Shown here piece after piece: positions 1-64,000 of a stretch of DNA of 64,000 bases. The position numbers and the translations under genes were made by a program. Source of the stretch: Solidesulfovibrio sp. (GTDB lineage Bacteria > Desulfobacterota > Desulfovibrionia > Desulfovibrionales > Desulfovibrionaceae). Position 1 is the first letter of the stretch; each line of letters opens with the position of its first letter. The stretch spans positions 1 to 64,000 of the forward strand of contig NZ_JBCFBA010000006.1 in NCBI RefSeq assembly GCF_038562415.1, in the 5' to 3' direction. The notes under the pieces were generated by a model. It saw only the letters and a list, made by a program, of their open reading frames with translations, made no database searches and had not been told where the DNA came from.

Positions 1-238
1 CCCGGCGAGCCTGGAGCGTAGCGACGGCATCGCCGGGAAAATTCCGGCCTCGCCGACGGACAACCGCCCGCCGACCAAGCCTCCACCCGCCTGCCGCCTC
101 CCCGCGATCCCGCTTCCCCACCGAGGGGGTCCGGGGGGCATCATGCCCCCCGGTGGGGTCCAGGGGCAACGCCCCTGGCCGCCGGAGGCATTTTCCTCTC
201 CCTTCTCTACCTTCTCTCGTTTATCCCGTTTATCCCGT
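1..238. other. Gene-free left edge
   Basis: No gene is visible here. Bases 46-91 match bases 58921-58964 closely (the shared stretch contains CGCCCGCCGACCA and CCTCCACCCG), and repeat copy 1 follows at 121-190. The segment is therefore an extended version of the intergenic repeat seen before the acyltransferase gene at the other end of the window. A run TTTATCCCG is repeated three times at about 220-245, next to the glycosyltransferase stop codon. Confidence 0.6.
121..190 (+). repeat. Intergenic repeat copy 1
   Basis: Hairpin I, GGGGGGCATCATGCCCCCC, lies at about 133-151. Hairpin II follows (CCAGGGG CAAC GCCCCTGG, about 160-178), then the tail CCGCCGGAGGCATTTT. This copy has all three parts. 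It sits downstream of the minus-strand glycosyltransferase stop at 239, tail toward the gene, where it could act as a transcription terminator or 3' end stabiliser. Confidence 0.75.
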
Positions 239-1411
239 TTATCCCGCCAGCGTCCGTTCGTAGACCGCTTCCAAGCGCGCGGCCACGGCGGGCCAGTTGA
301 GTTCCTCGGCGATGAGCCGCAGGGCGTTGTCGTGTTTGCGCCGGCGGCCGTCCGCATCGGTCAGGGCCGTGACGATGGCCTGGCCGAAGGCGGCCGCATC
401 GGCCACGGGCGCGGTGTAGCCGCAGTCGTGGGCTTCCATGATGCGTTTGATTTCCCCAACGGCATTGGACACCACCGGCACGCCCGAGGCGAGGTAGTCG
501 CCGAAGCGGATGGGGAAGCGGGCCTTTTCGATGGGGTCGTCGTCCATGGGCAGAAGCAGCGCGTCGCTGGCGGCGAGATAGGTCGGCACCTCGGTGGACG
601 GCTTTTCGCCGACCTTGACGATGTCCGGGGCGAAGCGCTCCTCGTAGGCGGCCATGCGGGCCTTGAAGTCGTCGGAGATGTGGAGCTTGCCCAGGAAATA
701 GAGCTTGAGGTCCGGGAGGGATTGCCGGGCGTAGGCGTAGGCGTCGAGGAGCGCGAACAGCGATTCGGTGTAGGTGTGGCCCATGGACAGGACCATCTTC
801 GCGTCCGGGGCGAGCCCGATGGCGGCGCGGGCCTGGTCCTTGTCGGGCATGGCCGCGACCAGGGTCGGGCAGTTGGGGATGTAGTGGATTTTTTCCTCGG
901 GCAGGCCGGCGTCGCGGAATTTCCGCATGAGGATGGCGCTGGCCGCCGTGGCCATGTCGGCCACGGCCGGCAACCGGTCCTCGGTGAAGTCGTAGACGGC
1001 GCGCACGGGCCTGGGATGGTGCAGGGTGAAGCCGCCCTTCCACATGTCGTCGTGGTCGAGGACGATTTTCACCTTGGGCCGGGCCAGGGATGTGAGCCAG
1101 GTCGGGAAACTGATGGGATGGAGCGGGAAGGCGAAGGCGTGGAGGATGTCCATCTTTTGGGTCAGGCATTCCCGGGCATTGAGGAACATCCGCAGGGTAT
1201 GGCCGGTGTGGTAGGTGGCCAGGTTGACGCGCGGCAGGAGGCGGATGGTGAGGTTGCCTTCCGTGCGGTCGCGGATGGAAAGCGTCGGTTCGCGCGAGGC
1301 GCAGAGAAGCGTCACCGCATGCCCGCGCGCGGCGATATGCCGGGCGAGGTGGTAGCACCGGAAATAGGTGCCGTAGCCCTCGGGATTGTGATTGAGGTAG
1401 AGGATTTTCAT
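239..1411 (-). CDS. GT4-type glycosyltransferase
   Basis: A 390-residue glycosyltransferase that I place in the GT4/GT-B group. It probably transfers a sugar from a nucleotide donor to a growing surface glycan at the cytoplasmic face of the membrane. The N-terminus starts as a GT-B Rossmann fold (MKILYLNHNPEGYGT). The C-terminal half has the donor-site pattern around ARFPIRFGDYLASGVPVV. I chose the ATG at 1411 because it overlaps the upstream stop by one base (TAATG), a sign of translational coupling. A longer open frame extends further upstream but lies inside the neighbouring gene. It is the last gene of the eight-gene minus-strand glycan operon, and repeat copy 1 follows. Donor and acceptor are unknown. 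Confidence 0.8.
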   Translation of the reverse strand: MKILYLNHNPEGYGTYFRCYHLARHIAARGHAVTLLCASREPTLSIRDRTEGNLTIRLLPRVNLATYHTGHTLRMFLNARECLTQKMDILHAFAFPLHPISFPTWLTSLARPKVKIVLDHDDMWKGGFTLHHPRPVRAVYDFTEDRLPAVADMATAASAILMRKFRDAGLPEEKIHYIPNCPTLVAAMPDKDQARAAIGLAPDAKMVLSMGHTYTESLFALLDAYAYARQSLPDLKLYFLGKLHISDDFKARMAAYEERFAPDIVKVGEKPSTEVPTYLAASDALLLPMDDDPIEKARFPIRFGDYLASGVPVVSNAVGEIKRIMEAHDCGYTAPVADAAAFGQAIVTALTDADGRRRKHDNALRLIAEELNWPAVAARLEAVYERTLAG

Positions 1412-3621
1412 TAGAGATTGGTTCTCACGAAGAGTTTTTCGGGAAGCGCCCGGACCAGGGCCATGATGGGCCGCCAGAACCAGGGGGCGTAGATCGTACC
1501 GCTGGCGCCCGCGGCGATGGCCTGGCGGATGTCGGCGGCCACCCGGGCCGGGGTGACGGTCAAACACTTGGGCGTGGGCGCGGCGGCGGTCATGCGGGTT
1601 CGCGTCCAGCCGGGCAGGACGGTGAGCACGCGCACGCCGGATTTGGCCAGCCGGTGGCGCAGGCCCGCGAGGTAGGCCGTCAGCCCGGCCTTGGCCGCGC
1701 CGTAGAGATAGTTGCTCTTGCGGCCGCGCTCGCCGGCCGGGGAGGACAGGCCGACGATGGTGCCGGCCCCGCGCCCTTCCATGTCCCGGGCGGCGATTTC
1801 GAGGATGGAGGCCGCGCCGGTCAGGTTCACGTCGAGGGCGGCCTTGGCCAGGGCGAAATCGCGCTGCGCCGCCTGCTGCTCGGGATAGAGGCCGAAGGCC
1901 ACGACCACGATGTCCGGGGGCGTCTCCAGGGAATCGTAGAAGGCCTGGTGGCTGTCGAAGGCCGTGGCGTCGAAGGCGCGCACGGCAACGGGCGTGCCGC
2001 AAGCGGCCCGGATGTCGGCGGCGGCCTGTTCCAGGCGGGCCAGGTCGCGGGAGGCCAACGTCAGGCGGGCGGCGTCCTTATGGGCCAGTTCCCTGGCCAG
2101 GGCCAGGGCGATGTCCGAGCCCGCGCCCAGAAGGAGCACGTGGGGCGGCTGGCTGGCGGCGCTTTTCGGCCGCCGGGGCGGCAGGAGCGTATTCTTGAGC
2201 AGGCGCAGGCCGAACCGGGCGTAGTTGGCCACGATTTTGGGGTTGCCGCCGGCTTGCAGGAGCTTGCGGCCGATGTAGGTCGGGCGCAGGTGGAAATCGA
2301 GGAGCGTCTTTTTGCGGAAAGCCTCGATTTCCTCCATGGAAAGTCGGGTGGTGCCGACGGTCGGGGCGTTGAAATAGTCCTTGCCGAGCACCGTGCCGGG
2401 CAAAAGCCCCTCCTCCCGGGCGATTTCGTTGAGGCGCGTGCCGTAATACGGAATGGCGATGTGCAGTTCCAGGAAGTCGTTGTCGAGCTCGAAGATGTGC
2501 TTGCGAGTGGCTTCGAGGTGTTCGCGCCCTTCCCAGGGCAGGCCGACGAGGAAGAAGCCGAAGGTCAAAAGCCCCGCCTCCTTGGCCCATTTCGTGGCTT
2601 GCCGGTTGTCCTCGATGGTGGTGTGCTTGCGGATGCGCGAAAGCGTGTCCGGGCTGCCGGATTCGTAGCCGAAGGCCACCAGCCAGCAGCCGGCCTTTTT
2701 CATGAGAAAAAGCGTGTCGCGGTCCAGGGGCTTGGTCTTGGAGTTGGCCACCCAGCGGATCTTGCCGGCCAGGGGCGAAGCCAGGATGGCCTGGCACACG
2801 GCGGCGGTCCAGTCCCGGTCGAAGGTGAATGTGTCGGACTTGAAGAAGAAATCCCGGATGCCGTGGGTGAAATAGCACTCGGAAAGCTCGGCCAGGATGT
2901 TTTCCGGCGAGCGCAGGCGCAGCTTTTTGCCGGAAATCTTCGGCGTCATGCAGAAGATGCAGGCCGAGGGGCAGCCGCGCGAGGTGGCGATGGTGGCTTG
3001 GGGCTCGCCGGTGTCGGGCCGGGCGTAGAGGGCATTGTTGATGAGGCTTCTGTCCGGGAAGGGCAGGCTGTCCAGGTCGGTTTCCCAGGAGGCGAAATCC
3101 GTGGGCGTCCACACACCGTCCTTGTTGTAGAGGATGCCGCGAATGGACGGCACGGCGGCCGGGTCGCCGAAATGGGCGGCGGCCAGCCTGCCCACGATGA
3201 AATCCGATTCCAGGCCGATCAAATACGTGACGTCGGCCAGGTCGAGCTGTTCGAGGAGCGCCTGGTCCGGGGCGAAAAAGATCGCCCCCTTGAGCATGAC
3301 CAGCAGGCCCGGCTTTTTGGCCGCGAGCTCCCGGACGAGTTTCAGGTCGTCGAAAATCGTGGAATTGGTGATGCTGACGAAGACGCCGTCCGGGTTCTCG
3401 CGGTCGAAATCGGCCAGCAGGTCGGCCGGGGCGGCCCGCTCGGTCTGGTAGTCGCGCAGGAAGACGGCGAAGCCTTCCTTTTTGAGCGTGGCGGCGGCGT
3501 AGCCCAGGTCGTTGGGGGCGCGCATGGAGGTGGCCGTGGACTGCTCCACGTTGCCCTGGGAACGGTCCTCGCCGCGCTGGTAGAAGCGGCCCGGCGGGTA
3601 GAAGAGCATGATCTTTTTCAT
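1411..3621 (-). CDS. Radical SAM-SDR fusion (DprE2-like C-term)
   Basis: A 736-residue fusion. Residues 1 to about 470 form a cobalamin-binding-type plus radical SAM protein with the 4Fe-4S cysteines C217, C221 and C224 (GCPSACIFC). The canonical B12 motif DxHxxG is not seen. Residues 488-736 form a short-chain dehydrogenase with a nucleotide site (GAGSDIA, 499-505) and catalytic Y640/K644 (YGAAK). The SDR half closely follows mycobacterial DprE2, the reductase that makes decaprenyl-phospho-arabinose: an AGERGRKSN region, a VRVLTVLPGWTRTRM region and a similar C-terminal end. The start at 3621 overlaps the upstream UbiA-family stop (ATGA). The junction is in one frame with no stop, so this is a true fusion. 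I infer that the radical SAM half oxidises or epimerises the lipid-linked sugar that the SDR half reduces. The domain calls are firm; the joint reaction is a guess. Confidence 0.8.
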   Translation of the reverse strand: MKKIMLFYPPGRFYQRGEDRSQGNVEQSTATSMRAPNDLGYAAATLKKEGFAVFLRDYQTERAAPADLLADFDRENPDGVFVSITNSTIFDDLKLVRELAAKKPGLLVMLKGAIFFAPDQALLEQLDLADVTYLIGLESDFIVGRLAAAHFGDPAAVPSIRGILYNKDGVWTPTDFASWETDLDSLPFPDRSLINNALYARPDTGEPQATIATSRGCPSACIFCMTPKISGKKLRLRSPENILAELSECYFTHGIRDFFFKSDTFTFDRDWTAAVCQAILASPLAGKIRWVANSKTKPLDRDTLFLMKKAGCWLVAFGYESGSPDTLSRIRKHTTIEDNRQATKWAKEAGLLTFGFFLVGLPWEGREHLEATRKHIFELDNDFLELHIAIPYYGTRLNEIAREEGLLPGTVLGKDYFNAPTVGTTRLSMEEIEAFRKKTLLDFHLRPTYIGRKLLQAGGNPKIVANYARFGLRLLKNTLLPPRRPKSAASQPPHVLLLGAGSDIALALARELAHKDAARLTLASRDLARLEQAAADIRAACGTPVAVRAFDATAFDSHQAFYDSLETPPDIVVVAFGLYPEQQAAQRDFALAKAALDVNLTGAASILEIAARDMEGRGAGTIVGLSSPAGERGRKSNYLYGAAKAGLTAYLAGLRHRLAKSGVRVLTVLPGWTRTRMTAAAPTPKCLTVTPARVAADIRQAIAAGASGTIYAPWFWRPIMALVRALPEKLFVRTNL

Positions 3622-4526
3622 GGATGACCGGAATGCTCCATGTAGAGGATGAGGTAGCAGCTGACGATCCACAGGACGAGTGAGGCCTGAATGAAGCCGT
3701 CGCGCAACAGCACCAGGGTCGGCGAGCCGCTTTTGCACTCGACCAGCGTGATCTGCAAGTAGCGCAGCACGCCCATGATGACGAAAATCGCCGTCAGGTA
3801 CAACTTGTCCGAGCCGTGCTTGGCGATGACCTCGGGCGAAACGGTGTAGAGGATGTAGCTGACGATGACCACGGCGGCCATGATCATCATGGCGGCGGAG
3901 ACGAATTCCAGGTTGTAGCCGTCAAGCGACCGGCGGGTTTTCTCGCAACCGGCGGCGGACAGCAGCAGGTCGTCGCGGCGCTTGGCGAAGCCGAGAAACA
4001 GGGCCAACAGGAAGGTCATCAGCACGATCCAGTGGCTGGGGGTGATGCCCGTGACCACGCCGCCGGCAAACACCCGCAGCACGAAGCCCACGGCGATACA
4101 GCCGAGGTCGATGAGCGCCTTGTGCTTGAGGGAGAAGCTGTAAAGCAGGTTGATGGCGAGATAGGCGGCCAGGATGCCGGCGAAGGGAAGATTGCCCAGG
4201 GTGACGGTGAAAAAAAACGCGCCGAAAAGGAGCAGCCCGGCAAAAAGCAGGCCCTCGGCCGGCGACAGGGCGCCGCTGGCCAGGGGACGGTTGCGCTTGG
4301 CGGGATGGGCCCGGTCCTCTTCCACGTCCCTGAGGTCATTGACGACGTAGACGGCGCTGGCGGTCAGGCAGAAGGCGATGAAGGCCACAATGGCCCGGGC
4401 CAGGGCCTCGGGACCGGCCAGCTTCCAGCCGAAAAAAAGCGGCAGGAAGACAAAGGCGTTTTTCACGTACTGGTGCGGCCTGGCGAGCTTGAGACAAGAG
4501 GCCAGGCGCGACGGGCGATGTTCCAT
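3618..4526 (-). CDS. UbiA-family polyprenyl-P phosphoribosyltransferase
   Basis: A 302-residue integral membrane protein of the UbiA prenyltransferase superfamily. The Mg-binding motif NDLRDVEEDRAH is at residues 63-74 and KRNRPLASG follows at once, the pattern of decaprenyl-phosphate phosphoribosyltransferase (5-phosphoribosyl transfer to polyprenyl phosphate, first step of decaprenyl-phospho-arabinose synthesis) rather than of quinone or heme prenyltransferases. About eight or nine hydrophobic segments are visible. I chose the ATG at 4526, which has GGAG just upstream; the frame stays open 24 codons further but without homologous-looking sequence. It is followed, with a 4-base overlap, by the DprE2-like fusion, which supports a shared pathway. 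A different polyprenyl-linked sugar remains possible. Confidence 0.75.
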   Translation of the reverse strand: MEHRPSRLASCLKLARPHQYVKNAFVFLPLFFGWKLAGPEALARAIVAFIAFCLTASAVYVVNDLRDVEEDRAHPAKRNRPLASGALSPAEGLLFAGLLLFGAFFFTVTLGNLPFAGILAAYLAINLLYSFSLKHKALIDLGCIAVGFVLRVFAGGVVTGITPSHWIVLMTFLLALFLGFAKRRDDLLLSAAGCEKTRRSLDGYNLEFVSAAMMIMAAVVIVSYILYTVSPEVIAKHGSDKLYLTAIFVIMGVLRYLQITLVECKSGSPTLVLLRDGFIQASLVLWIVSCYLILYMEHSGHP

Positions 4527-4594
4527 ACTGCTCCAGCCGGCCGGACGTGATCGCCTGGCGGGCGGCGATACCATAGCCGGGTTGCCCCGGCGCA

Positions 4595-7500
4595 TCAATC
4601 TTCGCCCCGGGCGCCGCCAGGCGCGCGCGGGCCCGGCCAGGGGACAAGCAGGACCAGGCAGGCCAGACTCAGGACAACCCAGGCGCCGTGCACCACGGGC
4701 AGCATCCGGGCCATGATGGCCTGGTCGCGGAAAACGAGTTCGGCCTTGCCCGAGGCGCCGGGCGGCAGGGGGAAGGCGTTGAGGAAGCCGTAGCCCCGAA
4801 CCGGCGCGATCTCGCGATCCATAAGGCGCAGCCGCCAGCCCGGGTGATAGGATTCGGCGAAAACGAGTATTTGCCCGCCGCTGCCCGGGGGCAGATCCAG
4901 GTCGTAGCGGCCCGGGTTGACCCGTTTGTAGCCCAGGGCCGGCGGCGCCCCCGACGCTACCGGACCGGACTCCAGGGCGACACGGTCCAGGGCGACGGTC
5001 GGCGGGCCGGAAAGGGCCAGGCGGGCATGGCCGGCCGCGTCCGTGGCCAGGGGCAGGCCGGTGACGTCCAGGGCACCGTCCCGCTCGAAAACGCGTTTGG
5101 CCCCGCCCGGCAGGGTCACGACATCCCCGGCCCGGCCGACCAGGCGCAGGGAAGCCGCGTAGGCCCCGGGGACCGGCGCCGCCAGGTCGAAGGCGGCCGG
5201 CAGCCGGGCCGCCGCGCCGAAAGACAGGGTCGCCCCGCCCGGCACCGGGGTTTCGGCCACCAGGCGCATGGGGCTGTTGGGGGCGTTGGCCTGGGAGGAC
5301 AGCTGGGCCTGGCGCATGACGAAGCGCACGGTAACCGTGGTAGCCGGACCCGGGATACGGTGGACTTCCTTGCGGCCGTAGACATCCTCCCAGCGGCCGT
5401 CGGGCCGGCCGTCCACCCGGAAAAGCGGCGCAAACGGGCCGCCGTCCACGGACACCGCGGCGTCGACGTACGACGGCGCGGCCTTGTCGCCAAAAAGCCG
5501 GGGATAGGCCTCCAGGGTGACATCCCGGGTCGGCACCGGGAAAGCGGCGGTAAACGAAACGGTGCCCGGCGCGTCGCCTTCCACGGCGACCGTTCCGCCA
5601 CCCGAAACGTCAACATCGCGCAGGACGGCCCCGGCGTTTTCGACGGCAACGCCGGCCTCGCCAGCCAAAAGCGGCACGGTCAGGCGCGGGGCCATGGGCG
5701 AAACCGGCCCGACGACGGCTTCCTCGGCCTCGGCCGCCAGGCGCGCCCCGCCCGAGCCGGCCAAGGCGGCCACCTGTTCCCGGGCCTCGTCGAAAGCCTC
5801 CTCGGGCACGGCCAGCAGGCCCGAAACGGCCACCCCCCGGCCGGGAACGGTCACGGTCAGGCCGTGGGGCGGGCCGGGCTCGAAGGTGGCCGTGCCGCAG
5901 TCGAGCCAGTCCAGGCCCTTGCCCAGGGGGCCGGCGTCGAGGCTGGCGATGGCCGCGCCGTCCAGGGATACGGTGGTGCGGCCGGCGAAGGCGTCGGCCC
6001 CCAGGCGCAGGAAAACCCGCCAGGAACCGTGGCCGATCAGCGGAAATTCCAGGCTGCCCGGCCCCTTGGACACGAGTCCCCCGCCGTCGAGGGCCGCGCC
6101 GCCAAAGCGGATGTCGTCCAGGACCCTGGCGGACAGGGGTTCGAAATCGCCGCTGCGGCCGGCGCCGGCCGCCGCCGCGAAGGCCTCGGCCGGCAGGTAC
6201 GGCAAGACCAGTTCCGGCCAGGACCGGCCCAGGGAGACCAGGCCCGAAAGGCCCTGGCCCAGGCGCTTCAGGTCGGCGGCGGCCAGGTCCGCGCCGCCGA
6301 AGACGGCCTGGCCGGCGAAACCGGGATGGTCGCCGGCGGCCAGCGACAGCAGCAGCGGAAAGCCGCCGGCGGCGAGCGCCCCGCCGGAAACCAGGCGCAG
6401 GCGGGGCAGGGAGTCGGTGTTGGCGTAAACCTCCAGGGGCGGCGCCTGAATGGCGGCATCGGGCCGCAGGTCGGCCTGGGCGGCGACAAAGGGGGCCAGG
6501 ATGTCGCCGGGATCGAAGAGCGTTTCCGGACCGCGCTTGGTGGTCGGCATCCAGCCGAAGGAACCGTAGGACAGATAGGCCACGCTCGGGTCGAACACGA
6601 CCTTTCTTACGGCCATGAGCCCCAGCAGCCGGCCGAAGTCGGCCGTGACCGGCCAGGGCCGCATGAGCACGGACAGCAGGTAGCGGGAGTAGGGTTCGCC
6701 GAAAAAGGTCGGGCCCATGACCGCGTCCTTGCCGAGCATGGCGAAGTTGCGGGTGACGGCGTTTGGCGGCGGGGCCGGCACGTCGCCCGTGGGGCCGGCG
6801 ATGGTCGGCCAGACGGTCAGGCGCCAGTCGCCCGGGTCGACGGCCAGGGCGGCGACCAGCGCCCGTTCGGCCGGGGAAACGGGTTGGGGCATCAGCGCCA
6901 TGGTCTGGGTGGTGGCGTTTTTGGGCACGGCCAGGGAGCCGTTCAGGTACGGCCAGAGGTAGACGGCCAGGCAGGCGGCGGCGAAGGCCCCGGCCGCGAC
7001 ATCCGGCAACCGGCCGCCCCGCCAGAAGGTGCGCCGGGAGACCACGGCCAGGCCCATCCCGGCCAGAAGCGACAGGCCGGTGAAATACAGCGGCAGCCAC
7101 CTGGCCGGCCGGGCCATGAGATAGAAAATCATGGGCACGCGGGCCAGGAGCTTTTCGTAGAAAACCGCCCCGGCCAGGGTTTTCGCCCCGGCCATGCAGC
7201 AAAACCCGGCCAGCAGGCAGGTGGCGGCGTACCATTTGAGCTCGCGGCCCCGGCCCTTGTAGGCCAGGCCCAGCAGGGTCAGGGCCAGCAGGCCGGCGGC
7301 GGCGGCGACCCAGACGGGATTGTCCTTGAAATTGACGGGATAGGCGTATTCCGTGCCCATGCCGTAGTTGTCGGTGTGGCCGAGCATGGCTTGGCGCAGG
7401 GGCGTGGAGAAGCGGCGGTACATGCCGAAATAGTTCTCGCGCACCTCCTCGGCCGTCTGGTGGTATTTGACCGTGGCCCCGCCGCCGGCCATGGACACGG

Positions 7501-8215
7501 CGGCCGGCACGAGCCAGTGCAGGCTCAGGGCAACGACCGTGGCGCCGGCCAGGCAAAAGGCGGCCAGGGGCTTGCCGCTTGGGCGCGAGGCCGTGGCGGC
7601 CAGGGTGAAAAGCACGGTCGTTGCCGCGAAAAAGACGATGCCAAAGGGCGAGGCCGAGCAGACCAGCGCCCCGAGCAGGCCGGCGGCCAGGGCCAGGCCG
7701 GCTGTCCGGCGCCAGCCCGGGGCCGCACCGGCCTTGGCCAGCAGCCAGACGACCCAGGGCAACAAGGCCAGGGCAAAGCCGGTTTCCTGGATGTGGCCGC
7801 TTATGGCCAAAGTGTACTGGCGGGGATTGAAGGCATAGAGCGTCGCGGCCAGGCAGGCCGGCCAGGCGCCCAGGCCCAGCAGGCCGCACAAGGCGGCGAT
7901 GCCGCCGGCGCCGAGGACGGCATAGGCCGGCCCCGTGGCCTTGACCAGCACCGTGCCGCCCAGGGGCGCCAGGGACTCCCGCACCACGATGTCGAACCAG
8001 CGGTTGATGGCCCCGAAGGCCCCGGGCGCGCCGCCGTCGAACAGCGGATTCCAGCCGTATTGGGAAATGGAGGCCAGGCGCCGGTTCTCTTCGGGAAAGG
8101 GCGGCGTGACGTTGTCCCAGTTCTGGTAGATATGGCCCGGGGCGCAGAGAATCCCCCGGTAGGCGACAACGGCCAGGGCGGCCGCCACGGCCAGGACGAC
8201 AAGGTATTTTCGCAT
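4595..8215 (-). CDS. Large GT-C-like membrane glycosyltransferase
   Basis: A 1206-residue membrane protein. Residues 1 to about 430 hold ten or so hydrophobic segments with an early acidic loop (NWDNVTPPFPEEN), as in GT-C enzymes that take sugars from polyprenyl-phosphate donors outside the membrane. About 740 residues of soluble, beta-rich sequence follow, probably carbohydrate-binding and periplasmic, then one last membrane segment near 1170-1195. This layout and the LYAFNPRQYTLAISGH region recall mycobacterial AftD, an arabinofuranosyltransferase. With the UbiA-type and DprE2-like genes directly downstream, a pentofuranosyl transferase is the leading guess, though similarity to AftD is by layout and short patterns only. 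The ATG at 8215 begins a good signal-anchor (MRKYLVVLAV). The gene starts 11 bases after the radical SAM gene. Confidence 0.65.
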   Translation of the reverse strand: MRKYLVVLAVAAALAVVAYRGILCAPGHIYQNWDNVTPPFPEENRRLASISQYGWNPLFDGGAPGAFGAINRWFDIVVRESLAPLGGTVLVKATGPAYAVLGAGGIAALCGLLGLGAWPACLAATLYAFNPRQYTLAISGHIQETGFALALLPWVVWLLAKAGAAPGWRRTAGLALAAGLLGALVCSASPFGIVFFAATTVLFTLAATASRPSGKPLAAFCLAGATVVALSLHWLVPAAVSMAGGGATVKYHQTAEEVRENYFGMYRRFSTPLRQAMLGHTDNYGMGTEYAYPVNFKDNPVWVAAAAGLLALTLLGLAYKGRGRELKWYAATCLLAGFCCMAGAKTLAGAVFYEKLLARVPMIFYLMARPARWLPLYFTGLSLLAGMGLAVVSRRTFWRGGRLPDVAAGAFAAACLAVYLWPYLNGSLAVPKNATTQTMALMPQPVSPAERALVAALAVDPGDWRLTVWPTIAGPTGDVPAPPPNAVTRNFAMLGKDAVMGPTFFGEPYSRYLLSVLMRPWPVTADFGRLLGLMAVRKVVFDPSVAYLSYGSFGWMPTTKRGPETLFDPGDILAPFVAAQADLRPDAAIQAPPLEVYANTDSLPRLRLVSGGALAAGGFPLLLSLAAGDHPGFAGQAVFGGADLAAADLKRLGQGLSGLVSLGRSWPELVLPYLPAEAFAAAAGAGRSGDFEPLSARVLDDIRFGGAALDGGGLVSKGPGSLEFPLIGHGSWRVFLRLGADAFAGRTTVSLDGAAIASLDAGPLGKGLDWLDCGTATFEPGPPHGLTVTVPGRGVAVSGLLAVPEEAFDEAREQVAALAGSGGARLAAEAEEAVVGPVSPMAPRLTVPLLAGEAGVAVENAGAVLRDVDVSGGGTVAVEGDAPGTVSFTAAFPVPTRDVTLEAYPRLFGDKAAPSYVDAAVSVDGGPFAPLFRVDGRPDGRWEDVYGRKEVHRIPGPATTVTVRFVMRQAQLSSQANAPNSPMRLVAETPVPGGATLSFGAAARLPAAFDLAAPVPGAYAASLRLVGRAGDVVTLPGGAKRVFERDGALDVTGLPLATDAAGHARLALSGPPTVALDRVALESGPVASGAPPALGYKRVNPGRYDLDLPPGSGGQILVFAESYHPGWRLRLMDREIAPVRGYGFLNAFPLPPGASGKAELVFRDQAIMARMLPVVHGAWVVLSLACLVLLVPWPGPRAPGGARGED

Positions 8216-8226
8216 GGCGCGCCGGG

Positions 8227-9657
8227 CTAGAGGTAGGCCCGCAGGCGGCGCCAGCCAAGGCGCAACGCCGACAGCCACGGGTTGCCCCCTTCCAGGGGTT
8301 CCATCAGGCGCACGTAACGGTGCAGCGAGGCGGCCAGGCCGAAAAACCGCTCGGCCAAGCCGCCGCCGTGGCGGGCCAGCCAGAAAAGCGGCCGTCGCCA
8401 TCGCGGCAGGCGCACCATCCAGTAGAAGCAGGCGTTAAAGGCCGTCAGGGCCTCGGTGTCGGGCTGGCGCAGCACGGCCTGGTGGAACAGCCCGGCCTGC
8501 ATGGCCTCGCCGGAAGCCAGGCCGCGTTCGACGATATGGTCGAACACCCTTGTGCCGCGGTAGGGCTGCAAAAGCCCCGACCAGGGGTGGTTGGCCGGCC
8601 CCAGGCGCAGGTTGAGGGCCAGGGTCTTTTCGGCCAGGGCCAGGGTCTCGCCGGGCAGGTTGAACATGTTGAAGGTGGAAAAGCGGATGCCGTGGGCGGA
8701 AAGCAGCTCGGCCGTGCGCAGGATCTGCTCCTCGCTGATCTTCTTGCCGAGCACCTCGTTGCGCAACCGCTCGTCGCCGGATTCCAGGCCGAAGGAGACC
8801 ACCTTGCAGCCCGAGGCGGCCAGTTCGCGCACCAATTCGGCGTCGACCAGGTTGGCCCGCACGGCGCAGGTAAACGGCAGGCCGATTTCCGCCCGGTAGC
8901 GGGCCAGAAAGCCTTCCAGCCAGTCGCGGTCCTGGATGAACAGGTCGTCCACGAAGCCGACGTAGCGCACCCCGCCGGGCCGCTCGCGCCGCTCGCGGGC
9001 GATCTCCTCCAGGAGCCTATCGTGGCCGTGGCGGCGCACGTAGCGCCCCTTGCCGGCGTAGAGACGGCGCAGGACGTGGTTGTAGCAAAAGGAGCAGCTA
9101 AACGGGCAGCCCCGGGCGGCCAGGACCTCCACCCCGCCCCCTTCGACCAGTTCGGGGTAGCGGCGGCGGTAGAACCCCCGGTCGGGGAGCGGAAGGCTGT
9201 CCAGGTCGGCGCGCAGCGGATACAGATCGTTCTTGGCCAGCCCCGAGGCGGCCTTGACCCAAAAGCCCGGCACCCGCGCGCCGTCGCCGCCGCCGGCCAG
9301 GGCGTCGACGAACTCCGGCAGGGCGTCCTCGGCCTCGCCCCGGCAGACGGCATCGAGGCCGGGCTCGGCAACGAACTCCGGGAAAAACGTGGCATGGGGG
9401 CCGCCGGCCACGACCGGGCCGTTCCAGACGGCCTTGACCCGCGACGCGGCCTGGGCCGCCCAGCCCTCCAGGCCGGTCATGAGGGAAAAGGCCACGACAT
9501 CGGGCCGCAGGGCCCGGGCCTTGTCGTAAAACGAGGCCTTTTCCTGGGACTCCACCAGCACGTCGGCCCCATGGCCCCGGGCGGCCAGGGCCGCGGCCAG
9601 GTACATGACGCCAAAGGACTCGTAGCCGTCGCGCTGGAGGAACAGGACCTTGGCCAT
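8227..9657 (-). CDS. Cobalamin-dependent-type radical SAM protein
   Basis: A 476-residue radical SAM protein with an N-terminal cobalamin-binding-type Rossmann region (about residues 1-150). The 4Fe-4S cysteines are C184, C188 and C191 in ARGCPFSCSFC, and a glycine-rich SAM site follows. It belongs to the broad family with B12-binding and radical SAM domains that performs methylations and rearrangements on lipids and natural products. Inside a glycan operon it may modify a sugar or lipid carrier. It lies between the 431-residue glycosyltransferase (13-base gap) and the large GT-C-like gene (11-base gap). The specific reaction cannot be read from the sequence. Confidence 0.75.
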   Translation of the reverse strand: MAKVLFLQRDGYESFGVMYLAAALAARGHGADVLVESQEKASFYDKARALRPDVVAFSLMTGLEGWAAQAASRVKAVWNGPVVAGGPHATFFPEFVAEPGLDAVCRGEAEDALPEFVDALAGGGDGARVPGFWVKAASGLAKNDLYPLRADLDSLPLPDRGFYRRRYPELVEGGGVEVLAARGCPFSCSFCYNHVLRRLYAGKGRYVRRHGHDRLLEEIARERRERPGGVRYVGFVDDLFIQDRDWLEGFLARYRAEIGLPFTCAVRANLVDAELVRELAASGCKVVSFGLESGDERLRNEVLGKKISEEQILRTAELLSAHGIRFSTFNMFNLPGETLALAEKTLALNLRLGPANHPWSGLLQPYRGTRVFDHIVERGLASGEAMQAGLFHQAVLRQPDTEALTAFNACFYWMVRLPRWRRPLFWLARHGGGLAERFFGLAASLHRYVRLMEPLEGGNPWLSALRLGWRRLRAYL

Positions 9658-9670
9658 GGGCCGGGTTCGC

Positions 9671-10966
9671 CTAGCCGGCCGACCGGGAATCGAGGATCTC
9701 CCCGGTATAGACGGCCGCCTCTTTCTTCATGATCTCGCGCCAATCGTACTCGCGCACCACCAGTTCGCGGCCGGCGTGGCCCAGGCGGGCGGCCAGGCCG
9801 CGATCCTCGATGAGGCGCAGGAACGCCCGGGCGAAGGCGTCCGCGTCGCCGCTTTTGGCCACCAGGGCGTTCTCGCCGTCCCGGGCGATCTCGCCGATGG
9901 CCTTGAGCCTGGTCACCACCACCGGCTTGCCGCAGCCCCAGTACTCGAAGAGCTTAAACGACAGGTAGTGGTCGTGGTTGAGAGTGGCCCGCAACGTCAT
10001 GGCCCCGATGTCGCAGGCGCACAGCACGGCCGGCACGTCGTTGTGGGGTATCCAGCCCGGCAGCACGACGTTGCCCGAAAGCCCCAGGCGGGCGATCAGC
10101 GGCCGGCAGACCTCGTCGAAATAGGGGCTGCCGCCGCCGAGGATAAGCAGCCGCACGTCGGGGCGCACGGCCGCGACCTTGGCCAGGGCCTCAAGCAGGA
10201 TGTCCACGCCGTCGTCGTGCTTGATGTCGCCGTGGAAAACCAGCACCGGCGCCTCGGCCGGGATGCCGAGCTTCTCGCGCACGCCGGTCGTGGGCACGTC
10301 GGGGCGGAAGGTTTGGGAATCCGTGCCGTCGGCCACGATGTGGATCTTCGCCGGGGGCAGCCCATGGGAGCGGACCAGGTGCTCCTTGAGCTGGCGGCTG
10401 ACGACGAAGACGCAACGGGCCTGGCGCAGGACGTAGTTTTCCAGCCAGACGAGCGGCTTGCTCAAAAGCGGCATGTCCGTGCGGGCGATGTCGGAATAAA
10501 AATCCGTGAAATCGACGAAGACCGGGCGGCGAATCAGCTTGCCGGCGATGACCGCGGCCAGCCCGGCCAGGGGGTTCCAGGCGTGCAGGGCGGCGAAGCC
10601 CCGGCCGTAGGACCGGCGGTACCAGACCTCCAGGATGGCCAGGGAAAGGATGGAGGCCAGGAAATGCCAGATGCGCACGGGCAGGCGCCAGGAGGAATAG
10701 AGGTGTTTGGCCCAGCCCGGGAACTGGTTCATCCAGATCCATTCGACGAAATAGGAACGCCGGGTGGCCAGGTCCTTGCTCGGCGAAACCATGTTGACCA
10801 TGACCCGCTTCTCGGCGATCAGCGCCTTGGCCAGCCAGTACATGCGCAAATTGGCCCGGGACACGGGCGGAATGGTGGTCTCGACCAGGATGCCCACCTT
10901 GGGCCGGCTGTCCAGGTCGAAGCCCTCGGGGATGACGGCGGGGGGGCGTTTTCGCAAAAAGAACAT
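9671..10966 (-). CDS. GT4-type glycosyltransferase
   Basis: A 431-residue GT-B/GT4 glycosyltransferase. The N-terminal half has KVGILVETTIPPVSRANLR. The C-terminal half carries the typical phosphate-contact region (VLVFHGDIKHDDG, then FKLFEYWGCGKPVVVTRL) where GT4 enzymes have their E-x7-E site. I chose the ATG at 10966 because GAGGA lies six bases upstream; 15 more open codons upstream lack support. It is third of eight in the minus-strand glycan operon. It is separated from the preceding gene by 117 bases holding a perfect 18-base-pair hairpin, so expression of the downstream part may be set separately. Sugar and acceptor are unknown. Confidence 0.8.
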   Translation of the reverse strand: MFFLRKRPPAVIPEGFDLDSRPKVGILVETTIPPVSRANLRMYWLAKALIAEKRVMVNMVSPSKDLATRRSYFVEWIWMNQFPGWAKHLYSSWRLPVRIWHFLASILSLAILEVWYRRSYGRGFAALHAWNPLAGLAAVIAGKLIRRPVFVDFTDFYSDIARTDMPLLSKPLVWLENYVLRQARCVFVVSRQLKEHLVRSHGLPPAKIHIVADGTDSQTFRPDVPTTGVREKLGIPAEAPVLVFHGDIKHDDGVDILLEALAKVAAVRPDVRLLILGGGSPYFDEVCRPLIARLGLSGNVVLPGWIPHNDVPAVLCACDIGAMTLRATLNHDHYLSFKLFEYWGCGKPVVVTRLKAIGEIARDGENALVAKSGDADAFARAFLRLIEDRGLAARLGHAGRELVVREYDWREIMKKEAAVYTGEILDSRSAG

Positions 10967-11039
10967 GGTTTTCCTCGGGCTGGCGATAGGACGGCGCAAG
11001 CGGCGCGGCAAGTGTAGCGGGAAGGTCGCGCCGAGGCAA

Positions 11040-11082
11040 GCGGGCGGCCCGGCCGGCCGCCGGGGCCGGCCGGGCCGCCCGC
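11040..11082 (-). terminator. 18-bp perfect hairpin after a GT gene
   Basis: The arms 11040-11057 and 11065-11082 are perfectly complementary (GCGGGCGGCCCGGCCGGC and its reverse complement) around a 7-base loop. The hairpin begins one base past the stop of the 11084 glycosyltransferase gene. No T-run follows, so it may attenuate transcription, protect the 3' end or separate translation within the operon rather than act as a classical terminator. Confidence 0.5.
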
Positions 11083-11083
11083 C

Positions 11084-12343
11084 TCACGACGACCGGGGCG
11101 CGAACCGGGGCGTCGTCTCGAAATCCATGGCGGCCAGGGTACGGTCGTAGATGGCGTCCCACAGGTTGTCGCGCGAGGCGGCCACCACTCTGGCCCGCAT
11201 GGCGAAATACCAGTCGTCGTCGGTAAGCAGGCGCACGGCGGTCTCGGCCAGGACGGCCGGATCGTAGGGGATGACCAGGCCGAGCCCCCCGTCGCGCACC
11301 TCGCGGTGCGACGGCGGCACGTCGGTGGTGACCACGGGCAGGCCGCAGCCGATGGCTTCGCGGATCTTGATCACGTCGCCAAAGCGCTTCACGTTTTCCG
11401 GGAAGGGCATGTAGGGGGCCAGGGCGGCCGTGGCGCCCAGGGCCGCCCGCAGGATGGCGGACCGGTCCGTGACGTAGCCGTGCCAGACGATGGCCCGGGA
11501 TACGCCCAGGGCCTCGGCCCGAGCCCTCAGTTCGGCCAACTGCGGCCCGTCGCCGAAGAGGTCGATGGTGGCATCGGGCACGGCGGCCAGGATGGCCGGC
11601 AGGGCCTCGACGATCAGCGCCACGCCGTTTTCGCGGCAGATGCCGCCGCTGTAGAACAGGCGCCGGCGGTCGACGGCGGCATCGGGCGGGATGACCACGC
11701 CGTCGGGGATGAAGCCGAAAGGCACCCACAGCTCGCGGCCCAGGCGCGACATGTCGTAGCCCAGGATGTCGCGCCGGGCGTCGCTTATGGTGTAGGTGAA
11801 GTTCCAGATGAAATCCGAGCGTTGGCAGGCGGCCTTGTCGAGCCAGATGTAGAAGTCGTTTAAAAGCTTGTTGTCGAACTTCCAGGGCGACCAGTCGGAG
11901 ATGTAGTAGGCGCTTTCCTTGACCTTGCCCCGGACCTTGAGCGCGCCGCCGCACAGGGCCAGCAGCGACTCCACGCCGACAAAGAGGTCGATGGGGCCGG
12001 GGGTGGCCGCCGCGGCCCAGAAGCAGGCCAGGATGTCGCGGAATTTCAGGCGAAAATACGTCTTGGGCCGGGCCTTGTCCGGGGCCACGGCAAAGGGTGC
12101 GGTCAGCCAGGCCGGCCAGGTGCGCATTTCCCGCAAGGCCCCCCGCTCGAAAAACGAGGCCTGGGGCCGGGAGACCATGCCCGGCCGGGGCACCGAGAGT
12201 TCGAGCACCGTCAGGCGCTCGGCCCGGTCGCGAAAATACTCGAGCATGGGCCAGGCCGGGCAGTTGTGGCGCATGCGCTCGCCCGTGGCCGCGTCGGTGA
12301 TGTCGGAAATGGTGGCCACCAGGACCGAGGACAGCCGTTTCAT
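11084..12343 (-). CDS. GT4-type glycosyltransferase
   Basis: A 419-residue glycosyltransferase of GT-B fold. The N-terminal domain ends near YYISDWSPWKFDNK. The C-terminal nucleotide-sugar domain has RRLFYSGGICRENGVALI, FGDGPQLAELRARAEALGV and a donor-binding stretch KIREAIGCGLPVVTTDVP. The start ATG at 12343 lies three bases after the stop of the upstream membrane protein gene, so the two are probably translated together. It is the second gene of the glycan operon and is followed at once by a long GC hairpin. Substrates cannot be assigned. Confidence 0.8.
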   Translation of the reverse strand: MKRLSSVLVATISDITDAATGERMRHNCPAWPMLEYFRDRAERLTVLELSVPRPGMVSRPQASFFERGALREMRTWPAWLTAPFAVAPDKARPKTYFRLKFRDILACFWAAAATPGPIDLFVGVESLLALCGGALKVRGKVKESAYYISDWSPWKFDNKLLNDFYIWLDKAACQRSDFIWNFTYTISDARRDILGYDMSRLGRELWVPFGFIPDGVVIPPDAAVDRRRLFYSGGICRENGVALIVEALPAILAAVPDATIDLFGDGPQLAELRARAEALGVSRAIVWHGYVTDRSAILRAALGATAALAPYMPFPENVKRFGDVIKIREAIGCGLPVVTTDVPPSHREVRDGGLGLVIPYDPAVLAETAVRLLTDDDWYFAMRARVVAASRDNLWDAIYDRTLAAMDFETTPRFAPRSS

Positions 12344-12346
12344 GGC

Positions 12347-13861
12347 CTACTCCCCCCCTTCCCGACGGGCCAGGACCACGTAGTGCTCCTGGCGGAAGAC
12401 TTCGGTAAAGCCCGGGAGGTCGATTTCCTCCAGGCTGACGAACGTGGTGCTGACCAGGAAGTGGGTGAGCTTGTAGCGGTCGGCGATCTCGGTCAGGGGC
12501 TTTTGCAGGTGGGGCCAGAAATCCACCAGTTCGTAGACGCCCACGGAATTATCGGAAAGGAGCGCCTTGCCGTTTTCGAGGAAGTAGGTGACGGCGTCGG
12601 CCAGGCCGTGGGGAATGCAGGCGATGCGCACCTCGCCGGGGAAGGCGTTCAAATGCGCCAGCACCGCCCACAAGGCCGGGGTGACGGACTTGTCGGGGTT
12701 TTTGACCACGAGCTTGACCTGGAAAAAGAGGATCACGGCCAGGCAGCCCAGGCCCACCAGCCACGGCGCGACCTTGACCACTTCCCAGACGGCCGGGTCG
12801 GCGGCGAACTTGAGGATGCAGGCGGCCGCCACGGCCGCCGCCGCGCCGGTGGCGTATTCGAGGTAGCGCGGCCCCTCGCCCAGAAAACGCATGTACTTGG
12901 TATTGAAAAGGAGGCCGAGGAGAAAGAGGATGACCGACCATTTGACGGCCACGGAAAACCAGGGCGAGGCGGCGGCCAGTTCGTGGTAGTCCGGCAGGAA
13001 GACGGCGGCGAAGGCGTACACGGCCCAGGGATTGACGGCCAGAAACGGCAGCACCGGAATCTTCTGGATGAGGTATTCGATGCGGCGCACGAAATCGGTG
13101 TGCTGTTTTTCCTTGGTGGGCAGGCCGCGAATCTGATGGGCCAGGCGGTTGCGGATGTTGTACATCCAGAAGGCGATCAGAAGCAGCTGGCCGCGCAGGG
13201 ACTTGAGGTAGGCGCCCTTGAAGGCGAAAATGGAAACGAGCACGCCGGCCAGGAAAACCAGCAGGCAGCGGGCGTTGTTGTCCACGACGGTGAAGCCGAT
13301 GATGCCGAAAAAGAGCACCTGCACGGCCATGCGGTGGGTGAAGGTCAAAAGCGTCACCCCGGCCACGCCGAGGGCGAACGTCCAGGCGTTCGGGTGCAGG
13401 GCGTAGGCCTGGACGGCGAGCATGGCCCACAGGAAAACGAGGCTGCCGGGCGTGCGCAGGCTCAGGTTGCTGGCCTCCAGGGGCACCACGGGGGTGAGCA
13501 TGTAGAGGAGCTGGGCCAGATGGCCGCCCACGGGCGCGCCGGAAACGGCCCAGCCCAGACCGTAGACGGTCAGGCTTTGCAGCACGTCGAAGGCCGGGGA
13601 GACAAGGCCCTGGTTGCGGTCGAGCCAGGCCTTGGAAAAGCGCGAACACACGAACGGCAAAAACGGCGGGTTGTCCACGGAGCCGGGCACGAGGTATTTC
13701 TCGGGCACGCTGTCCGGGTAGCGGCCGTGGCGGCGGATGGCGTCGGCCAGAAGCGCGAAGCGCCAGGTGTCGATACCGAAATAGCGGTTGAGAAGCCGCG
13801 GCCAGACTTCGAGGCCGAACCCGGCCAGGGCGATGACAACGGCGATCAGGATGTCGGTCAT
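12347..13861 (-). CDS. GT-C-like multi-pass membrane protein
   Basis: A 504-residue protein with about ten hydrophobic segments from residue 5 to near 390, then a soluble tail of about 110 residues. An early extracytoplasmic loop (RYFGIDTWRFALLADAIRRH) carries the acidic and aromatic pattern of GT-C enzymes that use polyprenyl-phosphate sugars, but I recognise no specific family. It is the first gene of the eight-gene glycan operon. Only 42 bases separate it from the AlbA-type ATPase gene upstream on the same strand, so a promoter of its own is not obvious. It could also be a membrane polymerase or flippase-like component. Confidence 0.6.
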   Translation of the reverse strand: MTDILIAVVIALAGFGLEVWPRLLNRYFGIDTWRFALLADAIRRHGRYPDSVPEKYLVPGSVDNPPFLPFVCSRFSKAWLDRNQGLVSPAFDVLQSLTVYGLGWAVSGAPVGGHLAQLLYMLTPVVPLEASNLSLRTPGSLVFLWAMLAVQAYALHPNAWTFALGVAGVTLLTFTHRMAVQVLFFGIIGFTVVDNNARCLLVFLAGVLVSIFAFKGAYLKSLRGQLLLIAFWMYNIRNRLAHQIRGLPTKEKQHTDFVRRIEYLIQKIPVLPFLAVNPWAVYAFAAVFLPDYHELAAASPWFSVAVKWSVILFLLGLLFNTKYMRFLGEGPRYLEYATGAAAAVAAACILKFAADPAVWEVVKVAPWLVGLGCLAVILFFQVKLVVKNPDKSVTPALWAVLAHLNAFPGEVRIACIPHGLADAVTYFLENGKALLSDNSVGVYELVDFWPHLQKPLTEIADRYKLTHFLVSTTFVSLEEIDLPGFTEVFRQEHYVVLARREGGE

Positions 13862-13903
13862 GCAACTCTCCGGTAAACGTATAACAGCTCGGGCAATCTG
13901 AAA

Positions 13904-15364
13904 TCAGGCCCAGTATGGGACGTATTCGGCGAATTTATTGCCGGAAGAACCATCCTTCCTTTTGATCCTACCCGCCGAGACCGCGTCCCCGATAAGATTG
14001 GATATCTGTGTCCGCTGCTTTTCATGCATTTTGAAACGTTCGCGCAGGGAGGTGTTTGTCAACGTACTGCTCGAAAAATATTTGATTACCGCGTGTTGAT
14101 AGCAGGCCTCGATCCTTTCATGCTGCGACATTTCAGAAAATTTCCTCGGCGCGAAAATCGTCACGGCAAAGGTGTTCTCCGTTTGCCTGAATGAAACCGG
14201 AGGCAGGCCATAGAGCTCGATGGCGGCAACAGCCTTCTGGAATCCCGTTCCCCGTTCTTCGCAAATTCCGAATCGTCGGAATGTCGATGCCAACATTTCA
14301 TTGCGGGATTCCGGCCTGGTGCCGATCAAGCGATCCAAGGATTTTGTGGGGAGCAGGTTGCCAGGATTGGTGACCTCAATTCTATTGTCAAATAGTTCTA
14401 TCATCGGGGAGGTGCCCGTCAGACTGAAATCCTGATGAATCAAAGCATTGGCCACGACTTCCCGCAAGGCGATCTCGGGGTAGACCGAGACCTCGGCGCG
14501 CAGCGCCGCTTTTATTATTTCACTATGTGGAATGATCTCTCTTATCGTGTTCAATAGCCCCTCAAACCCAATCGCGTACCCCTCCTTCCCCACTCGTTCG
14601 CTTATCGCCTCAATCTTGTTGAGCCCCCTGTACTTGACAATCCGGACGCGCTTACGTTCAACATCCCTGAATTCTTCAAGATTCCTTGCCGCTGCCAAAG
14701 CTCCCAAATTGGTTATGCCGTACTCGTCCCCATGGGCCACAACCATCGCCTCATCCACCAGCCAATGCATGGTCTCCCGTGTTTCACCGGAATAAGGGCG
14801 CTCAAGCAGTTTGCAAAGGGAAACAATGTCCAGTTTTTCAAAAACATCCTGCATCGACATGAGAGGAGAAGCACGCAACTCTTCCCATCGCGGCGTTCTG
14901 CTGTTTAGCAGCATCGCGCCTATTTCCTGCCGCGAAGCCACTCGCGTCGTTCCTCCGGAACGAATATAGGCGTGTTCAAGAGACTTTCCCCTGCGATGCA
15001 CCGGCTTGACCATGCTCTCCGCTATATAAACAATTAGGACGGCCGCGCCACCCACCGCTTCCATCGCATGATCGATCAGAATCCTGGGTTCCAGAGCATC
15101 GCGGCCGATATTGGCCAAGCGCGTGACGATCCCCTCCACCGATTGACCGCCAATTCCACAAGGAAAACCGGAATCATCCAGGCCGAAAACCAGATAGCCT
15201 CCACCCGGATAATTGGCGAAGGCCGAGAGATGCTCCGCGATCCTTTCGGCCTTTTCGGAAAGACAAACCTTCCAATCCAATTCGTTGTATTCGACGGCAA
15301 CAGGAACCAAGCTGCTCGCAAGCGTACGACGCGCCCGTTCGACCCAGTGTTTGGACCGTGCCAT
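13904..15364 (-). CDS. AlbA/Schlafen-domain putative ATPase
   Basis: A 486-residue protein with an N-terminal AlbA_2 (Schlafen-type) domain (YNELDWKVCLS...YPGGGYLVFGLDD) and a RecG-like C-terminal ATPase region (REVVANALIHQDFS, then ERGTGFQKA). Members act as DNA-binding regulators or in defence; which applies here is unknown. The base composition is clearly more AT-rich than all neighbours and the upstream region is very AT-rich with poly-A/T runs, so I infer recent acquisition. I chose the ATG at 15364. A longer frame adds 51 residues, but these are low-complexity and start in the AT-rich leader. A TACAAT box sits at 15390-15395. It interrupts two polysaccharide operons. Confidence 0.75.
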   Translation of the reverse strand: MARSKHWVERARRTLASSLVPVAVEYNELDWKVCLSEKAERIAEHLSAFANYPGGGYLVFGLDDSGFPCGIGGQSVEGIVTRLANIGRDALEPRILIDHAMEAVGGAAVLIVYIAESMVKPVHRRGKSLEHAYIRSGGTTRVASRQEIGAMLLNSRTPRWEELRASPLMSMQDVFEKLDIVSLCKLLERPYSGETRETMHWLVDEAMVVAHGDEYGITNLGALAAARNLEEFRDVERKRVRIVKYRGLNKIEAISERVGKEGYAIGFEGLLNTIREIIPHSEIIKAALRAEVSVYPEIALREVVANALIHQDFSLTGTSPMIELFDNRIEVTNPGNLLPTKSLDRLIGTRPESRNEMLASTFRRFGICEERGTGFQKAVAAIELYGLPPVSFRQTENTFAVTIFAPRKFSEMSQHERIEACYQHAVIKYFSSSTLTNTSLRERFKMHEKQRTQISNLIGDAVSAGRIKRKDGSSGNKFAEYVPYWA

Positions 15365-15693
15365 AATGAAGAAGCAACCTTCTTTTTTTATTGTAGAAAA
15401 AAAATTTTTCCGTTTTCTCGTGAAATAAAACTTCTCACCCCCGCAAACGGCGGGCAACCCGTAAATTGACGAGCAAAAAAACAACGCAACAAAACACGAA
15501 TTCCCAAAACGCGACACGAGAGGCGGCCGGCCCCGAAAACGCGGCCGGCCGGAACACCGGTCCCGGCCGCCAATGGCGATTCGTCCTTATCGCCCCCGCT
15601 TCGTTTCCACAACCCCACCCCTTTCGAGGGGGTCCGGGGGGCATGATGCCCCCCGGCGGGGCCCGGGGCAGCGCCTCGGTCTTCTCTTCCCCC
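15365..15693. other. AT-rich leader and repeat, no gene
   Basis: There is no gene. Bases 15365-15430 are unusually AT-rich with T and A runs and a possible -10 box (TACAAT on the minus strand at 15390-15395) for the AlbA-type gene. Bases 15613-15680 hold intergenic repeat copy 2. The sharp change in base composition near 15490 marks the probable edge of the acquired segment. Confidence 0.55.
15613..15680 (+). repeat. Intergenic repeat copy 2
   Basis: The core GGGGGGCATGATGCCCCCC is followed by a decayed hairpin II (GGGGCCCGGGGCAGCGCCTC). The GGAGGCATCTT tail is missing. It lies 14 bases past the stop of the heptokinase-isomerase fusion, in the orientation expected of a 3' end element. Confidence 0.7.
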
Positions 15694-17277
15694 CTACTCC
15701 CGGGCGATGCGCTCGCGCAGGACCGTGGAGATCAGATGCACGAGCATCATGTGCACATCCTCGATGAACTGGTCGTTGTCGCTGGGCACGATGAAGCATT
15801 CCTCGACGGCGTCCTTGAGCTTGCCACCGGTAAAGCCCGACATGCCGATGGTGCGGGCCTCGCGTTCCCGGGCCAGACTCAGGGCCTTGAGGACGTTGGC
15901 CGACATGCCGCCGCCGGAGATGCCGATGACCACATCACCGGGATTAAGAAGATTCAACAGCTGTCCGTAAAAGATGTTCTCGAAGCCGGTGTCATTGCCC
16001 CAGGCGGTCATGAGCGGGATGTTGTCGGTCAGCGGCACCACGCGAAAACCCTTCTTGCCCGGGGTCAGCGTGGTCTTGGACAGGTCGGAGCAGAAATGCG
16101 AGGCCGTGGAGGCGCTGCCGCCGTTGCCCATGATGAAAATCTGGCGGTCCTGCTTGCGGGCGTCCCAGATGATGTCGGCGATGCGGCCGATCTGCTCCTT
16201 GTCCAGGCGGCTGACCACGGCCCGCATGCCCAGCAAATAGCCTTCCGGGGTGATGGTGGCGCTGAAGCGGCCGGTGTGGTCCAACGTGAGCTGGGCGCCG
16301 CCGGTCTCGAAGCAAAACGGCAAACGCTCCAGACCCATCTCGGTCATCTCCTCGATGACCGCCTCCTGGTCGTCCACCGGGCAGTAGAGCAGCAGGAAGC
16401 CGCCGCCGCCGGCCCCGGCGATCTTGCCGCCGAGCGCCCCCCTGGCCTTGGCCGCGGCATAGTAGCGGTCGATGGCCGGGTTGCTGATGTTTTTGGCCAG
16501 GCTTTTCTTGAAGTTCCAGCCCTCGTCCAAAAGCCGCCCGAAGCCGTCCAGGTCGCCGGCGGCCAGGGCGTCGCGCATGCGGTAGGCCTGGCCCTTGAGG
16601 CCGTCCAGGGCGGCGATGACGCCAGCGTCGCTCGCCTCGGTGGATTTCTTCTGGCCGGCCAGAATGGAGGCCGAATCGCGCGAGGCCCCGGTGTGAAACA
16701 GCAGCAGCCGGCGCTCCAGGGCGGCGACCAGCCCGGGGTCCAGGGCCAGCGGGGTCACCTCCACGCCGTCCCTGGAGAAGGTCATGAAGTTGAGCCCGCC
16801 ATAGGCGGCCGCGTACTGGTCCTGCATGCCGATGGGGCGCCTGAGCGCCCCGATCTCGATCTCCGAGGCGATGGAGGCCAGGTCGGCCTTGCCCGGGTTC
16901 TCGCCCATGAAGGTGGCCACGGCCTGGACGATGCTGACCGTGACCGTGCCCGAAAGCCCCAGGCCCGAACCGGTGGGCACGTCGCCCTTGAGCGCCATAT
17001 AGACGCCCCCCGTCACGCCGTAGCGCCGCAGCACGGCCTTGGGGATTTTCAGCGCGTCGCCCAGGTTGGCCTTGGCCATGTTGGGGATGCGCTGGTGGAG
17101 CTGGTAGTCCGAGGACACGATCTCCACCGGCCCGTCCTTGGTCGGCTCGATGATGGTGTAGAAGTACTTGTCGATGGTGACGGACAGCACAGCGCCGCCG
17201 TGGCGTTCGTAGTAGGCCGGCAGGTCCGTGCCGCCGCCGCCGAAACTCAAGCGCACCGGCGCCTTGGAAATGATCAT
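15694..17277 (-). CDS. HddA-GmhA fusion (heptokinase-isomerase)
   Basis: A 527-residue bifunctional protein. Residues 1 to about 335 form a GHMP kinase of the D-glycero-alpha-D-manno-heptose 7-phosphate kinase type: substrate loop APVRLSFGGGGTDLP, ATP motif PTGSGLGLSG (101-110), and KIAGAGGGGF (285-294). Residues about 350-527 form a SIS domain of the sedoheptulose-7-phosphate isomerase (GmhA) type with GNGGSASTASHF (384-395). Together they would supply the first two steps from sedoheptulose 7-phosphate to heptose 1,7-bisphosphate. The domain order puts the second-step kinase first. The start overlaps the GNAT stop (ATGA). The nucleotidyltransferase for the last step is in the same operon. 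The phosphatase GmhB is not seen. Confidence 0.85.
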   Translation of the reverse strand: MIISKAPVRLSFGGGGTDLPAYYERHGGAVLSVTIDKYFYTIIEPTKDGPVEIVSSDYQLHQRIPNMAKANLGDALKIPKAVLRRYGVTGGVYMALKGDVPTGSGLGLSGTVTVSIVQAVATFMGENPGKADLASIASEIEIGALRRPIGMQDQYAAAYGGLNFMTFSRDGVEVTPLALDPGLVAALERRLLLFHTGASRDSASILAGQKKSTEASDAGVIAALDGLKGQAYRMRDALAAGDLDGFGRLLDEGWNFKKSLAKNISNPAIDRYYAAAKARGALGGKIAGAGGGGFLLLYCPVDDQEAVIEEMTEMGLERLPFCFETGGAQLTLDHTGRFSATITPEGYLLGMRAVVSRLDKEQIGRIADIIWDARKQDRQIFIMGNGGSASTASHFCSDLSKTTLTPGKKGFRVVPLTDNIPLMTAWGNDTGFENIFYGQLLNLLNPGDVVIGISGGGMSANVLKALSLAREREARTIGMSGFTGGKLKDAVEECFIVPSDNDQFIEDVHMMLVHLISTVLRERIARE

Positions 17278-17990
17278 GCGTCCCTCTTTTGCATGGGGTC
17301 CCCGGGCCCGGCGTAGTGAAAGCGGGAGAAATACGCCTCGGGAACGAATCCGTTTTTCACGTACATCCGGCAGGCCGGCTGGTTTTCGATCTCGGTGACC
17401 ACGGTCAGCCGCGCGCAGCCCGCCCGGGCGGCGGCGCGCAGCACCCGGCCCATGAGCGCCGACCCCAGGCCCCGGCGATGCTCCAGCACCGAAACCAGGT
17501 CCACGGCCGCCTCGCCGCCGGCCAGCTTGAAACTCACGAAGCTCGCCCCGGCATAGACCTTGCGGATGGCCGGGGAGGCCAGCGTGTTGCCGATCCAGGC
17601 CGCCTGGAAGCGGTCGCGGCCGGCTTTCGGGGCAAAGGCGTCCAGGCCGAAACGGTCGTAGCGAAAATTGGCCACGTGCCGGGCGATGTCCCCGGGCGCG
17701 AGCCTGTTTTCCGTCGTGTCCAGCGGGTCCGGGCCGTCGGCCAGGCCGGGGTCCACGGGGGAGGCGTAGCGCACCTGCACCGTGACCTTGCGAAAGCCCT
17801 GGGCCTGGAAAAACCGGTCGGCCGCAAGGTCCTCGGCCGCGATGCGGGCATCGGCCATGACGCGCGCCATGGTCCGCAGGCGCGGCAACTCCTCGGCCAG
17901 CACGGCATAGTCATAGGCCGTCACCCGGTAGAAATCGCAGCCAAAGGCCCGCGAATCGAAGTCCTGGCGCGCCAGGCAGGTAAAATTCAT
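17274..17990 (-). CDS. GNAT-family N-acetyltransferase
   Basis: A 238-residue GNAT acetyltransferase. The C-terminal domain has the acetyl-CoA loop HRRGLGSALMGRVL (RxxGxG/A) followed by TVVTEIENQPACRMYVKNGF, typical of sugar-amine acetyltransferases such as WecD/FdtC-like enzymes. The N-terminal part (LARQDFDSRAFGCDFYRV) matches the accessory half of that group. It is sandwiched between hddC and hddA-gmhA with 4-base overlaps on both sides, so it is made with the heptose enzymes, although the standard heptose pathway has no acetyltransferase step. It may acetylate an amino sugar attached to the same glycan. Confidence 0.75.
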   Translation of the reverse strand: MNFTCLARQDFDSRAFGCDFYRVTAYDYAVLAEELPRLRTMARVMADARIAAEDLAADRFFQAQGFRKVTVQVRYASPVDPGLADGPDPLDTTENRLAPGDIARHVANFRYDRFGLDAFAPKAGRDRFQAAWIGNTLASPAIRKVYAGASFVSFKLAGGEAAVDLVSVLEHRRGLGSALMGRVLRAAARAGCARLTVVTEIENQPACRMYVKNGFVPEAYFSRFHYAGPGDPMQKRDA

Positions 17991-18718
17991 GGCTGCCCGC
18001 CACCCCACCGCTTCCCGCCGCCGGCCACGTGGGCATTGGCCGTTTCCAGCTTTTGCGGAGAACCGATGTCCATAACATAGCCGTCCAGCACCTGGCCGTA
18101 AAGCGGTTCCCCGGCGGCGAGCAGGGCCGGAAAGACATCGTGGCCGAAGTCGCAAAAGCCGTTTTCCGGAATGTAGTCGAGGACTTTGGGCGACAGGGCG
18201 TAGACGCCGGCATTGGCCAGATCGGTGAAGGCCACGGGCGGCTTTTCCACGAAGCGGGTGATGCGGCCGGTGGGATCGCGGTCCACCAGGCCGCATTCCG
18301 TGGGGTTGTCCACCCGGTAGAGCCCCACCGTGGCCACGGCGCCGCTGGCCTCGTGGGCGGCGGCAAAGGCGCGCAAGTCCACGTCGAGGTAGACGTCGCC
18401 GTAGAGGACCAGAAAAGGGGCGTCAAAAAAGTCGCGGAAGTTGTTGACCGCCCCGGCCGTGCCGTAAAGCTCGGGCTCCAGGCCGTAGAGCAGGCGCGCG
18501 CCGAAGGCCCCGCCGTTGCCGAAATGGTCCATGACCACATGAGGCAGGTGATGGAGGTTTACGGCCACGTCGGCGATGCCGGCCGCGACGCACAGGCGCA
18601 CCAGATGCTCCAGCACCGGCCGGCCGGCCACGGGCACCATGGGCTTGGGCATGGCGTCGGTGAGCGGCCGCAGCCGCGTGCCGAGCCCGGCTGAAAGAAT
18701 GAGCGCTTTAGTGATCAA
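17987..18718 (-). CDS. hddC: Heptose-1-phosphate nucleotidyltransferase
   Basis: A 243-residue sugar-phosphate nucleotidyltransferase. The signature LSAGLGTRLRPLTDAMPKPM is at residues 8-27, and YGDVYLDVDL holds the metal-binding aspartates. Within this operon the best reading is HddC, which makes GDP-heptose from heptose 1-phosphate; a glucose or mannose nucleotidyltransferase is possible on sequence alone. The start is probably a TTG at 18718 (MITKALILSAG), because GGAGG lies nine bases upstream. That Shine-Dalgarno is supplied by the tail of intergenic repeat copy 3. An ATG inside the repeat (18748) would add ten residues of repeat-encoded sequence and is unlikely. Confidence 0.75.
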   Translation of the reverse strand: MITKALILSAGLGTRLRPLTDAMPKPMVPVAGRPVLEHLVRLCVAAGIADVAVNLHHLPHVVMDHFGNGGAFGARLLYGLEPELYGTAGAVNNFRDFFDAPFLVLYGDVYLDVDLRAFAAAHEASGAVATVGLYRVDNPTECGLVDRDPTGRITRFVEKPPVAFTDLANAGVYALSPKVLDYIPENGFCDFGHDVFPALLAAGEPLYGQVLDGYVMDIGSPQKLETANAHVAGGGKRWGGGQP

Positions 18719-18723
18719 AGGAA

Positions 18724-18776
18724 GATGCCTCCGGCGGCCGGGGGGCATGATGCCCCCCGGACCCCCTCGCAGGGGT
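18724..18776 (-). repeat. Intergenic repeat copy 3 (before hddC)
   Basis: This copy reads on the minus strand with hairpin I (GGGGGGCATCATGCCCCCC) followed by the tail CCGCCGGAGGCATCTT. It is the only copy placed in front of a gene start. The tail GGAGG is the likely ribosome-binding site of hddC. It faces copy 4 as an inverted pair 50 bases apart. Confidence 0.75.
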
Positions 18777-18825
18777 AAATTTACGTGCTGCCTGCCGCTT
18801 CGTCACTTAACCCTTTTCCCCCGTC

Positions 18826-18873
18826 AAGGGGGCCCGGGGGGGATTATCCCCCCCGGCCGCCGGAGGCATCTTT
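18826..18873 (+). repeat. Intergenic repeat copy 4
   Basis: Hairpin I here is GGGGGGATTATCCCCCC, so a C-G pair of the other copies is missing on both arms and pairing is kept. The tail GGCCGCCGGAGGCATC follows. It ends six bases before the purN stop on the minus strand. With copy 3 it forms a large inverted repeat spanning 18724-18873, like a BIME. Confidence 0.75.
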
Positions 18874-18878
18874 CTCCC

Positions 18879-19559
18879 CTAAAATCCACTCTCCAACGGC
18901 GGGCTCACCAGGCACGGGCCGGCCTCGGCCAGATCGGCCAGGGGAAGGCCGGCCGGGGCCAGGCGGGTCTTGCGGCCGTCGATGGACAGCCGGCCGGCGG
19001 CCAGCCAGGCCACGGCCTGCGGGTAGATGCGGTGCTCGAAGGCCAGGATGCGCGCACCCAGGCTCGCCCCGTCGTCGCCCGGCCGGGCCGGCACGGCGGC
19101 CTGGATGACGATGGGGCCGTTGTCCATCTTCTCGTCCACGAAATGGACCGTGGCCCCGGCGACGGTCACGCCGTAGGCGGCCGCGTCGGCGGCACCGCGG
19201 ATGCCGGGAAAGCTCGGCAAAAGGGCCGGGTGGATATTGAGGATGCGGTCGCGGAAGGCGGCGATGAACTGCGGCGCGAGCAGGCGCATGAACCCGGCCA
19301 GGACCACCGCTTCAGCGCCGCTGCCGCGCACGGCCCCGAGCAGGGCCGCGTCGAAGGCGGCCCGGTCCGGGAAGTCGCCGTGGGGCAGGGTCACGGTGGC
19401 CAGGCCGTGGTTTCGGGCCCGGGCCAGGGCCTGGGCCTCGGCCTTGTTGGAAACGACGGCCGTTATCCGGGCGTCGATGCGCCCGGCCTCGATGTGGTCG
19501 ATGATGGCTTGCAGGTTGGAGCCCGACCCGGAGACGAGGACGGCGATGGGCAGGGTCAA
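18879..19559 (-). CDS. purN: Phosphoribosylglycinamide formyltransferase
   Basis: A 226-residue PurN that transfers a formyl group from 10-formyl-tetrahydrofolate to GAR in purine synthesis. The phosphate-binding loop is VLVSGSGSNLQAII near the N-terminus. The catalytic triad region has NIHPALLPSFPG (N and H), and the later stretch GATVHFVDEKMDNGPI carries the Asp. The length is normal. The start is a TTG at 19559, seven bases after GGAGG, and overlaps the cobA-hemD stop (TTGA), so the two are translationally coupled. The C-terminal 30 residues are a little longer than in E. coli PurN. Confidence 0.9.
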   Translation of the reverse strand: MTLPIAVLVSGSGSNLQAIIDHIEAGRIDARITAVVSNKAEAQALARARNHGLATVTLPHGDFPDRAAFDAALLGAVRGSGAEAVVLAGFMRLLAPQFIAAFRDRILNIHPALLPSFPGIRGAADAAAYGVTVAGATVHFVDEKMDNGPIVIQAAVPARPGDDGASLGARILAFEHRIYPQAVAWLAAGRLSIDGRKTRLAPAGLPLADLAEAGPCLVSPPLESGF

Positions 19560-21085
19560 GGGGTGGCCTCCCCGGCGGCGGCCACGGCGTCGGCGATGAC
19601 GGCCTCGGCCAGGGCCGGCACGGTGTAGGCGGCGGCGACCACGTCGGGCACGAAACCGTATTCGCCCAGCGTCTTGGCCGTGATCGGCCCGATGCAAGCC
19701 GTTTTGACCTTGGCCGCCTTGAGCACCTCGGTCGGGATCTTCGCGAAGAAGTTGGTCACGGTGGAGGAGCTGGTGAAGGTCACGTAGCGGATCTCGCCGG
19801 CCTCCATGGCCGCGACGATCTCGGCCGGGTCCCGGTCCACCGGGCGGGTGTCGTAGACGGGCAGCACGGTCACCTCCGCCCCGGCTTCGGCCAGCTTTTC
19901 CGGCAAGACCTCGCGGGCTTCCCGGGCGCGGGGGATGAGGACTTTCGCCCCGGCCACGCCGAGCGCCAGCAGGCCCTCGACGACCGATTCGGCCACGAAG
20001 CGCTCGGGGAGAAAATCGGCCTTAAGGCCCCGCGCGGCGAGCGCCTCGGCCGTGGCCGGGCCGATGGCCGCCAGGCGGATGCCGGCGAAGGCCCGGGCGT
20101 CCAGGCCCTTGGCGTCGATTGCGGCGAAAAAGCATTTCACGCCGTTGGCCGAGGTGAAAATCACCCAGTCGTAGTCGAAAAGGCGATCGATGGCGGCGTG
20201 CACCGGCGCCGGGTCGGCCAGGGGCGCGATTTCGATGGCCGGGAATTCGTGGCAGCAGGCGCCCTGGTCGGCCAAAAGCCGCACCAGGTCGCTGGCCTGC
20301 TCGCGGCTGCGGGTGACGACCACGCCCTGGCCCAGAAGCGGCCGTTTTTCGTACCAGGACAGCGTGTCGCGCAGGGAAACCACGCCGCCGACCACGAACA
20401 GCGACGGCGGGGCGAAGCCGTGCCGGGCCGCTTCCTCGGGCATGGTGGCGAGTGTGGCCACCAGGCTTTTGTGGCGGCAGGTGGTGCCCCAGCGCACCAA
20501 GGCGGCCGGGGTGTCGCCGGGCATGCCGGCGGCCATCAGGTTTTCCGTGATGTGGGGGAGGTTTTTGACCCCCATGAAAAAGACCAGGGTCGAGCCGGAG
20601 GTGGCGAAGGCCTTCCAGTTGAGCGAGCTTTCGGCCTTGGTCGGGTCCTCGTGGCCGGTAATAAACGAGACCGAGGAGCAAAAGGAGCGGTGGGTGATGG
20701 GGATGCCGGCATAGGCCGGGGCGGCCACGGCCGAGGTCACGCCCGGCACCACCTCGAAGGGGCAGCCGGCGGCCACGAGTTCCTCGGCCTCCTCGCCGCC
20801 GCGCCCGAAGACGTAGGGGTCGCCGCCCTTGAGCCGGGCGACCGTCTTGCCGGACTTGGCCATGGCCACGAGGAGTTCGTTGATCCTGTCCTGGGGCAGG
20901 GTGTGGTCGCCGCCCTTCTTGCCGACGTAGTAGATTTCCGCGTCCGGGCGGGCGAAATCAAGAAAGGCCTTGTTGGCCAGGTAGTCGTAGACCACGACGT
21001 CGGCGCGCGACAGGATGTCCTTGGCGCGAAGGGTCAAAAGGCCCGGGTCGCCGGGGCCGGCCCCGAGGAGATAGACTTTGGACAT
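19556..21085 (-). CDS. cobA-hemD: CobA-HemD fusion
   Basis: A 509-residue fusion of uroporphyrinogen-III C-methyltransferase (about 1-245) and uroporphyrinogen-III synthase (about 260-509). The methyltransferase half has VYLLGAGPGDPGLLTLRA and VARLKGGDPYVFGRGGEEAE, the SAM and substrate motifs. The synthase half begins near GQGVVVTRSREQASDLV and includes YVTFTSSSTVTNF. Together they make uroporphyrinogen III and methylate it to precorrin-2, which feeds siroheme (dissimilatory sulfite reductase) and cobalamin. Such fusions are known in Desulfovibrio. I chose the ATG at 21085 because it begins the conserved SKVYLLGAG. It overlaps purN by 4 bases. Confidence 0.92.
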   Translation of the reverse strand: MSKVYLLGAGPGDPGLLTLRAKDILSRADVVVYDYLANKAFLDFARPDAEIYYVGKKGGDHTLPQDRINELLVAMAKSGKTVARLKGGDPYVFGRGGEEAEELVAAGCPFEVVPGVTSAVAAPAYAGIPITHRSFCSSVSFITGHEDPTKAESSLNWKAFATSGSTLVFFMGVKNLPHITENLMAAGMPGDTPAALVRWGTTCRHKSLVATLATMPEEAARHGFAPPSLFVVGGVVSLRDTLSWYEKRPLLGQGVVVTRSREQASDLVRLLADQGACCHEFPAIEIAPLADPAPVHAAIDRLFDYDWVIFTSANGVKCFFAAIDAKGLDARAFAGIRLAAIGPATAEALAARGLKADFLPERFVAESVVEGLLALGVAGAKVLIPRAREAREVLPEKLAEAGAEVTVLPVYDTRPVDRDPAEIVAAMEAGEIRYVTFTSSSTVTNFFAKIPTEVLKAAKVKTACIGPITAKTLGEYGFVPDVVAAAYTVPALAEAVIADAVAAAGEATP

Positions 21086-21230
21086 GGGATCGCCTTTGGC
21101 TGAAGTGGGGAGCCGCGAAAATCGCGACATAGCGGGGAACGCCCCGTCTTTCAAGGGGGCGTGGCCGGGGCTTGGGCCGCGCTTGGGGCGGGGCCGGCCG
21201 ACCGGTGAAAATGCTTTTTAGGGCCGCGGC

Positions 21231-21590
21231 TTACGGGCCGTCGTGCCAGTCCTTCTGCGCCCCGCACAGGCACAGGTTGGCGATGAGGTCGACGACGCAG
21301 TCGCTGGCCAGCCGGCCGTTTCCGGCCACCAGCATGGCCGCCCGGCCCTGGTCCGGCACCATGCCGTTGTCGTAGAGGTAGTTGACGACCACGCGCTTGT
21401 GGCCGTCGGGCAGGAGCGTGACGGACTCCACCGTGACCTCGTAGAGCCCGAGGCTGTGGCAACGCTGCCAGACCTTGGAGAAAAGGGCCAGGTAGCGGGC
21501 TTCGGCGCCGCCCGTGGCCCGTTGGCAGCCCAGGGCCGCGCCCATGAGCACCGCCCCGAGGGCCAGGATGGCCAACGTCTTTTTTCGCAT
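21231..21590 (-). CDS. Small lipoprotein, unknown function
   Basis: A 119-residue protein with a lipoprotein signal peptide (MRKKTLAILALGAVL) and lipobox ALGC with C22 as the lipidated residue. The mature part of about 98 residues carries four further cysteines (CHS, DCVV, CLCG), possibly disulfide-bonded in the periplasm. I do not recognise a family. It is on the same strand as cobA-hemD but 145 bases upstream, so co-transcription is possible. It is divergent from the secreted protein gene at 21725. Confidence 0.7.
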   Translation of the reverse strand: MRKKTLAILALGAVLMGAALGCQRATGGAEARYLALFSKVWQRCHSLGLYEVTVESVTLLPDGHKRVVVNYLYDNGMVPDQGRAAMLVAGNGRLASDCVVDLIANLCLCGAQKDWHDGP

Positions 21591-21724
21591 GCGGGTTCCT
21601 TCGTCCGTTTTGGAAAAAATACATGGAATCCCGAAAACGGCAACCCCGGGGCCGCCCGCCGGCCGGCTTTGACTTCGAGCGGCGATCGTTGCACAACGGG
21701 GACGTTTTGCAAAGGAGGGCCGCC

Positions 21725-22096
21725 ATGACGCCGCCTCGGCTTCCCGGGCGCATCGCGCTTTTCGTGCTGCTCGTATGCGTCCTGGCCGCTCCGGTTTCGG
21801 CCCAGGAGGACTACCGCGCCGTGCTCGGCGACCAGGCCGGCCTGTTTCCGGGCGGGGAGTTCAAGAAGATCTTCCGCTTTCCCAAGGCCACGGTGGTGAC
21901 CTTCGAGACCGGCGAGCCCCCGGCGGCGGTGAGCGCCTTCTACAAAAAGGACCTGACGGCCCGGGGCTGGCAGGTGGAGGTGGACGACGTCAGCGACGCG
22001 GCCGCCTACCTGCTTTTGACCAAAAAGGGCCGGCGCTGCATCGTGGAGGCCCAGCGGGGGCTCCCGGGCCGCACCGGCTTCAGCCTGAGCCTCTAG
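21725..22096 (+). CDS. Small secreted protein, unknown function
   Basis: A 123-residue protein with a clear Sec signal peptide (RIALFVLLVCVLAAPVSAQ, cleavage near residue 26). The mature 97 residues are of mixed alpha/beta type, with VVTFETGEPPAAVSAFYKK and a positively charged C-terminal half. The ATG at 21725 has a strong AGGAGG seven bases upstream. I do not recognise a family; the pattern 'AAVSAFYKKDLTARGWQV' recalls small periplasmic proteins in which a helix precedes a GW turn. AsmA follows 107 bases downstream. Confidence 0.7.
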   Translation: MTPPRLPGRIALFVLLVCVLAAPVSAQEDYRAVLGDQAGLFPGGEFKKIFRFPKATVVTFETGEPPAAVSAFYKKDLTARGWQVEVDDVSDAAAYLLLTKKGRRCIVEAQRGLPGRTGFSLSL

Positions 22097-22203
22097 ACGG
22101 CGGCCCCCAACCTTCCCCCACTCCCCGAGACACCGCCTTGCGCAGCGCCTTGCCCCAAACCCCAACCCCGCGCCCGGGAAGGCCCCACCCCTAGGCCAAG
22201 CCC

Positions 22204-25200
22204 ATGCCGACCACCGCGCCCCAACCGCCGAAGATCGCGGGGAACCTCCGCCGCCTGTCGCGCCTGATCGCCTTGGTGGCCGTCTGCGCCGTGCTGCTGG
22301 TGTTCGTGCTGCCCCTGGCCGCCCGGCAAATCATCGGCCCGGCCAAGCTCAAGGCCGTGGCCGAGCAGGCCCTCACCGACGCCCTGGGCCGGCGCGTGAC
22401 CATCGAGGGCGAGGTTTCGCTGCTGTTCGCGCCCTGGTTCGGCCTGGCCATGGGGCCGGTCAGCGTGGCCGACGCCCCGGGCTTCGGCGACAGCCCCATG
22501 ATCGCCTTCCGCCGCCTGGAGATGACCATCCGCGTGCTGCCGCTTTTTGCCCGCGTCGTCTCGCCGGGCTCGGTGCGGGTGCGCGACCTGCACCTGCACC
22601 TGCGCCGCGACGCCGACGGCCGGGGCAACTGGCAGGACCTGGCCAGGCCCTCGACCGCCCCGGCCCCCGAGGCCCCGGGCTGGGAGATCGCCCCCGAGCC
22701 CCGCGACGTGGAAGTGGAAAACGCCTCGGTGGATTACCGCGACGCGGCCACGGGCCGGACCATGGCCGTGCGGGACGTGCGGCTCAAGACCGGCCACGGC
22801 CAGCCCTTTTCCTTTTCCCTGTCGCTTCGGGCCGAGGGTTTCGCGCCGGGCGGCTATCTCGAAGCCCACGCCCGGGGCAAGGCCGCCATCGACCCGGCCG
22901 GCCGGGGCCTCATCCTCGAAAAAACCATCGTCGAAACCGGGCTCGTCCTGGAAAGCCCGCTGGTCCCGGGCGGCGCCTCGCCCCTGCGCCTGGTCTCGCG
23001 CCTGGCCGCCGCCTACGACCCGGCCACGGACAGCCTGGCCCTGACCGAACTGGACGCCCGGACCGCCGGGGCGCGGCTGACGGGCTCGGCCCTGGTCACG
23101 GACCCGGACGGCGCGGCCAGAATCCGCACCGACCTGGCCCTGGCCCTGGACATGGACGGCGCCTGGCGCGAGCTGCTGGGCCTGGCCGGGGCCGAGGGCC
23201 CGGACAGCCTGGTGGCCGCGCCCTCGGCCCCGGCCAGGGAACCCGCGCCGGGGGCGCCACAGCGGGAGAGCCTGTCGGCCGACAATCCGCCCCCCCCGCC
23301 GGGCCGGGCGGTCCTGTCCCTGCGGGCGGCGGCCGAGGCCGGGCGCCTGGACGTGGAACGCCTCGAACTGGCCCTGCCCAAGGGGCGCCTCACGGGCGAA
23401 GGGCGTTTCGTCGCAGGCGCCCCGTCCCATCTGGACGCGGCCTTCGTGGCCGAGGACGTGGATTTCGACGCCCTGCCCCGGCCGGCCGGGCACGTCGGCT
23501 GGCCCTGGCCGGTGGTCCTGCCGACGAACGGCCGGTGCGACGCCAGGCTGGAGCTTCGCCGCTGCAAGCTGGCCGGCCTGGCCGTCTCCGACGGCCAGGT
23601 CACGGCGCGCGGCCAGGACGGCCTGCTGCGCCTGGCCCCGGCCGCCTTCGTCCTGCCGGGCGGCGTGGCCTCCCTGGACGCCCGCTTCGACGCCGGTCCG
23701 GCGCCGGCCGCCCCAGGCGCGGCCGAGGCGGACCTGGGGCTCGGCCTGGACATCCGGGCCGCCCTCCAGCCGCTGCACGCCCCGGGCGCCACGCCCCAGG
23801 GACCGACCCAAGCCCGCCTCCTGGGCCGGCTGCGCGCCGACGGGGCCAAGGGCAACCTGTCCGCCCAAAGCCCGGACCCGGCCCAGGCCCTGGAGCTGCT
23901 CGGCCTGGGCGGGCTTGTCCCGGCCATGGGGCCCATCGAGGCCAAAAGCGCCTTTTCCGTGACCCCGGGCGACGGCCGCGCCGTGGCCCGGGCGGCGCTT
24001 TCGGGCCTGGAGGCCAAGCTCGCCGGCGCGGCCCTGCGCGGCCGGGTCGGCTATGACGCCGCGGCCTCCCCCAACCTCGATTTCGACCTGGCCCTGGACA
24101 GCCTGGACCTGGACCGCCTGGGCGGCCTGGCCGGGCTGGCCGCGCCGGGTGGCGGCCAGCCCGCCGCGCGGGCGCAGGCCGAGGGCAGGCTGCGCATCGA
24201 GCGCCTGGCCGGCCGGGGCGTCGAGGCCCGCAACCTCGCCCTGGGGCTCGCCCTGGGCGGCGGCCGGTGGGAGGCCGCCGTCAACGGCGGCGAACTGTTC
24301 GGCGGGCGGCTTTCGGGCAAGATCGAGGCCGAACCGGCCGGGCGCGTCACCGGCAGCCTGCAACTGGCCGGGGCCGAGGCCAGGCGCCTGCCCGGCGGCC
24401 CGGGCCTGTCCGGGGCGCTGGCGGCCAAGGCCACGATCGAGGGCACGCTCGGCACCAAACACCACCCCGCCGGGCTGACCGCCGCCATTGAGGCCGAAGC
24501 CCCCCAACTGGGCTACGCCGCCGGGGGCAGGAACCAAAGCCTGACCGGGGTCAAGGCCGCGCTGGCCGTCAAGGCCAAGCGGGCCGGCACCGAGGGTTTC
24601 GACGGCGAGGCCGGCCTGACCGCCTCCCTGGCGACGGGCCTGGGGCTGCGCGAGGCCCGCCTGACCGCTTCCGGCCCCTGGTCCCTGGACGCCTCGGGCC
24701 GGCCGCGCGAATCCCAGCCCGTCAAGATCGAGGCCACGGGCCTGGCCCGCCTGACCGAGGCCGGCAAGCCGGTCAAGGTCTCCCTGGCCGGCCAAGTGAC
24801 CCCGGAGGCGGACGGCGGCTTTTCCGCCGCCGACCTGCGCCTGGACGCCGGCGGGCTGGGGGCCGCGGTCAAGCTCGCCCGCAAGGCCGGCGACGGCGGC
24901 CAGACGACCTTCAGCCTGGACACCGGCCCCTTTTCCCCGCGCAAGGCCCTGGCCGACTGGGGCGCCGCCCTGCCGGCGGGGCTTCCCGCCGACCGGCTGG
25001 CCAAGGGCTCCCTGTCCTTTTCGGGCGCCATCGCCGGAGGCAACTGGGACATCAAGCGCCTGGCCCTTTCCGTCGACGACGTGAACGTCACCGGCTCGGC
25101 CAGCCTGGTCGGCGGCGACCCCAAACGCGGCAAATGGGACCTGCACGTGGACCGGCTCGACTGCGACGCCTATTTTCCGCACCAGCCGACCTCGGGGCCA

Positions 25201-25989
25201 CCGCCCCCGGCCGAGCGGCGCAAGCCCCTGGACCTGCGCCTGATGCGCGAACTGGCCCTGGAGGCCCGGGCTCACATCGGCTGGCTCAGGAAGGGCAACG
25301 TCACCTTCGACGCCACGACGGTGACAGCCGGCGCCAAGGGCGGCCAGTTCACCTACCGCCAGGAATCGCCGCGCTTCTACGGCGGCCGGTTTTCCGCCGA
25401 CATCCGGGGCGACGCCCGCGACACGGCGCTTAAGACCCTGATCGAACTCAAGCTCGAAAGCATCGAGATCGCCCGGTTCCTGCGGGACTGGGCCGAGGGC
25501 GACACCCTGGATTCCGGCTCCTCCACCTTCATCCTGGCCGGGCGCACCAGCGGCGAAAACGAGGAGGAACTGCGCGCCAACCTGGCCGGCAACGCCAGCC
25601 TGCAAGTCACCCGGGGGGCGCTTAAGGTCCGCGAGCCGGCCAAGCCCGGCGGCCAGCCCACCTCGGAAAACATCCCCTTCGACGTCTTCTCCTCGTCCTG
25701 GTTCTCCAAGGGCGGCGTGGCCCACACCGACGACTTCCGCATCGAGAGCCCGCGCATGCGCGTGACCGGCAAGGGCTTCGTGGACCTGCGCGACGAGACC
25801 ATCAACCTGTCCCTGGCCGCCGCCCTGACCAGCGGCGGCGAGGTCCCGGCCACCATCATCGGCCCCCTGGACGGCCCCAAACTCACCATCGACCGCAGCA
25901 AGCTTCTGGGCGACTTGGTCTACCGCCTGCTCCAGGGCATCGTCAGCATTCCCGGCAAGGCCGTCACCCGCATCCTGCAGATCCGGTAA
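22204..25989 (+). CDS. AsmA family protein
   Basis: A 1261-residue AsmA-family protein. The N-terminus has an arginine-rich start and one membrane anchor (about 20-42), then the AsmA N-terminal pattern [24 protein letters not shown]. The long middle is repetitive beta-rich sequence of the kind that forms the lipid-transport groove of AsmA/YhdP-like proteins. The C-terminal AsmA_2-type region (about 1030-1250) has [18 protein letters not shown]-type repeats. These proteins sit in the inner membrane facing the periplasm and help move phospholipids toward the outer membrane. No good Shine-Dalgarno is visible before the ATG at 22204. The gene is seven bases upstream of the CgeB-like gene. Confidence 0.85.
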
Positions 25990-25996
25990 GCCCGCC

Positions 25997-27700
25997 ATGG
26001 CCGCCCTGCCACCGCCACCGCCCTTTCCCGCCACGCCCGAGACCGATACGGACGGGACCGTGCGCGACGTGCGCGTCACGGACGCGCGGGGACGGCAGCT
26101 CCATCTGGCCGGCCGGGGCGGGCCGGCGGCCGAGGCGGCCCGGGCCGTGGCCGCCCTGGCCGCGGGGGGGATGCCGGTTTTTGTCGGCGCCGGCCTTGGC
26201 GCGGGCATCGCCGCCGCCCGAAAAGCCCGGGCCGGCCCGATCTTCGTGTGCGACCGGCTGGAAACCGTGCGCGCCGCCACGGGCGTGGGCAAGGACCTCA
26301 CCGCCGACGCGGACATCCGTTTCGTGGACGACGCCGACCCGGCCGTGGCGGTGGGGCGCGTCACCGGCGCCGCCCGCCAGGCGGGATTCGCCCGGCTGGC
26401 CGTGATCGTCGACCCGGCCTGCGCGCGCCTGGACCCGCAGTGGTGCCAGGCCGTGCGCCAAGGCCTCGGCGGCTACGACGCCCTTCGGGAACGCCTCACC
26501 AGCCGCCGGTTCACCGGGCAGACCCGCCGGGTCCTGCTGCTGCGCCGGCCCTACTTCCTCTACCGCGAGATCGAGGCGGCGCTTTCGCGCCTGGGGGTGG
26601 CCTTTCGGGTGGTGGATACGGGCCGGGGGGCGACCGGCCGGGAGGGGGCGGTGGCCGACATCCTGGCCGCCGTGGCCGAGTTCCGGCCGGACATGGGGCT
26701 GACCGTCAACCACCTGGGGCTCGACCGGGAAGGCCGGCTGACCGGGCTTCTGGCCGACATCGGCCTGCCCCTGGCCTCCTGGTTCGTGGACAGCCCCCGG
26801 CTGATCCTGCACGACTACGCCGGGCTGGCCTCGCCCCTGGTCATGGTCTTTTCCTACGACGCCGACAGCCTGGCCGAACTGCGTGCCTCGGGCTTTTCCC
26901 AGGCCGCCTGGCTGCCCCTGGCCACGGACCCCGAGCGTTTCCGGCCCCTGGCCGACCCGGGCGCGCCCCATCCCTGGCGGTCGGGCGCCTCCTTCGTCGG
27001 CGCCGCCATGGTCGGCCAGGCCGCCGCGGCCCTGGCCCGGCTCGGGCCGTACCCGGCCCTGGCCCGGGAGCTGCCCCGGGCGGCGGCGGCCTTTGCCGCC
27101 TCGCCGGAAAAAAGCGCCCGCCGCTTCCTTACGGCCGACCCCGGCTGCGCCGGGCCGCTTGCGGCCCTGCCCACGGCCGAGGCCCGCCTGGACGCCGAAC
27201 TGGCCCTGACCTGGGAGGCGACCCGGCGCTACCGCCAGGCCTGCGTCAAGGGCCTTTTGCCCTTTTCGCCGCTGGTTGTCGGCGACGCCGGCTGGGAAAC
27301 GGCCCTGCCGGGAGTCGGCCGGGCCTGGCGGCGCCTTCCCGGCCTCGACTACTACGACGACCTGCCGGGGTTTTACCCGCGAAGCGCGGTCAACCTCAAC
27401 ACCACCAGCCTGCAGATGAAGGGCGCCGTCAACCAGCGGGTTTTCGACGCCCCGGCCGCCGGGGCCTTCGTGCTGACCGACGCCCGGGAACAGCTCGGAG
27501 CGCTGTTCGATCCGGCCCGCGAGACGGCCGTCTATGCCGATCCGGGCGAGATCCCGGACATGGTGCGCCACTACCTGGCCCGGCCCGGGGAGCGCTCGCG
27601 CATCGCGGCCGCGGCCCGGGCCCGGGTCCTGGCCGAGCACACCTACGACAAGCGGCTGGCCAGCCTGCTTGGGGCCATGCAAAAGGCCTTCGGCGGGTAG
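25997..27700 (+). CDS. CgeB-like glycosyltransferase
   Basis: A 567-residue protein. The middle and C-terminal parts match the CgeB/DUF3880-type GT-B glycosyltransferases: [19 protein letters not shown], then [16 protein letters not shown], and near the end [20 protein letters not shown] and the C-terminal EHTYDKRL. These are conserved landmarks of that group. The first 200 residues are a separate alpha/beta region rich in Ala. It lies seven bases after asmA and so is probably in the same operon. The sugar and acceptor are unknown; protein or surface-polysaccharide glycosylation is possible. Confidence 0.75.
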
Positions 27701-27736
27701 CCGAAGGCCTTGCGGAAAAACGGCGGGGAAAGGGGT

Positions 27737-28480
27737 TCAGCGGGCCGGGATGATGAGCGACTTGCCGGCGGCGATCTTGTCCGGGTCGGTGAGCCCGTTG
27801 GCTTCCATGAGGCTTTTTTCGGTGATGCCCAGGCGCTTGGCGATGGAGCGCAAGGTGTCGCCCTTGGCCACGACGTAGCGGTCGCCGCCGGGGGCCGGGG
27901 CGGCGCCGTCCCCTGGGGCCGGCTTCCGCAGGGCGGCGGCTTCGCCGCGCGGCAGAGCGAAGGGATTGTCCCCGGCCGGCGGGGCCACGGGGACCGCCTT
28001 GGGCGGCGCGGCGACCACGGGCGAGGCCGTGACGGGCGCCCCCGGTGCCGTGTCGCTCAAGTCCCGGGCCTGGGGCTCGGCGGCGGGGGGAGCAGCGGCC
28101 TTTCCGGGGTTTTTCACGGCCACGCCCGGCGGCGGGGGCGGCAGTTCGTCGGTGGGGGCGCGCAGATAGATGCGCCCCACGGCCCGGCGGTCGGTACGTT
28201 CGAGCAGTTCGTTGTAAACGATGGCGTACTGGACGTAGGCGTCCTGGTAGGCGGTGAACATGCGGTTGCCCGGCTCGCGGCCGCCGCCGGCGGCGCGCCA
28301 GGCATCGTGGGCCTTCTCCAGGCTCTCCCAGGCCACCTGCGCGTCCTGGCGCAGCAGGTCGTCCGAGACGTACTGCATGTTCCTTTCCAGATGATCGTAT
28401 TTGCCGCAGCCCGCGACGAGGGCGGCGGCCAGCACGGCGGGCACGAGGGCCAGCGCGAGCCGACGCGGTTTCCAAGGCAT
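27737..28480 (-). CDS. LysM-domain lipoprotein
   Basis: A 247-residue outer-envelope lipoprotein. The lipobox is LVAGC with C25. Residues about 26-100 are helical (NMQYVSDDLLRQDAQVAWES), a long Pro/Ala linker runs to about 195, and a C-terminal LysM domain (YVVAKGDTLRSIAKRLG) spans 200-247 and should bind peptidoglycan. It is convergent with the CgeB-like gene. A second LysM protein of similar C-terminal sequence style lies at 53290, but there the LysM is N-terminal. The function is probably cell-wall anchoring. Confidence 0.85.
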   Translation of the reverse strand: MPWKPRRLALALVPAVLAAALVAGCGKYDHLERNMQYVSDDLLRQDAQVAWESLEKAHDAWRAAGGGREPGNRMFTAYQDAYVQYAIVYNELLERTDRRAVGRIYLRAPTDELPPPPPGVAVKNPGKAAAPPAAEPQARDLSDTAPGAPVTASPVVAAPPKAVPVAPPAGDNPFALPRGEAAALRKPAPGDGAAPAPGGDRYVVAKGDTLRSIAKRLGITEKSLMEANGLTDPDKIAAGKSLIIPAR

Positions 28481-28626
28481 CGGGATTCCTCCGCTTGCGC
28501 CGTGATCGAGGCACGGCGAGGCGATTGTCCTTTCGGATAAGTTGGCGTTACATGCCCTGTAACACGGTTTTCGTCAAACCGGGAGGCCCGGCCCGAACCC
28601 GCGCCACGAGCCGCGATCGATACGCC

Positions 28627-30279
28627 ATGACACACCGCGCCACCCCATCCGCCACCCCGCCCCCGGACGCCCTGCGCCCGGTGGCGCCCCTGTGGGCCTT
28701 CGGCCTGGAGGGCGGCTGGCTGTCGCGCCATCTGGCCGCCGGCCTGGCGGCGGCGGCCGGGGACGCGCCCCGCCTGGCCGGCATCCGCGACGCCCTGGCC
28801 GCCTGGAACGTGGAGCGCCAGCCCCTTCACCCGGCCTTCGCCGCCGCCGCCCTGGCCGCCGGCCGCCGCCTGGGCGATCCGCCCGCGCGGCGGGCCATGT
28901 GCGCCGCCCTGGCCAGGCCCGGCGCGCCGCGCCCGGCCGACGCCGCCTGGCCGGCCCTGCGCGACGGCCCGGACCCGGACGCGGCCCAGGCCTTCCTGGC
29001 CGCCGCCCTGGCCGACCCGGCCGCCGCCCCGGCCTGGCGCGGCCGGGCCTTCGACTTCGCCCTGGCCAAGGGGCGGCCGCGACTGGCCCGGGCCGTGGCG
29101 GCCAGCCTCGCCGCCGACGCGTCCCTCGCCCCGGTCGCCCCGCGCATCCTGGCCGAGGCCGCCCTGGCCTGGGACGGGCCGGCGGCCGGCCTCACGGCCC
29201 TGGCCGACCTGGACCGGGAACGCTTTCCCCGCTTCCACGCCCTGGCCGCGAGCCATTGCCTGGCCGAAACCGGACGCCGCGACGAGGCGACGGCCATCCT
29301 GGCCGACCTGTGGCGGGGCCAGCGCTGGCACCCCGGCCTGACCCTGCGCCTGCACGCCCTGGCCCGGCCCCTGCCTCCGGCCGACCTCGACGCCCTGCCC
29401 GGTCGGCTGTTCGTCTTCCTCTACACCTGCAACCGGGCCGCCCTCCTGGAGGCGACCCTGGACAGCCTGGCCGCCGCCCGGCTCGGCCCGGCCGTGGTCA
29501 CGGTTCTCGACAACGGCGGCCACGACGACACGCCGGCGGTCTGCCGCCGGGCGGCGGACCGGTTCGGACCGGGCCGCTTTCGCGTCCTCCGGCTGCCGGT
29601 CAACATCGGCGCCCCGGCCGCCCGCAACTGGCTGGCCGCCGCCCACGGCCCGGGGCCGGAAGACCTGGCCGCCTACGTCGACGACGACGTGCGCCTGCCG
29701 CCGGACTGGCTGGAGGTGCTGGCCGGGGCGCTGGCCGCCGACCCGGCGGCCGACGCGGCCGGGGCGCGCATCGTCGCCGCCGCGCCCGGGGCGGCCCGGC
29801 TGGTCCAGTCCGCCGACGTGCGCCTGCTGGCCCCGGACGCCGCCCACGCCGTGCGGCCGCTTATCAACCACGGCCCGGGGCCGGACCTGGGGTTGCTGGC
29901 CACGGTGCGCCCCTGCGCCTCGGTCTCGGGCTGCTGCCACCTGCTGCGCGGCCGGGCGATCGCCGGCGGCGCGCCTTTTGACGTACGCTTCTCGCCCAGC
30001 CAGTTCGACGACCTGGCCCGGGACCTGCACGGCTTCCTGGCCGGCCGCCGGGCCGTCTACGCCGGCGTGTGCGCCGTCGCCCACCACCAGCACGCCGGCC
30101 CGGCCCAGGCCCGGGACCGGGCGGCCGTGGGCCAGCTGGCCGGGGCGCGGGCCAAGCTCGACGGCCTGTTCGACCCGGCCCGGATGGCAGTCGTCGCCAG
30201 ACGCGACCTGGATACGGCCTGGGAGGAACTTTCGGACAAATGGCGGGACCTGCGCGAGACGCGCCTGCCGGGAACCTAG
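28627..30279 (+). CDS. GT2-type glycosyltransferase
   Basis: A 550-residue protein. The C-terminal half is a GT-A glycosyltransferase of family 2 type: FVFLYTCNRAALLEATLDSL (start of the fold), nucleotide-binding region VTVLDNGGHDDT, and metal-binding DDD in AYVDDDVRLPPDWLE. The N-terminal 260 residues are Ala-rich and helical, perhaps a TPR-like or family-specific extension. The start ATG at 28627 is favoured over longer frames because the upstream residues are low-complexity. The stop shares the palindrome CTAG with the convergent M23 peptidase gene. Confidence 0.75.
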   Translation: MTHRATPSATPPPDALRPVAPLWAFGLEGGWLSRHLAAGLAAAAGDAPRLAGIRDALAAWNVERQPLHPAFAAAALAAGRRLGDPPARRAMCAALARPGAPRPADAAWPALRDGPDPDAAQAFLAAALADPAAAPAWRGRAFDFALAKGRPRLARAVAASLAADASLAPVAPRILAEAALAWDGPAAGLTALADLDRERFPRFHALAASHCLAETGRRDEATAILADLWRGQRWHPGLTLRLHALARPLPPADLDALPGRLFVFLYTCNRAALLEATLDSLAAARLGPAVVTVLDNGGHDDTPAVCRRAADRFGPGRFRVLRLPVNIGAPAARNWLAAAHGPGPEDLAAYVDDDVRLPPDWLEVLAGALAADPAADAAGARIVAAAPGAARLVQSADVRLLAPDAAHAVRPLINHGPGPDLGLLATVRPCASVSGCCHLLRGRAIAGGAPFDVRFSPSQFDDLARDLHGFLAGRRAVYAGVCAVAHHQHAGPAQARDRAAVGQLAGARAKLDGLFDPARMAVVARRDLDTAWEELSDKWRDLRETRLPGT

Positions 30280-31151
30280 TCGAGCATGTACTGGCGCGGG
30301 TTGACGGGCGTGCCGGCGGCCCGGACCTCGTAGTGCAGGTGGGCGCCGGTGGTGCGGCCGGAATTGCCCGAAAGCCCGATGCGCTGGCCGCGCTTGACCT
30401 CCTGGCCGGGCTTGACCTCGATCTTCTGGAGGTGGGCGTAGACGGTCTCCAGGCCGAAGTCGTGGGCCACCACGATGCGCAGCCCGTAGCCGGACAGGGG
30501 GCCGGCCTCGGTGACCCGGCCGGCCCCGGCGGCGCCGACCGGGCTGCCCTTGGGCACCTTGATGTCCACGCCGTTGTGGAAATCGCCGCCCCGGCCGAAC
30601 GGCGAGGCCCGGGAGCCGAACCCCGAGGTGATGTAGCCCCGGGCCGGCCACAGGGACGGCTTGGCCAGAAACTCCAGCTTGCGCTCGAGCAGCAGGTGGG
30701 CCAGTTCCTGCTGCATGGCCTCCTGGGTGGCCATCCGCCCGCCCAGCACGCCCAGGAACTCCCCCAGCCGCCGGCCCAGGTCGTCTTCCAGAAACGTGGG
30801 CGGCAGCCTGTCCGTCAGCGCCCCGGCGGCCTCGTCGTCGCGCGGCGCGTCCACCATCACGGCCAGCTTGCCGTTGAAGGCGGCGATGCGGGCGGCCTCC
30901 TCGGCCAGCCGCCGCGCCCGCTCCCGCAGGGCCAGGGAATCGGCCTTGAGGCCGGCAAGCCTGGCGAGGGCGTCGCGCCGCCGCGCCTCGACGCCTTCGT
31001 GCCCGGCCCGGTAGTGCCACAAGGCGGCGCCCAGGGCCAAAAGCCCGCACAGCCCCGCCACCAGGCAGAAAAACATCCAGCGCCGATAGGTGAAGATCCG
31101 CCGGACGCCCTTGCCGTCCCGCACGAAGATGTCGAGTTCGCGTTCAAGCAT
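30276..31151 (-). CDS. M23 family metallopeptidase
   Basis: A 291-residue membrane-anchored peptidoglycan hydrolase. There is one membrane segment (about 25-45), a coiled-coil region (50-100), then an M23 (LytM/NlpD-type) domain with Zn ligands H192 and D196 (HNGVDIKV) and H271/H273 (HLHYEV). All catalytic residues look intact, so it should be an active endopeptidase of the periplasm, as in cell-separation or envelope-remodelling factors. The gene ends on the CTAG shared with the GT2 gene. Its start is near the small secreted protein gene on the same strand (78-base gap). Confidence 0.88.
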   Translation of the reverse strand: MLERELDIFVRDGKGVRRIFTYRRWMFFCLVAGLCGLLALGAALWHYRAGHEGVEARRRDALARLAGLKADSLALRERARRLAEEAARIAAFNGKLAVMVDAPRDDEAAGALTDRLPPTFLEDDLGRRLGEFLGVLGGRMATQEAMQQELAHLLLERKLEFLAKPSLWPARGYITSGFGSRASPFGRGGDFHNGVDIKVPKGSPVGAAGAGRVTEAGPLSGYGLRIVVAHDFGLETVYAHLQKIEVKPGQEVKRGQRIGLSGNSGRTTGAHLHYEVRAAGTPVNPRQYMLD

Positions 31152-31229
31152 GCGTCAAGGCCCGGCCTTTGGGTCGGTAACAAACCCCGCCGGGCCGGGT
31201 CGGCGCCGAATGGAGCGCCGGAATGGGGA

Positions 31230-31520
31230 TTACCCGAAAATCCAGTTGAAAAGGTTGGTCCAGTCGAAGACGCCGGAATACTCCTGGCCGTTGACCGTGG
31301 CCGAACCCGTGACGGTCTTGGTTCCGGTGTCCAGGCTGGCGCTCCAATCCACGCTGGTGGCCCCGGCGCTCACCGTGCCGCTGGTCGAGCCGGAACTGGT
31401 GCCGTCCCCGGAAATCGAGCCGCTCGTCCAGGGCGTGCTCCAGGTTAACGAGGCCGCCCCGGCCAGGCCCGGGCCCAGGCAAAGCGTCGCCAGAACAAGC
31501 AACACAACCATGCGTTTCAT
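31230..31520 (-). CDS. Small Ser/Thr/Gly-rich secreted protein
   Basis: A 96-residue protein with a Sec signal peptide (MKRMVVLLVLATLCLGPGLAGA) and a mature part of about 73 residues that is almost entirely Ser, Thr, Gly, Val and Trp (SGSISGDGTSSGSTSGTV), ending FDWTNLFNWIFG. AGGAGG six bases upstream supports the ATG at 31520. I recognise no family. The composition suggests a secreted beta-strand structural or adhesive peptide. It precedes the M23 peptidase gene on the same strand by 78 bases. Confidence 0.7.
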   Translation of the reverse strand: MKRMVVLLVLATLCLGPGLAGAASLTWSTPWTSGSISGDGTSSGSTSGTVSAGATSVDWSASLDTGTKTVTGSATVNGQEYSGVFDWTNLFNWIFG

Positions 31521-31767
31521 ATCGGCCTCCTCTGGGACCGGCGGGCCGCACGCGGCGCCAGGCCCCGAATCAGGCGCTTCTGGCCGCCGGCCAGGCAATC
31601 GGGCCGGCGGCGTCCTTCTCTTTTTGGCTATAGGACGCCCCTCGCGGCTGTCAACCGCCCCGGCCCACAAGTCGTCCGGCCTTGGCCCCGATCGGATTTA
31701 CACCGCACGCCGACTGGTTTAGGGTTGCCGCGCCACGCCTTCATTCACCCGAACGCCGGGAGCCTCC

Positions 31768-32685
31768 ATGCCTCAAGCCGATATCCTCCTCGAAGCGGGA
31801 ACCAACGAACTTGAGGTCATCGAGTTTTTCATCGACGAGGGCCCCGAGCGCGGCCACTGCGCCTTCGGCATCAATGTGGCCAAGGTGCTCGAGGTCATCG
31901 AGAGCCCGGGGCTGACGCCCCTGGCCGGCGCGCCCCATCCCTGCTTCATGGGCGCCATTCCCCTGCGCGGGCTGGTCCTGCCCGTGCTCGACCTGGCCGT
32001 CTGGCTGGACATCCCCCGGGTTCCCCATAAAAACGAGATCATCCTCGTCACCCGCTTCAACGACCGCACCACCGGTTTCCTGGCCACGGGCGTGACGCTG
32101 ATCCACCGGGTCCTGTGGCGCGACGTGGAACCGCCCCACCCGGCCCTGGCCAACCTCGCCGGCAACTGCATCACCGGCCTCGTCCGCCTGGAGGACCGGT
32201 TCATCCAGCTGCTCGACCTGGAAAAGATCCTCCTCGAACTGGACGCCGACCTCGCGGCCGGCCCCATGCCCGCCCCGTCGGCCAGCCGCCTGCGGGCGCT
32301 GATCGTGGAGGATTCGGGCATCATGCGCCAGATGATCCACGACCGCCTGGAAGAGGCCAACTTCGAGGTGACCCTGGCCCGAAACGGCCAGCAGGCCCTG
32401 GATATCCTGCGCGATCCCGGCCGGACCCCGCCGGACATCGTCATCTCCGACATCGAGATGCCGCTGATGGACGGCTACACGCTCACCAAGACCATCAAGG
32501 ACGATCCGCGCCTGGCCGCCACGCCCGTGGTGCTTTTTTCGTCGCTGGTCACCGACGAGCTGCGCCACCGCGGGGCCGAGGTCGGCGCCGACGGCCAGAT
32601 CACCAAGCCCCAGTTCGCCAACCTGGCCGACCTCGCCCGGTCGCTGATCGCCTCCCGCACCCGGCGAGGCGGCGAGGCGGCCTAG
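31768..32685 (+). CDS. cheV: CheV chemotaxis coupling protein
   Basis: A 305-residue CheV with an N-terminal CheW-like domain (about 15-165, with FGINVAKVLEVIES) and a C-terminal receiver domain (175-300). The acidic pocket is E181/D182, the phospho-acceptor D228 (VISDIEMPLMDGY) and the conserved lysine K280. It couples chemoreceptors to CheA and adapts by phosphorylation. The residues for signalling are intact. It is 51 bases upstream of the ABC transporter gene on the same strand, though a functional link is not evident. GGGAG lies upstream of the ATG. Confidence 0.92.
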   Translation: MPQADILLEAGTNELEVIEFFIDEGPERGHCAFGINVAKVLEVIESPGLTPLAGAPHPCFMGAIPLRGLVLPVLDLAVWLDIPRVPHKNEIILVTRFNDRTTGFLATGVTLIHRVLWRDVEPPHPALANLAGNCITGLVRLEDRFIQLLDLEKILLELDADLAAGPMPAPSASRLRALIVEDSGIMRQMIHDRLEEANFEVTLARNGQQALDILRDPGRTPPDIVISDIEMPLMDGYTLTKTIKDDPRLAATPVVLFSSLVTDELRHRGAEVGADGQITKPQFANLADLARSLIASRTRRGGEAA

Positions 32686-32736
32686 CCCCGGCCAGACCCG
32701 CGCCCGCGACACCTCACCCCAAAGGCGGTTCGGTTC

Positions 32737-35277
32737 ATGAAGCTTCGCCCCGACATCCCGGACGTCCTCTACAAACGCTCGCTTTTCTCCTGGGTGTGGA
32801 CCAGCAACCTGAAGCTCCAGGGCATCCTCCTGGCCATCATCGTCGTCACGGTGGCCGTGCGCGTGCTGCCGCTCGAGATGCAAAAAAAGATCATCAACCA
32901 GGCCATCGGCCTCAAGCGCCTGGACCTGCTGCTGATGTACTGCGGCTACTACCTGGCCTGCGTGGTGGCCGCCTCGGGGCTCAAGCTGGCGATAAACGCC
33001 CTCCAGAACTACATCGGCCAGGAGTCGCTGACCGATCTGCGCAAGAAGCTCTATGCCCACATCCTGACCCTGCCCATGTCCTTTTTCCGCAAGGCCTCGC
33101 CGGGCATGGTCGTGTCGTCGCTGATCGCCGAGGTGGCCAACACCGGCGAATTCGTGGGCCAGGCCATCGCCGTGCCCGTGACCAACCTGCTCACCCTGCT
33201 GGCCTTCGCCGGCTACCTGTTCTACTTAAACCCCCTCATGGCGATCATCAGCATGGCGCTGTACCCCATCGCCATCCTGGTCATCCCGGCCCTGCAAAAA
33301 CGAGCCAACGCCGCCAACAAGGAACGCGTGGACACCGGCCGCAAGCTGTCCACGCTCATCGGCGAAACCATCTCCGGCATCCACGAGATCCACGCCAACG
33401 CCAGCTTCCGCCTGGAGAACAAGCGCTTCGGCGCCTGGGCCGACAAGCTGTTTCGGGTGCGCGTGGTCTGGAACCTGTACAAGTTCGCCATCAAGGTCTC
33501 CAACAACTTCTTCCAGAACCTGGGGCCGTTCGTGCTGTTCCTCGTGGGCGGCTACCTGGCGATCAACGGCCGCTTCGACCTGGGCGCCCTGGTGGCCTTT
33601 CTTTCGGCCAACGAGAAGCTCTACGACCCCTGGAAGGAGCTGATGGATTTCTACCAGACCTACCAGGACGCCTCGGTCAGCTACGACCGCATCATGGAAT
33701 ATTTCCAGGGCGACCCCGAGTTCACGGAGGAACCCGAGGAGCCCCGGCCGCCCGTGGCCCTGGACGGCACGGTGACGGCCAAGGACCTGGTGCTGGAGGT
33801 GCCGGGCGGCATCCAGCTGCTCAAGGGCGTGTCCCTGGACATCGATCCCGGCGAACTGGTGGCCCTGGTGGGCTTTTCCGGCTCGGGCAAGTCCACCCTG
33901 GCCTTGTGCCTGTGCCAGATCCTCAAGTACACCGCCGGCACGGCCGCGCTTTCGGGCCTGGACATCGACGCCATGCCCAAATCCGACATCGCGGACAACG
34001 TCGGCGTGGTCTCCCAGCATCCCTTCATCTTCGAGGGCTCCATCAAGGACAACCTGCTGTATTCCATAAACGCCAGGCGCGAGGCCCACGGCGCCAGCGG
34101 CGAGGACGGGCTGCCGAGCCTGGACGAGATCATCGCCGTGGTGCAGCAGGTGGGGCTTTTCGCCGACATCCTGCGCTTCGCCCTCAATTCCGTTTTCAAG
34201 GAGGGGAAAAAGGAGCACCTGGTCAAGAAGGTGGTGCGGGTGCGCGAGGCCTACCAGGCCGGGCACGGGGAATCGCTGGCCGAGTACGTGGAGTTCTTCG
34301 ACCCCACCCGCTACCTGTTTTTTAGCTCCGTGGCCGAGAACCTCATCTTCGGCACGCCGGCCCGGGCCGACCTGGCGCCGGAAAACCTGACGGGCAACGC
34401 CTTTTTCGTCAATTTCCTCCACGAGGCCGGCCTCAAGATGCTCCTGATGCAGACCGGCGCGGAACTGACCGTCCGCACCGTGGACATCCTGAAGGACGTG
34501 CCCTCCCTGGACCCCATCTTCTTCGAGCAAACGCCCATCCAGGTGGACGAATTCGAGGCCTACCGCGATCTGGCCGCACGGCTCGGCCGGGTGCGGCTGC
34601 ACAAGCTCGCGCCCGAGGACGAAAAGCGCCTGCTCACCCTGGCCCTGCGCTTCACCCCGGGCGTGCACGGCATCGTGGCCCTCTCGCCCATCCTGGAGGG
34701 GCTGCTTTTGTCCGGCCGGGCCATGTTCGCCGACCGGGTGGCCACGGACCTGCCGGGCGCGGTGACGTTTTTCAGGCGCGACGACTACCTGTATTCCATG
34801 ACCGTCATGGACAACATCCTGTTCGGCCGCGTGAAGACCACCAGCCCCAAGGTGCTCGACCAGATCCAGAAGACCATCGTGAGCCTTTTAATCGAGGAGG
34901 ACATGCTGGAGCGCATCCTGGAGATCGGCCTGGACTTCCAGGTGGGGTCCAGCGGCGACCGGCTCTCGGGCGGCCAGCGCCAGAAGGTGGCCCTGGCCCG
35001 GGCCTTCCTCAAGGAGCCGCCCATCCTCATCCTGGACGAGGCCACGGCGGCGCTGGACAACGCCTCCCAGTCGCGCATCCAGAACCTGCTGGAATCCAAG
35101 TGGCGGGGCCGCTCCACGGTCATCGCCGTGGTGCACCGCCTGGACACCATCAAGAATTACGACAAGGTGGCCGTGATGAAGGCCGGTCGTATCGTCGAGG
35201 CCGGCTCCTACGCGGCGCTTATGGAAAAAAAGGGGATGCTCTATGAGCTTGTCCATGGATCAGCCGCAAGGGCTTAA
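32737..35277 (+). CDS. ABC exporter with long insertion in its NBD
   Basis: An 846-residue type IV ABC exporter with a membrane domain (about 25-310) and an NBD (345-846). Walker A is GFSGSGKST (379-387), the Q-loop glutamine is Q427, signature LSGGQRQ is 743-749, Walker B ILILDE is 763-768 and the switch histidine is H800. The distance from Q-loop to signature is about 316 residues instead of the usual 60-80. The insertion carries repeats of a hydrophobic motif after the Q-loop: FIFEGSIKDNLLYSI (430-444), YLFFSSVAENLIFGT (526-540), YLYSMTVMDNILFGRV (684-699). All catalytic residues are present, so a working homodimer is likely. The substrate is unknown. The next gene overlaps it by 35 bases. 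Confidence 0.85.
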   Translation: MKLRPDIPDVLYKRSLFSWVWTSNLKLQGILLAIIVVTVAVRVLPLEMQKKIINQAIGLKRLDLLLMYCGYYLACVVAASGLKLAINALQNYIGQESLTDLRKKLYAHILTLPMSFFRKASPGMVVSSLIAEVANTGEFVGQAIAVPVTNLLTLLAFAGYLFYLNPLMAIISMALYPIAILVIPALQKRANAANKERVDTGRKLSTLIGETISGIHEIHANASFRLENKRFGAWADKLFRVRVVWNLYKFAIKVSNNFFQNLGPFVLFLVGGYLAINGRFDLGALVAFLSANEKLYDPWKELMDFYQTYQDASVSYDRIMEYFQGDPEFTEEPEEPRPPVALDGTVTAKDLVLEVPGGIQLLKGVSLDIDPGELVALVGFSGSGKSTLALCLCQILKYTAGTAALSGLDIDAMPKSDIADNVGVVSQHPFIFEGSIKDNLLYSINARREAHGASGEDGLPSLDEIIAVVQQVGLFADILRFALNSVFKEGKKEHLVKKVVRVREAYQAGHGESLAEYVEFFDPTRYLFFSSVAENLIFGTPARADLAPENLTGNAFFVNFLHEAGLKMLLMQTGAELTVRTVDILKDVPSLDPIFFEQTPIQVDEFEAYRDLAARLGRVRLHKLAPEDEKRLLTLALRFTPGVHGIVALSPILEGLLLSGRAMFADRVATDLPGAVTFFRRDDYLYSMTVMDNILFGRVKTTSPKVLDQIQKTIVSLLIEEDMLERILEIGLDFQVGSSGDRLSGGQRQKVALARAFLKEPPILILDEATAALDNASQSRIQNLLESKWRGRSTVIAVVHRLDTIKNYDKVAVMKAGRIVEAGSYAALMEKKGMLYELVHGSAARA

Positions 35278-35767
35278 GGGCTGCGGATTCAACGATTGCC
35301 TGGACATTTTGCGCGAGTTGCCGGTGTTCAACGGCGTGCCGCTCGACGTGGTCAAGGTGCTGGCCTACCTGTCGGGCCGGGAATCGTTCGTGGCCGGCGA
35401 GATGCTGTGCGAGCAGGGCGAGCCGCTCGACCGCTGTTTCTACGTGCTGTGCGGCGAAGTGGAGATGGCCCGGCAGGTGGGGGATTGCGCGGTGGTGCTG
35501 CCACGTCGGGGGCGGGGCTATTTCTTCGGCGGCCTTGGCCTGCTGGCGCCGGCCAAGGCGCTTTTCGCCGTCAAGGCGATTTCGGACACGGAGTGCCTGG
35601 TGCTGACCAAGGAGAAATTCCAGAAGACGGCCGAACGCTTTCCCGACATCTGGCCGAAGATCCTGGGCAACGTGGTGGAGCACGTCTTCCGCTGGGAAGA
35701 GGCCTTCCTGGCCGCCCACGCCGAGGAATGCGCCACCAGCGGCGAAATGGGGCTGAGCCTGTTCTAG
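35243..35767 (+). CDS. Cyclic-nucleotide-binding-domain protein
   Basis: A 174-residue protein consisting of a cNMP-binding (CRP-type) beta-barrel domain: FNGVPLDVVKVLAYLSGRESF, then EQGEPLDRCFYVLCGEVEM and FFGGLGLLAPAKA, where the phosphate-binding cassette is expected. The usual R-A-A/S core is not obvious, so nucleotide binding is uncertain. There is no helix-turn-helix, so it is not a transcription factor. The start overlaps the exporter gene by 35 bases, which suggests that it regulates or accompanies the exporter. AGGGG precedes the ATG. Confidence 0.8.
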   Translation: MSLSMDQPQGLKGCGFNDCLDILRELPVFNGVPLDVVKVLAYLSGRESFVAGEMLCEQGEPLDRCFYVLCGEVEMARQVGDCAVVLPRRGRGYFFGGLGLLAPAKALFAVKAISDTECLVLTKEKFQKTAERFPDIWPKILGNVVEHVFRWEEAFLAAHAEECATSGEMGLSLF

Positions 35768-35773
35768 CGCCGC

Positions 35774-36619
35774 CTACGCCGGCTTCTCCGTCAGGAACAC
35801 CACCGAATTGTACCGCAGAAAACTCGCCTTCTCCCCGGCCTTGTAGGCCGCCTCGTACAGGGCGTGCAGGTCGCCCTCGATGATGCCCGGCATTTCCGAC
35901 GGCTTGTAGAAGGCCACGTGCACGGCCACGATGGTCGGCTGGCCACGCGCCGTGAGCAGCCTGGGCAGGTCGTCGCCGAAATCCGTGACCACCAGCGACC
36001 CGCCCTGGCGCACCGGGTCGCCGTGGTGCACCGGCGGCAGCACGTCCTGCCGCCGGCCGCCCGCGAAGCGCACGCGCGGCGTGGTCGCATGGCCCTCGTG
36101 CATGGGCACGGTGAAGACATGGCGCCCGCCCGGGGCCAGCACCCGCCAGACCTCGTCGAACGCCCGCCAGGGGTCGGCCACGTGCTCGAAAACGTCCTGG
36201 GTGACCACCAGGTCGAAGGCGGCGTCGGCGAAGCTCAGGCGCTCCAGGTCCTCGCAGCGCAGCCCGGCCTGGGAACACGATCCGGGAGCGGCCAGCTCCG
36301 GCACGTATTCCGAACAGACATAGCCCGGCAGGCAGCGCAGCCGGTCGTGGAGCGGCCCGGCGGCCTGCGCCTCGAACACCCGCCAGCCGGCCATGGCCGG
36401 CAAGGCCTCGGTCAGCGACCGGCTCTCGGGCCCGGCGGCCAGATGGGCCAGCACCCGGGCCAGGTCGCGCGTGCGCCGGCTGGCCCGGCACGACGAGCAG
36501 CGCGTCTCGCGCAGACTATGCCCGGGCTTGATCGACGCGAAGGCGGCCCTTTCGCCGCACACCCGGCAAACCCCGTCGTCCTCGAACACGTCCCAGCCCC
36601 GGCACCTGGCCTCGTCCAT
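35774..36619 (-). CDS. Zinc-ribbon SAM methyltransferase
   Basis: A 281-residue protein. The N-terminus has a probable zinc ribbon with C18, C21, C41 and C44. A class I SAM methyltransferase follows (YVPELAAPG... DLVVTQDVFEHVADPWRAFDEVWRVLAPGG, the acidic loop and post-I motifs). The group is typical of small sugar or peptide methyltransferases near polysaccharide genes. The ATG at 36619 is preceded by GGAGG at a good distance; two upstream ATGs in frame are less well placed. It ends seven bases from the cNMP-domain gene stop (convergent). Repeat copy 5 lies upstream. Confidence 0.78.
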   Translation of the reverse strand: MDEARCRGWDVFEDDGVCRVCGERAAFASIKPGHSLRETRCSSCRASRRTRDLARVLAHLAAGPESRSLTEALPAMAGWRVFEAQAAGPLHDRLRCLPGYVCSEYVPELAAPGSCSQAGLRCEDLERLSFADAAFDLVVTQDVFEHVADPWRAFDEVWRVLAPGGRHVFTVPMHEGHATTPRVRFAGGRRQDVLPPVHHGDPVRQGGSLVVTDFGDDLPRLLTARGQPTIVAVHVAFYKPSEMPGIIEGDLHALYEAAYKAGEKASFLRYNSVVFLTEKPA

Positions 36620-36670
36620 ACCGACCTCCATGGCTCTCGCCGCCAGCACGATATCCTTGCACAGCCCCTT

Positions 36671-36755
36671 CGAGGGGGTTCGGGGGGCATCATGCCCCCC
36701 GGCGGAGAGGTCCAGGAGAGGCGGCGCCTCTCTTGGCCCCCGGAGGGTCCTGGAA
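36671..36755 (+). repeat. Intergenic repeat copy 5
   Basis: Hairpin I is intact (GGGGGGCATCATGCCCCCC). Hairpin II here is a different perfect stem (AGAGAGGCGCCGCCTCTCCT on the minus strand) at the same position, and the tail is altered to GGAGGGTCCTGG. It ends four bases before the proB stop on the minus strand. Confidence 0.65.
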
Positions 36756-36758
36756 ACG

Positions 36759-37910
36759 TCAAATCGCCGCGTCGAGGAGCAGGTTGTCGCGGTGCACGGC
36801 CTCGGCGTAGGTGGCCTCGCCGAGGACTTGCGCGATGCGCGAACTTTTCAGCCCCATGATCTTGCGCAGGTCGCCGGCGGCGTAGTTGGACAGCCCCACC
36901 CCGAGGCTCTCGCCCCCGACCGTTGCCAGGCGCACCATGGCTCCCACGGCGAAATCGCCGGCCACATCCACGATGCCGGCCGGCAGCAGGCTCTTGCCCT
37001 TCTCGCGCAGCGCCCGCACCGCCCCGTCGTCGATGTGAAGCGTGCCCTGCGGTTCGTGGTGATAGGCCAGCCAGAACTTGCGCCGGGGAATGGGCTTGCA
37101 GCCGGCCGGAACGAAGGTGCCGACGTTTTCCCCGGCAAGCGCCCGGGTCAGCGCCCCGGGCTCGCGGCCGGCCAGGATCAGCGTGGGCACGCCGAGCTGG
37201 GCCACGCGCCGGGCGGCCAACAGCTTGGAATACATGCCGCCGGTGCCGAGCGTCGTTTTCGCGCCGCACATGGCGTCGAGATCGAGCCCGGCGATGTCCT
37301 CGATGACCTCCATGGGCGCGGCGCCGGGATGGTCGTCGGGGTTTTCGGCGAAAACGCCCCGGGCCGAGGTCAGGTTGACAAAAAGCTCCGCCCCGATGGC
37401 CCCGACCAGCAAGCCGCCCAGGCAGTCGTTGTCGCCGTAGACCAGTTCCGAAACGGCCACCGAATCGTTCTCGTTGACCACAGGCACGGCCCCGAGGTCA
37501 AAAAGCGTGGCCAGGGTGTTGCGCAAATTGAGGTAGCGCTCGCGGTTGTCCAGGTCGTCGCGGGTGAGTAACACCTGGGCGGCGATGCGGCCGTGGCGGG
37601 CGAACTCCTGGTCGTAGGCGTGCATGAGCCGGCTTTGGCCGATGGCCGAGGCGGCCTGGCGGTGGGGCAGCAGGCTGCGGTCGTATTTCTCGCCCAGCAC
37701 TTCCCGGCCGGCGGCCACGGCACCGCTGGACACGAGCAGCACCTGCCGGCCGGCGGCCACCAGCCCGGCGATCTGCTCGGACAGCCCGGCCACCACGGCC
37801 CCGTCCACGCCCCGTTGGCCGGCCAGCACGGCGCTGCCGACCTTGACCACGATGCGCCTGGCATCGGACATGACCTGCCGGCGCCGCTTGCGCCAGTCAC
37901 ACTCGGCCAT
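36759..37910 (-). CDS. proB: Glutamate 5-kinase
   Basis: A 383-residue ProB, the first enzyme of proline synthesis. It has an amino-acid-kinase domain (VVKVGSAVLAGQ at about 21-32, VLLVSSGAVAAGREVL, VNENDSVAVSEL, GTGGMYSKLLAA) and a C-terminal PUA domain (about 290-383), the standard layout. The feedback-sensitive kinase loop regions are present. The ATG at 37910 has GAGGAGG five bases upstream; two in-frame ATGs are possible, the first being better placed. Its repeat-bearing 3' end faces the methyltransferase gene. proA is not in the window. Confidence 0.93.
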   Translation of the reverse strand: MAECDWRKRRRQVMSDARRIVVKVGSAVLAGQRGVDGAVVAGLSEQIAGLVAAGRQVLLVSSGAVAAGREVLGEKYDRSLLPHRQAASAIGQSRLMHAYDQEFARHGRIAAQVLLTRDDLDNRERYLNLRNTLATLFDLGAVPVVNENDSVAVSELVYGDNDCLGGLLVGAIGAELFVNLTSARGVFAENPDDHPGAAPMEVIEDIAGLDLDAMCGAKTTLGTGGMYSKLLAARRVAQLGVPTLILAGREPGALTRALAGENVGTFVPAGCKPIPRRKFWLAYHHEPQGTLHIDDGAVRALREKGKSLLPAGIVDVAGDFAVGAMVRLATVGGESLGVGLSNYAAGDLRKIMGLKSSRIAQVLGEATYAEAVHRDNLLLDAAI

Positions 37911-37954
37911 GAGGCCTCCTCGAAATAACGGTGTTCGGTCGCGCGGCCCCGGGC

Positions 37955-38146
37955 CTAGGCCGTTTCGTCGGCAATGCCGCCCCGGGGGTTTTCCGGCGTC
38001 GCCCCGGCCGTCCCGGCGGTCATGGCGCCCTGTCGGCCGGCGAAGGCGGCGTCGGCCGCCGCCTCGTCCCGGGCCTTGTCCAGCCACGGCACGTATTCGG
38101 GGATGACGGGCAAAAGGGGTGGCAAGGCGTCGGTTTTGGCGGCCAT
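37955..38146 (-). CDS. Small hypothetical protein
   Basis: A 63-residue frame beginning MAAKTDALPPLLPVIPEY with GGGAG six bases upstream of the ATG at 38146. The residues are mainly Ala, Asp, Glu and Gly with a helical middle (PWLDKARDEAAADAAFAGR). It is 44 bases upstream of proB, same strand, and divergent from comB. No family is recognised; coding is plausible from codon use and a good ribosome-binding site but not certain. Confidence 0.45.
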   Translation of the reverse strand: MAAKTDALPPLLPVIPEYVPWLDKARDEAAADAAFAGRQGAMTAGTAGATPENPRGGIADETA

Positions 38147-38286
38147 GACGGCTCCCGGCGGCGATACGCCGCCCGCTTTCCATACGACCTGGGACCGCTC
38201 CTGGCAAGACGCGGGCATCCTCCTTGAAACCCACGCTTTTCAAAGCCCTCCGCCGCTGCTATGGCTGGGGGAGGGAGGGTGTTGTC

Positions 38287-39024
38287 GTGCGCATCCGGAT
38301 GTTGGAGCTTTTAAGCGGCGCGGCCGCGGCCACGGGCACAGCCGTGGTCATCGACGTGTTCCGGGCCTGTTCCCTGGCCTGCTACGCCTTTGCCGGTGGC
38401 GTTTCCCGCATACTGCCCGTGGACACGGTGGAGGAGGCCTTTGCCCTCAAGCGGGCCCATCCCGACTATCTCGTCGCCGGCGAGCGGGAATGCCTCAAGG
38501 TGCCGGGGTTCGACTGCGGCAACTCGCCAAGCGAGATCAGGGCCGCCGACCTGGCCGGCAAGACCCTCGTCCACTGCACCTCGGCCGGCACGCGCGGGAT
38601 TTTCGCGGCCATGGACAAGGCCGACCGGGTGCTCACCTGTTCGTTCACCAACGTGACGGCCACGGCCCGGGCCATCCTGGCCGCCGCGCCGGAGACCGTG
38701 TCCATCGTGGCCATGGGCAAGGCCGGGGTCGCCCACGCCCCGGAAGACAAGCTGTGCGCCATGTACCTGGCCAACCTCCTCCAGGGCGTGCCCAACGCCT
38801 TCGAGGCCATCCCCAAATTTCTGCGCGCCGCGCCCACGGCGGCCATCTTCTTCGGCGAGACCCGCATCGTGCCCGAGGAAGACTTCGACCTGTGCCTGGC
38901 CCTGGACGCCTTCGACTTTTTCCTCGAAGCCGAGCGGACGCCCGACGGCCGCCCGGCCCTGACCCGCAAGGAGCTCCCCGAGGGCGATATCGCCCCCGCC
39001 CCACCGCGAGCCTCAACTTTGTAG
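38287..39024 (+). CDS. comB: ComB-like 2-phosphosulfolactate phosphatase
   Basis: A 245-residue ComB family protein. It has the family landmarks AVVIDVFRACSLACYAF, GFDCGNSPSEI and TLVHCTSAGTRGIF, with a conserved active-site Cys/Asp region. In methanogens ComB dephosphorylates 2-phosphosulfolactate in coenzyme M synthesis; its bacterial role is less clear. I prefer the GTG at 38287 because GGGAGGGAGGG lies just upstream; an in-frame ATG at 38224 and one at 38299 are alternatives. It is followed immediately by a 14-base-pair hairpin and then the HD-GYP gene. Confidence 0.8.
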   Translation: MRIRMLELLSGAAAATGTAVVIDVFRACSLACYAFAGGVSRILPVDTVEEAFALKRAHPDYLVAGERECLKVPGFDCGNSPSEIRAADLAGKTLVHCTSAGTRGIFAAMDKADRVLTCSFTNVTATARAILAAAPETVSIVAMGKAGVAHAPEDKLCAMYLANLLQGVPNAFEAIPKFLRAAPTAAIFFGETRIVPEEDFDLCLALDAFDFFLEAERTPDGRPALTRKELPEGDIAPAPPRASTL

Positions 39025-39026
39025 AA

Positions 39027-39067
39027 TTCCGGTCGAAACCATACGTATCGCACGGTTTCGACCGGAA
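39027..39067 (+). promoter_or_regulatory. 14-bp inverted repeat after comB
   Basis: The arms TTCCGGTCGAAACC (39027-39040) and GGTTTCGACCGGAA (39054-39067) are perfectly complementary around a 13-base loop. The hairpin starts two bases after the comB stop and ends 28 bases before the HD-GYP start. No T-run follows. It may be an operator for a dimeric regulator or a stem that slows transcription between the two genes. Confidence 0.55.
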
Positions 39068-39094
39068 CGTCACCGGCGCGGGGGAGGTTTGGCA

Positions 39095-40078
39095 ATGAAA
39101 GGCAAGGCGATGGCGACCATGCGGGAAGAAATGTTTTTTGCGGTCTCGCCCCTGATGATCTTTCCCAAGACCCTGGGAAGGTTCCGGGTCTACATCCGCC
39201 AGGCCGGCAATTTCGTGCTCTACGCCGCGGAAAACGAGCAGTTCACTCCGCGCCACCGGCAAAAGCTCCACGACGCCGGCGTGACCGAGGTCTACATCCG
39301 GGCCGAGCAGCGCCCGGATTACGACCGCTACATCGAAAAGCACCTGCCGCAAATCTTAAACGACAGCGGCATTCCCGTGGAGGAACGGGCCAAGGTCCTC
39401 TACACCGCCGCCGATGCCGTGGTGCGCGACGTCTTCGACACGCGCCTGCCCAAGGGCCTGGGCAAGCGCGAATACGCCCGCGTCGCCGGTCTGGTGGAAA
39501 AAAGCCTCAACTTCCTGGCCATGGACGAATCGTTGCGGCGCATCGCCGCCCTGGCCTCCCACGACTACAGCGTCCACACCCACAACGTGCACGTGTTCGT
39601 CTTCACCACGGCCATCCTCAACACCATGAAGGCCGACGAATACACGCAGGTCCAGGCCGGCATCGGGGCGCTTTTGCACGACATCGGCAAGACCCGCATC
39701 CCGGGCGAAATCCTGTCCAAACCCGGGCCGCTCACCCCCGAGGAACGACAGGTCATCAACACCCATCCGGCCAAGGGCATGGCCCTGTGCCAGGAAGTGC
39801 CCCTGACCCAGACCGCCGCCCACTGCATCCTCATGCACCACGAGCGCATGGACGGCACCGGCTATCCCGGCGGCCTCCCCGGGGACCTGATCCCCCCCTA
39901 TGTCCGGGCCCTGACCGTGGCCGACATCTACGACGCCCTGACCACCAACCGGGCCTACGCCGAGGCCATGCCGCCCTTTCAGGCCCTGCGGCTCATGCGC
40001 GACGAAATGATCGAAGCCCTGGACCCGGACGCCTTCAAGCGCCTGGTCATGATCCTAAGCGGCGCCAACATGGTGTAA
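39095..40078 (+). CDS. HD-GYP domain protein
   Basis: A 327-residue protein with an HD-GYP domain in its C-terminal half: H195-D196 in LLHDIGKTRIP, H248/H249 in LMHHERMDGTGYP and the GYP triplet 256-258, which are the residues of c-di-GMP phosphodiesterases. The N-terminal 90 residues form a separate small domain (FAVSPLMIFPKTLGRFRVYI) common in such proteins. It would lower c-di-GMP and favour motility over biofilm. GGGAGG seven bases upstream fixes the ATG at 39095. The catalytic set looks complete. Confidence 0.88.
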   Translation: MKGKAMATMREEMFFAVSPLMIFPKTLGRFRVYIRQAGNFVLYAAENEQFTPRHRQKLHDAGVTEVYIRAEQRPDYDRYIEKHLPQILNDSGIPVEERAKVLYTAADAVVRDVFDTRLPKGLGKREYARVAGLVEKSLNFLAMDESLRRIAALASHDYSVHTHNVHVFVFTTAILNTMKADEYTQVQAGIGALLHDIGKTRIPGEILSKPGPLTPEERQVINTHPAKGMALCQEVPLTQTAAHCILMHHERMDGTGYPGGLPGDLIPPYVRALTVADIYDALTTNRAYAEAMPPFQALRLMRDEMIEALDPDAFKRLVMILSGANMV

Positions 40079-40087
40079 GGAGTTCCC

Positions 40088-40297
40088 ATGGCTTTTTCCC
40101 GCGTCAGCTTCACCCCGACCACGGCCAAGGTCGCCTGCCCCCGGTGCGGCCAGCGCCTGACCTACGAGCGCACCTGCCTGCGCATCATGCTCACCTGCCA
40201 CGCCTGCGGCCGGGAGTTCGACCCGGCCCGCTTCGTGGACCAGCTCGACGACGACTTCGACGAGACCTACGCCAACGTGCCGTTGGACCGCATGTAA
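40088..40297 (+). CDS. Small dual-CxxC zinc-ribbon protein
   Basis: A 69-residue protein with two CxxC pairs (C17/C20 and C37/C40) plus C30, a probable rubredoxin-like zinc ribbon, and an acidic C-terminus (DQLDDDFDETYAN). It resembles the small dual CxxC proteins common in Desulfovibrionaceae, some of which use selenocysteine; here no in-frame TGA is involved. It is nine bases after the HD-GYP gene, so co-transcribed. The role is unknown, perhaps metal or redox. Confidence 0.75.
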   Translation: MAFSRVSFTPTTAKVACPRCGQRLTYERTCLRIMLTCHACGREFDPARFVDQLDDDFDETYANVPLDRM

Positions 40298-40311
40298 GAC
40301 GAAGAGAAGAA

Positions 40312-40382
40312 GAGAAGATCGGGGCTCCGCCCCAAGCCCCGCCGGGGGGCATGATGCCCCCCGGACCCCCTCGAAAGGGGGG
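40312..40382 (-). repeat. Intergenic repeat copy 6
   Basis: Hairpin II (GGGGCTCCGCCCC) comes first after the zinc-ribbon gene stop, then hairpin I, GGGGGGCATGATGCCCCCC, then GGACCCCCT. This is the reverse orientation of copies 1 and 2. It lies between two convergent genes and would end transcripts of the plus-strand one. Confidence 0.7.
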
Positions 40383-40387
40383 GATCT

Positions 40388-40957
40388 TTACGGGCGGGCC
40401 CTGGGGCGGCAGGCGCCCTGGCAGCAGCCGCCGGAGAGGAATTCGCTGTAGGCAAAAAGGATGCGGCGCTCCCGGGCAAGCGCCTCCTCGGGCAGGTCCG
40501 GCGCCGGCGCGCCCAGGTCCATGGCCCCCTGCCAGGTGGGCACGGCCCGCATGCCCCGGCCGAGCTCGCGGCCGGTGGCCGCTTCGAGCAGCACGGCGTC
40601 GCGGGTGTCGGTGACCAGCACCAGGGGCACCCCGCCCGGCCGCCCCTCGGCCCGGTAGACCCGGGCGGCGGCCAGGGCCTCGCGCACGTAGGAACCCGGC
40701 TCGCCCGAGCAGAAGATCACGAACAAAAGCGGCCGCCCCTGGGCGTCCCAGGCGGCCAGGTCGATCATGCGCGTATACTGCGCCCCGTCCACCGGAAAGC
40801 AGACCCCGACCTTGGGTGTGAGCCGCTCCCGGGGATAGCCCTTTTCCTCCACCAGCAGCCGGGCCAGGGCCTGGCGGAATTCCTCGTAGGAGGTCTCGGC
40901 GATGTCCTCGCCGGTCAGGTAGTCGCGGATGACGTTTCCCAGCGATTCCTCATGCAT
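40388..40957 (-). CDS. HsdR-N-like protein, catalytic site lost
   Basis: A 189-residue protein matching the type I restriction enzyme HsdR N-terminal-like family (ESLGNVIRDYLTGEDIAET, SYEEFRQALARLLVEEKGYP). In active members the PD-(D/E)xK nuclease core is D ... ExK. Here D66 is kept (RMIDLAAW), but at the ExK position the sequence reads VIFCSGEP (I81 and C83 in place of Glu and Lys), so it is probably not a nuclease. A cysteine-rich C-terminus (GGCCQGAC) follows. AAGGAG before the ATG at 40957 fits. The role is unknown. Confidence 0.7.
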   Translation of the reverse strand: MHEESLGNVIRDYLTGEDIAETSYEEFRQALARLLVEEKGYPRERLTPKVGVCFPVDGAQYTRMIDLAAWDAQGRPLLFVIFCSGEPGSYVREALAAARVYRAEGRPGGVPLVLVTDTRDAVLLEAATGRELGRGMRAVPTWQGAMDLGAPAPDLPEEALARERRILFAYSEFLSGGCCQGACRPRARP

Positions 40958-41013
40958 GGCGGACTCCTTGCCAGGGGCTGAAGGCTGGCGGCCCCGAACG
41001 CCCGGGAACGAAC

Positions 41014-42738
41014 CTACACGTGAAAAAGGGACCCATGGCCGGCCGGCGACGGCCCCGGGCGCCTGCGGGCAAACCAGCCCACGGCGGCCGTCAGGGCGGC
41101 GAAGGCGGCCAGGGCGGCGACACCGAGCGGTCCCCGGCGGCTGTCGTCGGCGACGATGACCACCGGGCGCGCGGCGGCCGTGGTTTCCAGCACAGTAAGC
41201 TCCTGCGGCCCGTCGTCAACCGGCCTGGCCCCGTCGAACCGGTACAGGCCGGCCTCGTCCCGGGGCAGCCAGGGCAAGGCGATGCGGTCGCCGGCCGCGC
41301 CGGGCGGAGTGACGACGATCCGGTTGGGCGAAACGGCGATGGGCAGGCGCGTGTCCCCCGACAGGGCGACGATACGATTGCCGAAAAATTCCTCAAGGGA
41401 AAACTCCCCGTAGAAATTCGGGTTTTCCGTCAGGTACGGCATCAGCTCGCGGTTGCGGCCCCAAAAGGTCAGGCAGGTCAGGGCGACCAGGCCGTAGAGC
41501 AGCCCCAGCCGGACCCGTCCGGCCAGGCCCGCCGGCCAGGCGCCAAGGCGGTCCACAATAAAGAAGATCGCGAAATGGTAGGCGATGAACAAGAACCGGA
41601 AGGGATAGATTTCCGAGGACGGCAAATGGAAGGCAGCGCACAGCTCCCGCCAGACCGTGCCCCAGCCCAGGACCAGGAACACCACGGCCGCCAGCAGGCA
41701 GGCCGCGTCCGGCACGGGCATGCCCGGCGCCGGCCGGCGGCGCCGGAGGGCGGCCCACAAAAAGCCGCCGGCCAGCACGGCCAGCACGGCCAGGAAGGCC
41801 GGCCCCACCAGCAGCGAGCCGTCGTAGAAGGCCACGTTGCAGTGGGAATAGGTCTCCGGGAACCGGAACATGGGGAAGGTGTCGTCGGTTAAAAGCCCCC
41901 ACAGGTCCGAAAACGAAGCATACCCCCCGCCCGGGATGCGCTGCCAGGCGCCGTAGACCTTGCGCACGGCATAGGCCTTGGGCGCGACCAGCACGGCCGT
42001 GGCCAGGGCGAAAAAGGCCCCCCGCCACAGCAACGCCAGGCGGCGGCGCAGCAGGGCGTCGAAGGCCAGGTACAGGCCAACGGCCATGAAAAGCCACACG
42101 AACAGGTGCAGCGCCCCCTGGTAGAAAATAAGCGCGGCCAGCAGGCTGGCCCCGGCCCATTCCAGGGGGCGGAACTCCCGTGCGGCCATGAGGGCGACGA
42201 GGCCCGGCACCAGGCACAGGCTCACTTGCGGCGAGTAGCCGATGGTGAGGTGCTGCACCAGCCAGGGGTTGCCCAGAAAAAGGACGAGCAACACCAGGGC
42301 CTGGCCCAGGCCGAAGCCGCACCGCCGGGCCAGGAGGCGCACGCCCCAGGCCCCGGCCAGGAGGTGCAGGCCGAAAAACGCCTTCAGGAAGGCCATAAAC
42401 GGCAGGACGTAGGCCAGGGGCAACAGCGGCGAGAGGCTTATGACCTCGGGGTTGGACCAGTAGGACAGGTTTTGCAGGGTGGAAAACCAGGTGATGGCCT
42501 CGGGGATGGCCAGAAACGACACGGGCAGTTGGCCGAAGCTGCGCAGGCTGTCGTAGAGGAAGGCGAAATAGAAGAGGTCCTTGCCCCAGTCGAGGATGCC
42601 GACGCGGTCGGAAAACAGGAAGTCGCCGTAGAAAAGAAACAGGACCGCCAAGGCCACGCCCCAATAGACGGCGGCCTCCCGGCGCAAGCGACCGCCGGCG
42701 GGACGGGGGGAAGGGTTGGCGGCATCGCCTGGGGTCAT
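41014..42738 (-). CDS. GT-C/YfhO-like membrane protein
   Basis: A 574-residue protein with about 12 hydrophobic segments in residues 20-440, an early acidic loop (FSDRVGILDWGKDLFYFAF), a soluble stretch of about 100 residues and a last membrane segment near the C-terminus (VAALAAFAALTAAVGWF). The layout is that of GT-C glycosyltransferases of the YfhO or PMT-like type, which take sugars from polyprenyl phosphates. No exact family is recognised. It is divergent from the dynamin-like gene with a 241-base gap holding a 22-base tandem repeat. AAGGA precedes the ATG at 42738. Confidence 0.6.
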   Translation of the reverse strand: MTPGDAANPSPRPAGGRLRREAAVYWGVALAVLFLFYGDFLFSDRVGILDWGKDLFYFAFLYDSLRSFGQLPVSFLAIPEAITWFSTLQNLSYWSNPEVISLSPLLPLAYVLPFMAFLKAFFGLHLLAGAWGVRLLARRCGFGLGQALVLLVLFLGNPWLVQHLTIGYSPQVSLCLVPGLVALMAAREFRPLEWAGASLLAALIFYQGALHLFVWLFMAVGLYLAFDALLRRRLALLWRGAFFALATAVLVAPKAYAVRKVYGAWQRIPGGGYASFSDLWGLLTDDTFPMFRFPETYSHCNVAFYDGSLLVGPAFLAVLAVLAGGFLWAALRRRRPAPGMPVPDAACLLAAVVFLVLGWGTVWRELCAAFHLPSSEIYPFRFLFIAYHFAIFFIVDRLGAWPAGLAGRVRLGLLYGLVALTCLTFWGRNRELMPYLTENPNFYGEFSLEEFFGNRIVALSGDTRLPIAVSPNRIVVTPPGAAGDRIALPWLPRDEAGLYRFDGARPVDDGPQELTVLETTAAARPVVIVADDSRRGPLGVAALAAFAALTAAVGWFARRRPGPSPAGHGSLFHV

Positions 42739-42760
42739 GGCGGTCCTTGGCGGCCCGGTC

Positions 42761-42826
42761 GCCGGGTTTGGGCGGCCGAGCCGCCGCGTTGGGGCGGCAT
42801 GGTCGCCGCGTTGGGGCGGCATGTCC
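42761..42826. repeat. 22-bp tandem repeat, three units
   Basis: Three adjacent 22-base units occur at 42761-42782, 42783-42804 and 42805-42826. The last two share GCCGCGTTGGGGCGGCAT and differ only near the end; the first is diverged (GCCGGGTTTGGGCGGCCG). They lie in the divergent interval between the GT-C-like and dynamin-like genes and could be binding sites for a regulator, or simple slippage. Confidence 0.6.
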
Positions 42827-42979
42827 GCCGGCTCGCCCGGGGATAGCGGCAAGGCCGGGGCCGGGCAAGGGGTTTGGCCCGGCAAAAATCGCTCCAACCA
42901 GGTGCCGGCCGGGCCGGCCGTCTCGACGAAGCTCGATTTATTGGATAGATAGGGCCATTCTCGACCGGCGGGGGGGCGC

Positions 42980-44470
42980 ATGGAAGACGGCAGACTGAGC
43001 GACAGGCTGGCCAGCCTGAAGGAACACCTGCAACTGGAAAATCCGCTGCTGGTGGAAGCGGTGGGCAGCTTCGGCAAGCTGGACAAGGTCTGCCGCGGCC
43101 TGGGGCTTTTGCGCAACGACCAGTCCACCATCTCCCAGATCGCCTGGTGGCCGCTGATTTCCATCCTGGGGCCGTTTTCCGCCGGCAAATCCACCTTCAT
43201 CAATTATTATCTGGGCACGCCCGTGCAGCAGACCGGCTCCCATGCCGTGGACGACAAGTTCACGGTCATCTGCTACAACGCGGCCGGCGAATCCCGGGTG
43301 CTTCCCGGCACGGCGCTGAACGCCGACCTGCGTTTCCCCTTCTACAAGATGAGCGAGGAACTGGAAAAGGTCGAACCCGGCGAGGGCGGCCGCATCGATT
43401 CCTACATCCGCCTCAAGACCAGCCCCAGCGACAAGCTGCGCGGGCTGATCCTCATCGACTCCCCGGGCTTCGACGCCGACGCCCAGCGCACCTCGACGCT
43501 GCGCATCACCAACTACATCATGGACCTCTCGGACCTGGTGCTGGTGCTCTTCGACGCCCGCCGGCCCGAACCCGGAGCCATGCGCGACACGCTCACCCAC
43601 CTGGTCGCGGCCACCATCAACCGCCGCGACTCCAACAAGTTCGTCTACATCCTCAACCAGATGGACATCGCCGCCCGGGAGGACAACCCCGAGGAAGTGG
43701 TGGGCGCCTGGCAGCGGGCCTTGGCCCAGCAGGGGCTCACGGCCGGAAAATTCTACCGCATCTATTCGCCCACGGCCGCCCTGCCCATCGCCGACGAGTC
43801 CCTGCGCCAGCGTTTCGAGGCCAAGCGCGACGCGGACATGGCCGCCATCCACAACCGCATGAACCAGGTGCGGGTGGAGCGGGCCTACCGGATCGTCGGG
43901 GAGCTGGAGAAGCTGGCCCGCGAGGTGGAGGACCTGCGCGTGCCGGAGGTGCGGGGGATGCTTTCGCGCTGGCGCACGGGCACGTTTCGCCGCGACGCCG
44001 CGCTGTTCGGCCTGCTCGGGCTGGTCCTGGCCGCCTGCTACATCCTGACCGGGCATCCGTTCACCAACGGATTGTTGCCGCAGTGGCTCGAATGGGTGTT
44101 CGCCGAATCCTGGCGCACGATTCCCTTTCTGGCCCTGTGCGCCGGCGGCGGGCTGTGGCTGCATTTCCTGGCCCGCAAGTGGTCGACGGCGGCCGTGGCC
44201 CGGGTGGTGGAGAAGGCCTATCCCCACGGCCCGGTCCGCGAAGGGTTGCTCAACGCCCTGGCCAAGAACACCTCGGCCTGGCGGTCGGTCTTCCGCTCCG
44301 AGCCGGCCGGCTGGGGCCACAAATACCGTCGTATCCTCTCGTCGGTCATCGCCGACAGCGAGAAATTCATCCAGACCCTAAACGACCGCTACGCCCATCC
44401 GTCCGGGGTGTGGCAGCAACAGCCGGCCCAGCCCGAGGCGGCCCCGGATCCGGACAAGGCCTGCCAGTAA
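42980..44470 (+). CDS. Dynamin-like GTPase
   Basis: A 496-residue GTPase of the dynamin superfamily. It has a P-loop GPFSAGKST (64-72), switch region DSPGFD with the G3 Asp, and a G4-like NQMD. Two hydrophobic segments (about 335-355 and 375-400) form a membrane paddle, typical of bacterial dynamin-like proteins, which remodel or guard membranes. Bacterial members often come in pairs; only one is seen here. It starts opposite a GT-C-like gene. The C-terminal tail is Pro/Gln-rich. The neighbour aminotransferase is separate by 90 bases. Confidence 0.82.
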   Translation: MEDGRLSDRLASLKEHLQLENPLLVEAVGSFGKLDKVCRGLGLLRNDQSTISQIAWWPLISILGPFSAGKSTFINYYLGTPVQQTGSHAVDDKFTVICYNAAGESRVLPGTALNADLRFPFYKMSEELEKVEPGEGGRIDSYIRLKTSPSDKLRGLILIDSPGFDADAQRTSTLRITNYIMDLSDLVLVLFDARRPEPGAMRDTLTHLVAATINRRDSNKFVYILNQMDIAAREDNPEEVVGAWQRALAQQGLTAGKFYRIYSPTAALPIADESLRQRFEAKRDADMAAIHNRMNQVRVERAYRIVGELEKLAREVEDLRVPEVRGMLSRWRTGTFRRDAALFGLLGLVLAACYILTGHPFTNGLLPQWLEWVFAESWRTIPFLALCAGGGLWLHFLARKWSTAAVARVVEKAYPHGPVREGLLNALAKNTSAWRSVFRSEPAGWGHKYRRILSSVIADSEKFIQTLNDRYAHPSGVWQQQPAQPEAAPDPDKACQ

Positions 44471-44560
44471 CGCCGGGACCGCAATCCGCCCCCAACGGGG
44501 CTCGCGGCCCGTCCGCGAGCCCGTTGCCCCTTTCCGCAATCCCAACAGGAACATCGCGCC

Positions 44561-45706
44561 ATGAACCCTGCCTGCAAGGACATCACCTCGTTTCTCGTCA
44601 TGGACATCCTGGAACGCGCCCAGGCCATCGAGGCCCAAGGCCACCGCGTCATCCATTTGCAGATCGGCGAACCGGACTTCGACACCCCGGAGTGCGTCAA
44701 GGAAGCCGCAATGAAAGCCGTGGCCGACGGCCGCACCCACTACACCCACAGCCTGGGCGTCATCGAGCTGCGCGAGGCCCTGTGCCGGCTGTTCGCCGAC
44801 GAATACGGCGTGTCCCTCACACCCGACCGCATCCTGGTCACCGGCGGCACCTCGCCGGCCATGCTGCTGGCTTTCGGCGTGCTGGCCCGGCCCGGCGCCC
44901 ACATCCTGCTGACCGACCCGGCCTATGCCTGCTATCCCAATTTCCTGCGCTTCACCGGCTTGATCCCCCACTACGTGCCCGTGGCCGAGGAGGACGGCTT
45001 CCAGTTCACGCCGCGCTCCATCATGGACAACGTGGGCGACATGACGGCCGGCATCCTGCTCAATTCGCCGGCCAACCCCACGGGAACGCTCACTCCGGAC
45101 GAAACCTACGAAGCGGCCTGCGCCACGGGCCTGCCCGTCATTTCCGACGAGATCTACCACGGCCTGACCTACGGCGGCCGGGCGCGCTGCGCCCTGGAGT
45201 TTTCCGACGATGCCTGGGTCTTGAACGGCTTTTCCAAGCGCTTCGCCATGACCGGGCTGCGCCTGGGCTATCTGGTGGCGCCGAGGCCGATGATGGGAAT
45301 CCTGCAAAAGCTCCAGCAGAACCTTTTTATCTGCGCCTCGTCCGTGGCCCAGTGGGCGGGCGTGGCGGCGCTCTCCAAGGACGGCCTGGCGGCGGCCGAG
45401 GCCATGCGCCGGACCTACGACACCCGGCGCAAGGCGCTCCTGGCCGGGCTGACCAGGCTGGGGCTGGCCCCGCGCACCGAGCCCACAGGCGCTTTTTACG
45501 TGTTCGTGCGGGCCGACCACCTGCACCCCAATTCCCTGGCCCTGGCCTACGACATCCTGGAGAAGGCCCACGTGGGCGTCACCCCGGGCATCGACTTCGG
45601 CCCGGGCGGCGAGGGGCACCTGCGCTTTTCCTACGCCAACTCCCTGGAGAACATCGAGGAAGGCCTCGACCGCCTGGGCCGCTACATTTCCACCCATTGC
45701 GGCTAG
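44561..45706 (+). CDS. PLP-dependent aminotransferase, class I/II
   Basis: A 381-residue fold-type I aminotransferase. The PLP lysine is K226 (NGFSKRFAMTG). The substrate and cofactor residues include N172 (NPTG), D196 (SDEIYHG) and the C-terminal Arg in LRFSY. The closest families are aspartate/tyrosine-type transaminases (LQIGEPDFDTP). The exact donor is unknown. The gene ends 84 bases from the rdgB stop, with repeat copy 7 between the convergent genes. Confidence 0.85.
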   Translation: MNPACKDITSFLVMDILERAQAIEAQGHRVIHLQIGEPDFDTPECVKEAAMKAVADGRTHYTHSLGVIELREALCRLFADEYGVSLTPDRILVTGGTSPAMLLAFGVLARPGAHILLTDPAYACYPNFLRFTGLIPHYVPVAEEDGFQFTPRSIMDNVGDMTAGILLNSPANPTGTLTPDETYEAACATGLPVISDEIYHGLTYGGRARCALEFSDDAWVLNGFSKRFAMTGLRLGYLVAPRPMMGILQKLQQNLFICASSVAQWAGVAALSKDGLAAAEAMRRTYDTRRKALLAGLTRLGLAPRTEPTGAFYVFVRADHLHPNSLALAYDILEKAHVGVTPGIDFGPGGEGHLRFSYANSLENIEEGLDRLGRYISTHCG

Positions 45707-45723
45707 CCTGCCCTCTCCCCAGC

Positions 45724-45771
45724 GAGGGGGTCCGGGGGGCATCATGCCCCCCGGCCGCCGGAGGCATCTTC
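45724..45771 (+). repeat. Intergenic repeat copy 7
   Basis: Hairpin I, GGGGGGCATCATGCCCCCC, is directly followed by the tail GGCCGCCGGAGGCATCTT; hairpin II is missing. It sits between the convergent aminotransferase and rdgB genes, with its tail near the rdgB stop. Both genes could use it as a terminator. Confidence 0.75.
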
Positions 45772-45790
45772 CCCTGCCCCCTCTCCCTGC

Positions 45791-46435
45791 CTAGCGCTTT
45801 TCCCCTTCCGCCCCGTCCCAGAACCCCGGCCAGGCCGCCACGAGCTTGGCCAACGCCTTGCCGCGATGGCTGCGGGCGTTTTTTTCCTCGGGGACAAGCT
45901 GCGCCGCCGTCTTGCCGGCCGTGGGGTCGAAAAAGAGCGGATCGTAGCCGAAGCCGCCCTCGCCCGCCGGTTCGAAGGCCACCCGGCCTTCCCAGGCGCC
46001 CTCGGCTGCCAGTTCCCGGCCGTCGGGGCAGGCGGCCACCACCACGGACACGAACCGGCAGGTCCGGCCGGCCGCGGGCACGTGGGCCAGGGCGGCCAGG
46101 AGCTTGGCGTTGTTGGCCTCGTCCGTGGCGCCCTCCCCGGAAAACCGGGCCGAATACACGCCCGGCGCCCCGGAGAGCGCGTCCACGCACAGCCCCGAAT
46201 CGTCGGCCAGGCTGACCAGCCCTGTGGCCGCGCACACGGCCCGGGCCTTGATGCGGGCGTTTTCCAGAAAGGTTTCGCCTGTCTCGGGAATCTCCCCGAT
46301 GCCGGGATAGGCAGTAAGGCCGAGCACGTCCACGCCAAGCGGCGCGAGCAGCGCCTGCAATTCCCTGATCTTGCCGGCGTTGCGGGTGGCCAGCACCACC
46401 CGGCCCGGGCCGGTCCCGTGTCGTTCGTCCATCAT
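45791..46435 (-). CDS. rdgB: XTP/dITP diphosphatase
   Basis: A 214-residue RdgB/HAM1 that hydrolyses dITP and XTP to keep them out of nucleic acids. The motifs are LATRNAGKIRELQ (N-terminus), GETFLENARIKA, LADDSGLCVDAL (catalytic Asp) and FGYDPLFFDP, all intact. The start ATG at 46435 overlaps the histidine kinase stop (ATGA), with GAGGAG just upstream; a second ATG follows immediately. Coupling with the kinase gene is likely, though the functional link is not clear. Confidence 0.92.
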   Translation of the reverse strand: MMDERHGTGPGRVVLATRNAGKIRELQALLAPLGVDVLGLTAYPGIGEIPETGETFLENARIKARAVCAATGLVSLADDSGLCVDALSGAPGVYSARFSGEGATDEANNAKLLAALAHVPAAGRTCRFVSVVVAACPDGRELAAEGAWEGRVAFEPAGEGGFGYDPLFFDPTAGKTAAQLVPEEKNARSHRGKALAKLVAAWPGFWDGAEGEKR

Positions 46436-47916
46436 GTCTCCTCTTCGGCCAATTCCAGATACGGCGGCAGGTACAGCGTGACCGTGGCCCCCTGGCCGGG
46501 GAGGCTCTCCAGTTCCACCGTGCCGCCCAGGTCCTCCAGGATCTTTTTCGTCATGGCCAGGCCCAGCCCGGCCCGCTTGTCCCCCCTGGTGGTGAAAAAC
46601 GGATTGAAGACGTTGGGCAGCACCTCCGCCGGGATGCCCGGCCCGTCGTCGCGAACGGAGAGAAAGGCCCGGCCGTCCTCCAGGCCCGCGGCCACCCCGA
46701 TATGCCCGCCGTCCGGCATGGCCTCCATGGCGTTTTTGAGGCAGTTGACCAGGCACTGGGTCAGGGTCTCGGGGTCGCCCCGGACCATGGGCGCCTGGAG
46801 GGAAATGTCGAGGGTCACGGCAATGCCCTGTCCTTCCAGGGCGTGGCGCATCAGCGCCGTGGTGCGCCGGGCCACCTCGCCGAGGTCGGCCTCGCCGGGC
46901 TTGGAGCTGGTCGGCCGGGAAAAATTGATGATGTCCTTGAGGATGTCGTCGAGGCGTTTGGATTCCTTGAGGATGATCGAGGCCTTTTCGCGGCTGGCCT
47001 CGCCCAGGTCCTTGGCCCGCAGCAGCGCGTTGGCGAAGCCGGCGATGGCGAACAGGGGATTGCGGATCTCGTGGGAAATAAACATCGAGAGTTCGCCGAT
47101 GGCGGCCAGGCGCTCGGATTTTTGCAGCCGCCGCTCCAGGAACACGTCCTGGGTGACGTCGCGGCGCACCACGGCCACATGGTCCAGGCGGCCGTCCTGG
47201 CCGGGAACCGGATAGAAGATCGTGCGGAAATAGCGCAACCGGCCGCGCGCATCCAGGCGGGAGCTTTCCCGGGCGGCCTTGTGCCGGCCGGCCAGGGCCT
47301 GCCGGATCGATGGCCGGCCGTCGGGGCCGGGCGCGTCCGGGTCCGGGAAGTCCGGGAACGCGTCCTTGGCCGCCAGGCCGGCCAGGTCCTCCCGGAAACG
47401 GCCCAGCCGCGACGCCAGCCGGGCATTGGCGTCAAGGAGGCGGCCCTCGGGCGACAGGAGCGCGATCTCGTCGTCCATGCGGTCGAGCACGCTGGATAAC
47501 AGCCGCCTGGCCCGGGCCATGTCCGGCCGGCAGGCGGCGGGGCAGGCGGCCCGCACCAGCATGCCCAGGAACATGCGCGCCTCGGTCGGCGGAAAAAGCC
47601 GCCAGCCGTCGGGCAGGGCGCAGGGGAACACGGCCTGCCGCGTCACGACCAGCACCAGCCCGCAGGCCGCGCTGCCGAACACCCCGTCCGCTTTGTCAAA
47701 CCAGTCGATGCCCAATTCCCGGGCTTGATCGGCGGCCAGGTCCCACGGGCCATCCGCGGCCCCGTCCCGCGCCGGCGCGGCGGCCAGGCTGGCCCCGGCC
47801 AGGGAGCCGTCCCGGGCCGGAACGCCGGCCTGGCGGATCTGTTCGAAACAATCGAGGAGCGCGTGGCCGTCGCCGAAAAGACACAGGCGGGTCGGCAGGT
47901 CGCGGTCGTGGTCCAT
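46432..47916 (-). CDS. Soluble PAS histidine kinase
   Basis: A 494-residue histidine kinase with no membrane segment. It has an N-terminal region of about 140 residues of unknown type, a PAS domain (about 145-260), HisKA with H282 in ISHEIRNPL, then a HATPase with N-box NCLKNAMEAM and G1 box DDGPGI. All are intact. It senses a cytoplasmic signal. No response regulator lies next to it, so the partner is elsewhere. GGAGGGG precedes the ATG at 47916, and its 3' end overlaps rdgB. It is divergent from rimO. Confidence 0.85.
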   Translation of the reverse strand: MDHDRDLPTRLCLFGDGHALLDCFEQIRQAGVPARDGSLAGASLAAAPARDGAADGPWDLAADQARELGIDWFDKADGVFGSAACGLVLVVTRQAVFPCALPDGWRLFPPTEARMFLGMLVRAACPAACRPDMARARRLLSSVLDRMDDEIALLSPEGRLLDANARLASRLGRFREDLAGLAAKDAFPDFPDPDAPGPDGRPSIRQALAGRHKAARESSRLDARGRLRYFRTIFYPVPGQDGRLDHVAVVRRDVTQDVFLERRLQKSERLAAIGELSMFISHEIRNPLFAIAGFANALLRAKDLGEASREKASIILKESKRLDDILKDIINFSRPTSSKPGEADLGEVARRTTALMRHALEGQGIAVTLDISLQAPMVRGDPETLTQCLVNCLKNAMEAMPDGGHIGVAAGLEDGRAFLSVRDDGPGIPAEVLPNVFNPFFTTRGDKRAGLGLAMTKKILEDLGGTVELESLPGQGATVTLYLPPYLELAEEET

Positions 47917-48010
47917 GGCCCCTCCGGGCCGGCCCAGGCCGGCGGTTTTGCCATTGCTGCCCGGCCATGGTAGCCCCGGGCGACACCGCCCGCAAGGATG
48001 GACAACACAC

Positions 48011-49309
<1,299 letters not shown>

Positions 49310-49344
49310 TTCCGCGGCCGCCGATCGGCGCATGGACATAATGG

Positions 49345-49373
49345 TTGTGCCCTGCCTGCGTTTCTGCTACGAC
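49345..49373 (+). promoter_or_regulatory. Possible rpsA promoter
   Basis: TTGTGC (49345-49350), a 17-base spacer and TACGAC (49368-49373) are arranged like a sigma-70 promoter before rpsA, 44 bases upstream of the ATG. The -10 box is weak (3 of 6). The site is proposed only because a strong house-keeping gene starts here. Confidence 0.3.
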
Positions 49374-49417
49374 CAAAAATCCTTTTCACAGGGACAGATC
49401 GCGTTGGAGGTCAACTC

Positions 49418-51148
49418 ATGGACAAAACCCCGGAAATGAAAAACAACCCTAACTCGGAGATGGAAGTCAACTTCGAAACGGCGCTGGAAAACTACCTCAA
49501 TGAGGATTTCGGCGACCTGGAGGAAGGTTCCATCACCCAGGGCATCGTGGTCCGCATCGGCAAGGAGCACGTCCTGGTGGACGTCAACTTCAAGTCCGAG
49601 GGCCAGATCGCCATCGCCGAATTCCTCGACGCCGCCGGTGAGCTCGAAGTGGCCGTCGGCGACCAGATCGACGTCTACGTCGTCTCCAAGAACGAATCCG
49701 AAGGCACCATCCACTTGTCCCGCGAGCGGGCCAAGCGCATGCAGCTTTTTGATAAGCTCGAGGAAATCCAGGAAAAAGATGACGTCATCACCGGCCGGAT
49801 CGTGCGTCGCATCAAGGGCGGCTACACGGTCGACCTGGGCGGCGTCGAAGCCTTCCTGCCCGGCTCCCACGTCGACCTGCGCCCCGTGCCCGACATGGAC
49901 GCCCTGGTCGGCCAGGAGTTCGAATTCCGCGTGCTGAAAATCAACCGCCGCCGCAGCAACGTCATCGTTTCCCGGCGCGTGCTCCTCGAGGAACGGCGCG
50001 ACTCCATGCGCAAGGATCTCCTCAAGACCCTCGAGGAAGGCCAGACCGTCACCGGGCGGGTGAAAAACATCACCGAGTACGGCGTGTTCGTCGACCTCGG
50101 CGGCCTCGACGGCCTGATGCACATCACCGACATGTCCTGGAAGCGCATCAAGCATCCCAAGGAACTGGTGCACCTGGGCGACGAGCTGGAACTGAAGGTG
50201 CTCTCCTTCGACCAGGAGAAGCAGAAGGTTTCGCTCGGCATGAAGCAGCTGGTCTCCGACCCGTGGGAGAACATCGCCGGCAAGTACCCCGAGGGCACCC
50301 GCCTGTCCGGCAAAGTGACCAACCTGGTGGACTACGGCGCCTTTGTCGAGCTCGAGGCCGGCGTCGAGGGCCTGGTCCACATCTCCGAGATGTCCTGGAC
50401 CCGCAAGCTGCGCCACCCGAGCCAGATGGTGCACGTGGGCGACGAGGTCGAGGTGGTGGTGCTGTCCGTGGACCCGGACAAGAAGCGCATCTCGCTGGGC
50501 ATGAAGCAGGTGCGGCCCAACCCCTGGGACATCGTGGCCGAGAAATACCCCGAGGGCACCATCCTTGAGGGCTCGGTGAAAAACATCACCGAATTCGGCA
50601 TCTTCATCGGCATCGAGGACGGCATCGACGGCCTGATCCACGTCTCCGACATCTCCTGGACCAAGAAGGTCCGCCATCCCGGCGAGATGTTTAAAAGCGG
50701 CGACACCGTCATGGCCAAGGTCCTGACCGTGGACAAGGAAAACGAGAAGTTCACCCTCGGCATCAAGCAGCTTTCCGAGGATCCCTGGACCCGCGTGCCC
50801 GACACCTATCCGGTCGGCACCATGGTCAAGGGCACGGTGACCAACATCACCGACTTCGGCCTGTTCGTCGAGGTCGAGGAAGGCATCGAGGGCCTGGTCC
50901 ACGTCTCGGAGATCAGCCGCAAGAAGGTCAAGACCCCGGCCGAGCTGTACAAGGAAGGGGACGAGATCGAAGCCAAGGTCATCCACGTCAGCGCCGACGA
51001 GCGCCGCCTGGGCCTGTCCATCAAGTCCATCAAGGACGAGGAGGACAAGCGCAAGTCCAAGGAGTTCCGCACCGCCGGCCCCTCGGACACCGGCAGCAAC
51101 CTCGGCGAACTGCTGCGCCAGAAGTTGGAAGAGGATGCCCAGCGCTAA
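49418..51148 (+). CDS. rpsA: 30S ribosomal protein S1
   Basis: A 576-residue S1 with six S1/OB-fold RNA-binding domains, the full form typical of Gram-negative bacteria; the repeats show the VTGRVKNITEYGVFVDLGG-type motif several times. It binds mRNA leaders to the small subunit. GGAGG lies seven bases before the ATG. Codon use is more biased and less GC-extreme than in neighbours, as expected for a highly expressed gene. Its 3' end overlaps sppA by 14 bases. Confidence 0.95.
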   Translation: MDKTPEMKNNPNSEMEVNFETALENYLNEDFGDLEEGSITQGIVVRIGKEHVLVDVNFKSEGQIAIAEFLDAAGELEVAVGDQIDVYVVSKNESEGTIHLSRERAKRMQLFDKLEEIQEKDDVITGRIVRRIKGGYTVDLGGVEAFLPGSHVDLRPVPDMDALVGQEFEFRVLKINRRRSNVIVSRRVLLEERRDSMRKDLLKTLEEGQTVTGRVKNITEYGVFVDLGGLDGLMHITDMSWKRIKHPKELVHLGDELELKVLSFDQEKQKVSLGMKQLVSDPWENIAGKYPEGTRLSGKVTNLVDYGAFVELEAGVEGLVHISEMSWTRKLRHPSQMVHVGDEVEVVVLSVDPDKKRISLGMKQVRPNPWDIVAEKYPEGTILEGSVKNITEFGIFIGIEDGIDGLIHVSDISWTKKVRHPGEMFKSGDTVMAKVLTVDKENEKFTLGIKQLSEDPWTRVPDTYPVGTMVKGTVTNITDFGLFVEVEEGIEGLVHVSEISRKKVKTPAELYKEGDEIEAKVIHVSADERRLGLSIKSIKDEEDKRKSKEFRTAGPSDTGSNLGELLRQKLEEDAQR

Positions 51149-52070
51149 CGCCTGTTTCGCCTCACGACGCCCGGGGCTTTTCGGGCTTGTCATCGCCGTG
51201 GCGGCCGTGATCCTGGTTTTCGGGATCACGGCCGCCTTCGGCCTTTTCGGCGGCGACGACGACGGCGATCGCCTCTTCGGCAAGGCCCGAGCCCGGTTGG
51301 GCCTGGTGCGCATCGAGGGGACCATCGCCGACGCGGAAAAGACCGTGGAGTTTTTGCGCAAGCTGCGCGAGGACGACTCGGTCAAGGGCGTGGTCCTGCG
51401 CATCAACTCTCCCGGGGGCGCCTTCGGGCCTTCCCAGGAAATCTACATGGCCGTGAAAAAGCTCGGCGCGATCAAGCCCGTGATCGCCTCCTTCTCGGCC
51501 GTGGCCGCCTCGGGCGGCTATTACGCCGCCTGTCCGGCCGAGCGTATCTTCTCCAATCCCGGCACCATCACCGGCAGCATCGGCGTCATGACCCAGTTGG
51601 CCAACGTGGCCGACCTCATGCAAAAACTCGGAGTCAGCTTCGAATCCCTGACCACGGGCAAGCTCAAGGACGCCGGCAGCCCGTTTCGGCCCCTTTCCCC
51701 CGAACAGCGCGCCTACCTGGAAAGCCTGATCAAGGACCTCAACAAGCAGTTTTCCGGCGACGTGGCCAAGGAACGCAAGCTTTCCCCGGACGCGGTGGCG
51801 GCCATCGCCGACGGCCGGGCCATGACCGGGGCCCGGGCCCTGGACCTGGGCCTGGTCGACGAACTAGGCGGCCAGGAAGACGCCGTGGACTACCTGAAAA
51901 AGCGGGTCGGGCTCACCGGCGAGGTGCCCCTTTTCAAAGGCCCCAAGAAGAAATCCGGCTGGACCGAGCTTTTTTCCTCGGATGCCCGCATGACCGACGT
52001 CCGGGGCGCCGTCCTGTCCTGGCTGCTTTCCGGTCTCGCGGCCGGATCGGAACTGCCGCAGACCCCCTGA
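51135..52070 (+). CDS. sppA: Signal peptide peptidase SppA
   Basis: A 311-residue short-form SppA, a membrane-anchored Ser/Lys protease that clears remnant signal peptides. The membrane anchor spans about 13-38. The nucleophile is S126 (VAASGGYYAACP) and the general base probably K178 (GKLKDAGSP), 52 residues later as in the Bacillus enzyme. The ATG overlaps rpsA by 14 bases, so translation is coupled. The FAH-family gene follows after a gap with its own likely promoter. Confidence 0.9.
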   Translation: MPSANACFASRRPGLFGLVIAVAAVILVFGITAAFGLFGGDDDGDRLFGKARARLGLVRIEGTIADAEKTVEFLRKLREDDSVKGVVLRINSPGGAFGPSQEIYMAVKKLGAIKPVIASFSAVAASGGYYAACPAERIFSNPGTITGSIGVMTQLANVADLMQKLGVSFESLTTGKLKDAGSPFRPLSPEQRAYLESLIKDLNKQFSGDVAKERKLSPDAVAAIADGRAMTGARALDLGLVDELGGQEDAVDYLKKRVGLTGEVPLFKGPKKKSGWTELFSSDARMTDVRGAVLSWLLSGLAAGSELPQTP

Positions 52071-52156
52071 CACGCCGCCCCGCCCTCCCGGGCGCGGGCC
52101 TTGCCTCGCCAGCCGTCCTGCCGCGCCGCGCCGTGTTGTTTCCCCCGGAAACGGTC

Positions 52157-52186
52157 TTGACGATCGCCGTTCTCCCCCACTACTGT
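52157..52186 (+). promoter_or_regulatory. Possible promoter of the FAH gene
   Basis: TTGACG (52157-52162), an 18-base spacer and TACTGT (52181-52186) lie about 24 bases before the start codon of the FAH-family gene. The -35 box is good and the -10 box is weak. Confidence 0.4.
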
Positions 52187-52209
52187 AACGGTACCGCATA
52201 GGAGGCTGC

Positions 52210-53079
52210 ATGCGCCTTGTCACCTTCCTGCACGCGTCCGGTCCCCGCCTGGGCCTGCGCCTGGGCGACGTCCTCATCGATCTGTCCCTGGCCGCTCCCG
52301 AACTGCCGCGCGCCATGAAGTCGCTGCTCGCCTTGGGCGACGCCGGCCTCGCGAACGCCCGCGAGGCGGCCCTGGCGGCCGGCCCCGAGGCCCAATGCCG
52401 CTTTTCCTCGGTCCGCCTGCTGCCCCTGGTGCCCAATCCCGACAAGATCCTGTGCGTGGGGCTCAACTACGTGGACCACGCCATCGAGATCGATCCGCGC
52501 ATGCTGCCCGAGCATCCCGTGTTTTTCGGCCGCTACGCCTCGACCCTGATCGCCCACGACCAGCCCCTGGTGCGGCCCGTGGTCTCCGACAAGCTCGACT
52601 ACGAGGGCGAGGTCGCGGTGGTCATCGGCATCGGCGGCCGCAACATCCCCTGCGCCTCGGCCCTGGCCCACGTGGCCGGCTTCGCCCTTTTCAACGAAGG
52701 GACCATCCGCGATTACCAGTTTCGCGGCAGCCAGTGGTTTCTGGGCAAGAATTTCGACGGCACCGGCGCCTTCGGCCCGGAACTGTGCACGGTCGACGAA
52801 CTGCCGCCCGGGGCCAAGGGCCTGCGCCTGACCACGGCGGTCAACGGGGAGGTCGTGCAGGAAGCCTGCACCTCGGACATGCTTTTCGGCATCGACGCGC
52901 TCATTGCCACGGCTTCCGAGGCCATGACCCTGGTCCCCGGCGACGTCATCGTCACGGGCACGCCCTCCGGCGTCGGCTTCGCCCGCCTGCCGCCGCGCTT
53001 TTTGCGGCCAGGCGACGTGGTGGAAGTGGAACTGGAAGGCTACGGCGTCCTGCGAAATCCCGTCGTCGACGCGGCCTGA
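52210..53079 (+). CDS. FAH-family hydrolase
   Basis: A 289-residue fumarylacetoacetate hydrolase family protein. The metal ligands are E132 and E134 (DYEGEVAVVIG). The third ligand is usually Asp in an NDVTARD-type motif, but here it is E163 (FNEGTIRD), a conservative change. The C-terminal motif GDVIVTGTPSGVGFAR is present. Members cut C-C bonds or decarboxylate keto acids; the substrate is unknown. AGGAGG precedes the ATG. It stands alone in this stretch. Confidence 0.85.
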   Translation: MRLVTFLHASGPRLGLRLGDVLIDLSLAAPELPRAMKSLLALGDAGLANAREAALAAGPEAQCRFSSVRLLPLVPNPDKILCVGLNYVDHAIEIDPRMLPEHPVFFGRYASTLIAHDQPLVRPVVSDKLDYEGEVAVVIGIGGRNIPCASALAHVAGFALFNEGTIRDYQFRGSQWFLGKNFDGTGAFGPELCTVDELPPGAKGLRLTTAVNGEVVQEACTSDMLFGIDALIATASEAMTLVPGDVIVTGTPSGVGFARLPPRFLRPGDVVEVELEGYGVLRNPVVDAA

Positions 53080-53230
53080 CCCCGGCCTTTTCCGCAAGTT
53101 GCCCGTACGCACGGCTTGCGCGGGCCGCGCCGTGCCCCCCCTTTTCTCCCAGCATCTTCTTTTGACGCTTTCCGCCAGGGCGACGGTTCCCCTCGCGTCC
53201 CGTATGCCAGGGGCATCGCTACGCCGCCCC

Positions 53231-53265
53231 CAAAAAAAACGCCTCCCCCGGACGGAGGAGGCGTT
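53231..53265 (-). terminator. Rho-independent terminator (LysM gene)
   Basis: On the minus strand a stem with arms 53238-53246 and 53257-53265 (AACGCCTCC and its complement) is followed by eight T residues (A-run 53232-53239 on the plus strand). It lies 24 bases past the stop of the LysM protein gene. Confidence 0.85.
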
Positions 53266-53289
53266 GGCGACGCCGGAGTGGCCGGGCGA

Positions 53290-54249
53290 TCAGCGCCAGG
53301 CCTTGTTCTTGGCCGAATAGCTGAAGATTTCGCGGATCGCCTCGTCCTTGGAGGTGAACGGCCCGGCCAAGGCGGCCTGCTTGGTCGGAGCGAGGCAGGT
53401 GTAAACGCGCTGCATGTAGGTGATGTGGCCGACGTAGGGGGTGTGGTCGTACTCCACCCGCTTGACCTCGGCGCCCAGGGAATCGCGGATGATGACCCGG
53501 TAGGTGGCTTCCCACTGGCTGCCGACCTGCTTGATCTTCTTGCTGTTCACGGTGCCCACGCCCAGCCGGTCGAGTTCATCCACCCACTTTCTGGCGTAGG
53601 TCAGGAATTCGTCACGGATGTTTTGCGGCACATCGGTGGTGTTGCCGATAACGCCGGTCTTGCCGAAAGAGGCCCGCATCTTCTCGTCCACTTCGATAGT
53701 CGGGCTGGCCACGGGCTCGGGTTCGAACTTGCCCTTCTTGCCCTTCTTGCCCTTGACCGGGGTGGAATCGTCGACGCCGGGATCGAGGGCCTCGCCTTTC
53801 TTGGCGGCCTTGCGGGCCGTGGCATCGGCCTTTTCCTCCACGGGCGCGGCGGCGACGGCTTTCGGCTCGGGCGTGGCCTTGGCGCCGGCGGGCACGGCCT
53901 TGGCGGCGGTGGCCGCGCCCGGGGCGGCCGCAGCGGCCGGGGCGACGGCCTTGGCATCGGGCACGGGAGCGGATTTGCCGGGAATCTTGACGGTCTGGCC
54001 GGCCTTGAGCTTCTTGGCGTCGGCCAGGCCGTTGGCCTCCATCAGTTCCTTGGCGGAGATGGAAAATTTCTTGGCGATGACCGCCACGGAATCGCCCTTC
54101 TGGATCTTGTATTCCAGCGGCTTGGGCTGTTCGACGTGCAGTTTCGGCGCCGGTCCGTCAACGGGAAAGACGTTGAGGCCCGCCCAGGCGGAAGCCGGGG
54201 TGGCGAGCAGCAGGAGGGCGAACGCGACGAGGGTTTTAGCGCTTGGCAT
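53290..54249 (-). CDS. LysM-domain secreted protein
   Basis: A 319-residue exported protein with a signal peptide (SAKTLVAFALLLLATPASAWA), an N-terminal LysM domain (YKIQKGDSVAVIAKKFS, about 45-90), an Ala/Pro/Lys-rich linker (95-180) and a C-terminal domain of about 130 residues of unknown family (WEATYRVIIRDSLGAEVKRV). It should bind peptidoglycan. The ATG at 54249 is preferred; a TTG 24 bases upstream is possible. It lies downstream of the VWA-OmpA gene, separated by a strong terminator. Confidence 0.8.
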   Translation of the reverse strand: MPSAKTLVAFALLLLATPASAWAGLNVFPVDGPAPKLHVEQPKPLEYKIQKGDSVAVIAKKFSISAKELMEANGLADAKKLKAGQTVKIPGKSAPVPDAKAVAPAAAAAPGAATAAKAVPAGAKATPEPKAVAAAPVEEKADATARKAAKKGEALDPGVDDSTPVKGKKGKKGKFEPEPVASPTIEVDEKMRASFGKTGVIGNTTDVPQNIRDEFLTYARKWVDELDRLGVGTVNSKKIKQVGSQWEATYRVIIRDSLGAEVKRVEYDHTPYVGHITYMQRVYTCLAPTKQAALAGPFTSKDEAIREIFSYSAKNKAWR

Positions 54250-54273
54250 CAGGGCACTCCGTGCAAAAGACAA

Positions 54274-54301
54274 GGCCAGACGCCCCGAAGGGCGTCTGGC
54301 C
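54274..54301 (-). terminator. Terminator with UUCG tetraloop
   Basis: The minus strand folds into a perfect 12-base-pair stem (arms 54274-54285 and 54290-54301) with a TTCG loop, the very stable C(UUCG)G type, followed by TTGTCTTTT. It follows the VWA-OmpA gene stop and precedes the LysM gene. Confidence 0.85.
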
Positions 54302-54324
54302 AGGGAGACGGCGAACCGTCCCGC

Positions 54325-55362
54325 TTACATGCTCTTGAACTTGATCACGCACCGGCGGTTCAGGGCGCGGCCCTGAGCGGTCTTGTTGGTGGCGACCGGA
54401 TCGGACTTGCCGAAGCTGATGGTCTCGATGCGGTTGGCGTCGATGCCCTTCTTCACGAAGAAGGCCTTGACGGAGTCGGCGCGGCGCTGGCCGAGCTTCA
54501 TGTTGTACTGCTCGGAACCGATGCCGTCGGTGTGCCCTTCGAGGATCACCTTCATGCCGGTCTTGGACTTGATGATGGCGGTGCCTTCCTCAAGGACGGG
54601 CACGAATTCCGGCTTGATGTTGTACTTGTCGAAGTCGAAGTAGATGCTGCGGAAGACGACGATTTCGTCTTCGATCCACTCGTACAGGGCGCACTCGAGG
54701 AACTTCTCGCGGGCGGCCTCGTTGCGGAGCAGCTCTTCGCCGAGCTCGATGCAGTTGCACTTGCCCAGGGCGGCGATGGCCTTAAGCACCTGCTGGCCAT
54801 GCTTGCTGTCGGACAGGTCGACGATGTAGAAGCACAGGTTGTCGCCGTACTTGGCCTTCAGGGACTGGGCCACGGCCACGGGGTCGACGCCGCAGTTGGA
54901 GTCACCGTCGGAGAAGATGAACACGCCGGTCTTGCCGGACAGGGTGGACAAGGGCAGCTTGTCCAGGTCTTCCAGGCCCTTGCCCATGGGGGTCATGCGG
55001 CCGTAGACGCTGTAGTCCGTCTGGATCTTTTCGATGGCGGCAGCCATGGTGGCCTGGCTGTACGGAGCCATCGCGGCGTACTCCTTGTACGGGGCGAAGG
55101 TGTACAGGCCGGCCTTGTAGCCGAGCTCGGGGGTCATCTTGTTGAGTTCACGGGCCAGGGATTTGGCCATCATGATCTTGGACACGCCGCCGAACTGCAC
55201 ATAGCGCTGTCCCTTGTAGGAGAAGGCCATGGAGCTCGAATGGTCGATAAAATAGATGAAGTTATCGACCTTCGGCACCTGCTTCTTCGCCATGGCCGGG
55301 CCGCTGAAGCCCAGCAGCAGGGCGACCAGGGCCACCAGCAACACTTGAAGTTTCTTGTTCAT
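54325..55362 (-). CDS. VWA-OmpA envelope protein
   Basis: A 345-residue exported protein. There is a signal peptide (VLLVALVALLLGFSGPAMA), a von Willebrand A domain with MIDAS D40-S42-S44 (DHSSSM, about 33-215), and a C-terminal OmpA peptidoglycan-binding domain (EGHTDGIGSEQYNMK, about 250-345). It links an outer or periplasmic adhesion-type domain to the cell wall. GAGGGAG precedes the ATG at 55362. Codon use is strongly biased (AAG, GTC, CTG, GGC), suggesting high expression; a good promoter is seen upstream. Confidence 0.88.
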   Translation of the reverse strand: MNKKLQVLLVALVALLLGFSGPAMAKKQVPKVDNFIYFIDHSSSMAFSYKGQRYVQFGGVSKIMMAKSLARELNKMTPELGYKAGLYTFAPYKEYAAMAPYSQATMAAAIEKIQTDYSVYGRMTPMGKGLEDLDKLPLSTLSGKTGVFIFSDGDSNCGVDPVAVAQSLKAKYGDNLCFYIVDLSDSKHGQQVLKAIAALGKCNCIELGEELLRNEAAREKFLECALYEWIEDEIVVFRSIYFDFDKYNIKPEFVPVLEEGTAIIKSKTGMKVILEGHTDGIGSEQYNMKLGQRRADSVKAFFVKKGIDANRIETISFGKSDPVATNKTAQGRALNRRCVIKFKSM

Positions 55363-55705
55363 AACTCCCTCCTCGGAGCAGTGAATGGAATACACCCTTG
55401 CCAAAAAAGCACCCTCTTTACTCGTCGAACGGCGGCCCGCCCCGGAGGGGATGGCTGCCCACCTCGCAACAAACCCCGGGAATCACTCAGGATTTCAAGG
55501 CTTCTCGCGAGGTCCCTCTGTTCTCCGGCTTAGATATAGTGCCTTTTGCAAGCAAGCGCAAGCGATTGCGCCCCTTTTCCCCTGCCAAGCCGGCCGGGAC
55601 CCGTGGCCGGACACAAGTCCCCTATAGCAAATTTCGCCTAAATGTGTAGAAAAAAATTGGTCGCGCAAAAATGCGCCGCGACACTGACAAATCACAGGAG
55701 CCACG
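55363..55705. other. Divergent promoter region, no gene
   Basis: There is no gene. It holds the promoter of the VWA-OmpA gene at 55533-55561 and the leader of the M16C protease gene, which is AT-rich near 55600-55690. Short inverted sequences occur near 55550-55575 (AAGCGCAAGCGATTGCGC). AGGAG precedes the protease start. Confidence 0.55.
55533..55561 (-). promoter_or_regulatory. Promoter of the VWA-OmpA gene
   Basis: On the minus strand TTGCGC (55556-55561), a 17-base spacer and TATATC (55533-55538) form a good sigma-70 pattern. This leaves a leader of about 160 bases before the ATG at 55362. Confidence 0.5.
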
Positions 55706-58612
55706 ATGTCTCGAAATTCAGGTTTCACGGTCCTTCGCGACGAGGACCTCGCCGAATACGCCGCCAGGGCCATCCTGTGCCGCCACGACAGGACCGGCGC
55801 CCAGGTCCTTTCCCTCGTCCTCGACGACGCCAACAAGGCCTTCGGCATCACCTTCCGCACCCCTCCGGCCAACTCCACCGGCGTGCCCCACATCCTCGAA
55901 CACTCGGTGTTGTGCGGCTCGCGCAAGTACCCCGTCAAGGAACCCTTCGTGGAGCTGCTCAAGGGTTCCCTGCAAACCTTCCTCAACGCCTTCACCTACC
56001 CGGACAAGACCTGCTACCCCGTGGCCTCCACCAACCTCCGGGATTTCCGCAACCTGGTCGACGTCTACCTCGACGCCGTGTTCTTCCCGCGCATCCCCCG
56101 CCACGTTTTCCTCCAGGAAGGCTGGCACTTCGAGATCAACGCCGCCGGGGAACTCCTCCGTTCGGGCGTGGTCTTCAACGAGATGAAGGGCGTCTACTCC
56201 TCGCCCGATTCCGTGCTCGGCGAATTCTCCCAGCGCCTGCTGTTTCCCGACACCACCTACGGCGTAGATTCCGGCGGCGACCCCAAGGTCATCCCGAGCC
56301 TCACCTACGAGGAATTCAAGGCCTTCCACGAAACCTACTACCACCCCTCCAACGCCCGGGCCTTTTTCTCCGGCGACGACGACCACGACGAACGCCTGCG
56401 CCTCCTGGCCGACTATTTCGACCGCTTCGAGGCCCGGCCCGTGGACTCCCACGTCGCCCTGCAACGGCCCTTCGAGGCGCCGGTCGTGCGCGAGATGCCC
56501 TACGCCGCCGCCCCGGGCCAGGCCGAGCGCGGCTTCATCACCTGCAACTGGCTGCTGCCCGACACCCTCGACCAGGACCGGGTGCTGCTCCTCGACGTGC
56601 TCGAACACGTGCTCATCGGCCTGCCCACCTCCCCCCTGCGCAAGGCCCTGGTCGACAGCGGGCTGGGCGAGGACCTGGCCGGCGCGGGCCTGGAAACCGA
56701 GTTGCGCCAGATGTTTTTTTCCGTGGGCCTCAAAGGCATCAAGCCCGACACGGCCCACGACGTGGAGCGCCTCATCCAGGGGACGCTGACCTGGCTGGCC
56801 GATTCGGGGCTGCCCCCCGACGCCGTGGAGGCCGGGCTCAACGCCCTGGAATTCTCGCTGCGGGAAAACAACACCGGCTCCTTCCCGCGCGGCCTGTCGT
56901 TGATGCTGCGCGCGCTCACCACCTGGCTCCACGACGGCGATCCCCTGGCCCCCCTGCGCTTTTCCGGGCCGCTTTCCCGCCTCAAGGCGAAACTGGCCGC
57001 CGGCGAACGTGTCCTGGAGGACGCCATCAGGACCTATTTCCTGGACAACCCCCACCGCGTCAGCCTGACCCTGGTCCCGGACACCGAACTCCAGGCCGGC
57101 ATCCAGGACGAGGAGAAACGCGAACTGGCCGCCGTGGCCGCCGGGCTCGACGAGGCCGGCAGACAGGCCATCGCCGACGAGCAGGAGGAACTGCGCCGCC
57201 TCCAGGAAACCCCGGACACCCCCGAGGCCCTGGCCACCATCCCCTGCCTGACCCTGGCCGACCTGCCCCGCGACGAAACGCCCATCCCCCAGCGGGCCGA
57301 CGACCGCGCCCGGACCGCCTTCTACGCCCATCCCCTGGAAACGGCCGGCATCGTCTACCTGGACCTGGCCTTTCCCCTGGCCGGCGTGCCCGACGCGCTC
57401 CTGCCCCTGGTGCCGCTTTTCGGCAAGGCGCTGCTGGAACTGGGCACCGCGGCCACCGACGCCGTGACGCTCACCCGGCGCATCGCCGCCAAGACCGGCG
57501 GCATCTCCCGCGAGGCCCTGGTGTCCTCGTGTTTCGGCGACGCCCCCGATGCCACGACCGCCCGGCTGGTCATCCGCGGCAAGGCCACCGTCGAAAAAAA
57601 CGCCGAGTTCCTCGACATCCTCCACGAACTGCTCACGTCCACGGACTTCGGCAACAAGACCCGCTTCGCCCAGATGGTCGTGGAAGCCGCCTCGCGCCTG
57701 GAACGCCGGCTGGTCCCGGCCGGCCACGCCACGGCCGGCTCGCGGCTTCGGGCCCGCTACACGCTTGCCGGCAACGTCAACGAGCGCCTGCGTGGCATCT
57801 CGCAGCTCTTTTACCTGCGCGAACTCCTCAAACGCATCGAGGCCGATTACGACGGCGTGCGCCGCGACCTGGAAACCCTGCGCGACGTGGTCCTGACCCG
57901 GGCCGGGGCGGCCGTGGGACTGACCGCCTCGCCCGGCGACCTGGACCGGCTCGAAACCACCGTGGCCGGGCTCCTCGACCGCCTGCCCGACGCCGCGCCC
58001 GAACCGGCCGCCTGGGGACGCATCGACGTGCCCGCCGCCGAGAGCATCGCCATCCCGGCCCAAGTCCACTACGTGGGCCTGGGCTGCGACCTGGCCGCCA
58101 CGGGCTGGGCCTTCGACGGCGCCGACCTGGTGGCCGCCCGCTACCTGCGCATGGCCTACCTCTGGGACCGCGTGCGCGTGCGCGGCGGGGCCTACGGCGC
58201 CTTCTGCGCCCTGGACCGCATCGCCGGCCAGGCCGTGTTCGTCTCCTACCGCGACCCCAATACCCAGGCCACCATCGACGCCTTCCGCGAAGCCGGCCGG
58301 TTCCTCATGGACGCGACCCTGTCCGAGGACGAAATGACCCGGGCCGTCATCGGCGCCATCGGCGACATCGACAGCCACCTGCTCCCCGACGCCAAGGGCC
58401 ACGTGGCCATGGTGCGCCGGCTCATCGGCGACACGGCCGAACGGCGCGCCGCCATGCGCGCCCAGGTGCTCGGCGCGAGCACGAAACGCTTCCGGGAGTT
58501 CGGCGAAGCCCTCGACGCGGCCTCGCGCAGCGCCGCCGTGGTCGTGCTGGGGCCCGAGACCTCGCTGGACGGCCTGGAGGTCGCGGGAATGGTGCGGACG
58601 GAGGTGCTGTAG
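55706..58612 (+). CDS. M16C presequence-protease-like peptidase
   Basis: A 968-residue M16C (pitrilysin-family) metallopeptidase. The inverted zinc motif HILEH has H62, E65 and H66 (TGVPHILEHSVLCGSRKY), the landmark of presequence peptidases, and the third ligand lies in the conserved Glu region about 75 residues later (VFNEMKGVYSSPDSVL). It degrades unfolded peptides in the cytoplasm or periplasm. No signal peptide is seen. AGGAG precedes the ATG. Repeat copy 8 follows the stop. Confidence 0.9.
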   Translation: MSRNSGFTVLRDEDLAEYAARAILCRHDRTGAQVLSLVLDDANKAFGITFRTPPANSTGVPHILEHSVLCGSRKYPVKEPFVELLKGSLQTFLNAFTYPDKTCYPVASTNLRDFRNLVDVYLDAVFFPRIPRHVFLQEGWHFEINAAGELLRSGVVFNEMKGVYSSPDSVLGEFSQRLLFPDTTYGVDSGGDPKVIPSLTYEEFKAFHETYYHPSNARAFFSGDDDHDERLRLLADYFDRFEARPVDSHVALQRPFEAPVVREMPYAAAPGQAERGFITCNWLLPDTLDQDRVLLLDVLEHVLIGLPTSPLRKALVDSGLGEDLAGAGLETELRQMFFSVGLKGIKPDTAHDVERLIQGTLTWLADSGLPPDAVEAGLNALEFSLRENNTGSFPRGLSLMLRALTTWLHDGDPLAPLRFSGPLSRLKAKLAAGERVLEDAIRTYFLDNPHRVSLTLVPDTELQAGIQDEEKRELAAVAAGLDEAGRQAIADEQEELRRLQETPDTPEALATIPCLTLADLPRDETPIPQRADDRARTAFYAHPLETAGIVYLDLAFPLAGVPDALLPLVPLFGKALLELGTAATDAVTLTRRIAAKTGGISREALVSSCFGDAPDATTARLVIRGKATVEKNAEFLDILHELLTSTDFGNKTRFAQMVVEAASRLERRLVPAGHATAGSRLRARYTLAGNVNERLRGISQLFYLRELLKRIEADYDGVRRDLETLRDVVLTRAGAAVGLTASPGDLDRLETTVAGLLDRLPDAAPEPAAWGRIDVPAAESIAIPAQVHYVGLGCDLAATGWAFDGADLVAARYLRMAYLWDRVRVRGGAYGAFCALDRIAGQAVFVSYRDPNTQATIDAFREAGRFLMDATLSEDEMTRAVIGAIGDIDSHLLPDAKGHVAMVRRLIGDTAERRAAMRAQVLGASTKRFREFGEALDAASRSAAVVVLGPETSLDGLEVAGMVRTEVL

Positions 58613-58631
58613 TAGTACTGCAAGCCAAGAC

Positions 58632-58698
58632 GAAGACCGGGGCTCTGCCCCAGACCCCGCCGGGGGGGATCATCCCCCCCGGACCCCCCGGAAGGGGG
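58632..58698 (-). repeat. Intergenic repeat copy 8
   Basis: Hairpin II (CCGGGGCTCTGCCCCAG) comes first, then a hairpin I variant, GGGGGGATCATCCCCCC, which lacks the outer C-G pair on both sides and so keeps pairing. It follows the protease stop by 20 bases in the orientation of a 3' element. Confidence 0.7.
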
Positions 58699-58746
58699 CG
58701 TGCGGGACTGCGGTCGGTTACGGCGTGCGGCGTGACGTCGAGCCCT

Positions 58747-58819
58747 GTGGTCGCGGAAAGGGGCCTGCCGACACTGGCCGCAAAGCCGGCCAGCACGGCA
58801 GGCCCCTTTCCGCGACCAC
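58747..58819. repeat. 24-bp perfect inverted repeat
   Basis: The left arm is 58747-58770 and the right arm 58796-58819, fully complementary over 24 bases (the left arm starts GTGGTCGCGGAAAGG). Between them lies a second stem, CTGGCCG/CGGCCAG. Such a long perfect stem is rare outside transposon ends or strong structural RNA. It may end a transcript in both directions. Confidence 0.75.
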
Positions 58820-58979
58820 GAGCGCCAGCGGCGAAGCGCCGCATTTCAAGAAAAGGCTTTCAAAGCAAAAAATCCAAGAACTCGGCCCGAAGGGCCGATG
58901 GCTCGCGAAGCCGCCATTGCGGCCTCGCCTGCGGACTGCCGCCCGCCGACCACGCCTCCACCCGGCTACGCCAACGACG

Positions 58980-59024
58980 AGGGGGTCCGGGGGGCATCAT
59001 GCCCCCCGGCCGCCGGAGGCATCT
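58980..59024 (+). repeat. Intergenic repeat copy 9
   Basis: Hairpin I (GGGGGGCATCATGCCCCCC) is followed by the tail GGCCGCCGGAGGCATCTT. It is placed before the stop of the OlsF-like gene on the minus strand. Bases 58921-58964 just upstream match bases 46-91 of the window, so the two copies share a longer module. Confidence 0.75.
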
Positions 59025-59084
59025 TCACCTCACCGCGCCAGCGCCACGACGCCCCATGCCGCCCGCCACCCACCGGCACCCCGC

Positions 59085-60947
59085 CTAGGCGCAAACCTCT
59101 GTCACTTCGCCTGCGCCATCGTCGCCCTTCCCGGCATGGTAGGCCGTAAACGCGGCCAGACCGTCCTTGCCCATGTAGCGTTCGAGCTGGCGGCAGTCGG
59201 CTTGCAGCAGGTCCACGACGATGAGCCCGTCGAGGCAGTCGGCGAAGCCCTTGTCCACGTTGAAGGCCAGCACCTTGCCGCCGAGCTTGAGGTATTGGCG
59301 CAACAGCACCGGGATGCCCTTGCGGTCGGCTTCGATGTCGTCGATGAGCGCCAGCAGGTCGTCGAGGTCGTCGACCAGGGTCTTGGCCGCCCGGGCCAGC
59401 CAGCCTTGGCCGCGAAGGGGTGTCTTGGGCCGCACCAGACGGGCCAGGTTGGGGTTGGTGACGTTGTCCGCGAAGTAGCTGGCCATAAGCCGCCGGGAAG
59501 CGTGCTTGTAGTCGTTGGTGATGCTCACCGGGCCGAAAAGGACGCGGTAGCGCGGTTCGCGCACGACCATTTGGGCCAGGCCCTTCCACAGAAGCAGCAG
59601 CGGCGCGTAGCTTTTCTGGTATTCCGGCCGCACGAAGGAGCGGCCCATTTCCAGCGCCGGGCTGATGCGGCTAAAGAAGGCTGCCTTGAGCACGAACAGC
59701 GTGCTGGTGTAGAGCCCTTGCGGCCCCTTGGCCGCCAGCAGCTCGTCGGTGCGGCCCACGCGGTAGGCGCCGGCGATTTCGCGTTTTTCGATGTTCCACA
59801 AAAACAGGTGGCGGTAGAAGGGGTCGAAACCGTCGAGGTCGCAGGACTTGCCCGTGCCCTCGCCCACGCGGCGGAAGGTCAGTTCGCGCAGCCGGCCGAT
59901 TTCGCGCAGGGCCAGGGGAATCCGGGCGGCCTTGGCCTCGATGACGGCGAATTCGCCGCTTTGGTGCAGCACGGCCCCGGGCGGCAACGCGGCGATCTCG
60001 TCGGCCAGGAGCCTGGGGGAGGCCGGCGCGATGAGCGCCTCCTGCCGGCGGACCCCTTTTTGGGGAAAAAGCGGCGGCCGGCGGCGCGGCCGGTCGGGCC
60101 GGTCGCGCAGCAGTTCCGTGCGCAGGCGCAGGTAGCGGGTGATGCAGGTGTCCGCCTCGGCCTCGCAGGCCGAGACCCGGGCCAGCCGCCTGGGCGTGAT
60201 GGGGTTGCCCACCCGGGCTTCCACGGTGGCGCCGGCCTTGTTGGCGAATTCCCGGGGCAGCATGGCCGTTCGCAGCAGCGGGTGGACCAGGCCCAGAACC
60301 TGGAACAGGGCGCTGTTGCGGCCCTTGAAGTGGACGGGCACCACGGTGGCCTCGGTTTTGCGGGCAAGCCTGGCCACGGTGGTGCTCCAGGCCGGGTCGG
60401 CCACGGCCGGCCGACCGTTTTGCCAGCGCGGATGGGCCACGGCCCCGGCCGGGAAGACGCCGAGCAGGCCGCCCGCGCGCAGCACGCGCAAGCTCTCCTT
60501 GAGCGGCCTGACATTGCCTCCCGTGGCCGCCAGGCCGCCGAAGGGATCGACGAACACGAACAGCTCGCGGAGCTCCGGAATGCGCGAGAGCAGGAAATTG
60601 GCCATGATCCGGGCGTCCGGCCGCACGGCCAGGAGCATCTTGGCCAAAACGAGCCCTTCGAGGCCGCCGAAGGGGTGGTTGGCCACCACCAGCACGGGGC
60701 CGGTTTTGGGAATGCGTTCCAGTTCCTCGGCCGCCACGCGGACCCGCACGTCCATGGCCTCGAGCACGGCCTCGACGAAGGCGCCGCCGGCCAGGTCCCG
60801 GGGCAGGGATCGGTAGAGGTCCACGATGGGGCGCAGCGACAACAGCCGCGCCAGGAACGGTTCGGCCACGGCCACGGCCTGGCGGGCGAGCGTGCCGCCA
60901 AAGGGCGGTTTGAGGGCAAACACACGGGAGCGGTCGACGGATTCCAT
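59085..60947 (-). CDS. OlsF-like acyltransferase fusion
   Basis: A 620-residue protein with two parts. Residues 1-270 are a PlsC-type acyltransferase (motif NHPFGGLEG at 90-98, FVDPFGG and VFPAGAVAHPR). Residues about 330-600 are a GNAT-like N-acyltransferase of the OlsB/hemolysin group (AGAYRVGRTDELL, EMGRSFVRPEYQ, LFGPVSITNDY). This order is that of bifunctional OlsF enzymes that make ornithine lipids, a phosphorus-free membrane lipid. Usually the first motif reads HPFGGxDG; here Glu replaces Asp. The ATG at 60947 has GAGGTG upstream. A palindrome 50 bases upstream may be its operator. Confidence 0.72.
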   Translation of the reverse strand: MESVDRSRVFALKPPFGGTLARQAVAVAEPFLARLLSLRPIVDLYRSLPRDLAGGAFVEAVLEAMDVRVRVAAEELERIPKTGPVLVVANHPFGGLEGLVLAKMLLAVRPDARIMANFLLSRIPELRELFVFVDPFGGLAATGGNVRPLKESLRVLRAGGLLGVFPAGAVAHPRWQNGRPAVADPAWSTTVARLARKTEATVVPVHFKGRNSALFQVLGLVHPLLRTAMLPREFANKAGATVEARVGNPITPRRLARVSACEAEADTCITRYLRLRTELLRDRPDRPRRRPPLFPQKGVRRQEALIAPASPRLLADEIAALPPGAVLHQSGEFAVIEAKAARIPLALREIGRLRELTFRRVGEGTGKSCDLDGFDPFYRHLFLWNIEKREIAGAYRVGRTDELLAAKGPQGLYTSTLFVLKAAFFSRISPALEMGRSFVRPEYQKSYAPLLLLWKGLAQMVVREPRYRVLFGPVSITNDYKHASRRLMASYFADNVTNPNLARLVRPKTPLRGQGWLARAAKTLVDDLDDLLALIDDIEADRKGIPVLLRQYLKLGGKVLAFNVDKGFADCLDGLIVVDLLQADCRQLERYMGKDGLAAFTAYHAGKGDDGAGEVTEVCA

Positions 60948-60996
60948 GGCATCACCTCGGGGGACGGCGTCTCGGCCCGATGGAACCCCTTCCACC

Positions 60997-61011
60997 GAAC
61001 CTGTCAGGTTC
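60997..61011. promoter_or_regulatory. Palindrome upstream of the OlsF-like gene
   Basis: GAACCTG T CAGGTTC is a perfect 7-1-7 palindrome 50 bases before the OlsF-like start codon. It has the size of an operator for a dimeric regulator. It is not a standard LexA box, since the spacing between the GAAC and GTTC parts is too long. Confidence 0.5.
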
Positions 61012-61149
61012 TAGCCAGCCCCGGTTACGACTCCATGGACGTTGCGCGGCGCTGGCAGACAATTGCGCGCGCGTCCGTCACGCGGCGGACGGATTTGTAA
61101 CATCCCGTCCCCTACCTCTTCGGCGCGCGCCGGGCAACACCCCGCCGCC

Positions 61150-61179
61150 TTGACACCGGCCCCGGGGCGCTCCTAGGCT
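61150..61179 (+). promoter_or_regulatory. Promoter of the MerR-family gene
   Basis: A perfect -35 box TTGACA (61150-61155), an 18-base spacer and TAGGCT (61174-61179) lie about 70 bases before the GTG start. The -10 box is weak. Confidence 0.5.
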
Positions 61180-61247
61180 GACCCGGCTCCGCGTCCGGCC
61201 GACCGGCGCGCGGGGCTGACCGCCCATCCGCCCGAGGGAGATGTTTC

Positions 61248-61829
61248 GTGGCCGAAACCCGCCTGTATTCCGTGGCCGCCCTGGCCAAACTGCTGGATGT
61301 CCCGGAATCCACCCTGCATTATTGGAAAAATCGCTTCGACGACGTGCTGCCGAGCGTCGGGGCCGGGCGGGGCAAGCGATTTCGGGCCGAGGCCGTGGAT
61401 ATTTTCCGGACCATCGGCCGGCTGCTCGGCCAGGGCTTTTCCGCGGCCGACGTGCGCACCGAACTGGCCCGCAGCCTTCCCATCAACGTCTCCCCGCAGG
61501 CGGTCCGGGCGGTCGAGGCCGCCCCGGCGGCCATGCCGGCCGGCGACGCGGCCCTGGCCATGGCCGCCCATATCGGCTCCGAGATCGCCCGCTCCCTGGT
61601 CACGCATTTGCACCAGCACCTGACGCCGCCGCCCGCCGCCGTGCCCGGCGCCGCGGCCGAGGCCCTCAAGGCGGAACTGGCCGCCGTGCGCGCCGAGAAT
61701 ACCGCCATGACCGAAAAACTGCGGCTTCTGGAAGCGGAACTGGTGCGGCTGCGCAAGGACCGGCGGGAGCTGGAAAACTATCTCGTGGACAAGATCAACG
61801 CCCTGCGCCGCGACGATCCGGCGACCTAG
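61248..61829 (+). CDS. MerR-family transcription regulator
   Basis: A 193-residue protein with an N-terminal MerR helix-turn-helix (LYSVAALAKLLDVPESTLHYW, about 5-70) and a C-terminal coiled coil (about 140-185, AENTAMTEKLRLLEAELVRL). There is no metal-binding cysteine, so it senses something other than metals or acts as an architectural regulator. The start is the GTG at 61248, with GAGGGAG eight bases upstream. It is divergent from the OlsF-like gene, which it may control, and is followed by the TetR gene. Confidence 0.8.
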   Translation: MAETRLYSVAALAKLLDVPESTLHYWKNRFDDVLPSVGAGRGKRFRAEAVDIFRTIGRLLGQGFSAADVRTELARSLPINVSPQAVRAVEAAPAAMPAGDAALAMAAHIGSEIARSLVTHLHQHLTPPPAAVPGAAAEALKAELAAVRAENTAMTEKLRLLEAELVRLRKDRRELENYLVDKINALRRDDPAT

Positions 61830-61865
61830 GCGCCTCCCAGCGTGCGATCGTTTTTCTTGATAGGC

Positions 61866-61881
61866 TAGACCGACCGGTCTA
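61866..61881. promoter_or_regulatory. Operator before the TetR-family gene
   Basis: TAGACCGACCGGTCTA is a palindrome with arms TAGACCG and CGGTCTA around AC. It closely resembles the NemR-type box of TetR regulators. It lies ten bases before the ATG and is well placed for autorepression. A TTGATA at 61857-61862 may be the -35 box that it overlaps. Confidence 0.7.
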
Positions 61882-61891
61882 TTCGGCAGGC

Positions 61892-62491
61892 ATGAACGAT
61901 GCCGCACGGGACCGCATCATCCAGGCCGGAGCCGCTCTCATGCACCGCCAGGGTTTCCAGGGAACGGGCCTGACGGAAGTGCTGGCGGCGGCCAAGGCAC
62001 CCAAGGGTTCCTTTTATCATTATTTTCCGAGCAAGGAGGCCTTCGGGCTGGCCGTCTTGGAGCATGTCGAAACGCAACTCGGAGCCATGGCCCACGGCAT
62101 CCTGGACGCGCCCGGGCTGACCGCTTCGGCCAAGTTCGCGGCGGTGATCGCCCGGTTTCGCGACCTTGCGGCCCAAAGCGGCTATGGCCTGGGCTGCCCG
62201 GTGGGCAAGCTGGCCCAGGAGATGAGCGAGGTGTCCGAGGCCTTCCGGGCGCATCTGGCGGGTCGGCCCACGCCCATGACCGGACTGTTGCGGGCCGTCA
62301 TCACCGAGGGCCAATCCACGGGCGAGTTCGATCCCGGGCTTGACGCCGACGAGGCGGCGCGGTTTCTGGCCAATGCCTGGCAGGGAGCGCTCATGCGCAT
62401 GAAGGTGACACGCGATCCGCAGCCGCTGACGGTTTTCGAGCGCTTTGCCAGGCGCCTGCTTACGCCGCCTTCGGCCGGGCCGTCCGAATAG
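61892..62491 (+). CDS. TetR-family repressor (NemR-like)
   Basis: A 199-residue TetR-family protein. The helix-turn-helix is at about 10-50 (TGLTEVLAAAKAPKGSFYHYFPSKEAF), and the C-terminal half is a ligand-binding domain (TetR_C_33-like) with a cysteine (GLGCPVGKLAQE) that recalls NemR-like repressors sensing electrophiles. The Shine-Dalgarno is weak and the operator lies ten bases upstream, so transcription may begin close to the ATG. The stop overlaps the frame of the CGGC-like gene. Confidence 0.82.
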   Translation: MNDAARDRIIQAGAALMHRQGFQGTGLTEVLAAAKAPKGSFYHYFPSKEAFGLAVLEHVETQLGAMAHGILDAPGLTASAKFAAVIARFRDLAAQSGYGLGCPVGKLAQEMSEVSEAFRAHLAGRPTPMTGLLRAVITEGQSTGEFDPGLDADEAARFLANAWQGALMRMKVTRDPQPLTVFERFARRLLTPPSAGPSE

Positions 62492-62903
62492 GTGTTGCAG
62501 CGCCTTTGGCTGCCTCAAGGCGGCGTATGCGGGCGAGGGGGCGTTCGCGGCCTATCCGGATGGCGTGCGGGTGATGGGGGTGATCAACTGCGCCGGTTGC
62601 GCGGGCAAGCGCAGCCACGACAAGATCCTGCGTCGGGTGGGGGCGTTGGCCGCCTCGGGCGTTTCGGCCATCCACCTGTCGTTTTGCCTGCTGCACGGCT
62701 GCCTGTTCGTGGCCAAATACGAGGCGTCGATCAACAAGGCCTTTCCGGGCCTGACCGTGGTTCGGGGCTCGCACCCCGAACTCCCGGAGGAGATCGAAGG
62801 ACCGTTGCTGGAGGAAATCGGCTCTTGGCTGACGGCGCCGCGCAAGACGGTGCCGGAAATCGGCCGCGACCTGCGCCGGTCCCTGGGGCAGGCCGGGTCC
62901 TGA
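62445..62903 (+). CDS. CGGC-like protein, N-terminus atypical
   Basis: A 152-residue frame. From residue 17 on it matches the CGGC-domain family: CCSAFGCLKAAYAGEGAFAAY, then INCAGCAGKRSHDKIL, and FCLLHGC. The family name motif reads CAGC here. The usual N-terminal 15-20 residues (a beta-strand ending in RC) are absent. The only start codon overlaps the end of the TetR gene, and no Shine-Dalgarno is seen. It may be truncated and possibly non-functional, or have a replaced N-terminus. CGGC proteins are thought to bind metals through their cysteines. Confidence 0.55.
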   Translation: MPGACLRRLRPGRPNRCCSAFGCLKAAYAGEGAFAAYPDGVRVMGVINCAGCAGKRSHDKILRRVGALAASGVSAIHLSFCLLHGCLFVAKYEASINKAFPGLTVVRGSHPELPEEIEGPLLEEIGSWLTAPRKTVPEIGRDLRRSLGQAGS

Positions 62904-62910
62904 ATGAAAG

Positions 62911-62954
62911 GGGAGGCTGGCGGCCCGGTCTCACAACCGGACTTCCAGCCTCCC
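62911..62954 (+). terminator. Nested hairpin after the CGGC-like gene
   Basis: Arms GGGAGGCTGG (62911-62920) and CCAGCCTCCC (62945-62954) are perfectly complementary and enclose a second stem, CCGGT/ACCGG (62925-62940). It begins eight bases past the CGGC-like stop. No T-run follows. Confidence 0.5.
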
Positions 62955-62976
62955 GCTCCTCGAGGTCTCGCGTATT

Positions 62977-63042
62977 TCCCGGGACCGCCCCGACGCCGCG
63001 GAAACGTCGGTCCGCCTTCCGGTGGCGATGGCGGTCCCGGGA
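62977..63042. terminator. 13-bp inverted repeat between convergent genes
   Basis: Arms TCCCGGGACCGCC (62977-62989) and GGCGGTCCCGGGA (63030-63042) are perfect complements and enclose further short stems (CGACG...CGTCG). The element lies between the CGGC-like gene and the right-edge gene and could stop transcription from the minus strand. Confidence 0.5.
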
Positions 63043-63093
63043 GAGTAACATACCTGTTCGGTCCCGCCGGCCGGGACGTCGTTCGGAGGCGTC

Positions 63094-64000
63094 CTAGACG
63101 TCCATGATCTCCAGATAGACCAGGGTCTGGTTCAGCAACTGGTAGGCGATCTCGCCGAAGGTCACCGGCCCGGTGAAGGGGTCGGTCTTTTTGCCTTCCA
63201 GTTCGGAATACAGGTAGTTGAGGATGCAGTTGCAGGAGAAGGCCACGCGGTCGGATTCGATGGAGCACTCCTTGCAGAGCCGGTCGTTGAAGACCTTGAC
63301 GTAATCGGCCACCGGCCGGGCGTGCTTGTAGCGGATGCCGGTGAACACCGGGGCGTAGAACTTCACCTGGCCTTCCACCTCGTCCACGTCCTGGAAGCTG
63401 ATGTTGACCATGGCCCCGTAGTAGTCGGCCACGAGCGGCAGTTTGGTGTCGAGCTTGTTTTTGACGATGTAGGCGGCGAAGTTGCGCTTCTCGCCGTTGA
63501 CCATCACGTCCTTGGCGGCAAAGCCGTCCGAGGAGAAGGTGAGGATGTCGCCGTCGCCCTGCTCGAAAAGATTGACGATACCGATTTCGGCCACCTTGCC
63601 TTCGGGCAGTTGGGCCTGGAGCACCACGGCGCCTTCTTCCAGCATCTCGCCGGTGCGGCCGTTGACGACCTTGGGCGTCTTTTTCCCCAGGTCGCTCAAA
63701 TGCACGCCAGCGATCCAGCCGATGAGGGGGCGAACCCCGAAATCTTTGTAATTCGGCGCATTGAGCGCAAAAGACAGATGGGTCTTGCTGGCGGTCGGAA
63801 TGATGATGAAGCTGAATCCGTGCTTGGGGCCCTCGGCGTAGACCCGGGCCAGGCTGCCTTCGCCGTAGGTGACGATATCCATGTCGGCGACGATGTCGGT
63901 GATGTCCGTGGCGCAGATCAACTCGCGGCTGACCATGCCGCCCTTGTCGGCGGAAATGAAGTAGGGAATGGTGCCGCCCAGCCAGTCGCCCTTGGGCAAC
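63094..64000 (-). CDS. Conserved protein, partial at right edge
   Basis: The C-terminal 302 residues are in the window; the N-terminus lies beyond base 64000, since the open frame runs to the edge and the first codon is an ordinary Leu (LPKGDWLGGTIPYF). I recognise the landmark GDWLGGTIPYF as typical of a conserved family of unknown role in Desulfovibrio and Vibrio (perhaps DUF6976). The C-terminus has a cysteine-rich part (CKECSIESDRVAFSCNC), which may bind a metal. The cell location is probably cytoplasmic. Its terminator is the 13-base-pair inverted repeat. Confidence 0.55.
   Translation of the reverse strand, partial: LPKGDWLGGTIPYFISADKGGMVSRELICATDITDIVADMDIVTYGEGSLARVYAEGPKHGFSFIIIPTASKTHLSFALNAPNYKDFGVRPLIGWIAGVHLSDLGKKTPKVVNGRTGEMLEEGAVVLQAQLPEGKVAEIGIVNLFEQGDGDILTFSSDGFAAKDVMVNGEKRNFAAYIVKNKLDTKLPLVADYYGAMVNISFQDVDEVEGQVKFYAPVFTGIRYKHARPVADYVKVFNDRLCKECSIESDRVAFSCNCILNYLYSELEGKKTDPFTGPVTFGEIAYQLLNQTLVYLEIMDV

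What the first reader, a model, noticed from the sequence alone, without database searches (positions are those of the whole stretch)
1411..8215. Possible anaerobic polyprenyl-phospho-arabinose-like pathway
Seen: a UbiA-family gene with the phosphoribosyltransferase-type motif, a DprE2-like SDR, and a large GT-C-like protein with an AftD-like layout are adjacent, with overlapping or close ends. Known: in mycobacteria, DPPR synthase, DprE1 and DprE2 make decaprenyl-phospho-arabinose, the donor for Aft enzymes. No DprE1 is seen; a radical SAM module sits in its place. Inference: a donor pathway in which an oxygen-independent enzyme replaces the FAD oxidase DprE1.
Basis: partly seen in the sequence, partly recalled or inferred. 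Interest (0 to 1): 0.82.

Follow-up and report, generated by a model that had tools for sequence, protein, structure and literature searches.

The report
Radical enzyme in DprE1's place
In some sulfate-reducing bacteria, the place in an operon where DprE1 usually sits (a flavin enzyme that helps turn lipid-linked ribose into arabinose) is taken by an unrelated radical enzyme fused to the next enzyme of the pathway, which suggests a different chemistry for making a cell-surface sugar.

Summary
The UbiA protein is a polyprenyl-phosphate phosphoribosyltransferase (249.5 bits, cut-off 234). The DprE2-like SDR is not a separate gene: it is the C-terminal half of one 736-aa ORF whose N-terminal half is a B12-binding-type radical SAM (rSAM) protein. 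The large GT-C-like protein matches no Aft family; that part is unproven. No DprE1 was found in the genome.

Among 247 genomes of the class, the full-length rSAM-SDR fusion was found in 12 and DprE1 in 14, with no overlap; 12 of 12 and 13 of 14 also carry the UbiA synthase. In 14 of 14 DprE1 loci, DprE1 sits directly next to the DprE2-like SDR. In the window's genus the rSAM holds that place. A clade of the same rSAM in Lachnospiraceae tracks UbiA (11 of 11 genomes with it; 2 of 20 without) but lacks a DprE2-like SDR (3 of 3 searched).

Best reading: a radical SAM route that remodels polyprenyl-phospho-ribose, most likely by 2'-oxidation and then reduction to arabinose. AprD4-like deoxygenation and direct radical epimerisation are not excluded. 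Oxygen avoidance is not shown: DprE1 also occurs in this class, including the same genus.

The parts
1411..3621 (-). single ORF, 736 aa: B12-binding-like + radical SAM domains (aa 1-~486) fused in frame to a DprE2-like SDR (aa ~490-736)
   Evidence: AlphaFold model pLDDT 87.6, pTM 0.62; Foldseek top hit AprD4 6fd2
2158..3621 (-). radical SAM module; cluster Cys 217, 221, 224; further invariant Cys 249, 276, 312; no DxHxxG motif
1414..2157 (-). SDR module, DprE2-like; Asn599-Ser627-Tyr640-Lys644 present in 15 of 15 aligned fusions
3618..4526 (-). UbiA-family polyprenyl-phosphate phosphoribosyltransferase (start could be as far out as 4598); stop overlaps the fusion start (ATGA)
4595..8215 (-). 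large GT-C-like protein, 1206 aa, family unassigned; presumed glycosyltransferase by position only
239..1411 (-). GT4-family glycosyltransferase, 390 aa, start overlaps the fusion stop
   Evidence: a homologue lies next to the fusion in L040-L050

Best explanation
The ORF at 1411-3621 replaces the DprE1/DprE2 pair of a polyprenyl-phospho-pentose pathway. [quoted passage not shown] (2) A phosphatase removes the 5'-phosphate (not found in the locus; inferred). (3) The rSAM domain makes a 5'-deoxyadenosyl radical and takes a hydrogen from a ring carbon of polyprenyl-phospho-ribose, most likely C2'; the resulting alpha-hydroxyalkyl radical loses an electron and a proton, as DesII does with TDP-quinovose, giving the 2'-ketone without FAD, quinone or oxygen (inferred). 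(4) The fused SDR reduces the ketone from the other face with NAD(P)H, giving polyprenyl-phospho-arabinofuranose (inferred from DprE2 likeness and an intact catalytic tetrad). (5) Membrane glycosyltransferases use it for a surface glycan (inferred from position). Shown here: the genes, the fusion, the shared operon place, the mutual exclusion and the co-occurrence with UbiA.
For: Family matches. In 12 of 12 DprE1 loci with UbiA on the same stretch, DprE1 lies between UbiA and the SDR, and in 14 of 14 DprE1 loci it is directly next to the SDR; in the window's genus the rSAM holds that place. Fusion 12 and DprE1 14 of 247 genomes, overlap 0; UbiA synthase in 12 of 12 and 13 of 14. Fusion UbiAs and fusion SDRs each form one clade (95/92 and 95/98), drawn among sequences of DprE1 operons. 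SDR tetrad intact in 15 of 15 fusions. DesII dehydrogenates a vicinal-diol sugar, by computed proton-coupled electron transfer to its [4Fe-4S] cluster (passages of PMC11434129). DprE1 makes the 2-keto intermediate that DprE2 reduces (passages of PMC10307805).
Against: The closest structure is AprD4, a 1,2-diol dehydratase with its own reductase partner, which would make a deoxysugar instead. Lachnospiraceae with the same rSAM clade have no DprE2-like SDR (3 of 3 searched), so the rSAM may not need one. The SDR half evolves faster than DprE2 of DprE1 operons (dN/dS within a genus about 0.15-0.52 against 0.10-0.14), though UbiA is also faster in the fusion genomes, so part of this is general. 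Genus g19 fusions have an 8-residue gap before the conserved Asn. Nothing tells which hydrogen is taken. No sugar analysis exists here. The exclusion test is not corrected for phylogeny: in the 247 genomes the fusion lies in two genera.
Confidence: 0.45

Rival explanations
1. AprD4-like deoxygenation: the rSAM domain removes a hydroxyl from the ribose (radical 1,2-diol dehydration), leaving a keto-deoxypentose, and the fused SDR reduces the ketone, so the donor is a polyprenyl-phospho-deoxypentose (for example a 3-deoxy-arabinose or a 2-deoxyribose).
For: Foldseek top hit of the rSAM module is AprD4 6fd2 (TM 0.80 by target length); phmmer E 7.4e-30; NCBIfam AprD4 117 bits. AprD4 works with an NADPH-dependent reductase partner, AprD3 (passages of PMC5461906), as this domain does with an SDR. 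All six Cys of the rSAM half have a Cys partner in AprD4 in the printed alignment.
Against: AprD4 score is far under the equivalog cut-off of 500. Gene context is that of DprE1/DprE2 epimerisation, and the SDR is drawn among DprE2s of DprE1 operons. Lachnospiraceae keep the rSAM without a DprE2-like SDR (3 of 3 searched).
Confidence: 0.22
2. The rSAM domain alone is a radical epimerase: it takes the C2' hydrogen and a hydrogen returns from the other face. The SDR is a left-over of the old operon, kept for repair of keto by-product or for regulation.
For: In Lachnospiraceae the same rSAM clade (49-52% identical; 48 residues invariant in 26 of 26 family rows and absent from 5 other rSAM proteins) goes with UbiA in 11 of 11 genomes, against 2 of 20 without it, with a HAD phosphatase beside UbiA or the rSAM in several loci, and no DprE2-like SDR in 3 of 3 genomes searched. 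Faster evolution of the SDR half.
Against: The three invariant non-cluster Cys lie in helices 239-253 and 269-280 and at the start of strand 312-320 of the predicted structure, not where SAM binds in such barrels (recalled), so no obvious Cys hydrogen donor is seen. The SDR tetrad is intact in 15 of 15 fusions and dN stays under dS in every fusion pair. Unrelated reductases in Lachnospiraceae were not excluded.
Confidence: 0.2
3. Another radical reaction on the lipid-linked pentose or on the glycan (cobalamin-dependent methylation, or HpnJ-like ring rearrangement), with the SDR doing a separate step.
For: B12-binding Pfam match just over cut-off (33 against 32.1); highest rSAM family score is HpnJ (163.9 bits; 211 bits for the L119 relative), an enzyme that acts on a lipid-linked sugar (passages of PMC12583986).
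Against: HpnJ score is far under its cut-off of 577.6; no DxHxxG motif; no hopanoid gene noticed by eye among the neighbours listed; does not explain why it stands in DprE1's place.
Confidence: 0.1

Closest known systems
Mycobacterial DprE1/DprE2 decaprenylphosphoryl-ribose 2'-epimerase with DPPR synthase
   Same: DPPR-synthase-type UbiA and a DprE2-like SDR in one operon; order UbiA, oxidising step, SDR as in the DprE1 operons of the same class
   Different: No FAD oxidase DprE1; a radical SAM module stands in its place and is fused to the SDR; the large membrane protein matches no Aft family
Three-component pentofuranose systems (Kelly et al. 2024, PMC11127046; abstract, outline and passages seen)
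   Same: Polyprenyl phosphoribose synthase, presumed GT-C, and an auxiliary enzyme that changes the pentose; HAD phosphatase present in Lachnospiraceae loci
   Different: Auxiliary enzymes named there are an SDR (ORF13) for xylofuranose and DprE1/E2 for arabinofuranose; the terms 'radical' and 'anaerob' have 0 occurrences in that paper's main text
AprD4/AprD3 radical SAM diol dehydratase and reductase (apramycin)
   Same: Closest solved fold of the rSAM module; radical SAM enzyme paired with an NADPH-dependent reductase acting on a sugar
   Different: Separate proteins and an aminoglycoside substrate; sequence score under the AprD4 cut-off
HpnJ (hopanoid cyclitol ether formation)
   Same: Best-scoring named rSAM family; acts on a lipid-linked sugar
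   Different: Score far under cut-off; no hopanoid gene noticed nearby

Membership tests
DprE1/DprE2 epimerase system | FAD-dependent DprE1 oxidase | tested here: not met
   No NF053785 match in the own genome at E 1e-30 (6 of 11 candidates scored); no PF04030 over cut-off; 10 FAD_binding_4 matches exist, of which the 8 fetched were looked at by eye and none was taken for DprE1
DprE1/DprE2 epimerase system | DprE2-type SDR reductase | tested here: inconclusive
   197.8 bits against NF053786, cut-off 250; over cut-off for PRK07102; closest solved protein DprE2
DprE1/DprE2 epimerase system | Polyprenyl-phosphate phosphoribosyltransferase | tested here: met
   249.5 bits, cut-off 234
DprE1/DprE2 epimerase system | Product polyprenyl-phospho-arabinofuranose | not testable with these tools
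   needs biochemistry
AprD4 radical SAM diol dehydratase | NCBIfam NF033070 over cut-off | tested here: not met
   117 bits, cut-off 500
AprD4 radical SAM diol dehydratase | Same fold over the module | tested here: met
   Foldseek 6fd2 chain A, TM 0.80 by target length, 23% identity, 478 alignment columns
HpnJ | TIGR03471 over cut-off | tested here: not met
   163.9 bits, cut-off 577.6
Radical SAM superfamily | PF04055 domain with CxxxCxxC | tested here: met
   70.1 bits, cut-off 29.5; Cys 217, 221, 224 invariant in 26 of 26
Cobalamin-dependent radical SAM enzymes | Bound cobalamin | not testable with these tools
   B12-binding domain barely over cut-off; no DxHxxG
Three-component pentofuranose system | HAD-type phosphoribose phosphatase | tested here: inconclusive
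   Not noticed beside the window locus (by eye); a HAD-family protein beside UbiA or rSAM in Lachnospiraceae loci (one scanned)
Three-component pentofuranose system | GT-C glycosyltransferase | tested here: inconclusive
   Large GT-C-like protein without family match over cut-off; model unusable
AftD arabinofuranosyltransferase | Match to an Aft family or solved AftD | tested here: not met
   No such match listed in Pfam, NCBIfam or PDB searches; that these libraries hold Aft entries was not checked

The most novel reading that the evidence does not exclude
A distinct clade of radical SAM enzymes, found here in Desulfovibrionaceae, one Magnetococcales genome and Lachnospiraceae, acts on polyprenyl-phospho-ribose and is a new way to diversify lipid-linked pentofuranose donors, either as a one-enzyme radical epimerase or as a deoxygenase making a lipid-linked deoxypentose donor.
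Probability: 0.4. Interest if true: 0.88.

Novelty: new variant of a known kind. Interest (0 to 1): 0.72.

Why it matters
DprE1 is a much-studied tuberculosis drug target, and the route to polyprenyl-phospho-arabinose described in the passages read here goes through it. A radical SAM enzyme in the same operon place would be a second chemistry for the step, and a radical SAM reaction on a lipid-linked furanose. It also gives a marker gene for pentofuranose glycans in anaerobic Lachnospiraceae and sulfate reducers, and the fork between oxidation, deoxygenation and epimerisation can be settled with one purified protein.

Tried and rejected
Rejected: DprE1 elsewhere in the genome; the L039 FAD_binding_4 protein looks like a berberine-bridge-type oxidase, judged by eye. 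Rejected: quinone-type UbiA (scores). Rejected as proven: AftD identity of the large protein. Held unlikely: a Cys-donor epimerase, since the extra invariant Cys are not at the SAM end of the barrel by predicted secondary structure; coordinates were not at hand to measure this.

Paper searches: radical SAM + DprE1 + polyprenyl, and DprE1 + anaerobic + radical SAM, 0 papers each; decaprenylphosphoryl + arabinose + Desulfovibrio, 0; (3 of 5 terms) listed 20 of 23 papers, none of the 20 with both radical SAM and arabinofuranose or pentofuranose. The library holds only open-licence papers. Wider searches for the rSAM: 1 of 48 genomes of the Magnetococcales genome's class and 1 of 358 of the Lachnospiraceae genome's phylum, each the query's own genome; in the own phylum (395 genomes, E 1e-45) only relatives of 28-35% identity besides the own hit; that draw need not hold the fusion genomes.

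Limits: one search scored 4 first-look candidates per genome and up to 6, so misses are possible. DprE1 matches are all under the NF053785 cut-off (0 of 247 over it), and the G184 match has a stop codon inside. The exclusion p of 0.0015 and the Lachnospiraceae p of 9e-7 treat genomes as independent. DprE1 was not searched genome-wide in the Lachnospiraceae or Magnetococcales genomes; the DprE2-like SDR was searched in 3 of 11 Lachnospiraceae genomes. The 20 genomes without rSAM are the 20 unmatched ones shown, of 290 unmatched. Trees are midpoint-rooted; the forks that place the fusion SDRs among DprE1-linked ones are 91/92 and 84/87, not starred. NG86 dS in GC-rich genomes is rough.
Full report
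WHAT IS THERE. The window's first 8.2 kb carry, on the minus strand, a large membrane protein (4595-8215), a UbiA protein (3618-4526), one 736-aa ORF (1411-3621) and a GT4 glycosyltransferase (239-1411), with touching or overlapping ends. Pfam finds B12-binding (33 bits, cut-off 32.1), Radical_SAM (70.1) and adh_short (99.3) in it. The window starts at the end of its contig (G000:C6:1-64000), so what lies beyond the GT4 gene is known only from relatives. Records found by one genome-contig scan name the nearest relatives as Solidesulfovibrio.

FAMILIES. UbiA is over the cut-off of a decaprenyl-phosphate phosphoribosyltransferase model (249.5 against 234) and matches solved DPPR synthase. The SDR is closest to DprE2 among solved proteins and over the cut-off of PRK07102, but under that of the DprE2 equivalog. 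The rSAM half scores best against HpnJ (163.9 bits) and then AprD4 (117), both far under cut-off. The large protein has no match over any cut-off, and its model failed.

SAME PLACE AS DprE1. In 247 genomes of the class, the full-length fusion was found in 12: 8 of the 10 listed genomes of the window's genus (g1) and 4 of a second genus (g19). DprE1 (NF053785, E 1e-30) was found in 14, none over the model's cut-off of 500. None has both. The UbiA synthase (NF008977, E 1e-20) is in 37, among them 12 of 12 fusion genomes and 13 of 14 DprE1 genomes; 12 genomes have it with neither. Stretches were fetched for all 14 DprE1 genomes. DprE1 is directly next to the DprE2-like SDR in 14 of 14, and between UbiA and the SDR in the 12 where UbiA lies on the same stretch; in some of these other genes also lie between UbiA and DprE1. 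Six of these DprE1 proteins were scanned and all best match NF053785 (345-421 bits); one was compared with the PDB and best matches solved DprE1 (E 5e-76). In the window genus the rSAM takes that place, with UbiA directly before it; in the four g19 genomes UbiA is about 0.1, 4, 8 and 29 kb away. Two further genomes (G110, G213) have a DprE2-like SDR without DprE1.

TREES. Fusion UbiAs form one clade (95/92), drawn among UbiAs of DprE1 operons and of genomes with neither; fusion SDRs form one clade (95/98), drawn among SDRs of DprE1 operons with moderate support (91/92, 84/87). This fits loss of DprE1 and gain of the rSAM in an existing operon. The rSAM sequences of 15 fusions, one Magnetococcales and ten Lachnospiraceae form one clade (100/99) far from five other rSAM proteins.

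WITHOUT DprE2. The genome-contig scan gave 12 loci: 7 Desulfovibrionaceae, 1 Magnetococcales (60% identity, rSAM a separate gene, beside UbiA and a DprE2-like SDR on the other strand), 3 Lachnospiraceae (51-52%) and 1 weak Anaerolineae hit of 25%. An SDR profile search of 5 of these genomes found a DprE2-like SDR in the Magnetococcales and the Desulfovibrionaceae genome (305 and 348 bits) but only weaker SDRs (best 77-90 bits) in the 3 Lachnospiraceae. In 299 genomes of the L119 genome's family the rSAM is in 9 (E 1e-70). UbiA (PF01040) is in 11 of 11 genomes with the rSAM (these 9 and two), and in 2 of 20 without it. In 6 of the 11 it is within about 1 kb of the rSAM, and a HAD-family protein is part of several of these groups. 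Two of these UbiAs were scanned: closest to the phosphoribosyltransferase models but far under cut-off (84-89 bits). So the rSAM goes with the UbiA step, and may not always need the SDR.

MECHANISM. The fusion model is good (pLDDT 87.6, pTM 0.62); its best PDB match is AprD4 with its substrate. AprD4 is described as a radical SAM diol dehydratase with an NADPH-dependent reductase partner (passages of PMC5461906). DesII shows that such a sugar radical can instead be oxidised to a ketone, by computation through its own [4Fe-4S] cluster (passages of PMC11434129). No Cys set for an auxiliary cluster is seen: the rSAM half has six Cys, three of them in the cluster motif, and all six have a Cys partner in AprD4. 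SDR catalytic residues are intact in 15 of 15 fusions. The SDR half shows dN/dS of about 0.15-0.52 within a genus, against 0.10-0.14 for the SDR of five DprE1 operons; UbiA is also faster in the fusion genomes, so the excess is modest; the rSAM half has the lowest dN of the three in every fusion pair. I commit to oxidation at C2' and reduction to arabinose, at 0.45, because the SDR looks like DprE2 of a DprE1 operon; deoxygenation (0.22) and direct epimerisation (0.20) remain open. A need to avoid oxygen is not supported: DprE1 occurs in the same class and in one genome of the same genus (G044).

KNOWN OR NEW. Three-component pentofuranose systems are described, with DprE1/E2 or an SDR as auxiliary enzymes (PMC11127046; abstract, outline and passages seen). 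No paper holding both DprE1 and radical SAM with the third term asked was found in the open-licence library. I rate it a new variant of a known kind of pathway, with a possibly new enzyme reaction.

Noticed in passing
window 8227-9657 (-): A second B12-binding radical SAM gene between the large membrane protein and a GT4 gene. In L111 the slot holds a different gene that looks like a radical SAM protein by eye (4376-5410) and in L040 none was called: a variable slot in a surface-glycan locus.
   Followed up: partly
L090, L091, L094: UbiA phosphoribosyltransferase genes without DprE1 or the rSAM, near a HAD-type phosphatase and a small SMR-like membrane protein, both named by eye: perhaps ribofuranose-only systems.
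   Followed up: partly
L059 9372-10097, L062 7603-8319: DprE2-like SDRs standing alone, with no DprE1 found in the genome and no UbiA match beside them.
   Followed up: no
L111 18010-19389 and L040 3-977: A MATE-type membrane protein, named by eye, some kilobases from the fusion; a MATE protein is the proposed flippase of the Citrobacter three-component system.
   Followed up: no
window 15697-18748 (-): A GHMP-kinase-like gene and a nucleotidyltransferase-like gene, named by eye, next to the glycan locus: perhaps an activated heptose.
   Followed up: no
L159 6740-8551: A DUF6044 protein (443.6 bits) directly beside a Lachnospiraceae rSAM: a candidate glycosyltransferase using its product.
   Followed up: partly
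L047, L048, L050 SDR half: An 8-residue gap before the conserved Asn in the SDR of the second genus.
   Followed up: no
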